DNA of 40,252 nt, taken from positions 1-40,252 of the forward strand of contig LLYT01000015.1 of assembly GCA_002049545.1 (NCBI GenBank). Direction: 5' to 3'. This document shows, in pieces, positions 1 to 40,252 of this stretch (position 1 is the first letter of the stretch; the number at the start of each line of letters is the position of its first letter). The position numbers and the translations under genes are program-made. The notes beneath the pieces are model-generated. The model was not told the origin of the DNA, ran no database searches, and worked only from the letters and a program-made list of their open reading frames with translations. The stretch comes from Deltaproteobacteria bacterium tcs-42 (lineage in GTDB: Bacteria > Desulfobacterota > Desulfuromonadia > Desulfuromonadales > Geopsychrobacteraceae).

Positions 1-169
1 TAACCGGATCCCCGTGAAAAAGAAGCGAAACGGATTGTCAAAGATCGTTATGCAAGCAAAGCCGGTGCTGGAGCAATTTCAAAATCTTTTACAATATGCT
101 GTCGGTACTCAGCTCCGGAGAACCATCTGGGGCGGTATCGCGCAACCGCAACCTTTGTATTGTGGATAG
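1..169. other. Left-edge region, probably disrupted coding sequence
   Basis: No uninterrupted frame runs through this stretch into the downstream gene. On the plus strand, frame 1 (from base 4) reads residues such as REKEAKRIVKDRY, frame 2 reads EQFQNLLQYAVGTQLRRTI, and frame 3 reads CIVDRTVVF just before the point where frame 2 resumes as FTWTEGSFSF. These fragments look like successive parts of one DUF4388 protein spread over different frames. The frame-2 stop is TAG at 167-169. Either the gene is really frameshifted or the sequence has indel errors; homopolymer T at 178-184 is one suspect. This is an inference from reading the frames by eye. Confidence 0.4.
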
Positions 170-223
170 GACCGTAGTTTTTTTACCTGGACCGAAGGTT
201 CTTTCTCATTTCGCCTCGAAGAA

Positions 224-901
224 ATGCAGTCGTTTGGCAGTGCTTTATTAAATCCACTCGATTTTATGCTGGAGAAAGGACTCAGTTCACAACGTTTGGT
301 TGTCAAAGGGGAGAAGATTGCCGCCCTTGGTCGTGATACCCCAATCGATGATGCTCTGATTGAACATGAGTTGGCAGAACTGCAAGACCAGCAGAATCAA
401 CACGGATTAGACTTACTCCGGGGCATGTTGGCAGAATTGGAACATCCAGAGCTCGGTGGTGGAATTATCCTTTTGATCCTCCGCTATGCCAGCGAGATTA
501 TGAATCGAGCTATTATGTTTGATGTCAGGGGGAGCCAGCTGGTCGGGTTGGGGCAGTTCGGGTTGACGGGTCAGAACGCTAGCGCGGATGAACTGGTACG
601 CAAATTGTGCTTGCGGATCGATTCGGGATCGGTCTTTGGCCAGGCACTGAAAGATAAGGTTGTCGTACGCTCTGCCCTGAGAGATACTGTGGCGGAGAAA
701 AGTCTGAAAGAATTCTTAAACGGAACACCTGATGGAAGTTTTCTTGGACCTCTGGTGAGTGATGGCAAAGTTATTGCGCTCTTGTATGGTGATAATTATC
801 CTTCAAATCAACCCATTCGTGCTGCAAGTGCTTTTGAAGTCTTCCTTTCACAAGCAGGATTAGCTATGGAGCAGGCATTACACGGGGCTGTTTCCGGTTA
901 A
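224..901 (+). CDS. DUF4388-type protein, C-terminal part (GAF-like domain), probably 5'-truncated or frameshifted
   Basis: The open frame actually begins at 170, right after a stop, and reads FFTWTEGSFSFRLEE immediately before the ATG at 224. That string resembles the end of the DUF4388 (PATAN) domain found in many Geobacter-type regulatory proteins, so the ATG is probably internal. The remaining 225 residues contain a short linker (about 45-70) and a GAF-like region (about 75-220, with DGKVIALLYGDN near the end). The known or presumed role of such proteins is signal sensing linked to response regulators and gliding or surface behaviours; here this rests on family resemblance only. Two stand-alone response regulators follow directly. 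The gene may be a pseudogene or carry a sequencing frameshift. Confidence 0.6.
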   Translation: MQSFGSALLNPLDFMLEKGLSSQRLVVKGEKIAALGRDTPIDDALIEHELAELQDQQNQHGLDLLRGMLAELEHPELGGGIILLILRYASEIMNRAIMFDVRGSQLVGLGQFGLTGQNASADELVRKLCLRIDSGSVFGQALKDKVVVRSALRDTVAEKSLKEFLNGTPDGSFLGPLVSDGKVIALLYGDNYPSNQPIRAASAFEVFLSQAGLAMEQALHGAVSG

Positions 902-967
902 ACATAGATCTTCAGTTCTTTTTTGTTATAATTTAACAGGATATGCTCTCATGTGGAGGTTGTGATT

Positions 968-1339
968 ATGCAAAAAAAGATTCTGATAGTTGAAGATGAG
1001 GAGAGCTTGCTCAAGCTGGAAAGCATCCTTCTGACGACCAAAGGTTATCTGGTGCAGGGGGCAACAACTGGTTTGGCGGCCCTTGACGCCGTTGCTGCAG
1101 AGCCTCCAGATTTGATACTGCTGGATATTATGCTTCCCGGGTTGGATGGTTTTGAGGTCTGTCAAAGGATCAAGCAGAATCCGGAGACACGCAGCATTCC
1201 AGTCATTCTTTTGACGGCGAAAAAGACTCCTGAAGATGTCGCTCGTGGTGAAGAGGTCGGCGCTGACCAATACATAACCAAACCTTTTAAATCGGCTATG
1301 GTCATGGAAACAATTGAACGGTTCTTGAGCCAGCATTGA
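968..1339 (+). CDS. Single-domain response regulator (CheY-like receiver)
   Basis: A 123-residue stand-alone receiver domain with no output domain. The acidic pocket is E9/D10/E11, the phospho-acceptor is D53 in LLDIMLPGLDG, the switch Thr is T83 and the conserved Lys is K105 (ITKPF). The start at 968 was preferred to an in-frame ATG at 953 because a TGGAGG motif (955-960) lies 7 bases upstream and the protein then begins MQKKILIVEDEE, as usual for the family. It probably relays phosphate from a histidine kinase to another protein by protein contact. It lies between the DUF4388 protein and a second receiver, which suggests one signalling cassette. Its stop codon overlaps a partial intergenic repeat (1338-1383). 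Confidence 0.9.
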   Translation: MQKKILIVEDEESLLKLESILLTTKGYLVQGATTGLAALDAVAAEPPDLILLDIMLPGLDGFEVCQRIKQNPETRSIPVILLTAKKTPEDVARGEEVGADQYITKPFKSAMVMETIERFLSQH

Positions 1340-1383
1340 AAAACCACCGTAACGCCGTGGGGCGGACTTTTTGCGCCGCCATC
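1338..1383 (+). repeat. Dispersed intergenic repeat, copy 1 (right arm only)
   Basis: About 46 bases matching the right arm of two longer elements at 12838-12993 and 26549-26643. Shared features are a run of A, then CGTAACGCCGT, a GGGC block, a T5-6 run and a terminal CGCCATC. The left arm and middle are absent, so this is a half element. It begins within the stop codon of the preceding response regulator and lies in the spacer before the next. Confidence 0.65.
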
Positions 1384-1423
1384 TGTGTTGATATGTCCCA
1401 TTTGTTGATGGAGATTCCGAAGA

Positions 1424-1813
1424 ATGTATACTGCTAAAGTTCTGGTGGTTGATGACTCACCGACAATGAGGCAGTTTATTGTTCTTGCCTTGCAACGACT
1501 TCCTGGTTTGCAGATTGATGAAGCTGGCGACGGTGTTTCTGCATTGAAACACCTGTCCTCCGAAACGTACCATCTTCTTTTGACCGATATTAATATGCCG
1601 ATGATGGATGGTTTAAGGCTGGTTGGTTTGATTCGTAATGACCCTGTTTATACAAAACTTCCAATTATTGTCATTACAACTGAAGGAGCAGAAGTGACTC
1701 GGGAGCGGGCAATTGAGGCCGGGGCAAATGAATATATCACCAAACCTTTACAGACCACCCGTCTTATAGAGGTTGTCCGCCGGCTCCTTGACCCGGAGAC
1801 GCAGCAAGGCTGA
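1424..1813 (+). CDS. CheY-like response regulator
   Basis: A 129-residue receiver-only protein. Residues D10/D11 form the acidic pocket, D55 in LLTDINMPMMDG is the likely phosphorylation site, T85 is the switch residue and K107 (ITKPL) completes the active site. The VVDDSPTMRQF start is typical of chemotaxis-type CheY proteins. A GGAGA motif lies about 9 bases before the ATG. It is about 30% similar by eye to the previous receiver, so an old duplication or independent recruitment are both possible. No kinase or flagellar gene is in view, so the partner is unknown. Confidence 0.9.
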   Translation: MYTAKVLVVDDSPTMRQFIVLALQRLPGLQIDEAGDGVSALKHLSSETYHLLLTDINMPMMDGLRLVGLIRNDPVYTKLPIIVITTEGAEVTRERAIEAGANEYITKPLQTTRLIEVVRRLLDPETQQG

Positions 1814-1822
1814 GTCGCGGCC

Positions 1823-1850
1823 TTGACAGGCTGGTGTGAACATGTAATAA
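1823..1850 (+). promoter_or_regulatory. Putative sigma-70 promoter for infA
   Basis: TTGACA at 1823-1828, a 16-base spacer and TAATAA at 1845-1850. It lies just downstream of the response regulator stop and about 50 bases before the infA start. This is a motif match only. Confidence 0.5.
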
Positions 1851-1901
1851 GTTCAATGTTATTTTTAGTGTTGAAGTCAATTTTATATTCAGGAGGCGCA
1901 G

Positions 1902-2120
1902 TTGGCAAAAGAAGAAGCAATTGAAGTCGAAGGGGTTGTGGTAGAGCCGTTACCAAATGCGACGTTTCGGGTTAAGCTGGACAATGATCACGTTGTTTTG
2001 GCCCATATCTCCGGGAAAATGCGCAAGTACTATATCCGCATACTTCCTGGCGATCGTGTCACCGTTGAATTGTCTCCCTACGACCTGACTCGTGGTCGTA
2101 TCACGTACCGGGCTAAATAG
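1902..2120 (+). CDS. infA: Translation initiation factor IF-1
   Basis: A 72-residue OB-fold protein of standard IF-1 length. It binds the 30S A site and works with IF-2 and IF-3 in start-site selection. Family landmarks are visible: [40 protein letters not shown] and [10 protein letters not shown] near the C-terminus. The start codon is TTG, supported by a strong AGGAGG at 1891-1896 with 5 bases between; no ATG or GTG gives a full-length protein. It appears to be transcribed alone from its own promoter, with a weak terminator-like hairpin at 2210-2228 downstream. Confidence 0.97.
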
Positions 2121-2146
2121 CTTGACAGTTTTATTGTGATCCGGTT

Positions 2147-2174
2147 TTGACCCCGGTGCAATGATAAATATAAA
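2147..2174 (+). promoter_or_regulatory. Putative promoter upstream of leuS
   Basis: TTGACC at 2147-2152, a 16-base spacer and TATAAA at 2169-2174. The predicted start near 2181 gives a leader of about 100 bases that includes the hairpin at 2210-2228. Motif match only. Confidence 0.45.
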
Positions 2175-2209
2175 GCAGCTCTTTTTCTCAATACTTTGCT
2201 TATAACGAT

Positions 2210-2228
2210 ACCGGCCTGTGCCGGTTTT
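2210..2228 (+). terminator. Terminator-like hairpin between infA and leuS
   Basis: A 6-bp perfect stem (ACCGGC/GCCGGT) with a CTGT tetraloop, followed by a short T run. It could end infA transcription or, since a promoter candidate lies upstream at 2147-2174, act as an attenuator in the leuS leader. The U-tract is short, so termination would be partial. Confidence 0.5.
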
Positions 2229-2284
2229 CGTGTATATACTCTATTTTGACAGGTAACGGTGTCGCAACCCGTTGCGGAGGACAT

Positions 2285-4840
2285 ATGGAAAACCATTACA
2301 ACCCAAAAGAAGTTGAATCCAAGTGGCAACAAAGTTGGCAGGAGAAGCAATCTTTTTGTGCTTCCGTCGATTCTGATAAAGAAAAATATTATCTATTGGA
2401 GATGTTTCCATATCCCTCCGGTCGTATTCATATGGGGCACGTGCGGAATTATGCAATCGGTGATGTCGTTGCTCGTTTTAAGCGGATGCGGGGCTTCAGT
2501 GTTCTTCATCCGATGGGGTGGGACGCTTTTGGGATGCCGGCTGAGAATGCTGCCATTGAACACGGCATTCATCCGGCTAAGTGGACCTATGAAAATATCG
2601 ACAGTATGCGGCAGCAATTGCAAAGAATTGGCCTCTCGTACGATTGGCAGCGCGAGTTTGCAACCTGTGACACCGATTATTATCGCTGGGAGCAGTTGAT
2701 ATTTCTGAAAATGTTTGAAAAGGGACTGGCCTACAAAAAAGGTTCTTCTGTTAACTGGTGCGAGGATTGTCAGACTGTCCTTGCCAATGAACAAGTTGAA
2801 GATGGTTGCTGCTGGCGCTGTCATAATCTGGTTCAGCCTAAAGAGTTGGAACAGTGGTTTTTTAAAATCACCAATTATGCCGATGAGCTTCTCGACTGGA
2901 CCGATAAATTATCAGGTTGGCCTGAACGGGTGTTGTCAATGCAGCGCAACTGGATTGGCAAGAGTTACGGCTGTGAAATTGAGTTTCCGGTCGTAGAGAG
3001 TGATGAGAAAGTCAAAGTTTTTACCACCCGTCCCGATACTTTATTTGGCGCAACATTCATGAGTCTGGCCCCGGAACATCCTTTGGTTAAGTCGTTGGTC
3101 ACCGCCGACCAGGAAGAAGACGTTAATCAATTTATTGCTGCGGTAGAGCGACAGGATAAGGCCGATCGAACCAGTGGTGACCTTGAAAAAACAGGAATTT
3201 TTACCGGGTCATACTGTGTCAATCCTCTCACTGATGAAAAAATTCCAGTCTTTCTCGCCAACTTCGTCCTGATGGACTATGGCACCGGTGCCGTTATGGC
3301 TGTTCCTGCTCATGATCAACGTGATTTTGAGTTTGCGCAAAAATATCAGTTGCCAGTCAAGGTGGTGATTCAGCCCGAAGGTGAGGAGCTGGCAGCCGAA
3401 CAACTGACAGAGGCATTTACCGATTCTGGATTGTTGACCAATTCCGGTCAATTTGATGGCATCGATAATGAAACGGCAAAAGAGCAGATTGCCGTTTTTC
3501 TGGATGAGCGAGGTGAGGGCAGCAAGACGGTCAATTATCGTTTGCGAGATTGGGGGGTATCGAGACAACGTTATTGGGGGACACCGATTCCGATTGTTTA
3601 TTGTGACAGTTGTGGTGCGGTGCCTGTTCCCGAAGAAGATTTGCCGGTCTTATTGCCAACGGATGTTGAGTTGACCGGCGAAGGGGGCTCACCTCTGGCT
3701 CGGCATAAAAATTTTTTGCAGGTTGACTGCCCGAAATGTGGAAAGCCGGCAAAACGTGAATCAGACACCTTTGATACTTTTGTTGAAAGTTCCTGGTATT
3801 TTGCCCGCTATGCATGTCCCCATTATACTGACGGCCCGTTAGACAGGCCGGCTGCGAATCACTGGTTGCCGGTCGATCAGTATATTGGTGGAATTGAACA
3901 TGCTGTCATGCATTTGCTCTATGCCCGTTTCTTTACTAAAGTTTTGCGGGATCTGGGAATGCTGGATATCGATGAACCATTTACCAATCTCTTGACTCAG
4001 GGAATGGTCTGCAAGGAAACTCAGCGCTGTCCTGAACACGGTTGGTTGTATCCAGAGCAGGTGGCGGATGGAAAGTGTACTCTTTGTGGCCAGACGGTTG
4101 AGTTGGGTCGCACTGAGAAAATGAGTAAGTCGAAGAAAAATGTTGTCGATCCAAATCAACTGATTGATCAATATGGTGCCGATACGGCACGGTTATTTTC
4201 CCTGTTTGGTGCTCCTCCTGAAAAAGATCTGGAATGGAATGAGCAGGGGGTGGAGGGGTGTTTCCGTTTTCTCAATCGGGTTTGGAGAGCGGTCACAGAT
4301 AACCTGGAATTGATAACGGCAGCGGCGATTCCCGATAATGTTGCAGGAGAAGCGGCGGAGTTACGCCGTAAAACCCATCAGACGATCAAGAAGGTCAGTG
4401 AAGATGTCGATGGTCGCTTTCATTTCAACACCGCTATTGCGGCAGTGATGGAGTTGGTCAATGCGATCTATGCGTTTAAATCACGGCAGGAAAATCCGGG
4501 AGTTTTACGTGAAGCACTGGAGGCCGTCGTCTGTCTCTTGAATCCATTTGTCCCCCATATTTGTGAGGAGCTGTGGCAGTTATTAGGGCATCAACAGGGG
4601 GTTGAGGCTTCAGGTTGGCCCGTCTGGGATGAGGCGGCTCTGATTGCTGAAGAAATTGCACTCGTAGTGCAGGTGAATGGCAAAGTACGTGGCAAGATTA
4701 CCGTTGCTGTCGCTGCAGATAAGCAATCAATTGAAGCCGAAGCTTTGGCCGAGCCCAACGTGCAACGTTTTATCGATGGAAAGCAGGTTCGTAAAATTAT
4801 TGTCGTTCCTGGTCGATTGATTAATATTGTGGTGGCATAA
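2285..4840 (+). CDS. leuS: Leucyl-tRNA synthetase
   Basis: An 851-residue class I aminoacyl-tRNA synthetase that charges tRNA-Leu in the cytoplasm. The HMGH form of the HIGH motif lies at residues 49-52 ([16 protein letters not shown]). A zinc-type Cys cluster (NWCEDCQ...CCWRCHN) follows near 160-185. The CP1 editing domain includes [12 protein letters not shown] and [19 protein letters not shown]. The KMSKS loop starts at K612. The start at 2285 is chosen because GCGGAGGA lies just upstream and the protein then begins [15 protein letters not shown], as in the family; an upstream TTG in frame would add 13 atypical residues. The stop overlaps the lptE start by one base (TAATG), so the two are coupled. 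Confidence 0.98.
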
Positions 4841-5346
4841 TGAGGTTTCTTGTTCTGTTGGCCATAATGCTTTGTTTGGCGGGGTGTGGTTATCATTTTC
4901 CGGGACAGTCTGGCTCTTTGCCTGGAGGAGTTGAAAAACTCTATATTCCGTTGTTTGGCAATAGAACGGCCGAACCGCAGCTCGAATATCAAGTGACCAG
5001 TCAGGTCAGTGAAGTTTTTTCACGCAATAGTCACATTTCTCAAAAAGAGACCCCTGGCCACGCTGAGGCGATCCTGGAGGGGACAGTGCGGGGTTATAAG
5101 ACCCGGGCTCTCTCTTATGATAGTCAGGATGATATCGGTGAATATCGCTCGACAATGATACTCGATGTACAACTGCGTCTGGCTGAGACCGATGAGCTGC
5201 TGTGGGATGGTACGGTCAGCTGGAGCGCAGAATACAGTTCCGCTGACGACAAAAGTGTTCAGGAAGATTTGGAGCAGCAGGCGATTGACGAAATAACTTT
5301 GCGCCTGGCAGAAGAACTTCTCTATCAGCTACTTGATGATTTTTAG
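4840..5346 (+). CDS. lptE: LPS-assembly lipoprotein LptE
   Basis: A 168-residue outer-membrane lipoprotein. The signal peptide is short and hydrophobic (residues 2-15) and ends in the lipobox LAGC, so Cys16 would be lipidated. The following GYHFPG is the typical LptE start, and ISQKETPGHAEAILEGTVRGYKT plus RLAEELLYQLLDDF match the LptE/RlpB family. LptE plugs the LptD barrel and helps insert lipopolysaccharide in the outer leaflet. It sits between leuS and holA, the same order as in many proteobacteria. It starts inside the leuS stop codon and ends 3 bases before holA. Confidence 0.93.
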   Translation: MRFLVLLAIMLCLAGCGYHFPGQSGSLPGGVEKLYIPLFGNRTAEPQLEYQVTSQVSEVFSRNSHISQKETPGHAEAILEGTVRGYKTRALSYDSQDDIGEYRSTMILDVQLRLAETDELLWDGTVSWSAEYSSADDKSVQEDLEQQAIDEITLRLAEELLYQLLDDF

Positions 5347-5349
5347 TCG

Positions 5350-6369
5350 ATGAATGCTGACGAGCTATACCGCAGGTTGCGTTCGAATCAGGTTCCCGAA
5401 CTAATTTTTCTCTGCGGTCAAGAACAATATCTTGTTCAGCGAACGGCACGTTCTGTCAGGCAGGCCGTTTTATCTGACGAAAATGATGATTTCAACGATA
5501 ATCAATTCTACGGGAAAGAGGCTAGTGCCGCTTTAATTCTCGAAGCGGCAATGACTTATCCGGTTTTTGCTGCAAAAAGGCTGGTGACGGTTAAAGATGC
5601 ACATCAGTTGCCGGCCCCAGAGTTAGAAAAAATCCTCCCCTATCTGGAAAATCCGGTATCCGGAACCTGCCTATTGTTTATCGCCGACAAGATCGATAAT
5701 CGCCGCAAATTTTTCCAGCAATTCAAAAAATATGGTGCGCTGGTTGAATTTAAACCATTGTCAGAGCGAGAAATTCCACAATATGTTCGCAATACACTCA
5801 ATCGCCATGATGTGAAAATTTCAGCAGATGGCTTGGGTATTTTTTGTTCAATGGTCAGCAGCAACCTGCATGAAGTTCATACGGAGCTGGATAAGTTATT
5901 AACTTATATTGGTACTGCTACGCTGATTGATGTCAAAGATGTTCAGGCGGTCGTATCCAGGGGGCGGTCTGAAAATATTTTTGAATTGGGAAATGCTGTT
6001 GGCCGTGGCGATATTGCAAAGGCGTTGACACTGGTCATGCGGCTTGGTGCTGCAGGTGAGGCACCGCTGAAAATATTATCGCTCCTGGTCAGACACTTTC
6101 GACAGCTTTGGAAGGTGCGAGAGTTGCAGGTTCAGAAATGTCCAGCCAAAGAGATTGCCAGGCTTGCCGCAGTCCCTTTTTTTATTGTTGATGGTTTGAT
6201 CCAGCAAGGTAAGCAATTTTCGCGCAAGGATTTTATTGACGCGCATGAACTGTTTCTCGAAACGGACCTTGCTATGAAGTCGAGCGGTGCAGACGCGGCT
6301 GCTTTGCTTGAAAGTCTGGTATTGCGTTTAGCGAAGAAAAGAACCATACGAAAAACGGGATCACTTTGA
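5350..6369 (+). CDS. holA: DNA polymerase III subunit delta
   Basis: A 339-residue clamp-loader subunit that opens the beta sliding clamp. It begins MNADELYRRLRSNQVPELIFLCGQEQYLVQRT, matching the family N-terminus, with the AAA-like domain I over about 20-140 and the C-terminal collar domain (KALTLVMRLGAAGEAPLKILSLLVRHFRQLW) from about 215. It follows lptE by 3 bases and is surely co-transcribed with leuS-lptE. Its last eight codons form the left arm of a perfect 17-bp inverted repeat that acts as terminator for both holA and rpsT. Confidence 0.95.
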   Translation: MNADELYRRLRSNQVPELIFLCGQEQYLVQRTARSVRQAVLSDENDDFNDNQFYGKEASAALILEAAMTYPVFAAKRLVTVKDAHQLPAPELEKILPYLENPVSGTCLLFIADKIDNRRKFFQQFKKYGALVEFKPLSEREIPQYVRNTLNRHDVKISADGLGIFCSMVSSNLHEVHTELDKLLTYIGTATLIDVKDVQAVVSRGRSENIFELGNAVGRGDIAKALTLVMRLGAAGEAPLKILSLLVRHFRQLWKVRELQVQKCPAKEIARLAAVPFFIVDGLIQQGKQFSRKDFIDAHELFLETDLAMKSSGADAAALLESLVLRLAKKRTIRKTGSL

Positions 6370-6388
6370 GCGATCCCGTTTTTCGTAT
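6346..6388. terminator. Bidirectional terminator between holA and rpsT
   Basis: A perfect inverted repeat with 17-bp arms at 6346-6362 and 6372-6388 and a 9-base loop. The arms contain A5 and T5 tracts, so on either strand the stem is followed by a U-rich stretch. The left arm lies inside the holA coding region. It serves the convergent genes holA (plus) and rpsT (minus). Confidence 0.9.
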
Positions 6389-6412
6389 AATCATACTGTA
6401 ACAATAATCAAG

Positions 6413-6676
6413 TTAGTCCAGTGTATTGACCAGTTTGGTGAGTCGGGAGATCTTCCGACTGGCAGTTGCCTTGTGGATGACCCCTTTGGCTGAAGTTCTG
6501 GCAATATAGGGAACCGCTTTTTCCAGTGCGGCTTGTGCGGCTGCTTTGTCGCCTGCAGAAACGGCTTCACGAACTTGTTTAACCAGGTTGCGCATAGAGC
6601 TCCGGATATGTGTATTGCGTGCTTGGCGCACCGCACTTTGTCTGTTACGTTTTGCTGCTGATTTGTGATTGGCCAC
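6413..6676 (-). CDS. rpsT: 30S ribosomal protein S20
   Basis: An 87-residue basic protein beginning MANHKSAAKRNRQSAVRQARNTH, the standard S20 start, and rich in Lys, Arg and Ala throughout. It binds 16S rRNA and stabilises the 30S subunit. The start codon is GTG, with an AGGAGA motif on the minus strand about 6-11 bases upstream. It is monocistronic, with its own consensus promoter at 6724-6752 (minus) and a terminator shared with holA. GTG rather than ATG may limit its translation, in line with the known autoregulation of S20 at a weak start codon in enterobacteria; extending that here is inference. Confidence 0.97.
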   Translation of the reverse strand: MANHKSAAKRNRQSAVRQARNTHIRSSMRNLVKQVREAVSAGDKAAAQAALEKAVPYIARTSAKGVIHKATASRKISRLTKLVNTLD

Positions 6677-6723
6677 GAGTTGTTCTCCTTGTTGATGGTA
6701 GGTTTGACTCTTAAAGTGTCGCG

Positions 6724-6752
6724 ATAGTAGGGATATGTCGCTCCCTTGTCAA
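6724..6752 (-). promoter_or_regulatory. Sigma-70 promoter of rpsT
   Basis: On the minus strand: TTGACA (6752-6747), a 17-base spacer and TACTAT (6729-6724). This is near consensus and sits about 50 bases before the rpsT start, as expected for a highly expressed ribosomal protein gene. Confidence 0.75.
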
Positions 6753-6833
6753 GTTAGAAAAAGATAATTATTTAGAAAATATTACGCATCTTCAAACTGT
6801 TATGGCTGATCAGAATGGGATTAAAAATCTTAA

Positions 6834-8396
6834 ATGACTGAGAAGAGAAAAATTGCTGCTGCGACTACAGTGATGGCTTCGGCAACCTCACTCAGTCGTA
6901 TTGCCGGTTTGATCCGAGATGTTGTTGTTGCCCGTCTGTTTGGTGCCGGGATGGTGACCGATGCATTTTTTATGGCATTCACCATTCCCAATGTGTTGCG
7001 TCGATTCTTTGGTGAAGGATCATTGACCGCTGCTTTTGTGCCGACATTTTCTGAAGTTTTTCATCAGCGTGGTGAAAAAGAAGCGCAGCAGTTAGCGAAC
7101 CGTTGTGTCAGCTTGTTACTGCTGATCATGCTGGTTGTGGTCTCTCTGGGTATTCTGTTTTCTCCCTGGATTGTTCAGGGGATAGGTTTCGGTTTTGGAC
7201 AGGTTGAAGGGAAGCTACTGCTGACCGATCATTTGAATCGAATCATGTTTCCCTATATCGGTTTGGTGTCGATATTGGCTTTATTGACCGGTATTTTAAA
7301 TGTCCGGGGCCATTTTTTCGTTCCATCCCTCTCTCCATTGTTTCTCAATCTGGCTATGATCCTTAGTGCTCTGACTATGGGGCAAATGTTTGCGCAGCCG
7401 ATTTATGCTTTGGCGGTTGGTGTATTGTTGGGTGGGGTTGTACAGTTACTCATCCAGTTTCCGGTTTTATGTCGCTATCAGATTCGGCTGCGGTTCGATT
7501 TCAACTTCCGGGGTGATCCTTATCTACGCAAGATCATGACCCTCATGCTGCCCGGTATTGCTGGTGTTGCCATCTATCAGATCAATATCATTGTGACCCG
7601 GCTTCTGGCTTCCTTTTTGCCGGAGGGGAGTGTTTCATATCTATACTATGGACAGCGCCTGTTTGAATTTCCTCAAGGTATTTTTATTGTTGCTCTGGCT
7701 CAGGCCGCTCTGCCAATGATGAGTCGACAGGTCGCTGAGGATGATCACGTTGGTCTACGACAATCTTTAACCTTCGCCATGACCCTGATTACACTGTTGA
7801 CCCTCCCCGCTATCATCGGGCTGATCATTTGTGCCAAACCGATCTATTCGTTGTTTTTCTTCGGCGGTGAATTTGACTTAAGGGCTCTTGAGAATACGGC
7901 ACTTGCACTGATTTGCTACGCGCCCGGACTGATATTTGTTGGTTATAGCCGGATTGCAGCACAAACATTTTATGCCCTGAAAGACACGAAAACGCCAGTA
8001 TGGATTTCGTTCTGGACACTGCTGGTCAATCTGATTCTAGGATTATTTCTCATGCAGTTCTATGGATTTATCGGCTTGGCCATTGCTTTGACTGTCGCTT
8101 CCATGTTTAACGCGTTGCTGCTGCTGGTATTATTACAGCGTAAGGTCGGTACTTTTTTTCAAAAGGCTCTTATTGTGCCAATTATAAAAGTTCTGCCTGC
8201 CTGTTTGCTGATGGCAGTGGCTGTTTCAGCATTTCTCAATTCAGTTGATTGGTCACAGGGTGGATTGTTGCTGAATAAGTCACTTGTCCTGTCTCTGGCT
8301 GTTATTGTTGGAGCTTTGATCTATTTTGCATGCTGTTACCTGTTTAAAGTCGATGAAATTCAACAGGGGTGGCAGCTGTTACGGCGCAAGAAATAG
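6834..8396 (+). CDS. murJ: Lipid II flippase MurJ (MviN family)
   Basis: A 520-residue polytopic inner-membrane protein that moves lipid II across the membrane for peptidoglycan synthesis. Family marks near the N-terminus are SATSLSRIAGLIRDVVVARLFGAG and DAFFMAFTIPNVLRRFFGEGSLTAAFVP, followed by about 14 hydrophobic segments. Length and the N-terminal arginines match MurJ/MviN. The start is ATG 6834; no strong Shine-Dalgarno is visible. It is divergent from rpsT and convergent with fxsA, whose stop lies 5 bases beyond, with no clear hairpin between the two ends. Confidence 0.95.
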   Translation: MTEKRKIAAATTVMASATSLSRIAGLIRDVVVARLFGAGMVTDAFFMAFTIPNVLRRFFGEGSLTAAFVPTFSEVFHQRGEKEAQQLANRCVSLLLLIMLVVVSLGILFSPWIVQGIGFGFGQVEGKLLLTDHLNRIMFPYIGLVSILALLTGILNVRGHFFVPSLSPLFLNLAMILSALTMGQMFAQPIYALAVGVLLGGVVQLLIQFPVLCRYQIRLRFDFNFRGDPYLRKIMTLMLPGIAGVAIYQINIIVTRLLASFLPEGSVSYLYYGQRLFEFPQGIFIVALAQAALPMMSRQVAEDDHVGLRQSLTFAMTLITLLTLPAIIGLIICAKPIYSLFFFGGEFDLRALENTALALICYAPGLIFVGYSRIAAQTFYALKDTKTPVWISFWTLLVNLILGLFLMQFYGFIGLAIALTVASMFNALLLLVLLQRKVGTFFQKALIVPIIKVLPACLLMAVAVSAFLNSVDWSQGGLLLNKSLVLSLAVIVGALIYFACCYLFKVDEIQQGWQLLRRKK

Positions 8397-8401
8397 TGTT
8401 T

Positions 8402-8794
8402 TCAATACTGCCGAAAATGGATCTCTCCCCGTTGAATTTTGAGATCCAGCCATTTTTTCAACCAGATTTTGACGAATTGTCTGGTCACTGGTGTCAGAAG
8501 ACAGAATCCAAACAGGTCGGTACAGAATCCTGGGGTTAAAAGGAGCAGCCCCCCGGCAAGAATCATTGCTCCATCCATGATCTCCTCGGCAGGAATCCGG
8601 CCCTGGTTCAGATCAGTTTGAATTCGATGCACCAAGTTGAATCCTTGACTTCTGGCCAGATAGGCACCAGCAATTCCAGTTAAAAAAATCATCCCGATTG
8701 TAGCTCCTGCACCAATCTGACGACCCGCTTCGATGAGTACATAAAGTTCAATTATTGGCACTAATGTGAAGAGAATCAAGAGTTTTGCAAACAT
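8402..8794 (-). CDS. fxsA: FxsA family membrane protein
   Basis: A 130-residue small membrane protein. It starts MFAKLLILFTLVPIIELYVLIEAGRQIGAGATIG, contains GIAGAYLARSQG and GGLLLLTPGFCTDLFGFCLLTP, all typical of FxsA (suppressor of F exclusion of phage T7 in E. coli). Three or four hydrophobic helices are followed by a basic cytoplasmic tail. FxsA overexpression in E. coli relieves F-plasmid exclusion of T7; its normal function is unclear. It is convergent with murJ and followed upstream by an AT-rich spacer that separates it from mazG on the same strand. Confidence 0.9.
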   Translation of the reverse strand: MFAKLLILFTLVPIIELYVLIEAGRQIGAGATIGMIFLTGIAGAYLARSQGFNLVHRIQTDLNQGRIPAEEIMDGAMILAGGLLLLTPGFCTDLFGFCLLTPVTRQFVKIWLKKWLDLKIQRGEIHFRQY

Positions 8795-9063
8795 CCGGAG
8801 AACCTTTCATAAGAAAATGTAAATATTGTATGGGCACTATATGGTATTTTGACTTAACGACAATAATTATTTACTAACTAGTTGATAATACTGATAAAAT
8901 AAATTGATTAAAAAATAGGCAAGCTGCTGTAGTTGTCTGGTTTTGCTGTGCTGTAGATGTTTTCCACAGCTTTATGCTCATCTTTTCCACGCTATTTGTG
9001 GATTGAATGTAAAAACTATTATTTTTCACGACCTTTGCAATTGATGACTACAAAAATACTCTT
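8795..9063. other. AT-rich spacer with DnaA-box-like 9-mers
   Basis: A 269-base spacer without a gene. The left part (about 8815-8915) is strongly AT-rich. TTTTCCACA at 8960-8968 matches the relaxed DnaA box TTWTNCACA; TTTTCCACG at 8983-8991 has one mismatch; TGTGGATTG at 8997-9005 is an inverted copy with two mismatches. No GATC clusters or dnaA, gyrB or gidA neighbours are present, so an origin is not claimed. It may be a DnaA titration or regulatory site, or chance. Confidence 0.35.
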
Positions 9064-9753
9064 TTAAATGTCAAAACCGGTCATCACTTGCAGGTTTTTT
9101 TTGCGCAATAAATCTTCTGCATCGATGCCCAGTGAAATGGCAAGTTGGGTGGTGCCAAAGAGTATATCTCCAAGGATGTTTTCAAATTGTTGTTGAGTTG
9201 TCCCTGGTTCCGCTATTACCCGGGACAGGTTGGAAAAATGAAGTTGCATATCAACCATCTGTGACGATTTGCTGGTTGGATCCATTTTTTTTGCAATTTT
9301 GGTGGCTTGTTTCAGACCCGGAAGGTTTTTGGGGATGCGCTCCATCAAGCTGTCCCCTTTTCCTTGCTCTGAACGTTCTTGTTGCTTGATTTCTTCCCAG
9401 CGCTGAGCATGTTCATGAACATCTGCATCTGCAAAAACATGAGGGTGTCTGCGAATCAATTTGCTGCCAATCGATTCTGCAACGTCGGCCAGCCCGAACT
9501 TGTTAAGCTCCTGGAAAATTTGCGCGATAAAGACGACTTGAAGTAATAAGTCTCCTAGTTCATCTCTAATATCGGCACTATTATCGCTATCGATAGCTTC
9601 CAGAAGTTCATAAGTTTCTTCAAGTACGTAGGGCTTTAATGTTTCCGGGGTTTGCTTCTGATCCCAGGGGCAACCACCGGGTGAGCGTAGTGTTGCCATA
9701 ATGTCAACCAATTTAAGGATTTCATCGGCTGTATCAGTGTTTGCTGCTGTCAA
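9064..9753 (-). CDS. mazG: Nucleoside triphosphate pyrophosphohydrolase MazG
   Basis: A 229-residue all-alpha NTP pyrophosphohydrolase that hydrolyses (d)NTPs to NMP plus pyrophosphate. The first MazG domain shows ATLRSPGGCPWDQKQTPETLKPYVLEETYELLEAI and the metal-binding DELGDLLLQVVF; RHPHVFAD and WEEIKQQER are also typical. The second domain is weaker (ENILGDILFGTTQLAISLGIDAEDLLRKKN; the acidic motif is degenerate, GDILFG for GDLLF). The start at 9753 is a TTG with a CAGGAG motif 6 bases upstream and gives the usual family N-terminus; another in-frame TTG at 9843 would add 30 non-conserved residues. It is divergent from the DUF177-fab operon. Confidence 0.93.
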   Translation of the reverse strand: MTAANTDTADEILKLVDIMATLRSPGGCPWDQKQTPETLKPYVLEETYELLEAIDSDNSADIRDELGDLLLQVVFIAQIFQELNKFGLADVAESIGSKLIRRHPHVFADADVHEHAQRWEEIKQQERSEQGKGDSLMERIPKNLPGLKQATKIAKKMDPTSKSSQMVDMQLHFSNLSRVIAEPGTTQQQFENILGDILFGTTQLAISLGIDAEDLLRKKNLQVMTGFDI

Positions 9754-9931
9754 GGTTATCTCCTGTGGGGATTGAATTTTAATCTGTTCTGGGTCGGTAA
9801 AATGCCAACTCACAGTCACTTCACTTTTGCCATTAATTAACAATGTGGAGATATATAAAAAAACCTTGCAAAACGTGGGTGGATGGGCTAGAAAATGCCC
9901 ATTCTGAACACTGGGAGGCCATCCTTTTGGC

Positions 9932-9959
9932 TTGACATGGTTTTGTCGCTCTCTATACT
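9932..9959 (+). promoter_or_regulatory. Sigma-70 promoter of the DUF177-rpmF-plsX-fab operon
   Basis: TTGACA at 9932-9937, a 16-base spacer and TATACT at 9954-9959. It is near consensus and ends only about 25 bases before the DUF177 start, giving a very short leader. No other good promoter was noticed before plsX, so it probably drives the whole fatty-acid cluster. Confidence 0.75.
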
Positions 9960-9983
9960 GTATTATTTGCCTTGGTGGTGATA

Positions 9984-10526
9984 GTGCGTCTTGAGTTAGA
10001 AGATATCAAAGGAGGGGAGTTGGAGCAAGAGTACTCCTGCTCTTTGTCCGATTTTTCCGACCTTATTGATATTGCTGATGATGGTGGTCCAAAATTCAGT
10101 GAACCGCTGCAATTCCAGTTACGCTTTCAGCGGACGGGTCAGTTTGTAGAAGTTGATGGACACCTTGATGCCGAAGTCGAACTGAAGTGTGGTCGCTGCT
10201 TGCTCGATTTTAAGCAGTCCCTTGCTGAATCATTTGCACTCACATTTGTACCGCAACGCAAGGACCACGAAACTGAAGAAGAGGTTGAGCTGAAAACGGG
10301 TGAGCTTGGTCTGATCCCTTACGAGAATGATATATTGGAACTGCAGGAGCCGTTGCAGGAACAGCTGCTTATGGCTGTGCCGATCAGTCCGGTTTGCAAA
10401 AAATCGTGTCGGGGCCTTTGTCCAGAGTGTGGCATAGACCTCAATGCAGTCAAATGCGATTGCACCCGAAAACCTTTTAATAATAAATTTAACGTTCTGG
10501 CTAGTATTGATGTTAAAAAGTCCTGA
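9984..10526 (+). CDS. DUF177 (YceD family) protein
   Basis: A 180-residue protein of the DUF177/YceD family, which almost always precedes rpmF. In plants and bacteria the family has been linked to 23S rRNA accumulation. The N-terminal half is beta-rich; LKCGRCLLDFKQ near the middle and CKKSCRGLCPECGIDLNAVKCDC near the end supply the Cys pairs typical of the family, likely a metal site. Several in-frame TTG/GTG codons precede it (from 9972); GTG 9984 is preferred because it yields MRLELEDIKGGELEQEYS, the usual start, with a GGTGGTG motif upstream. It is followed by rpmF. Confidence 0.88.
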   Translation: MRLELEDIKGGELEQEYSCSLSDFSDLIDIADDGGPKFSEPLQFQLRFQRTGQFVEVDGHLDAEVELKCGRCLLDFKQSLAESFALTFVPQRKDHETEEEVELKTGELGLIPYENDILELQEPLQEQLLMAVPISPVCKKSCRGLCPECGIDLNAVKCDCTRKPFNNKFNVLASIDVKKS

Positions 10527-10605
10527 TTATTTTTAATCGGGCAATAGTCCAATAAACTGCTTTATTGTGAAAAAAATTATTTGTTTGATAGCAAGGAGAA
10601 AGTAA

Positions 10606-10788
10606 ATGGCGGTACCAAAGAAGAAAACTTCTAAATCGAGAAAAAATATGCGTCGTTCTCATGATGCGATTACTGCACCTGGCATTTCTGCGTGCCCGCA
10701 ATGTCAAGAACCTAAATTGCCACATCGCGTGTGCCCACATTGCGGAACCTATAAAGGTAAAGAAATTATCAGTAGCGACGAAGTCTGA
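10606..10788 (+). CDS. rpmF: 50S ribosomal protein L32, zinc-binding form
   Basis: A 60-residue basic protein starting [21 protein letters not shown]. Two CxxC pairs (CPQC and CPHC) in the C-terminal half make the zinc-ribbon (C+) form of L32. A strong AAGGAG lies before the ATG. It sits between DUF177 and plsX, an arrangement conserved in many bacteria that links ribosome and membrane-lipid synthesis. Confidence 0.97.
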
Positions 10789-10806
10789 TCCGGGCCAACA
10801 TCGATC

Positions 10807-11793
10807 ATGTCTGTGAAAATTGCTATTGATGCTATGGGGGGGGATAACTCTCCCGCTGTTGAGGTTGCTGGAGCTGTTGCTGCCTGCCGTGAGTGGGGTT
10901 GCAAGGTTGTGCTTGTTGGTGATACCGCACGGATTCAGGCAGAAATTGAACAGCATCAGACCCATGGTTTGAGCCTTGAGATTCATCACGCCAGCGAAAT
11001 TGTTGGTATGCATGACGCACCGTCAGATGCGCTGCGCAAGAAAAAAGACTCGTCGATTCGCGTCGCTTTTGATCTGGTGCAACAGGGGGAGGCTTCTGCC
11101 GTTGTCAGTGCCGGTAACTCCGGGGCCATTATGGCTTGCGGCATGTATGTCTACGGACGAGTCAAAGGAATTGAACGGCCTGCTATCGGCACATTTTTGC
11201 CCAACCTTAATGATCAGACAATGGTCCTTGATATGGGAGCGAATGTCGATTGCAAGGCATCTCATCTGTTTCAATTTGCCACAATGGGCAGCCTCTATGT
11301 CGAGCTTTTGCTCGGTAAATCCCAGCCACGGGTGGGCTTGCTCTCTAACGGAGAGGAAGAGAAGAAGGGCAATGATTTAACCCGGGAAACCCACCAACTG
11401 TTGAAAAACTCACAATTGAATTATATTGGATATGTCGAGGGCGGTGACGTTTATAATGGTTCGGTCGATGTTGTTGTCTGCGATGGTTTTGTCGGCAATG
11501 TCCTGCTGAAGGTTTCAGAGGGGCTGGCTGTTGCGATCAGTACGATGCTGAAACAAGAGATTGAGGGACGTTTCTGGGCTAAGCTCGGTTATTTATTCAG
11601 TCGCCCGGCATACTCAGCTTTTAAGAAGAGAACCAATCCTGCCGAATACGGCGGGGCTCCATTACTGGGTATTGGCGGTGTCGGGATTGTCTGCCACGGT
11701 CGCTCTGACCCGATGGCTGTCAGTATCGCGATTCGACAAGCAGGTGAATATGCGAAGATTCGTTTTGAAGAAAAACTGGCAACTTTGCTCTGA
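10807..11793 (+). CDS. plsX: Phosphate acyltransferase PlsX
   Basis: A 328-residue enzyme that makes acyl-phosphate from acyl-ACP for PlsY, the first step of phospholipid synthesis. The start [20 protein letters not shown], the [10 protein letters not shown] segment, the [12 protein letters not shown] motif and [16 protein letters not shown] are diagnostic. Length fits the family. It begins 18 bases after rpmF with no obvious Shine-Dalgarno, so translation may depend on coupling. It is followed by fabH with a 47-base gap. Confidence 0.97.
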
Positions 11794-11840
11794 AAGTTGA
11801 GTTTGCTCGAAAATTTTCCGCTAAAGGAGTCACCATAAAT

Positions 11841-12818
11841 ATGAAAGCTCGAATTGTCGGCACAGGCTCTTATCTGCCCGAACAAACAAGGACAAACTAC
11901 GATCTTGAAAAAATGGTTGATACCAGCCATGACTGGATTGTTGCCAGGACCGGGATTGAGGAGCGTCGTATAGCTGATGCGACTGAATGTACCTCCGATA
12001 TGGCAACCATTGCGGCACAACGTGCAATGGATATGGCCGGTGTGACTGCCGATGAGATTGACATGATCGTTTTGGGAACCATCACCGGCGATTATCCCTG
12101 GCCCGCGACTGCCTGCATTGTCCAGGCTAACCTGGGTGCAAAGAACGCTTTTGCCTACGATGTTTCAGCAGCGTGTAGTGGCTTCCTTTATGCTTTATCG
12201 AGTGCCAATGATTTTATTGTCGCTGGTCGTGGTAAGCGGGTGCTGGTGATTGGTGCCGAAACATTGAGTCGCGCTGTCGACTGGACCGACCGCAACACCT
12301 GCGTCCTTTTTGGCGACGGTGCCGGGGCAATATTGTTGGAAGCACAGGAGAGCGATTCAGGAGTGTTGTCCTGTCATCTTCATTCAGATGGTAATTTCCT
12401 TGAACTTCTTTATCAGCCGGGATTTGGTGCAAAACATCCGGTGTCTGTCGAAGGGATAGGAGCGCGGCTGTCATATCTGAAGATGCAGGGGAATGAAGTT
12501 TTTAAAGTTGCAGTTCGATCATTGACTGAAGTCTCAAAAGAGGCATTGGCAGCAAACGGCTATACCAGTGCTGATGTCGGACAGTTTATCCCCCATCAGG
12601 CCAATTTACGGATTCTGGAAGCAACGACGAAGCGTCTTGGTTTGACCGAGGAACAGAGTTTCATCAATGTGCACAAGTATGGCAATACCTCAGGGGCTAC
12701 AATTCCGATAGCGATTGATGAAGCATACCAACAGGGGCTGTTGAAAGAGGGAGATCTCATCCTTTCAGCTGCTTTTGGTGGTGGTTTTACCTGGGGCTCA
12801 GCCTTAATCCGCTGGTAG
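11841..12818 (+). CDS. fabH: 3-oxoacyl-ACP synthase III (KAS III)
   Basis: A 325-residue enzyme that condenses acetyl-CoA with malonyl-ACP to begin fatty-acid synthesis. The catalytic Cys is C112 in DVSAACSGF, the His lies in FIPHQANLRI and the Asn in GNTSGATIPIA, completing the C-H-N triad. WIVARTGIEERR near residue 32 binds CoA. A TAAAGGAG motif precedes the ATG at good spacing. A 200-base spacer containing a repeat element separates it from fabD, which is unusual inside this operon. Confidence 0.97.
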   Translation: MKARIVGTGSYLPEQTRTNYDLEKMVDTSHDWIVARTGIEERRIADATECTSDMATIAAQRAMDMAGVTADEIDMIVLGTITGDYPWPATACIVQANLGAKNAFAYDVSAACSGFLYALSSANDFIVAGRGKRVLVIGAETLSRAVDWTDRNTCVLFGDGAGAILLEAQESDSGVLSCHLHSDGNFLELLYQPGFGAKHPVSVEGIGARLSYLKMQGNEVFKVAVRSLTEVSKEALAANGYTSADVGQFIPHQANLRILEATTKRLGLTEEQSFINVHKYGNTSGATIPIAIDEAYQQGLLKEGDLILSAAFGGGFTWGSALIRW

Positions 12819-12837
12819 ATTGATCGACAGTGTTCTA

Positions 12838-12993
12838 TGATGCACGCGCAAAAAAGCATAGGATGGCTATGCAGAAATTTCGTCCTGCAAGGCCTGGTGG
12901 TTTTTCAGGGGCGATGCCGGCAACCTGTAGGTCGAGGTCCTGAAAAAAACAGCGTAACACCGTAGGGCAGATTTTTTACGACGCCATCTTCTA
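12838..12993 (+). repeat. Dispersed intergenic repeat, copy 2 (longest)
   Basis: About 156 bases filling most of the fabH-fabD spacer. The left arm (about 12861-12887) and the reverse complement of the right arm (about 12962-12988) are imperfect inverted repeats beginning GATGGC. A further internal inverted repeat pairs GTTTTTCAGG near 12899-12908 with CCTGAAAAAAAC near 12940. The outer bases (TGATGCAC) recur in copy 3, and GTCCTG occurs twice, at 12882-12887 and 12937-12942. It has no coding capacity and the transcript would fold strongly. Confidence 0.7.
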
Positions 12994-13019
12994 TGGATCA
13001 CACTTAGGGAATCAAAACA

Positions 13020-13940
13020 ATGGATGCATTTGTCTTTCCAGGGCAGGGCTCACAATATCCGGGGATGGGAAAAGATCTTGCGGAGAATTTCAATGTCGCC
13101 AAACTGGTATTTGAAGAAGCCAATGATGCTCTTGGTTTTGATATTGCGGCACTTTGTTTTTCTGGATCAGAAGACGATCTGAAACTGACGGCCAATACAC
13201 AGCCGGCAATCCTGACAGCGAGTGTTGCTGCGCTACGTGTTCTTCAGGAAGAAACCGATTTAAACCCTGCTTTTACAGCAGGTCATTCTCTTGGCGAGTA
13301 TTCTGCTCTGGTTGCCTCTGGTGCGCTTGATTTTTCTGCTGCTGTAAAAACGGTGCGGCAACGTGGCACTTATATGCAGGAGGCTGTTCCGGTCGGCGTT
13401 GGTGCTATGGCGGCAATTATGGGAATTGAGGCGGCGGCTCTTTTACAGCTCTGTCAGGATGCGGCAGCAGGGGAAGTTGTCGCTCCGGCTAATTATAACA
13501 GCCCCGGACAGATTGTGCTTGCTGGGCATACGACTGCCGTAGAGCGAGCCATTGTTCTGGCAAAGGAGCAGGGGGCGAAACGTGCACTGCTTTTACCTGT
13601 CAGTGCTCCATTCCATTCATCTTTGATGGCTCCGGCGGCCCAACGCTTGCAAACCGATCTTGATTTGATCAATGTCGCAGCGTTGCGTTGCCCGGTCGTC
13701 AGCAATGTAGAAGCGACTCCCTGTCAGGATGAAACCCGCATCAAAGCACTTTTGGTTGAGCAGGTTTGTGCGCCGGTTCGCTGGGAGGAATCGATTTTAA
13801 AAATGAAGGAATTGGGAGTGACCAGGTACGTGGAGATCGGCCCCGGTCGGGTTCTCTCAGGTTTGATCAAGCGGATAGATCGATCGGCAAAACAACAAAA
13901 TGTTGGCGATGTTGCCAGTTTGAAAAAACTTCAGGGGTAA
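13020..13940 (+). CDS. fabD: Malonyl-CoA:ACP transacylase
   Basis: A 306-residue enzyme that loads malonate on ACP for chain elongation. VFPGQGSQYPGMGKDL is the conserved start; the nucleophile is S90 in AGHSLGEYSAL; R117-like QRGTYMQEAVPVG and the His in PVSAPFHSSLM complete the site. The start ATG 13020 has no strong Shine-Dalgarno. It lies downstream of the repeat at 12838-12993 and upstream of fabG by 42 bases. Confidence 0.97.
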   Translation: MDAFVFPGQGSQYPGMGKDLAENFNVAKLVFEEANDALGFDIAALCFSGSEDDLKLTANTQPAILTASVAALRVLQEETDLNPAFTAGHSLGEYSALVASGALDFSAAVKTVRQRGTYMQEAVPVGVGAMAAIMGIEAAALLQLCQDAAAGEVVAPANYNSPGQIVLAGHTTAVERAIVLAKEQGAKRALLLPVSAPFHSSLMAPAAQRLQTDLDLINVAALRCPVVSNVEATPCQDETRIKALLVEQVCAPVRWEESILKMKELGVTRYVEIGPGRVLSGLIKRIDRSAKQQNVGDVASLKKLQG

Positions 13941-13982
13941 TATGATATATTATCCTTTCATCAGAGTTTAAGAGGAGTTCGT

Positions 13983-14720
13983 ATGGTACAGGATCGAGTT
14001 GCATTAGTCACAGGAGCTTCACGCGGGATCGGTCGTAGCATCTCTTTAGCACTGGCCGCTCAAGGTGCTAAAATTGTCGCCGTTGATGTCGATCTTCAAG
14101 CGACTGAGGAGTTCGTCGCTGAGCTCAAAGCTGCAGGTGCAGAGGCGGTTGCAGTACAGGGAAATGTCACCGTAGCAGCTGATGTTGATCAGATGGTCAA
14201 GGTTGCCAAAGAAACCTTTGATCGAATCGACATTCTGGTTAATAATGCAGGGATCACCCGCGATGCATTGCTTCTCAGGATGAAAGATGCAGATTGGGAT
14301 GCGGTTCTGGATGTCAATTTGAAAGGTGCTTTTTTGTGTACCCGTGCTGTATCCAAATTAATGACCAAGCAACGCAGTGGACGGATTATCAATATTGCTT
14401 CTGTTGTCGGACAGATGGGGAATGCAGGACAGGCGAATTATTGTGCCAGTAAAGCGGGACTGATGGGGTTGACACGTTCCAATGCGCGTGAATTAGCAAA
14501 ACGCAACATTACCGTAAATGCGGTTGCTCCGGGTTTTATTGCCACGGCCATGACCGATGCGCTTCCCGAAGATAAGCGTCAGGAGTTGTCAGACCAGATT
14601 CCCTTGGCCAGGCTCGGTTCTGCAGATGACATTGCAAATACAGTTCTTTTCCTTGCGTCCGATCAGAACGGTTATATAACCGGACAGGTTGTCGGTGTAA
14701 ATGGTGGAATGTACATGTAA
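13983..14720 (+). CDS. fabG: 3-oxoacyl-ACP reductase
   Basis: A 245-residue short-chain dehydrogenase that reduces beta-ketoacyl-ACP with NADPH. The nucleotide motif is GASRGIGRS (residues about 11-19), NNAG occurs near 88, and the catalytic Ser-Tyr-Lys lies in NIASVVGQ and YCASKAG. PGFIATAMT and the C-terminal GQVVGVNGGMYM match FabG. GAGGAG precedes the ATG. It is followed by acpP after 49 bases. Confidence 0.97.
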   Translation: MVQDRVALVTGASRGIGRSISLALAAQGAKIVAVDVDLQATEEFVAELKAAGAEAVAVQGNVTVAADVDQMVKVAKETFDRIDILVNNAGITRDALLLRMKDADWDAVLDVNLKGAFLCTRAVSKLMTKQRSGRIINIASVVGQMGNAGQANYCASKAGLMGLTRSNARELAKRNITVNAVAPGFIATAMTDALPEDKRQELSDQIPLARLGSADDIANTVLFLASDQNGYITGQVVGVNGGMYM

Positions 14721-14769
14721 ATAAACGGGCTATTTTATGGCCAACATAACTTGAAGAGGAGAAAAGTAG

Positions 14770-15003
14770 ATGGCTTCTATTGATGAAAGAGTAAAACAGA
14801 TTGTTGCTGAGCAGCTGGGTGTTGATGAAGACCAAGTCACCGATAGTGCAGCATTTATGGATGATTTGGGTGCTGATTCTCTGGATACAGTTGAGCTGGT
14901 TATGGCACTGGAAGAAGAGTTTGACGTCGAAATTTCTGACGAAGATGCAGAGAAGATTCAAACTGTTAAAAATGCTGTTGATTATATCCAGAAAGCTTCC
15001 TGA
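14770..15003 (+). CDS. acpP: Acyl carrier protein
   Basis: A 77-residue acidic four-helix carrier protein. The phosphopantetheine attachment site is S37 in [20 protein letters not shown] strong GAGGAG precedes the start, as expected for a very abundant protein. It carries all acyl intermediates in the fab pathway. A long hairpin follows immediately (15011-15043), which may protect or set the amount of acpP mRNA relative to fabF. Confidence 0.98.
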
Positions 15004-15010
15004 TTAAAGG

Positions 15011-15043
15011 CGGTGGTGTCAGATCAAGTATCTGACACCACCG
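15011..15043 (+). terminator. Strong hairpin between acpP and fabF
   Basis: A perfect 14-bp stem (15011-15024 with 15030-15043) and a 5-base loop, followed by TTCTATTT rather than a clean T run. It can be a partial terminator or an mRNA-stabilising 3' end that raises acpP over fabF. Confidence 0.7.
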
Positions 15044-15118
15044 TTCTATTTCCTGCCGTTTAACTGTATTAACCGAAAAGTAAACGATCGTCACACACAA
15101 TAGTTGAGAGATTGCTTT

Positions 15119-16351
15119 ATGCGTAGAGTTGTAGTCACTGGTCTTGGTGTTGTCTCCCCCCTGGGAACCGGAGTAGAAAAAAACTGGTCGGCATTGACCA
15201 GCGGTCAGTGCGGGATTGATACGATTACCCGTTTTGATGCTTCTGATCTTCCGACACAGATCGCCGGCGAAGTCAAAGATTTTAATGCGACAGATTATAT
15301 TGATAAAAAAGAGATTAAAAAGATGGATCTCTTCATTCAATATGGACTGGCAGCGGCACAAATGGCTTTAGATGATTCCGGACTTGAGATTAACGATGAC
15401 AATGCTGAGCGTGTCGGAGTGTTGGTTGGTTCTGGTCTGGGAGGGTTGCCTGCGATTGAGAAATATCACCAGGTCATGCTCGAGCGAGGCCTCAAGAAGG
15501 TATCTCCCTTCTTTATTCCGATGCTGATAATTAATCTGGCTCCTGGCCATATATCAATTAAATTTGGTGCCAAAGGTCCCAACTTGTCTTCAGTCTCTGC
15601 TTGTGCAACGGGGACCCATTCGATCGGCGACGCTTATCATATGATCGCTCGTGGTGACGCCGACGCTATGTTTGCAGGGGGTACAGAATCGACAATTACT
15701 CCTCTCGGAATTGGTGGTTTCAACGTCATGAAGGCTCTCTCGACCCGTAATGACGACCCCAGGGCTTCGAGTCGCCCTTTTGACAAAAATCGTGATGGTT
15801 TTGTCATGAGTGAGGGTGCCGGTATTCTGATGATTGAAGAATATGAGAGTGCTAAAAAGCGCGGTGCTGATATCTATTGTGAAGTTGTAGGATATGGTCT
15901 CAGTAGTGATGCCTACCACTTAACACAACCGGCTGCAGGTGGGGAAGGTGCTGCCCGATGTATGAAGATGGCACTGTCGGGCGCCGGATTAAATCCTGAG
16001 CAAGTGGATTATATCAATGCTCATGGGACCTCCACCTATTTTAATGACCTTTACGAAACCATGGCAATTAAAACTGTTTTTGGTGAGCATGCACGAAAAG
16101 TCATGGTCAGCTCAACCAAGGGGATGACTGGACATGGGTTGGGAGCTGCCGGTGGAATGGAAGCGGCATTTTCTGCCCTGGCTCTGCAGCACGGAATTGT
16201 TCCACCTACGATCAACAACGAGGAGCCCGATCCGGAATGTGATCTTGATTATGTTCCGAATCAAGCTCGTCAAGTTGACTGTCAGGTCGCCATTTCAAAT
16301 TCATTTGGTTTCGGTGGAACAAATGCAACCCTTGCGTTTCGCAAGATCTGA
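15119..16351 (+). CDS. fabF: 3-oxoacyl-ACP synthase II (KAS II)
   Basis: A 410-residue condensing enzyme for chain elongation. The catalytic Cys is C162 in [14 protein letters not shown]; the two His lie in [12 protein letters not shown] and [24 protein letters not shown] closes the active site near the C-terminus. The start at 15119 gives [16 protein letters not shown], the standard beginning; an in-frame TTG at 15104 would add five residues. Only a weak GAGAG is seen upstream. It is separated from acpP by a strong hairpin and is 8 bases from rpiB. Confidence 0.97.
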
Positions 16352-16359
16352 GGTATGAC

Positions 16360-16809
16360 ATGTTAGCTGTTGGTAGTGATCATGGTGGTTATGAGCTGAA
16401 AATTGCTGTCCTTGAAATGTTGAAAGAGAGGGGCGTTGACTGTGCAGATTTTGGTACCGACGGCACTGATTCAGTCGATTATCCCGATTTTGCTGCAAAG
16501 GTTGCTGGTGCTGTTTCCTCGGGTGAAGCTGAATTGGGAATATTGATTTGTGGCACCGGGATCGGGATGTCGATATCGGCCAATAAATTTACCAGAGTTC
16601 GGGCTGCGTTGGTGCATGACGATTTTACCGCACAGATGGCTCGGGAGCACAATAATGCCAATATTCTCGTGATGGGGGGGCGGGTGTTATCGATCAAACA
16701 GGGGAAAAGACTGGTTGAAATCTGGCTTGATAGTGATTATGAAGGTGGTCGACACCAGAACAGAGTGGACAAAATTTCTGCTATTGAACAGCAGGTGATT
16801 GAGCATTAA
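16360..16809 (+). CDS. rpiB: Ribose 5-phosphate isomerase B
   Basis: A 149-residue sugar-phosphate isomerase interconverting ribose 5-phosphate and ribulose 5-phosphate. VGSDHGGYELK at the N-terminus and LICGTGIGMSISANKFTRVRAA (with the active-site Cys) are diagnostic, as is REHNNANILVMGGR. It starts 8 bases after fabF, with GAGGTATGAC before the ATG, and is likely the last gene of the fab transcript since a good terminator follows. Ribulose 5-phosphate is also a substrate of RibBA, encoded nearby. Confidence 0.96.
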   Translation: MLAVGSDHGGYELKIAVLEMLKERGVDCADFGTDGTDSVDYPDFAAKVAGAVSSGEAELGILICGTGIGMSISANKFTRVRAALVHDDFTAQMAREHNNANILVMGGRVLSIKQGKRLVEIWLDSDYEGGRHQNRVDKISAIEQQVIEH

Positions 16810-16817
16810 AATAATAC

Positions 16818-16842
16818 GGGGCTGCTGAATAGCCCCTTTTTT
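16818..16842 (+). terminator. Rho-independent terminator after rpiB
   Basis: A GGGGCT/AGCCCC stem (16818-16823 with 16831-16836), a 7-base loop and six T. It ends the fab operon before glyA. Confidence 0.9.
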
Positions 16843-16882
16843 ATTATTCAATTAAGGACCTGACGGGAGGATGTCACGAGTT

Positions 16883-18130
16883 ATGAAGAATCTGAATACC
16901 TTTGATCCTGAGATTGCTCAGATCGTTGCGCAGGAAACGGAACGGCAGGAATATAATCTGGAATTTATCGCTTCAGAAAACTTTGTCAGTGAAGCGGTTC
17001 TCGAGGCGCAGGGTTCTGTGCTGACCAACAAGTATGCAGAGGGTTATCCGGCGAAAAGATATTATGGCGGTTGTGAAGTTGTCGATGCTGCCGAACAACT
17101 GGCTATTGATCGTGCCAGGGAGTTGTTTGGTGCTGAACATGCCAACGTCCAGCCGCATTCGGGTTCACAGGCTAATATGGCAGTCTATATGGCAGTCTGT
17201 AAACCCGGTGATACTGTTCTGGGTATGAACCTGGCTCATGGTGGTCATTTGACACATGGCTCGCCGGTCAACTTTTCCGGCAAGCTCTACAATGTTGTCT
17301 CTTACGGTCTGGATATTGAGACCGGTACCATTGACTATGAAGAGGTTGAACGCCTTGCGATTGAACATCAGCCCAAGTTGATTGTTGTCGGTGCCAGCGC
17401 CTATCCACGTGAAATTGATTTTGTTGCCTTTCGGAGAATTGCAGACAAAGTCGGTGCTGTGGTTATGGTCGATATGGCTCATATCGCTGGTTTGGTGGCA
17501 GCGGGTGTACACTCGAATCCCGTTCCCTATGCCGAATTTGTGACCACCACGACCCATAAAACTCTGCGAGGTCCGCGTGGCGGAATGATTCTCTGCACAG
17601 AAGAGTGGGCTAAAAAGCTGAACAGTAACATCTTCCCTGGAATTCAGGGTGGTCCACTGATGCATGTCATTGCTGCAAAGGCGGTTGCATTTAAGGAAGC
17701 CCTGCAGCCGGAGTTTAAAGACTATGCCACTCAGGTGGTCAAGAACGCCCAGGCTTTGGCAGGTGGATTAGTTGAGAAAGGCTATAAACTGGTTTCTGGT
17801 GGAACCGATAATCATTTAATGTTGGTTGACTTTACCGGAACCGAAATTACGGGGAAAGTTGCAGAAAAAGCCCTTGAAGATGCTGGAATCACAGTAAACA
17901 AGAATGCTGTCCCGGATGACCCGCGCTCACCATTTGTAACCAGCGGTATCCGTATCGGTACCCCGGCCACGACAAGTCGAGGGTTGAAAGAAGGGGAGAT
18001 GTTGCAGGTTGCGGCCTGGATTGATAGAGCACTGCAGAATATCGATAATGGAGCTGAATTAGCTAAAGTTAAAGCCGAAGTTAAAAACCTCTGTCAACGC
18101 TTTCCCCTCTATGCGCATCGTTTGAAATAG
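16883..18130 (+). CDS. glyA: Serine hydroxymethyltransferase
   Basis: A 415-residue PLP enzyme converting serine and tetrahydrofolate to glycine and 5,10-methylene-THF, a supplier of one-carbon units. The PLP lysine lies in [35 protein letters not shown] and YYGGCEVVD are typical. An ATG at 16871 touches the GGGAGG at 16865-16870 and so is too close; ATG 16883 gives 12 bases of spacing and the usual length. It is followed by dCMP deaminase after 9 bases, fitting a folate and deoxynucleotide group. Confidence 0.97.
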
Positions 18131-18139
18131 GTATCAATT

Positions 18140-18598
18140 ATGGAACGACCCGGTTGGGATGAATATTTTATGCAGATTACACAGCTGGTAGCCAGCCGCT
18201 CTACCTGTTTGCGCCGCCAGGTAGGTGCTCTGCTGGTTAAAGATAAAAATATTCTGGCCACAGGCTATAACGGCGTGCCCAGTGGAATCACTCACTGTGA
18301 CGTAACCGGCTGTTTACGTGAACAGTTGAAGGTCCCCTCGGGAGAACGTCATGAGTTGTGCCGGGGCTTGCATGCTGAACAGAATGGTATTATCCAGGCG
18401 GCCAAGCATGGAGCATGTATCGTCGGTTCAACCCTCTATTGCACCGATTCTCCGTGCATAATCTGTTCTAAAATGCTGATAAATGCAGGAGTTGTTGAGG
18501 TGGTTTTCGGGCGTGGTTATCCCGATTCTTTGTCCTTGGAAATGTTGACCGAAGCGGGAATCAAATTCCATCAGCACAAAACGGAGATTGAAAAATGA
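18140..18598 (+). CDS. Deoxycytidylate (dCMP) deaminase, ComEB type
   Basis: A 152-residue zinc-dependent deaminase. The zinc site is HAEQN plus [12 protein letters not shown]-like [12 protein letters not shown] and the long Cys-rich insert ([10 protein letters not shown]...[12 protein letters not shown]) identify the dCMP deaminase branch, as in ComEB. It makes dUMP for thymidylate synthesis. It overlaps nrdR by 4 bases (ATGA), so they are translationally coupled, and glyA upstream supplies methylene-THF for the same pathway. Confidence 0.94.
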
Positions 18599-19053
18599 AT
18601 TGTCCGTTCTGTCGCTATGACGATACCCGTGTGGTCGATTCAAGGCTGGGAAAGGAAGGAAATAATGTTCGCCGCCGGCGCGAATGTCCATCCTGCGAGC
18701 GCCGGTTTACGACCTATGAACGGGTTGAAGAAATTCTCCCCTGGGTGATTAAGAAGGATGGCAGACGTGAAGCTTTTGATCGCTCTAAAATTATTTCAGG
18801 CATGCACCGCGCTTGTGAAAAAAGGGAGGTTTCGGTCGAACAAATTGAAGCCCTGGTTGATCAGCTGGAGCGAAAATTTCAGGAATGTGGTGATAAAGAA
18901 ATTTCTGCAAGTTTGATCGGTGAAGCGGTTATGGATGTATTGCACAATGTTGACGAGGTCGCTTACGTCCGTTTTGCATCTGTTTACCGACAGTTTAAGG
19001 ATATTAACGAATTCATGTCGGAATTAAATGACCTGTTGAAAAATTCCCACTAA
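18595..19053 (+). CDS. nrdR: Transcriptional repressor NrdR
   Basis: A 152-residue repressor of ribonucleotide reductase genes. The zinc ribbon is at residues about 3-34 (CPFC and CPSC pairs, [18 protein letters not shown]). The ATP-cone follows ([27 protein letters not shown]), which senses ATP and dATP. It overlaps the dCMP deaminase gene by 4 bases. No NrdR box pair was found in this window. Confidence 0.97.
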
Positions 19054-19078
19054 CAGTTCTTTTTTTTGGTAGTTTATA

Positions 19079-19107
19079 GCCGGGACGTCTATCTAGTGCG
19101 TTCCGGC
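19079..19107 (+). other. Hairpin in the nrdR-ribD spacer
   Basis: A 9-bp stem (GCCGGGACG with CGTTCCGGC, one G-U pair) around an 11-base loop. It lacks a downstream T run, so it is not a good terminator on the plus strand. It is too short and unlike an FMN riboswitch. Confidence 0.45.
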
Positions 19108-19138
19108 GTTTACATTTAGCAGGGATAATTTAACGTCA

Positions 19139-20254
19139 ATGTCCGATTCGGAACATCAGTACTTTATGCAGTTGGCTCTCGATTTAGCTCAGCAGGGGGT
19201 AGGTAGGACTGCCCCGAATCCTCCCGTGGGGGCGGTCATCGTTAATTCCGGAGTTGTTGTTGGTAGAGGGTTCCATCCTCAGGCAGGTGAGCCTCATGCG
19301 GAAATTTTTGCGCTGCGACAGGCAGCTGAAAAAGCGCAGGGGGCGGATATCTATGTCACATTGGAACCTTGTTCGCACCATGGCAAAACACCTCCCTGTA
19401 CAGATGCGCTCATTGCAGCGGGGATCAAGTCTGTCTATCTTGGCGTTTTTGATCCCAATCCCCAGGTTGCCGGGAAAGGTATCAAAAAACTGCAGGAGGC
19501 AGGAATTCATGTTCAGACAGGTATTCTGGAAACTCTTTGCCGCCGTCTGATTAGCCCTTTCAAAAAATATATGAATACGGGTTTGCCTTTTACGATTTAC
19601 AAAGCGGCTATGACCGCAGATGGTAATACTGCGACGACGACTGGTGATTCCAGATGGGTTTCGGGAGAGGAGAGCCGGTTGCAGGTTCATCGATTTCGTG
19701 ATCGGGTCGAAGCTATTATGGTTGGTATCGGTACGGTGTTAAATGATGATCCTCTGCTCAATACGCGTCTTCCCAATGGTGGTGGACGAGATCCACTCCG
19801 GGTGGTGGTCGATAGCCAATTGCAAATCAGCCCTGAATGCCGGATGTTGACACAGGAATCATCAGCCACAACTCTGATTGCGACAATTTCCACCGAGGAT
19901 AAAAAAATTTCAGCGTTGCAAAGTGTCGGAGCTGAGGTTGTTGTTTTTCCCGCAGATTCAGACAGAGTCCCTCTCCCTGCACTGTGGAAGGAACTTGGAC
20001 AGCGTAATGTCCAGACACTCCTTCTTGAGGGAGGAGCAACGTTGGCCGCCGCCGCCCTTGATAATGGTTTGATTGATCGATTAATGTTGTTTGTTGCACC
20101 AAAATTACTTGGTGGTTCTTCCGGCTGTGGAATATTTTCTGGCTCAGGTTGTATGAAAATGTCAACGGCTATTAAGCTCGAAGATGTTCGCTATGAACAA
20201 GTTGGGGAAGATTTGCTGATCACAGGAGATATAGAGCCATGTTTACAGGATTGA
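19139..20254 (+). CDS. ribD: Bifunctional riboflavin biosynthesis deaminase/reductase RibD
   Basis: A 371-residue two-domain enzyme for the second and third steps of riboflavin synthesis from GTP. The N-terminal zinc deaminase (about 1-145) shows PHAEIFALRQA and LEPCSHHGKTPPCTDALI. The C-terminal NADPH reductase (about 150-365) shows AMTADGNTATTTGDSRWVSGEESR and VGIGTVLNDDPLLNTR. Its 3' end overlaps ribE by 16 bases. It begins a run ribD-ribE-ribBA-ribH. No FMN riboswitch is seen. Confidence 0.97.
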   Translation: MSDSEHQYFMQLALDLAQQGVGRTAPNPPVGAVIVNSGVVVGRGFHPQAGEPHAEIFALRQAAEKAQGADIYVTLEPCSHHGKTPPCTDALIAAGIKSVYLGVFDPNPQVAGKGIKKLQEAGIHVQTGILETLCRRLISPFKKYMNTGLPFTIYKAAMTADGNTATTTGDSRWVSGEESRLQVHRFRDRVEAIMVGIGTVLNDDPLLNTRLPNGGGRDPLRVVVDSQLQISPECRMLTQESSATTLIATISTEDKKISALQSVGAEVVVFPADSDRVPLPALWKELGQRNVQTLLLEGGATLAAAALDNGLIDRLMLFVAPKLLGGSSGCGIFSGSGCMKMSTAIKLEDVRYEQVGEDLLITGDIEPCLQD

Positions 20255-20889
20255 TTCAGTCTGTTGGCCAGATTAACAGCTTCAAGCGTCAGGGCAATGC
20301 GGCGCAATTAAGGATTTCCAGTGACTTGGTGAATGACGATCTGCAGCTGGGTGAAAGTATCGCTGTGAATGGTGCCTGTTTGACTGTCACGGCATGGGAT
20401 AGCAGTAGCTTTACTGTGGATGTCTCACCGGAGACTCTCAAGAGTACAACACTGGGGGAGTTGCCGGTCAATCACCCGGTCAACCTCGAGCGGGCGATGC
20501 GTCTTTCAGATCGAGTGGGGGGACACCTGGTCAGTGGGCACATCGATTGTATTGCTACGGTTCGGCGTCGCTATGAGGATCATAATGCCATGCGTTTTGA
20601 ATTCAGTGTTCCGCTGGATACTATGCGTTATGTGGTGGCAAAAGGGTCGGTGGCTATTGATGGTATCAGTTTGACGGTCAACCGGGTTGAGGACGATATG
20701 TTTTCAGTTGCTGTTATTCCACTTTCTCTGGCAATGACAACCTTGAAAAATTACCGTGAAGGATCACAGGTCAATATCGAAACAGACTTGATTGGTCGCT
20801 ATGTTGAGCGTTTATTGCAGGGCAAGAAAGATTGGCAAAGCGGACAAAAAGTAGATATGGACTTCCTTGCCAAAAATGGTTTTCTGTGA
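20239..20889 (+). CDS. ribE: Riboflavin synthase, alpha chain
   Basis: A 216-residue enzyme that dismutates two 6,7-dimethyl-8-ribityllumazine to riboflavin. It has the expected internal duplication: MFTGLIQSVGQI opens the first lumazine-binding barrel, and SVAIDGISLTVNRVEDD in the second half mirrors SIAVNGACLTVTAWDSS in the first. It overlaps the ribD end by 16 bases and precedes ribBA. Confidence 0.96.
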   Translation: MFTGLIQSVGQINSFKRQGNAAQLRISSDLVNDDLQLGESIAVNGACLTVTAWDSSSFTVDVSPETLKSTTLGELPVNHPVNLERAMRLSDRVGGHLVSGHIDCIATVRRRYEDHNAMRFEFSVPLDTMRYVVAKGSVAIDGISLTVNRVEDDMFSVAVIPLSLAMTTLKNYREGSQVNIETDLIGRYVERLLQGKKDWQSGQKVDMDFLAKNGFL

Positions 20890-20941
20890 GATAAGTTGGC
20901 GGCGTAAAATCGCGCCTGTCTACAAATAAAGGATATTAAAC

Positions 20942-22147
20942 ATGCCAATTGCAAAAATAGAAGCCGCCCTTGACGACGTTCGTCATGGAAAAATGGTCAT
21001 TCTGGTCGACGATGAAGATCGTGAGAATGAAGGCGATCTGGTTGTTGCTGCTGAAATGGCAACTCCTGAGATTGTCAATTTCATGGCAACACAGGGGCGG
21101 GGCCTGATTTGCCTCTCGTTAACAGAAGCTCGTGCCGATGAGTTGGATTTGCCATTAATGGTATCTGATAATAGCTCATCTTTTGGCACGGCATTTACCG
21201 TTTCGATCGAGGCACGTCAGGGGGTTACCACTGGAATTTCAGTCGCTGACCGAGCCCATACGATTCAGGTTGCCGTTGCTGATGATACCACTGCGCGAGA
21301 CTTGGCACGTCCGGGACATGTTTTTCCATTGCGAGCCAAGAAGGGTGGCGTTATGGTGCGAACTGGGCAAACTGAAGGCTCAGTGGATCTTGCACGTCTG
21401 GCTGGACTGAAGCCCGCCGGAGTTATTTGTGAGATCATGAATGAAGATGGCACCATGGCGAGAATGCCACAGCTGGAAGTTTTTGCTGCACAACACGATC
21501 TTAAAATTATTTCGGTTGCTGATATTGTCTCCTATCGGATGCGAAAAGAGTTATTGGTTCGACGTGCGGCTGAAACCACGATACCTACCCATTTCGGTGG
21601 TGACTTTTCGGCGATTGTCTATGAGAATGACGTTGATGATGCTCAGCACATGGCATTGATCAAAGGTCAAATAGATCCCAGCAAGCCGGTTCTGGTTCGG
21701 GTTCATTCAGAATGTCTCACGGGTGACGTTTTTGGTTCGCAGCGCTGTGATTGTGGTGAACAATTGCAGGCAGCAATGGCGCAGATTGAAGAAGAGGGTG
21801 TCGGAGTGGTTCTCTATATGCGTCAGGAAGGGCGCGGCATCGGTTTGATCAACAAGCTGAAAGCCTATACTTTACAAGATCAAGGGCACGATACGGTAGA
21901 AGCAAATCATGCTTTGGGGTTCAAGGACGATTTACGTGATTATGGTTTGGGAGCCCAGATCCTTGCCGAACTCGGGATTCGTAAATTACGCTTAATGACC
22001 AATAACCCGAAAAAAATTGTTGGATTGGAAGGTTATGGATTAGAAATTGTTGAGCGGGTTGCGATTGAAGTGCCTGCCCATCGAGGTAATCTTGAGTATT
22101 TGAAAACTAAACGGGAAAAAATGGGACATCTGCTCGAAAATCTATAG
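20942..22147 (+). CDS. ribBA: Bifunctional DHBP synthase / GTP cyclohydrolase II
   Basis: A 401-residue fusion that supplies both riboflavin precursors. The DHBP synthase part (about 1-200) has [13 protein letters not shown] and [13 protein letters not shown]. The GTP cyclohydrolase II part (about 205-400) has the zinc ligands in [19 protein letters not shown] and the [12 protein letters not shown] loop. Odd point: the segment usually read as R-x-G-H-T-E in DHBP synthases is [11 protein letters not shown] here, with Gln at residue 143. The His is a metal ligand in structurally studied enzymes, so activity of this half deserves checking. The C-terminal half looks complete. Confidence 0.96.
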
Positions 22148-22167
22148 CATGTCTGCAGGAGGCCATT

Positions 22168-22632
22168 ATGGCAAAGATTATTGAAGGTACACTGGAAGCA
22201 AAGAATTATCGTTTTGGTATTATTGTCAGTCGTTTTAACAGTTTTATCTCGGATCGATTACTCGAGGGGACGATTGACACGCTGACACGTCATGGCGCAG
22301 CGAAAGAACAGATGACTGTTGTCAAGGCTCCCGGGGCTTTTGAGTTGCCATTGGTTGCTAAAAAGATGGTTGATTCAAAGAAATACGACGCTTTGATCTG
22401 TCTGGGTGCCGTGATTCGTGGTGGGACTCCCCACTTTGAATATGTCAGCTCTGAAATGACCAAGGGGATTGCATCGGTCTCGTTAGAAGCGGGGCTGCCA
22501 ATAGCTTTTGGTGTGTTGACGACCGATTCAGTTGAGCAGGCGATTGAGAGAGCCGGAACCAAAGCCGGAAACAAGGGAGTTGAAGCTGCAATCAGTGCCA
22601 TTGAGATGGTGAACTTGTTGGAAGCCGTTTAA
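22168..22632 (+). CDS. ribH: 6,7-dimethyl-8-ribityllumazine synthase
   Basis: A 154-residue enzyme condensing the ribityl-aminouracil with DHBP. Typical parts are [52 protein letters not shown] (with the catalytic His) and [24 protein letters not shown]. It forms icosahedral or pentameric shells in relatives. A GCAGGAGG precedes the ATG. nusB follows 4 bases after its stop. Confidence 0.97.
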
Positions 22633-22636
22633 CTCC

Positions 22637-23116
22637 ATGTCGAATAATCGTCGTGTTGGGCGTGAATACGCGCTGAAAATGTTGTTTGCTCTGCAGATTG
22701 ATAAAGATCAGGTCGAAGCAGAACAGCTACTCGATACATTCTGGAACAATTTTCGTTTTGCCGATGATATCCTTGGTGAGCCTCTGGAAACGACCGATGT
22801 CCCTTTGACGACCGCAACTCGTTTGTTTGCTGAATCGATAGTCAGGGGGGTTGTTGAATTTCGTGCGGTCATCGATAAAAAAATTACCGAGATTGCGAAA
22901 AATTGGTCGTTGGCAAGGATGACGGCAGTTGATGTGTCGATTTTACGGATCGGAACTTATGAGCTGCTTTACCAACCCGCAGTTCCCGCAGCTGTTGTTA
23001 TTGACGAAGCTATCGAAATTGCCAAGCGCTATGGATCCAAGGAATCACCTGCTTTTATTAATGGCCTGCTTGATAAAATCGCCAAAGAGACAGGTCAAAA
23101 ACAACCAGCTGAATAA
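22637..23116 (+). CDS. nusB: Transcription antitermination factor NusB
   Basis: A 159-residue all-helical protein that binds boxA RNA with S10 (NusE) for rRNA antitermination. RVGREYALKMLFALQID is the usual start; ILRIGTYELLYQPAVPAAVVIDEAIEIAKRYGSKESPAFINGLLDKIAKE is the conserved C-terminal region. Location directly after ribH is common in bacteria. The next gene, hom, starts 26 bases on. Confidence 0.96.
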   Translation: MSNNRRVGREYALKMLFALQIDKDQVEAEQLLDTFWNNFRFADDILGEPLETTDVPLTTATRLFAESIVRGVVEFRAVIDKKITEIAKNWSLARMTAVDVSILRIGTYELLYQPAVPAAVVIDEAIEIAKRYGSKESPAFINGLLDKIAKETGQKQPAE

Positions 23117-23142
23117 ATTCAGTTTTGCAATTTGAGGTTTAT

Positions 23143-24453
23143 ATGAGGACGATTAAAGTAGGATTACTTGGCTTCGGGACTGTTGGTACCGGTGTTGTGA
23201 AAAACGTGCAACGTAATGCCACGGTTATACAGAAACGACTTGGTTATGGTTTGGAATTGGTCAGAATTGCAGATCTTGATGTTGAGACCGATCGTGGCGT
23301 AGAGCTGGGGGCCGGGGTTTTAACGACCGACGTCGAAGATGTGATCAGTCATCCTGAGATCGATATTGTTGTTGAGTTGATTGGTGGCTACGAGCCGGCA
23401 AAAAGTTTTATTCTCAAGGCGATTGCCAATGGCAAGCATATTGTCACCGCCAATAAGGCATTGATGGCTGTTCATGGCGATGAAATTATCGCTGCCGCAA
23501 ACCGGCAGGGTGTTTCGGTGATGTTTGAAGCCGCGGTTGGCGGTGGAATTCCGATTCTCTCGTCGATTAAAGAAAACCTCTGTAGCAATGAATTCAATTC
23601 GGTTCTTGGTGTTCTGAATGGAACCAGCAATTTTATTTTAACCAAAATGACTGAGGATGGAAGTGATTTTGCCCCGGTACTACGGGAAGCTCAGGAGTTA
23701 GGTTACGCTGAAGCCGACCCAACTTTCGATATTGAGGGGATCGATGCCGCTCACAAAATTGCCCTATTGTCAGCAATCTGCTTTGGAACAAGCGTCGATT
23801 TTGGACAGGTTTACACTGAGGGAATCAGTCAGATTTCCGCTGCCGATATCCGGTTTGCAGCGCAGATGGGATACAAAATCAAACTGTTGGCCATTGGCAA
23901 AAATCATGGCGACCAAATTGAAGTTCGGGTCCACCCGACAATGCTACCAGGGACGTATCAACTTGCTGGAATCAATGGCGTTTTCAACGCTGTACGGCTT
24001 ATCGGTGATTTTGTCGGGCCCACATTACTCTATGGGAGTGGTGCGGGTATGGATGCGACTGCCAGTGCTGTGATGGGCGACGTGATGGCAATCGCCCGGG
24101 ATCTGAACTCCGGGGCGCAGTTACGGGTTCCGATTATGGGATACAGCGCTGATCAGGTCCAGTCCCTGCCGATTAAAGCGATGAGTGAAATAGTCAGCTA
24201 CTATTATCTCCGCTTTACTACGCTTGATCGACCGGGTGTGTTGGCAGAAATTGCGGGCTGTTTGGGCAGATACGGCATCAGTATTCAATCAATGCTCCAG
24301 CCGGAGGGACATGAGGGGGATTCTGTCCCGATTGTCCTGATGACACATGAAGCAAAAGAGGAGGATGTTTCCAACGCATTGGCGGAAATCGGACAATTGG
24401 ACTCGATTTTACAGCCAACATGCCTGATCCGGGTTGAGCACGATCTGGACTGA
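23143..24453 (+). CDS. hom: Homoserine dehydrogenase
   Basis: A 436-residue NAD(P)H-dependent enzyme of the threonine and methionine branch. The dinucleotide motif is GLLGFGTVGTGVVKN (residues about 6-20); VTANKALMA and FEAAVGGGIPILSSIKE bind substrate; GVLNGTSNFILTKM follows. A C-terminal ACT domain (about 350-430, TTLDRPGVLAEIAGCLGRYGISIQSMLQPE) suggests feedback control, typically by threonine. ATG 23143 follows a TGAGGT motif; an in-frame TTG at 23125 would add six residues. Two hairpins and a palindromic element lie downstream. Confidence 0.97.
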   Translation: MRTIKVGLLGFGTVGTGVVKNVQRNATVIQKRLGYGLELVRIADLDVETDRGVELGAGVLTTDVEDVISHPEIDIVVELIGGYEPAKSFILKAIANGKHIVTANKALMAVHGDEIIAAANRQGVSVMFEAAVGGGIPILSSIKENLCSNEFNSVLGVLNGTSNFILTKMTEDGSDFAPVLREAQELGYAEADPTFDIEGIDAAHKIALLSAICFGTSVDFGQVYTEGISQISAADIRFAAQMGYKIKLLAIGKNHGDQIEVRVHPTMLPGTYQLAGINGVFNAVRLIGDFVGPTLLYGSGAGMDATASAVMGDVMAIARDLNSGAQLRVPIMGYSADQVQSLPIKAMSEIVSYYYLRFTTLDRPGVLAEIAGCLGRYGISIQSMLQPEGHEGDSVPIVLMTHEAKEEDVSNALAEIGQLDSILQPTCLIRVEHDLD

Positions 24454-24511
24454 TGGTAGTATTTTAATCAATTTTGGGTCGAATTTCCCGCAGCTTGCCG
24501 GGTTAATCACA

Positions 24512-24581
24512 TGTAGGGTGGGCACCGCCCACCACCTGTGATTGGTGACGTAAAATCTGGTGGGCAGTTGCCCACCCTACA
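24512..24581. repeat. Palindromic intergenic element with TGTAGGGTGGGC ends
   Basis: A 70-base element with terminal inverted repeats: TGTAGGGTGGGCA at the left end and TGCCCACCCTACA at the right, the latter two bases offset by a short insert. Within the left half GGTGGGC/GCCCACC forms a tight hairpin, extended by flanking AATCACA/TGTGATT. Similar GTAGGGTGGGC palindromes are scattered in many bacterial genomes and are generally regarded as non-autonomous REP- or MITE-like repeats. It lies between hom and the convergent acyl-CoA ligase. Confidence 0.7.
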
Positions 24582-24592
24582 GAATTTCGAAA

Positions 24593-24612
24593 CCCCGTAG
24601 CTTTCTGCGGGG
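24593..24612. other. GC-rich hairpin downstream of hom
   Basis: CCCCGTAG pairs with CTGCGGGG (one G-U) around a CTTT loop. No T run follows on the plus strand. It may assist transcript ends in this convergent spacer. Confidence 0.45.
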
Positions 24613-24627
24613 GCGTTCATTATTTTC

Positions 24628-24658
24628 ACCAAAGCCGTCCGTAAGGGGCGGCTTTGGT
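24628..24658. terminator. Terminator hairpin between convergent hom and acyl-CoA ligase
   Basis: A perfect 10-bp stem (ACCAAAGCCG with CGGCTTTGGT) and an 11-base loop, ending 10 bases before the ligase stop. T-richness is weak on the plus strand (GTGTTTG) and on the minus strand (GAAAATAATG), so termination may be partial in either direction. Confidence 0.6.
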
Positions 24659-24668
24659 GTTTGAAGGA

Positions 24669-26531
24669 TCAGTTTGTCGAGATTTCAGGTTCAACAATGT
24701 AACGTTTGATTTTACGTGTGGTGGTTTTAGGGAATTCATCTTCCCTCAGGGTGAACTTCTTGACCCTTTTGTAATCAGCCAGATCTTTGCCGTAAGTCAG
24801 GACTTCCTTGCGGATCAGGTCTTCGATTGCAGCGGCAGACATGGGGCCGGCATCCTGTTTCTTTGCCAGAGCAAATAATGCTTCCTCATCTGGAAAAATA
24901 ACAGCATAGACTTCCTCTGCAGTGGCCCCAACTCTATGGCCATAAACCATTATTTCTGCAACATAAGGGCTTTTGAGAATCTGATTCTCTATTTCTTCGG
25001 GATAAACATTCTTACCGTTTGGCGTTACGATGAGATTTTTCACTCGACCGCAGATCAATAACATGTTGTCATCGTCGATGCGGCCCAGATCACCCGTGCG
25101 ATACCAGCCGTCGGTGAGTGCCTCTGCGGTTGCATCTGCGTTTTTGTAATAGCCAAGCATCACGTTCGGCCCTTTGACTTTAATTTCCCCTTCACCGTCA
25201 TGATTCGGATTATCGATCAAGACTTCGACGCCCTCCAGAACCTCTCCAGAGGTACCGGGTTTGCTTTTAAAGGGACTTTCTGCGGAAATAATCGGAGATG
25301 TTTCGGTAATCCCGTAGCCTTGCAGTAAATTCAAGCCAAGATTTCTGAATCCTTCAGCGACAGCAGGGTCAAGAGCTGCACCACCGCTGACAAATGTTGT
25401 TTTTTTCCCCAGCGACCCTTGTACCTTTGCTGTCACAAGTTTTCGGGTCAGTGGAAAGTTGTATAGCAGTCGTGAAGACGATTTTGAATTGATGTTCTTC
25501 ATGATTCTGTCGAGGAGTAACCGGTAGACTGCCGGGACGCCAAGGAGGAATGTTGGTTTAATCTCGCTGAGGTTGTCACCGAGTTTTTTAATTGATTCGG
25601 CAAAGCTGACCTGACCACCGAGTGAGAGGGGGAGCAATATGCCACAGACTTGTTCAAAGACATGATTTATCGGTAGAAAGGAGAGTGTTTCTATTGAACT
25701 GTCAAGCTGGAAGCGCTGGCTGGCTGCTTCAATATTGGTGACAATATTTCTGTGGCTGAGCATGGCACCTTTAGAACGACCTGTGGTGCCAGAGGTATAC
25801 AGAATCACAGCACGATCTTCGGGCTTATTGTTCGCTGGCGGCAGGGGGTGGAGGTGAAAAATATCTTTATAGGTAAAGAGGCGTTTTTCATCCAACAAGC
25901 GATGCCGGATCATAGCCGAATCTGAGAGGAAGTTGATAACTTTCTTTTTTCTTCCGGGTTGTTCTTCCGCCTCTGCCAGGGTTGAATACGCATGGATAGC
26001 CGCATCTTCAACAAGCTTGCAACGTTCGGTGGAAATATCTAAATCTTTAACCAGCTCTTTCCAGAGGGTGGAGAGGTGATCAATTGCTCCAGCCGTCTCA
26101 CTCTGGTCAGTGAGGCCCGAAAGTGAAGAATCAATGAGTACAATTTTTTTTAATTTGGGCAGGTCATCAATGACGTCATAGAGTGTGTCAAGCTGAGGTT
26201 GCCCGACGAAAACTGCTTCAGTGTTGGAATCATTCAGGATGTGTCGTAGCTCTGTTGCTTTGAGCTCTTTATCAATGGGAATAGCGACACAGCCGGCCCT
26301 CAATATGGCCAGGTAGGCTGCAACCCAGCGTGGTGAGGACGCCCCGAGTAGAGCAATATGGGTTTTCTCTTTAACCCCGAGCTGCTGCAGGCCCGCCGCC
26401 AGCTTTTCAACGGTATTCCAGAGTTTACTATAGGTCAGTGGCTTCCACTGTCCCATGATTTTATACTGCAAGGCAACTTTGGTCGTGTGACGCAGGCAGC
26501 TGGCATGGATCAACTGGTCGATTGTTTGCAC
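24669..26531 (-). CDS. Long-chain fatty acyl-CoA ligase (AMP-forming)
   Basis: A 620-residue ANL-superfamily enzyme that activates a fatty acid through an acyl-AMP. The P-loop is YTSGTTGRSKGAMLSH at residues about 245-260; GYGITETSP and WYRTGDLGRIDDD are the usual later motifs, with the C-terminal hinge in VKNLIVTPNGKNVYPEEIE. Residues about 140-225 form an unusually long charged linker between the N-terminal lobe and the P-loop. The start is GTG, with GGAG about 8 bases upstream on the minus strand. Substrate is unknown. It is alone on the minus strand between hom and tRNA-Val, and a different intergenic repeat lies at each end, so it may be a later insertion. Confidence 0.93.
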   Translation of the reverse strand: MQTIDQLIHASCLRHTTKVALQYKIMGQWKPLTYSKLWNTVEKLAAGLQQLGVKEKTHIALLGASSPRWVAAYLAILRAGCVAIPIDKELKATELRHILNDSNTEAVFVGQPQLDTLYDVIDDLPKLKKIVLIDSSLSGLTDQSETAGAIDHLSTLWKELVKDLDISTERCKLVEDAAIHAYSTLAEAEEQPGRKKKVINFLSDSAMIRHRLLDEKRLFTYKDIFHLHPLPPANNKPEDRAVILYTSGTTGRSKGAMLSHRNIVTNIEAASQRFQLDSSIETLSFLPINHVFEQVCGILLPLSLGGQVSFAESIKKLGDNLSEIKPTFLLGVPAVYRLLLDRIMKNINSKSSSRLLYNFPLTRKLVTAKVQGSLGKKTTFVSGGAALDPAVAEGFRNLGLNLLQGYGITETSPIISAESPFKSKPGTSGEVLEGVEVLIDNPNHDGEGEIKVKGPNVMLGYYKNADATAEALTDGWYRTGDLGRIDDDNMLLICGRVKNLIVTPNGKNVYPEEIENQILKSPYVAEIMVYGHRVGATAEEVYAVIFPDEEALFALAKKQDAGPMSAAAIEDLIRKEVLTYGKDLADYKRVKKFTLREDEFPKTTTRKIKRYIVEPEISTN

Positions 26532-26548
26532 TTTTTATTCTCCGTTTT

Positions 26549-26643
26549 TGATGCACTCACAAAAAAAGCATTGGATAGCTGTGCGAAAAAATACGTCCTG
26601 AAAAACAGCGTAAGCCGCAGGGCGAAATTTTTGCGACGCCATC
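26549..26643 (+). repeat. Dispersed intergenic repeat, copy 3 (internally deleted)
   Basis: A 95-base element upstream of the acyl-CoA ligase. It begins TGATGCAC, like copy 2, and ends CGACGCCATC, like copies 1 and 2. Left and right arms are again imperfect inverted repeats. The middle part of copy 2, between its two GTCCTG hexamers, is missing: only one GTCCTG remains (26595-26600), joined directly to the A5 and CAGCGTAA segment. This looks like a deletion between short direct repeats. Confidence 0.7.
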
Positions 26644-26800
26644 ATTTGTAATACCGCATTGGATTTGCGACTGCCATTTCGTCTTAATACGCAGGTATGC
26701 TACTTTAGCTTTGTCTTATTCGTCAGGCAAGCTTGAATATTGTTTCTGCTCTACTATTTGCGCTGTGGTGTCAAAAACAGAGTGAGATTGACAAAATAGC

Positions 26801-26829
26801 TTGACAGTATCAACGTCATTTTGTTACAA
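26801..26829 (+). promoter_or_regulatory. Putative promoter of tRNA-Val
   Basis: TTGACA at 26801-26806, a 17-base spacer and TTACAA at 26824-26829, about 20 bases before the tRNA. The -35 is consensus and the -10 is weak. The 26532-26848 spacer otherwise holds only the repeat copy 3. Confidence 0.5.
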
Positions 26830-26848
26830 AAACGCCGCTGTTTGATGC

Positions 26849-26923
26849 AGGCACGTAGCTCAGTGGGAGAGCACTTCCCTGACACGGAAGGGGTCGGCGG
26901 TTCAATCCCGCCCGTGCCTACCA
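26849..26923 (+). tRNA. tRNA-Val (anticodon GAC)
   Basis: The 7-bp acceptor stem AGGCACG/CGTGCCT closes the cloverleaf. The D arm is GCTC...GAGC, the anticodon stem CTTCC/GGAAG carries loop CTGACAC (anticodon GAC), and the T arm GGCGG-TTCAATC-CCGCC is intact. CCA is encoded at 26921-26923. Confidence 0.95.
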
Positions 26924-26954
26924 AAGCTGGTAACTGAATATGAGCGTACTGACT

Positions 26955-26981
26955 AGGGGCATCTGAAAGATGCCTCTTTTT
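26955..26981 (+). terminator. Terminator after tRNA-Val
   Basis: A 10-bp stem (AGGGGCATCT with AGATGCCTCT, one G-U) with a GAA loop followed by a T run. Confidence 0.85.
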
Positions 26982-27024
26982 ATTTCGTCAGTAGAAAAGT
27001 GGCTCTGAAATTAGGGGAAACCAT

Positions 27025-28941
27025 ATGGCTTTAATAAAAATTGAACTTCCTGATGGATCAACGAACGAGGTTGAGTCTGGTGTGACTCCCTATGATGTGG
27101 CTCTCACTATTGGTGAAGGTTTAGCCCGTCAATCTATTGCCGCTCGTTTTGAAGGTGATCTGATCGATTTGACTAGCCCACTGGAAGGCTCGGGTCGACT
27201 GGCTCTGATCACACAAAATTCCCCCGAAGCTTTGGAGATCGTTCGCCATTCATGTGCTCATTTGATGGCTCAGGCCGTTAAAGAGATCTACGGAAACGAG
27301 GTACAGGTCACTATTGGTCCGGTGATCAAGGATGGTTTCTACTACGATTTTTATAGTGAATCTAAAAAATTTGTTCCTGAGGATTTTCCGGTTATCGAAG
27401 CTAAAATGGCCGAGCTGGCCAAGGCCGATCTGGCTGTAAGACGTGAAGAAATGTCACGTTCTGATGCTAGCGAGCTGTTCCATGGTCTGGGAGAAGATTA
27501 TAAGGTTGAGCTGATTGAAGATCTTGATGTCGAGACGGTTTCTCTTTATCGGCAGGGTGACTTTGTCGATCTTTGTCGCGGCCCCCATGTTCCACGGACT
27601 GGATTGCTGAAGGTTTTTAAACTGACCAGCCTTGCTGGCGCTTATTGGCGCGGTGATGAAAAGAACGCTATGTTGCAGCGCGTCTACGCTACGGCTTTTC
27701 AGAACAAAAAAGAGCTGAAAGCTCACCTTCACCGTTTAGAAGAAGCCAGGAAGCGCGATCACCGTAAACTTGGCAAGGAGCTGGATCTATTCTCCTTTAG
27801 TGAAGAGGCTGGCGGTGGACTTGTCCTTTGGCATCCCAAGGGGGCAATGCTCAGAACCATTATTGAGGATTTCGAGCGTAAAGAACACTTGAAGCGTGGT
27901 TACGAAATTGTTGTCGGCCCGCAGATTCTCAAAACCGAACTCTGGAAAATGTCGGGACACTACGACAATTACCGGGAGAATATGTATTTTACCGAGGTTG
28001 ACGAGCAGGGTTATGGCATCAAGCCGATGAACTGTTTGGCACATATGTTGATATATAAATCAAAGCCACGTTCTTATCGTAATTTGCCCGTCCGTTATTT
28101 TGAGCTCGGTACGGTCCATCGACACGAAAAGTCGGGGGTTTTACACGGATTACTTCGAGTTCGTGGTTTTACCCAGGATGACGCCCATATCATTTGTCGT
28201 CCGGATCAGATTGATGCTGAAGTTAAGAATATCATGGGGTTTGTCCAGGATGTAGCAGGTATTTTCGGTTTTGACTATGTGATGGAACTATCGACACGCC
28301 CGGAGAAATCAATTGGTAGTGATGCCGATTGGGAGCAGGCGACTCATGCATTACAGGGTGCCTTGGAGGGTAGTGGTCAGCCGTATACACTCAATGAGGG
28401 CGATGGTGCTTTTTATGGACCGAAGATCGATGTTAAACTCAAGGACGCGCTTGACAGGGAGTGGCAGTGTGCTACAATCCAGTGCGATTTCACCCTGCCT
28501 GAGCGCTTTGATCTGACCTATGTCGGTGCTGACGGAGAAAAACATCGTCCGGTTATGTTGCACCGGGTCATTGTCGGTTCGATAGAGCGTTTTGTCGGGG
28601 TTTTAATTGAGCACTATGCGGGAAGCTTTCCACTTTGGCTTTCGCCGGTTCAGGCGGTTGTCTTGAATGTCACCGATAGTCAAGCTGATTATGCGCAACA
28701 AGTTTTTGAACAGCTGCGTGAAGCTGACGTTCGTGTCGAGCTTGATATCCGTAACGAGAAACTGGGTTTCAAGATCCGTGAAGCTCAAATGGCCAAAATT
28801 CCTTATATGCTGGTTATTGGTGATCGAGAAATGGAAAGCCAGACGGTTGCCCCGCGTTTCAGGGATGGCAAAAGCTTGGAAACAATGAGTGTTGCAGATT
28901 TTATCGGTACGGTGAGAGCTGAATCGGCTGCATGCAAATAA
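27025..28941 (+). CDS. thrS: Threonyl-tRNA synthetase
   Basis: A 638-residue class II synthetase that charges tRNA-Thr. An N-terminal TGS domain (about 1-62, [13 protein letters not shown]) is followed by the editing SAD domain ([14 protein letters not shown], then DLCRGPHVP), the catalytic core with zinc-site segments [24 protein letters not shown] and [23 protein letters not shown], and the anticodon-binding domain at the C-terminus. GGGGAAACC precedes the ATG. It is the first gene of the cluster thrS-infC-rpmI-rplT-pheS-pheT-ihfA known from E. coli. Confidence 0.98.
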
Positions 28942-28955
28942 TAAAGTAGACACGA

Positions 28956-28976
28956 AGACCCGTAGTGGGTCTTTTC
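28956..28976 (+). terminator. Terminator-like hairpin between thrS and infC
   Basis: AGACCC (28956-28961) pairs with GGGTCT (28967-28972) around GTAGT, followed by four T. It may allow partial uncoupling of infC from thrS. No separate infC promoter is clear. Confidence 0.6.
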
Positions 28977-29021
28977 GTTGTCTGGAATTGTCCCTTTTTA
29001 CGAGAATAAAGGAGTCAGGCC

Positions 29022-29534
29022 ATAGCTAAAGAAGCGAATATCAATGAGGCCATTAATGCTCGCCAGGTGCGAGTTATTGATGATGAAGGCGGCCAGTTGG
29101 GAATTCTGAGTACCGAGCAGGCATTAACTCTTGCTGGGGAACAAGGGCTTGATCTGGTCGAGGTTTCACCACAGGCTGATCCACCTGTTTGTCGGGTTAT
29201 GGACTACGGTAAATATAAGTATCAGCAGGCCAAACGTGCTTCGGAAGCCAGAAAAAAGCAGGTGAAAGTTGAGATCAAGGAAGTCAAGATGCGTCCAAAA
29301 ACCGACGATCATGATTTTCAGTTTAAGATCAAGCACGCCCGCCGTTTTCTTGAAGAAGGGAATAAGGTCAAGTTGACGATTATGTTCCGCGGTCGGGAGA
29401 ACGCTCACCCTGATCAGGGGATGATGCAATTAACAAAGGCGGTTGAGGCTCTAAAAGATATAGGTCAGGTCGAGTCGCGTCCGAGTAAAATGGGTCGTTT
29501 CATGACTATGATGATTGGCCCGATCAAAAAGTGA
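29022..29534 (+). CDS. infC: Translation initiation factor IF-3 (AUA start codon)
   Basis: A 170-residue initiation factor that monitors start-codon choice on the 30S subunit. The conserved N-terminus AKEANINEAINARQVRVIDDEGGQLG is encoded in frame from 29025, with an AUA at 29022 as the only possible start: an in-frame stop TAA lies at 29007-29009 and no ATG, GTG or TTG intervenes. AAAGGAG (29008-29014) lies 7 bases before it. A GTG at 29067 would cut off 15 conserved residues. Non-AUG starts (AUU in E. coli) let IF-3 repress its own translation; the same logic is inferred here. The C-terminal domain (about 85-170) is standard. Confidence 0.95.
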   Translation: MAKEANINEAINARQVRVIDDEGGQLGILSTEQALTLAGEQGLDLVEVSPQADPPVCRVMDYGKYKYQQAKRASEARKKQVKVEIKEVKMRPKTDDHDFQFKIKHARRFLEEGNKVKLTIMFRGRENAHPDQGMMQLTKAVEALKDIGQVESRPSKMGRFMTMMIGPIKK

Positions 29535-29582
29535 AGTAGATAATTGAGGACAGAATAAACGAAACAGCAACAGGAGAGACAC

Positions 29583-29780
29583 ATGCCTAAAATTAAGACT
29601 AACCGCGGTGCTGCGAAGCGGTTTCGTAAGACCGGCACTGGTAAAATCCGTCGTAATAAGGCTTACACCAGCCATATTTTGACCAAGAAGACTACAAAGC
29701 GGAAGCGTGATTTACGTCAATCAGTGATTGTTGCAAAGACTGATGCGAAAAATATTTCCCAATTAGTACCGTATTTGTAG
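29583..29780 (+). CDS. rpmI: 50S ribosomal protein L35
   Basis: A 65-residue basic ribosomal protein beginning [27 protein letters not shown], as in the family. AGGAGA precedes the start. It is the second gene of the IF-3/L35/L20 group. Confidence 0.97.
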
Positions 29781-29787
29781 GGTGATC

Positions 29788-29840
29788 GACTGCTTTCACG
29801 CAGTCTGGTTGTGAACTGTGGGGACAATCTCCCCCTGCAG
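29788..29840 (+). promoter_or_regulatory. Structured spacer between rpmI and rplT
   Basis: Two hairpins lie in a 112-base spacer: GACTGC/GCAGTC (29788-29793 with 29800-29805) and GGGGA/TCCCC (29820-29824 with 29830-29834), the second flanked by CTG/CAG. In E. coli L20 represses this operon by binding mRNA; whether this spacer is a similar operator is only a possibility. Confidence 0.35.
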
Positions 29841-29892
29841 ATCCGGCCACGGCAGATGCCGAAATACTATTTAATGAGAAGGAGCAAGAGAG

Positions 29893-30249
29893 ATGGCAAG
29901 AGTAAAAAGAGGCTTTAAAGCCAGACGACGTCGTAACAAAGTATTGAAGCTTGCTAAAGGCTATCGTGGTGCCAGAAGTAAGTTGTTTCGCTCTGCAACG
30001 GAGGCCGTTGACCGGGCTCTAAATTACGCATACCGTGACCGGCGGGTCAAAAAGCGTGACTTCAGAGCCCTCTGGATTGCTAGAATCAACGCTGCTGCAC
30101 GCGATAACGGCCTCTCCTATAGTCGCCTGATCCATGGTTTGAAACAAGCAGATGTTGCATTAGATCGCAAGATTATGGCAGATCTTGCTGTGAACGACCC
30201 GGCAGGCTTCACTGCTATTGTTGAAGCTGCTAAGGCTCGATTGCAGTAG
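29893..30249 (+). CDS. rplT: 50S ribosomal protein L20
   Basis: A 118-residue basic protein starting [33 protein letters not shown], the standard L20 beginning; [33 protein letters not shown] is also typical. It binds 23S rRNA early in 50S assembly and is an autoregulator in some bacteria. GAAGGAG precedes the ATG. A strong terminator follows before pheS. Confidence 0.98.
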
Positions 30250-30268
30250 ACTGTTTTTAGTCGTACCG

Positions 30269-30302
30269 GGGAGATGAGGTATTAGCTTCATCTCCCTTTT
30301 TT
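30269..30302 (+). terminator. Rho-independent terminator after rplT
   Basis: A perfect 9-bp stem GGGAGATGA/TCATCTCCC with a 10-base loop and six T. It lies 135 to 83 bases before pheS, so it might also act as an attenuator for pheST. Confidence 0.9.
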
Positions 30303-30369
30303 GTTTCGGCTATGCCCCCTTTAAAATATTAAGATCAAGATGAATCCCGGAGCAAAAGATTCATTCTGA

Positions 30370-31401
<1,032 letters not shown>

Positions 31402-31423
31402 TATTAGTTAAGGACGACAATAG

Positions 31424-33832
31424 ATGATAGTAACCTATAACTGGCTGAAAGAGTTTGTCGATTTTCAATATACTCCGCAAGAGCTTGGTGATCGATTGAC
31501 CATGGTTGGTCTTGAAGTCGATGCCCTTGAGGAAATTGGTGGTAATCTTGATTCGGTTATCGTTGCAAAACTCGAGTCTGTTGAAGCGCATCCAGATGCT
31601 GATCGCTTAACGGTTTGTCAGGTTAATAATGGAGCTGAAGTCGTTCAGGTCGTTTGTGGTGCGACTAACCATAAAACCGGTGACCTTATTGCATTAGCCC
31701 AACCTGGATCTATGTTGCCGGGTGATTTCAAAATCAAGAAATCGAAAATTCGTGGTCAGGTGTCACAGGGGATGCTCTGTTCGGAAAAAGAGTTAGCTCT
31801 GGCGGAAGATTCTCCCGGAATCATGATTCTCCCCACCGGTTTACCTCTTGGACAACCGGTTTTTGCAGCACTTGGGCTGAAAGATTTTCAAATTGAAATT
31901 GGTTTGACGCCGAATCGTCCCGATTGTCTGAGTGTGGTTGGAGTTGCCAGAGAAGTCGCTGCTTTGTGTGGTCAGAGATTGAAATTGCCGGTTTCTCAAA
32001 TCAGTGAAGCTGATGATTCGATTGAGAAGCACGCTTCTGTTGTTATTGAAAATAGTGAAGGGTGTCCGCGTTATGCGGCCCGGATGATCAAGAATATAAA
32101 GATCGGCCCCTCTCCCGATTGGCTGGTGAGGCGACTCGAAGCTGTTGGAATGCGCTCCATTAATAATGTCGTCGATGTGACCAACTATGTGATGATGGAG
32201 CTTGGACATCCTTTACATGCTTTTGATTTTCGATTTTTACATGATCAGAAAATAGTCGTTAAATCTGCTCAGCAAGGTGAAAAATTTACGACACTGGACA
32301 ATCAGGAACATTCATTGACTTCAGATGATTTGATGATATGTGACGGGAAGCAACCTGTCGCTATGGCCGGAGTTATGGGTGGCCTCGATTCTGAGGTCAA
32401 GGATGATACCGATACCGTCTTGCTGGAAGCCGCATATTTCAAGCCGACAACGATTAGACGGACCAGTAAGCGGTATGGTTTACATACCGAATCATCACAC
32501 CGTTTTGAGCGTGGTGCTGATATTGATATGATTCCGGCTGCCCTTGATCGCGCTGCCAGTTTGATTGCCGAGTTGACGGGTGGGGAGGTTTTATCTGGAG
32601 TGATTGATAGTTACCCGCGGCAACTCGATCCTGTTGTTGTAGAAATCAGTATTGAGAAAGTCAAGAAACTATTGGACGTACCTGTGGGTCGTGACAACAT
32701 AAAGGCAATGTTCGAATCGATTGGGTTACAGACTCGATCTGGTAGCGGCGCAGACGTTTTGCAGGTTAAAGTCCCCAGCTTTCGTCCAGATATTGAGCGA
32801 GAAGTTGATTTAATTGAAGAGGTCGCCAGACTTTATGGCTATGACCACATCCCGGTCACTATGCCGGTTGGTACAGTTAACGCGAAATTGCCACCAATGC
32901 GCCAATTACTGCAAAAAAATCTCCGTCACACGATTGCTGCAGCAGGTTTTTCTGAGGCAATGAACTACTCTTTTGTCGCTGCAGACAGCTTGGATAAACT
33001 GGGCGTTACCGCAGATGACAGTCGCACAACGCAAGTTGAAATTTTGAATCCACTCTCTGAAGATCAGTCAGTTATGCGGACCAGTCTGGTGCCAAGTCTG
33101 CTGGAAACGGTTTCACGAAATTTGAATTATCGCAGCTCTGACTTGAGCTTGTTTGAGTTACGGCCCGTTTTTTTAACCCACCCTGAAAGTGGCCAATGTT
33201 ATGAGGAGTTGTCGCTGACAGCCGTAATGTCCGGGCAACGCGAACCAGAAGGCTGGGCTCAGTCTGCTACTGCTGTTGATTTCTATGATATTAAGGGTGT
33301 CGTTGAAGACATCCTCGCCAAGGTCAACATTGGTCATGTTTCTTTTGATCCGGAATCGTCTCAGCCATATTTACACCCGGGTAAATCCTGCCGTTTGATG
33401 GTTGGTCAGCAATTACTTGGTGTCCTTGGAGAAGTTCATCCAGAGGTTTTAACCCGCTTCGATATTGAGCAGCCGGTGTATCTATTTGAACTTAACGTTG
33501 AAAACATTATTGCTACGGCTGGCAAGCATGCACAGTTCAGTCCGTTATCTCGCTTCCCTGATGTGAAAAGGGATAGTGCTCTGCTTTTGGATGAAACGAT
33601 TGCGGCCGATCAGGTTATGGATATTGTCAATCGGAGCAAGGTCAGGTTTGTCGAGAGTGCTTCTATTTTTGATCTATATACAGGCAAGGGGGTTCCTGCT
33701 GGAAAGAAGAGCCTTGCTATACGGGTTTGTTACCGCGACCTGGAAAAAACCTTAACTGAGGCAGAAGTGGGTAAGTCACATGACAAGCTGATTGGTTCTA
33801 TCTGCCATCAATTAGATGCAGAAATTCGCTGA
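31424..33832 (+). CDS. pheT: Phenylalanyl-tRNA synthetase, beta subunit
   Basis: An 802-residue partner of PheS, giving the alpha2-beta2 enzyme. Domains in order: EMAP/tRNA-binding fold (about 40-150, AHPDADRLTVCQVN), B3/4 editing domain (about 210-390, VTNYVMMELGHPLHAFD and GVMGGLDSEV), B5 (about 400-475), catalytic-like core, and C-terminal FDX-ACB domain (about 705-800, SRFPDVKRDSALLLDE). Start ATG 31424 follows AAGGACGA. ihfA lies 90 bases downstream, the same order as E. coli. Confidence 0.98.
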   Translation: MIVTYNWLKEFVDFQYTPQELGDRLTMVGLEVDALEEIGGNLDSVIVAKLESVEAHPDADRLTVCQVNNGAEVVQVVCGATNHKTGDLIALAQPGSMLPGDFKIKKSKIRGQVSQGMLCSEKELALAEDSPGIMILPTGLPLGQPVFAALGLKDFQIEIGLTPNRPDCLSVVGVAREVAALCGQRLKLPVSQISEADDSIEKHASVVIENSEGCPRYAARMIKNIKIGPSPDWLVRRLEAVGMRSINNVVDVTNYVMMELGHPLHAFDFRFLHDQKIVVKSAQQGEKFTTLDNQEHSLTSDDLMICDGKQPVAMAGVMGGLDSEVKDDTDTVLLEAAYFKPTTIRRTSKRYGLHTESSHRFERGADIDMIPAALDRAASLIAELTGGEVLSGVIDSYPRQLDPVVVEISIEKVKKLLDVPVGRDNIKAMFESIGLQTRSGSGADVLQVKVPSFRPDIEREVDLIEEVARLYGYDHIPVTMPVGTVNAKLPPMRQLLQKNLRHTIAAAGFSEAMNYSFVAADSLDKLGVTADDSRTTQVEILNPLSEDQSVMRTSLVPSLLETVSRNLNYRSSDLSLFELRPVFLTHPESGQCYEELSLTAVMSGQREPEGWAQSATAVDFYDIKGVVEDILAKVNIGHVSFDPESSQPYLHPGKSCRLMVGQQLLGVLGEVHPEVLTRFDIEQPVYLFELNVENIIATAGKHAQFSPLSRFPDVKRDSALLLDETIAADQVMDIVNRSKVRFVESASIFDLYTGKGVPAGKKSLAIRVCYRDLEKTLTEAEVGKSHDKLIGSICHQLDAEIR

Positions 33833-33838
33833 TTGAGC

Positions 33839-33867
33839 TTGCAGACTCACAATCTGTATGGTATAAA
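33839..33867 (+). promoter_or_regulatory. Putative extended -10 promoter of ihfA
   Basis: An extended -10 element TGGTATAAA ends at 33867; a weak -35 (TTGCAG at 33839-33844) lies 17 bases upstream. It sits in the pheT-ihfA spacer, so ihfA and the MerR gene may be expressed apart from pheST. Confidence 0.45.
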
Positions 33868-33922
33868 TCCTGAAAAATCAGATAGATAGTAGACTCCATA
33901 TAACGTTAAAGCGGGAGGGATC

Positions 33923-34204
33923 ATGACCAAAGCAGATCTTATTGAAAGTGTTTACCTGACAACCGGTTTTTCCAAGAAAGAATCAGCTGCCATTGTCGAG
34001 AAGGTTTTTGACTTGATGAAGTCAACCTTGGAGGATGGAGAAAAAATCAAGATAGCTGGTTTTGGCAACTTTGTTGTCAAAGAAAAAGCGTCCCGGCGTG
34101 GTAGAAACCCGCAGACCGGGAGTGAAATTGAAATCTCTGCCCGTAAAATCCTGACATTTAAACCAAGTCAGGTGCTTAAGGTTGCAATTAACGAAACCCC
34201 TTGA
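33923..34204 (+). CDS. ihfA: Integration host factor, alpha subunit type
   Basis: A 93-residue DNA-bending protein of the HU/IHF family. MTKADLIESVYLTTGFSKKESAAIVEKVFDLMK is the dimerisation part; IKIAGFGNFVVKEKASRRGRNPQTGSEIEISARKILTFKPSQVLK holds the beta arm with the RNPQTG tip. Its place after pheT, as in E. coli, supports the alpha (IHF) assignment rather than HU. A GCGGGAGGG ribosome site precedes the ATG. Confidence 0.95.
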   Translation: MTKADLIESVYLTTGFSKKESAAIVEKVFDLMKSTLEDGEKIKIAGFGNFVVKEKASRRGRNPQTGSEIEISARKILTFKPSQVLKVAINETP

Positions 34205-34222
34205 TCGAGTTGAGCTGAACAG

Positions 34223-34576
34223 GTGCCCCAGATACCCGATAAGCTCTATTTTAAGATTGGTGAAGTTGCAGCGCTGTTGCAATTAAAAACCCATGTCTTA
34301 CGTTATTGGGAAACCGAATTTTCTGTTTTGCAACCGATCAAGAGTCGTACTAACCAGCGGCTTTATAGACGTAAAGATGTAGAAACTGCCCTGTTAATAA
34401 AGGAACTTCTTTATCGACAGGGCTTTACTATTGCTGGTGCACGCAAGAAGTTGCAAGAGGAGAAACAACTGGGTTTGCCGTTATCTAATCCTCATTCATC
34501 AGCTAAGCTTCTTGCTGAGATCAAAACTGACCTGATTCAGCTCCGTAGTTATTTGCTCGATACACCTCCTGAATAA
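34223..34576 (+). CDS. MerR family transcriptional regulator
   Basis: A 117-residue regulator with an N-terminal winged helix of the MerR type: [25 protein letters not shown], then [35 protein letters not shown] short helix-rich C-terminus lacks Cys ligands for metals, so the signal is not obvious. The start is GTG 34223, with only a weak ribosome site. Short MerR proteins of this type are found after ihfA in many Deltaproteobacteria and Gammaproteobacteria. Target genes are unknown. Confidence 0.88.
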
Positions 34577-34585
34577 TGAGATCAC

Positions 34586-35344
34586 GTGTTAATTTTAGTC
34601 ACCAATGATGATGGTGTCCGTTCCCCTGGCTTGCGCTCCCTTGCTTCAGCATTAGGTGAGTTAGGGCGGGTAGTCGTTGTTGCTCCAGATCGTAATCGTA
34701 GTGCCGTCGGACATGCACTGACACTGGAGCATCCTTTGCGCGCCGAAGAGATTAAGCCACAAGTGTTTGCTGTCGATGGCACCCCGACCGATTGTGTTAA
34801 TCTCGGGATTCATGGGTTATTATCGCGTCGACCAGATTTAGTTGTTTCCGGGATCAATCGGGGGAGCAACATGGGGGATGACATCTCTTATTCGGGAACC
34901 GTTTGTGCTGCACTGGAAGCAACCTTGATGGGGCTGCCAGCTTTTGCTGTTTCTCTCGATGCCGATCGATTCAGTTCTGAAAATCTGGTTCAGGCGACCT
35001 CCTTTGCGAAAAAACTAGCTGCCAGGATTATTGATAATGGTTTGCCGGAAGAGACCTTTCTCAATGTCAATATCCCTGCCGGGCCATGTTCAGGTGTCCA
35101 GTTGACGCGACAGGGGAAGCGTCACTACGGAGACTCGGTGGTCACGAGCCAGGATCCGCGTGGACGTAATTATTATTGGCTTGGTGGTTCAGAGGTTGGT
35201 TTTGAAGATATCCCGGGTAGTGATTGCAATGCACTACAACAAGGGGCGATTTCAGTGACACCACTGCGTACGAACATGACCAATGAAAAAACTTATGCTG
35301 AAATGGAACGTTGGTCGCTAGACAGTCTCATGGGTGAGTTTTGA
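34586..35344 (+). CDS. surE: 5'/3'-nucleotidase SurE
   Basis: A 252-residue metal-dependent survival phosphatase acting on nucleoside monophosphates. [20 protein letters not shown] has the Asp-Asp metal site; [28 protein letters not shown] and [25 protein letters not shown] are diagnostic. The start is GTG. Its stop overlaps the pcm start by one base (TGATG). The order surE-pcm-(yqaA)-nlpD-rpoS recalls the stress-survival group of gammaproteobacteria. Confidence 0.97.
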
Positions 35345-36000
35345 TGGACTATTCAGTGGCCCGGCGTCGGATGGTTGAACAACAGATTGCTGCACGAGGG
35401 ATTGTGGATCAACGCGTTCTTGAGGTTATGGCTACTGTTCCACGCCATATATTTGTTGAAGTGGGTTTGCAGGGTCACGCTTATGGTGACGCGTCGCTTC
35501 CAATTGGTAAAAAACAGACAATTTCTCAACCTTACATGGTCGCGGCAATGACTGCTGCCCTTGAGTTGCAAGGGGGGGAGAGAGTTCTTGAAATCGGCAC
35601 AGGTTCTGGATATCAGACTGCAGTTCTGTCAAAGTTAGTCAAACGGGTTTATTCTATTGAGCGCATTGCAGTTCTTGCAGGGCGTGCCCGAAAAATTCTC
35701 GATCAACTGCAACTGAGCAATATCAATATTAAAATCGGTGACGGAACAATTGGCTGGGTAGATCAGGCTCCATTTGCAGGGATTCTTGTGGCGGCCGGAT
35801 CACCCGATGTCCCCGCAAAATATCTGGATCAGCTGGATGTCGGGGGGAAGCTGGTTATGCCGGTGGGAGATCAGGAACAGCAGATTTTGATGCGTATCAC
35901 CCGCCACAAAGATGGCCGCTTCGAACGAGAGCAGTTGATGGGATGCCGTTTTGTCCCTTTAATTGGTGAGCAGGGTTGGCAATCGGAATCTCTCGTCTGA
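35344..36000 (+). CDS. pcm: Protein-L-isoaspartate O-methyltransferase
   Basis: A 218-residue SAM-dependent repair enzyme that starts repair of isoaspartyl residues in aged proteins. [11 protein letters not shown] at the N-terminus, then [19 protein letters not shown] and the SAM motif [27 protein letters not shown] are typical. ATG 35344 shares a base with the surE stop; a TTG one codon earlier is less likely. It should be coupled to surE. Confidence 0.96.
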
Positions 36001-36002
36001 AT

Positions 36003-36040
36003 TCAGGAACTTGTCGGGCTATACGGGCACTGGTTCCTGA
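36003..36040 (+). other. Inverted repeat between pcm and the VTT-domain gene
   Basis: TCAGGAAC (36003-36010) is repeated in reverse complement at 36033-36040, with 22 bases between. No T run follows. It may be a weak mRNA hairpin. Confidence 0.4.
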
Positions 36041-36051
36041 TAAACGGGTTT

Positions 36052-36651
36052 ATGAGTATGAAAATTATCCGCCGCCTATACGATTGGGTTCTTTCCTGGG
36101 CCGAAACTCCTTATGGGGCTCCTGTGTTGGGTGTATTGGCCTTTGTTGAGGCGAGTTTCTTTCCTGTTCCGCCCGACGTCCTGCTCATGGCGCTTGCCCT
36201 TGCTCTACCTCTGAAATCATTTCGTTTTGCCCTGATCGCTTCGGTTGGTTCCGTCGCAGGTGGTGCCCTCGGTTATTTGATCGGATGGGGATTATGGGAC
36301 GTGCTAGGCCCTTTTTTCTATCAATATGTCCCCGGGGTCACGGCTGCTGGTTTTGATCATGTGGGGGGATTGTTTGAACAATATGATTTCTGGATTATTT
36401 TCGCTGCAGGTTTCACTCCGATACCCTATAAAATCTTTACCATTGCTGCTGGTGTGTTCAATATAAATTTCCCAATTTTCATGTTGGCGTCCCTGGTGGG
36501 CCGAAGCCTGCGGTTTTTTCTGGTGGCAGCCATGTTCTACTACTTTGGCAAACCTGCCCGTCGATTGATTGATAAATATTTTAACCTTTTATCTATCTTA
36601 TTGCTCATTGCATTAATTGGTGTCATTCTTCTGCTTAAATGCTTCTCTTGA
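36052..36651 (+). CDS. yqaA: VTT-domain (DedA/YqaA family) membrane protein
   Basis: A 199-residue inner-membrane protein with about five hydrophobic segments. LGVLAFVEASFFPVPPDVLLM, SVAGGALGYLIGWGLWD and FAAGFTPIPYKIFTIAAGVF carry the VTT/SNARE-associated signature, including the arginine near GRSLRFFLVA. Relatives of this group are undecaprenyl-phosphate or lipid scramblase-like proteins; the exact substrate of YqaA is not settled. Its place between pcm and nlpD is also seen in several proteobacteria. ATG 36052 or 36058 could be the start. Confidence 0.88.
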   Translation: MSMKIIRRLYDWVLSWAETPYGAPVLGVLAFVEASFFPVPPDVLLMALALALPLKSFRFALIASVGSVAGGALGYLIGWGLWDVLGPFFYQYVPGVTAAGFDHVGGLFEQYDFWIIFAAGFTPIPYKIFTIAAGVFNINFPIFMLASLVGRSLRFFLVAAMFYYFGKPARRLIDKYFNLLSILLLIALIGVILLLKCFS

Positions 36652-36720
36652 TGATTATTTGGGTGCCTGGGGATGCATAAACATTCTTCGACAGTATGAC
36701 TGAAGGTGGTAAGTTCTGTG

Positions 36721-37467
36721 ATGAAAATACGTATGACATTCTTGCTTCTGATCGCAGTTTCAAGTGTCTTGCTGGGTGCCTGTGAAGCAGGTGTCTACCA
36801 TTCTGTCAAGCGCGGTCAAACTTTGTATCGTATCAGTCGTACCTATGATATTGATGAGGCCTATCTGGCTCGTGTCAATGGTATTTCTGACCCCTCACAG
36901 TTGTCGATTGGTATGCGACTGTTTATCCCCGGAGCTGATCGGGTTAAACATGTTCAGATCGTCAAGCCACAAACAGCCGGTAAAAACGTTCCTGCCCCGC
37001 CCAAGAAAAAAACCGCTGTAAAACAACCAGTACGTAAAAAAATACCCTCAGCACCAGCTAAGCCCCTTTCTCCTGATGTAAAAGCAACACAGGTCAAAAA
37101 ACTGCAATGGCCGTTACGCGGAAAAATCGTTCGCTCTTTCAGCAGCAAAACAAAAGCTGGTCGAGGAAAAGGGATTGAAATATCGGTCCGCTCGGGAAGT
37201 CATGTTGCGGCAGCAGAGGCTGGCAAAGTTATTTATAGCGGGGATGGTGTTAATGGTTACGCTTTTCTGATTATTCTGCAGCATGAAAATGATTTTTTTA
37301 CTGTCTATGGATTTAACCGTAAAAATCTGGTCAGGCAGGGGGATTTTGTCAGTCGGGGTGAGCAAATTGCCCTGTCTGGTACGCCACCGTCAGGTGGCAA
37401 ACCACGGCTCCATTTTGAAGTACGTAAGGGGAAGCAAGCTGTAGATCCGATTTTGTACTTGCCTTAG
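36721..37467 (+). CDS. nlpD: NlpD-like lipoprotein with LysM and degenerate LytM domain
   Basis: A 248-residue envelope protein. The signal peptide ends in lipobox LGAC, so Cys21 is the lipid anchor. A LysM domain (about 26-70, HSVKRGQTLYRISRTYDIDEAYLARVNGI) binds peptidoglycan; a Lys/Pro-rich linker (about 85-120) follows; the M23/LytM domain (about 128-248) has lost catalytic residues: KGIEIS for HxGxD and RLHFE for HLHFE. This pattern is that of NlpD/EnvC amidase activators used in cell separation. The start at 36721 follows AAGGTGG; an in-frame GTG at 36706 would precede it. It lies directly before rpoS, as in E. coli. Confidence 0.92.
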   Translation: MKIRMTFLLLIAVSSVLLGACEAGVYHSVKRGQTLYRISRTYDIDEAYLARVNGISDPSQLSIGMRLFIPGADRVKHVQIVKPQTAGKNVPAPPKKKTAVKQPVRKKIPSAPAKPLSPDVKATQVKKLQWPLRGKIVRSFSSKTKAGRGKGIEISVRSGSHVAAAEAGKVIYSGDGVNGYAFLIILQHENDFFTVYGFNRKNLVRQGDFVSRGEQIALSGTPPSGGKPRLHFEVRKGKQAVDPILYLP

Positions 37468-37525
37468 TGTTCTTACGTATTTAGGCTAAGTCTTTGAATG
37501 TTATCGGGTTATTGTGGAGGTTGCG

Positions 37526-38464
37526 ATGGATGATTTCAGTTCAAAAGACGGGAGTCCTGATAAAGGTGATGATCTTGAGGTTGTAAAAGAAAAAAAGCTA
37601 AATGAAGAAAAAACGTATTCTTTTAATGATGAGCAGGCGACTGCGGATGCTATCAAGCTCTATCTCAAAGAAATTCAAAAAAGCCAACTACTCACTGCCG
37701 CAGACGAACGGGAACTTGCCGGACTGATTGCGCAGGGTGATGAAGTTGCCAGAGAGCGCATGATTGAATCAAACTTGCGCCTCGTGGTTAAAATCGCCAA
37801 ACGCTATATGAATCGTGGTTTGCCTTTTCTCGATTTGATCGAAGAGGGGAATCTGGGACTGATCAAGGCGGTTGAAAAGTTCCAGATCAGCAAAGGGTGC
37901 CGTTTTTCCACTTATGCAACCTGGTGGATTCGTCAAGCGATAGAACGCTCGATAGTCAACCAAAGTCGAACGATTCGCCTGCCGGTTCACGTTGCTGATG
38001 ATATCAATAAACTGGTAAAAATCAATCGCGATCTGGTGCAACGTTTAAAGCGTGAACCAGAAGTGAATGAAATTGCCGAGGCCATGGGGGGAGATGTCAA
38101 ATACGTGCGTCGGATGATGACTCTGGTCAAGAAAACTTATTCGATTGAGCACCCCCTGGGTGAAGGTGAAGATTATAGTCTGATTGATACCATTGAAGAT
38201 ACAAAACTTGTCGACCCTGGCAGTCAAATTGAGGATCTGGATCGTTTTGATCATGTTCAGGAATGGATGACCGATTTAAGTGAAAGCGAACGTGAAATTC
38301 TTGCCTTGCGTTTCGGTCTGGACGATTGTGAGCCACAAACCCTCGATACTATCGGGAAAAAGTATGGGGTCACCCGCGAAAGAATACGACAAATTGAAGC
38401 CAAAAGTCTGATCAAATTAAGAAAATCTATGGAGACTAGTCGCTCTGACGAAGATCACGACTAG
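37526..38464 (+). CDS. rpoS: RNA polymerase sigma factor RpoS
   Basis: A 312-residue group 2 sigma factor for stationary phase and stress. Region 1.2 has [21 protein letters not shown]; region 2 has [37 protein letters not shown] and [17 protein letters not shown]; region 4 has [28 protein letters not shown] long acidic N-terminus lacks region 1.1, arguing against RpoD. ATG 37526 has TGGAGG 5 bases upstream; the in-frame GTG at 37514 overlaps that ribosome site. Context after nlpD supports rpoS. Upstream control such as DsrA-type RNA is not visible. Confidence 0.95.
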
Positions 38465-38483
38465 TATTTATCTGGAGTTGCCA

Positions 38484-38999
38484 ATGGATGAGTTGAGAAA
38501 AATTATCCGTGATATCCCCGATTTTCCGAAAAAAGGAATCGTTTTTAAAGATATTACAACCTTGTTATCTGATGCAAAAAGCTTTCACCGTATGGTTGAT
38601 CTTCTGGCTCATCGTTATCTTGGTGAAAAGATTGACCAAATTGTCGGTATTGAAGCACGTGGATTTATTCTGGGAGCCGCTTTGGCGTATAAGCTCGGAA
38701 CGGGTATTACTCTGGTTCGTAAGCCCGGAAAACTTCCCTATCAGACACATAGTGTCAGTTATGAACTCGAATATGGCAGTGATTCCCTCGAAATTCACGA
38801 AGATGCGTTTCAAAAAGGGGATCGAGTAATTATTGCCGATGACCTGCTGGCCACTGGTGGCACTATGGCGGCAGTCGTTGAGTTGATAGAAAAGCTTGGG
38901 GCAGAAATCCATGAGTGTGCATTTATGGCTGAACTGGAGTTTCTCGATGGCCGGAGCAAGCTGCCAGATGGCAAGGTCTACAGTCTGTTGAAACTTTGA
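38484..38999 (+). CDS. apt: Adenine phosphoribosyltransferase
   Basis: A 171-residue purine salvage enzyme turning adenine and PRPP into [31 protein letters not shown] is the common start; the PRPP loop is [29 protein letters not shown] is also conserved. ATG 38484 has GGAG 6 bases upstream; a TTG at 38478 is in frame but too near. It is 19 bases after rpoS and probably co-transcribed. A short perfect palindrome (39006-39017) follows the stop. Confidence 0.96.
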
Positions 39000-39031
39000 A
39001 TATTCTCTGTTAACAGAACGATCTAAAGGAC

Positions 39032-39060
39032 TTGTCAAATATACCACTCTAAGTTATAAG
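39032..39060 (+). promoter_or_regulatory. Promoter of tRNA-Arg
   Basis: TTGTCA at 39032-39037, a 17-base spacer and TATAAG at 39055-39060, ending 9 bases before the tRNA. Good match to sigma-70. Confidence 0.65.
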
Positions 39061-39069
39061 CATCCCCAC

Positions 39070-39146
39070 GGCCCCGTAGCTCAGCTGGATAGAGCGGCAC
39101 CCTCCTAAGGTGATTGTCGGAGGTTCGAATCCTCCCGGGGTCGCCA
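39070..39146 (+). tRNA. tRNA-Arg (anticodon CCT)
   Basis: The acceptor stem GGCCCCG/CGGGGTC (one G-U) closes the cloverleaf. The anticodon loop CTCCTAA gives anticodon CCT; the T arm GGAGG-TTCGAAT-CCTCC is perfect; CCA is encoded at 39144-39146. The anticodon stem has a G-A mismatch at its outer pair (27-43), which is unusual but tolerated. No integrase or attachment duplication lies nearby. Confidence 0.93.
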
Positions 39147-39158
39147 TAATAAGAAATT

Positions 39159-39197
39159 AAAACGGTTATTCAGCGTGATCTTTTAACCGTTTTTTTT
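39159..39197 (+). terminator. Terminator after tRNA-Arg
   Basis: A 10-bp stem AAAACGGTTA/TAACCGTTTT with a 15-base loop, ending in a run of about eight T. Confidence 0.85.
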
Positions 39198-39263
39198 GTG
39201 TCATCACTGCTTATAACGTTGTGCAGCCGGTTCTGCTGTTTATCAAGGGGAAGAGATACAACC

Positions 39264-40010
39264 ATGTCTGGACATATCATAACTTCCAAGGTTGAAAGCG
39301 CCTATTGTATTCAGTTGCATCGACCAGAGAAGAAAAATGCGCTTACTGCTGAAATGTACACAGCAATAGCTGACGCTATCAGGACGGCAGATGGCGATGA
39401 CAGCATCAGTGCCATCATTCTGTACGGGATAGAAGGTTGCTTTACGAGTGGTAATGATCTTGCCGGATTCCGTGACGGCCCATCCCCCGATAGAATTTAT
39501 CCGCACAATATTTATATTGATGCCTTGAGACATGCGCGGAAACCGGTTATTGCAGTTGTTGATGGGCTTTGCCTGGGGATTGGAACCATCATGCTGTTTC
39601 ACTGTGATTTTGTTTATGCCGGACCGAAGACCCATTTTTCTCTGCCATTTCTTAATCTGGGGCTTTCCCCGGAAGGGGGAACCAGCTACATTCTGCCGCA
39701 CTTGATTGGGTATCAGAAAGCGGCAGAGATTATTTTACTTGGAGAAAGGTTTGGAGCCGATTTAGCAGAACAAATGGGGCTGGTCAATGGAGTCGTTGCA
39801 GCATCTGAGTTGATGGATCGTGCTTTGGAGGTCGCCGGGAAACTGGCAACGAAGGATGCCGATGCTATTCTTGCCGCCAAGGCGTTGCTTAAGAGTGGAA
39901 TGAATGATGCTGTCAATACCGCTTTAGCGCGGGAACTCGATTTGTTTAACGAGCGGATGGCCACCCCGGAAGTCAGTGAAGCGATTGCTGGATTTTTTAA
40001 AAATAAATGA
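39264..40010 (+). CDS. Enoyl-CoA hydratase/isomerase (crotonase) family protein
   Basis: A 248-residue crotonase-fold enzyme acting on an acyl-CoA. LHRPEKKNALTAEMYTAIADAI is the standard start; the first oxyanion segment is GCFTSGNDLAGF; the second is VDGLCLGIGTIMLFHCDFVYA; LGLSPEGGTSYILPHLIG carries a Glu suited to hydratase or delta3-delta2 isomerase action. Reaction and substrate cannot be told apart from sequence. ATG 39264 follows AGGGGAAGAG; an in-frame start at 39198 would add 22 atypical residues. It has no operon partner in view. The acyl-CoA ligase at 24.7-26.5 kb could supply substrates, but that link is speculative. Confidence 0.92.
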   Translation: MSGHIITSKVESAYCIQLHRPEKKNALTAEMYTAIADAIRTADGDDSISAIILYGIEGCFTSGNDLAGFRDGPSPDRIYPHNIYIDALRHARKPVIAVVDGLCLGIGTIMLFHCDFVYAGPKTHFSLPFLNLGLSPEGGTSYILPHLIGYQKAAEIILLGERFGADLAEQMGLVNGVVAASELMDRALEVAGKLATKDADAILAAKALLKSGMNDAVNTALARELDLFNERMATPEVSEAIAGFFKNK

Positions 40011-40037
40011 TGAGTTGGTTTTTGCTGAACACTCTAA

Positions 40038-40066
40038 TTGACACTCCAGCCTGATATTGTTATAAA
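40038..40066 (+). promoter_or_regulatory. Strong sigma-70 promoter upstream of the structured RNA
   Basis: TTGACA at 40038-40043, exactly 17 bases, then TATAAA at 40061-40066. The predicted start is near 40073, directly at the left edge of the structured region. It is among the best promoter matches in the window. Confidence 0.7.
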
Positions 40067-40073
40067 TTTTGTA

Positions 40074-40252
40074 ACGGGCGACTCGCAGCCCGTTTCCCTC
40101 AGTGACGGTGACAGTCCGTCCCTGTGTAACCGTGAGAGACATAGGAGGCCAACATCAGGATTATCACTCCGGGTAGCACCTCCCCGTCGCACCCATCGAA
40201 CGGGGTTGCCGGAGGTAAGTAACTCGCTACGTCGTGAGGCGGGCGGGAGAAG
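40074..40252 (+). ncRNA. Structured RNA cut by window end; possibly 5' part of a group II intron or a stand-alone small RNA
   Basis: No convincing reading frame. Hairpins in order: GGGC/GCCC (40076-40079 with 40088-40091), GACGG/CCGTC (40104-40108 with 40116-40120), CCTGTGT/ACATAGG (40121-40127 with 40139-40145), then nested CTCCGG/CCGGAG (40167-40172 with 40209-40214) and CCCCGT/ACGGGG (40182-40187 with 40200-40205). The order of hairpins, a GGCCAAC segment after the third, and a GTAAGTAACTCGC segment later recall domain I of group II introns such as Ll.LtrB, but the start reads GGGCG, not the usual GUGYG. Alternatively 40089-40101 can pair with 40235-40247 (12 of 13), closing a compact RNA. 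RNase P, tmRNA, SRP and 6S signatures were not found. Confidence 0.5.

Follow-up and report, generated by a model that had tools for sequence, protein, structure and literature searches.

The window, as the whole stretch of 40,252 nucleotides is called here, is one complete contig (C29) of a 2.55-Mb genome assembled in 121 contigs. Its right edge holds a compact series of features on the forward strand. A promoter-like TTGACA-17-TATAAA pair (40038-40066; TTGACA at 40038-40043, TATAAA at 40061-40066) is present as described in the initial annotation, with 11 of 12 matches. The eight bases at 40063-40070, TAAATTTT, are host DNA at what, judging from other copies of the element discussed below, is the position of a MITE target-site duplication, and the GTAAC at 40071-40075 represents, by comparison of left flanks and empty MITEs, both the outer tip of a MITE terminal inverted repeat and the IBS1 of a 5' exon. 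From 40076 to 40252, where the contig ends, lie the first 177 nucleotides of a group II intron, with a GGGCG 5' end and the start of domain I; this assignment draws on 30 identical copies, homologous starts in L085-L089, covariation, and continuation into a reverse transcriptase (RT) and DV in a relative. No convincing coding gene covers this stretch, in keeping with its earlier description as non-coding. Elsewhere, the window contains a match to the L20-Deltaproteobacteria ribosomal protein leader (RF03126, 50.6 bits; 29807-29884, forward strand) and, at 36706-38464, an NlpD-like LysM/peptidase ORF (36706-37467) followed by an rpoS-like sigma factor ORF (37514-38464), both judged from their translations only.

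That 40076-40252 forms a structured RNA, as had been proposed, is borne out by comparison with homologues. In a six-sequence alignment, the region yields 37 consensus pairs in six helices with 95.9% of cells paired, a percentage favored by derivation of the consensus from the same alignment on which it was scored. Compensatory, two-sided changes occur in 15 of the 37 pairs, compared with 7.0 in shuffles, none of 500 reaching as high a value, and with 2 to 4 in slid controls. By folding energy alone the region does not stand out, with a z of -0.90 and 40 of 200 shuffles folding equally well; it is covariation that marks it as structured. Following the first helix, the alignment places a domain I hairpin, GACGG...CCGTC (helix 2, 40104-40120; 100% of cells paired, two covarying pairs), a further stem (helix 3, 40121-40145; three covarying pairs), the sequence GGCCAAC (40147-40153), two stems with six covarying pairs between them (helices 4 and 5, 40167-40214; helix 4 is weaker, at 80.6% paired), and a local hairpin (helix 6, 40223-40247; 100% paired, four covarying pairs). 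The 13-position long-range helix of the initial annotation (40089-40101 with 40235-40247) can be drawn, but it is weak (80.6% paired, two two-sided changes across the homologues) and competes with helix 6. Searches of Rfam returned no match at the intron site at the gathering score and only chance matches there at E<=10. Group II models (D1D4-1 and RF00029) do match homologues of the intron, below their gathering scores; these models describe parts of the intron that the window does not include, namely a short segment of D1-D4 and DV/DVI. HEARO/IscB omega RNA, a first guess from the hairpin-rich start, was rejected as RF02033 has no match in this genome.

The last stretch of the window has 31 perfect matches, all located at contig ends and all in the same sense, and its final 127 bases (40126-40252, forward strand) are exactly what these 31 contig ends have in common, 127 being presumably the overlap length of the assembler. 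The window edge is thus a repeat of about 31 copies, many copies of one element having been collapsed by the assembler; what ends at 40252 is the assembled contig and not the biological element. The RNA does extend past 40252, as had been suspected, with its start at 40076, but it leaves the window solely because the contig stops there. Across 30 distinct copies the 177 nucleotides are identical; over the last 127 bases the assembly itself accounts for part of this identity, but over the first 50 it does not. Genomes with up to 101 group II introns have been described (PMC8919778), so some 31 copies is a high number and not a record. No RVT_1 domain was found across the assembly of this genome, and the intron interior, of about 1.7 kb if it resembles that of the relative described below, is therefore absent from it; a short, high-copy contig carrying this interior may have been dropped at assembly.

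The nature of the element is most readily seen in a relative. Among 147 related genomes, one (G118, "Geobacteraceae bacterium", of the same order and a different family) has a copy of the entire 5' region, 94% identical, whose contig, JAIVHC010000042.1, does not stop there. The intron begins with GGGCG at L043:1512, matches group-II-D1D4-1 (RF01998) at 32.4 bits against a gathering score of 35, and encodes a protein of 396 amino acids (L043:2161-3348) with RVT_1 and group II maturase (GIIM) domains that scores 408.8 bits against TIGR04416 (cut-off 300). No endonuclease domain was found in this RT/maturase. DV, with a CGC triad, and DVI follow the ORF, giving the canonical domain order DI to DVI, and the intron terminates in AAT. 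The closest solved RTs by sequence are those of group IIC, namely GsI-IIC (PDB 6ar1, E 6.5e-71) and 7uim (E 7.2e-65). Four homologues score 32.7 to 37.7 bits against the DV model RF00029, short of its gathering score of 40. An RT/maturase is encoded in domain IV of the intron in G118 and relatives, with the present genome showing an RT C terminus on contig C56 only. The RT/maturase and DV/DVI that the initial annotation had advised looking for downstream are thus found in the relative's copy, and both the structure and its reading as the opening of domain I of a group II intron, hence of a mobile retroelement, are supported by sequence comparison. By eye, the sequence upstream of the G118 intron (L040:1360-1511) resembles that upstream (L041) of an intron fragment in another genome, G024, in GCGCCTTGCAT.TGGCGC and ACTGCTGCGCC; this likeness may reflect another dispersed repeat, and a repeat may mark the site of the G118 intron too.

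The 5' boundary of the copies in this genome, GGGCG, does not match the literal consensus GUGYG, which had been raised as an objection to an intron. Besides G118, introns with related RTs occur in a Syntrophaceae MAG (73% RT identity), a Spirochaetota MAG (67%), "bacterium CPR1" (65%), and a Bacillota MAG (59%), and all five begin with GGGCG, the four just named in the form GGGCGA[CT]T[CT]G[CT]AG. A search method for organellar introns lists GUGCG, UUGCG, and GGGCG as 5' splice sites (PMC6867995). In each of these five relatives, the EBS1 predicted at one aligned column of domain I is complementary to that intron's own 5' exon (GCUAAG/CUUAGC, AUUAG/CUAAU, CUAA/UUAG, GUUAAA/UUUAAC, and GCUAG/CUAGC), amounting to 27 paired positions against 8 at the next best of 22 columns, a figure to be read as descriptive, the column having been picked by eye in one intron and the scan confined to the columns around it. 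The weight of the EBS1 evidence is in the fit of the predicted pairing in four further introns, and the matching of introns to their own exons is the best of 120 permutations. This pairing places the 5' splice site directly before GGGCG, and the five GGGCG homologues together with an EBS1 at one column indicate that GGGCG is the normal 5' end of the lineage, so that the objection falls. For the genome under study, whose intron interior is missing from the assembly, a corresponding EBS1 paired with GTAAC and an RT of the same kind would be expected.

With the G118 intron as a query, the 3' end of the intron was located at 21 contig ends of this genome. All terminate in ...CCATTCTATTCTCTGAT, always with ...CTGAT at the boundary, and comparison with empty MITEs sets the 3' terminus at GAT. 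These ends fold as a DV (CCGCC...GGUGG, a CGC triad, and a two-base UG bulge) followed by a DVI stem with a bulged, unpaired UAU near its end; one of them, on contig C56, retains an RT C terminus in frame. Four other DV/DVI-like matches to Rfam in this genome, at 35.4-45.9 bits (G000:C32:36900-36985, C67:54857-54942, C74:15067-15144, and C51:2129-2205), are situated inside contigs and are distinct from this intron; no RT was found in the assembly to accompany them.

To the right of these 21 ends, 15 flanks consist of one repeat, in either orientation, ending in GTTAC. Empty copies of this repeat, with no intron, measure 145 bp, carry the inverted ends GTAACT[AG]TTCA, and number at least 40 (40 were scored of 143 first-look candidates). 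Exact 8-bp target duplications flank 15 of 19 empty copies. The repeat, being short, non-coding, present in many copies, and bounded by terminal inverted repeats and target duplications, is a MITE. The intron is located exactly 5 bp inside its terminal inverted repeat, as GTAAC-intron-T[AG]TTCA, so that a filled site consists of an 8-mer, GTAAC, the intron, TRTTCA...GTTAC, and the 8-mer again; the predicted target site, written out, is GTAACTATTCA. For ten of the 15 right flanks of MITE type, a left flank carries exactly the same 8-mer, and for one more the two differ by a single mismatch; 16 displaced controls gave no match. The intron occupies one MITE end in 7 cases and the other in 8. The 15 MITEs that surround introns are 85-100% alike, 14 of the 15 are distinct, and some are internally deleted; the presence of identical introns in such diverged MITEs is most simply read as recent, independent retrohoming into pre-existing MITEs. 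The six remaining right flanks, which are not MITE sequence, start with TGCCGA, TATCCA, TATCCT, TATCTG, TGTCAG, and TGTTGA. All six thus begin, as the MITE end does, with T and a purine, which points to a role for the opening bases of the 3' exon as well.

In a search of 13 genomes of the same genus, the intron was found in none and a weak MITE match in only one; relatives of the MITE were detected in 20 of 98 related genomes. Two related genomes, G024 (L041, G024:C42:37121-37184) and G038 (L042, G038:C105:5913-5939), contain only about the first 64 and 27 intron bases, 5' fragments that copying from the 3' end of an element would not be expected to leave. An 8-bp duplication and a GTAA tip are traits of IS66, considered as the parent of the MITE; it was rejected because this assembly contains no IS66 transposase.

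The flank of the window's own copy conforms to that of the others in ending its 5' exon with GTAAC, the form found in 27 of the 30 distinct left flanks (GTAAT in two, GTTGC in one). Its right flank, sought as AGTTACTAAATTTT, yielded no partner in this search; the copy is nonetheless likely to lie inside a MITE as well. A strong promoter-like pair at the boundary is confined, among the 30 distinct copies, to this one: of the other 29 left flanks, two reach 11 of 12 matches, 19-30 bases further upstream, and the rest at most 9. The promoter is therefore outside the element, in site-specific host DNA, and its position at the boundary, which had been counted against an intron, loses its force. It may transcribe this copy of the intron.

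The explanation favored here, at a probability of roughly 0.93, is that the window closes with the 5' part of a mobile group II intron of a GGGCG lineage, without an endonuclease domain, that homes to the tips of MITEs. Against this explanation stand the lack of an RT in the assembly, a 5' end other than GUGYG, the six of 21 right flanks that are not MITE, and the missing right flank of the window's copy. The first of these points is also the one that would favor an ORF-less derivative whose copies are mobilized by an RT supplied in trans from another locus. That is an unlikely alternative given that the 3' end on C56 keeps the RT C terminus in frame and that an interior of about 1.7 kb could be a dropped short contig. 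The identity of the introns, the MITE-like GTAAC tip at nearly every site, and the 8-bp duplications around the composite are all also accounted for by a single capture of the intron by a MITE, with subsequent spread of the composite by the MITE's transposase. One capture would predict one end and one MITE sequence, whereas the intron is found at both ends, in 14 different MITE sequences, some of them with internal deletions, and at six sites with no MITE on the right, so that a single capture is quite improbable.

The two other readings concern the kind of RNA involved. A stand-alone structured RNA of about 180 nucleotides, the class left unnamed in the initial annotation, would be transcribed from the promoter at 40038-40066 and closed by the long-range helix; the good promoter-like pair just 5' and the fact that the helix can be drawn speak for it. 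Its probability is very slight, as other copies have no promoter at that place, the helix is weak, and the same RNA in L043 continues for 1.9 kb into an RT and DV. GGGCG is likewise the 5' splice-site motif of the CP group II RNAs, which have the permuted order D5-D6-D1-D4, no ORF, and an AGC triad (PMC8637638). L043 shares this motif but is unpermuted, with DI first, DV/DVI last, and an RT ORF inside, and its triad is CGC, which makes a CP group II RNA in place of a canonical intron barely worth entertaining.

Under the favored explanation of a mobile, MITE-homing intron, the MITEs were already in place through the action of a transposase, as is shown by the 8-bp target duplications around them. 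Intron RNA, transcribed from host promoters, would splice with the aid of its own RT/maturase and then reverse-splice into DNA, the choice of target depending on EBS1-IBS1 pairing with GTAAC and probably on the following T[AG]TT. Together these sequences make up both ends of a MITE that exists in at least 40 copies, and in this way the intron would have come to occupy about 31 sites, most of them 5 bp inside one or the other MITE tip. Splicing, retrohoming, and mobility are in this sense predicted from sequence.

Known systems provide partial parallels. The closest precedent is RmInt2, at home in either inverted repeat of ISRm17 (PMC5894124). There, as here, both inverted repeats of a DNA transposon serve as a home, providing targets on both strands; the intron of this genome differs in that it lives in a short, non-autonomous MITE, lies 5 bp from the tip, numbers about 31 copies compared with 7, and starts with GGGCG. 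RmInt2 belongs to class D. RmInt1, present in 10 copies in S. meliloti GR4, resides in ISRm2011-2 of the IS630 family (PMC5894124) and is similarly an endonuclease-less group II intron in an abundant insertion sequence, differing in that its natural site is within the insertion sequence and not at a MITE tip. Among the group II classes, IIC is the one that contributes the closest solved RTs. A short IBS1 and a CGC triad, both seen here, are traits of IIC introns. For such introns, the insertion site follows a terminator or is an attC site (PMC4424553), but the copies in this genome are preceded by no 5' exon hairpin: in the 40 nucleotides upstream of 30 copies, the mean z is +0.23 against mononucleotide shuffles, with only one of the 30 below -2. 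No paper on group II intron homing to MITE ends was found in a literature search whose coverage left out most subscription journals.

For genome assembly, the copies of this intron account for about 31 of the breaks in the present sequence, and the aligned EBS1 across the GGGCG family makes the target rule directly testable. In this species, the GGGCG intron lineage has probably become specialized on the terminal inverted repeat of a MITE, the dispersed ends of which would provide landing pads on both strands. In this way a mobile element would increase in number through homing to another's ends, with the MITE scattering the site in both orientations and the intron following.
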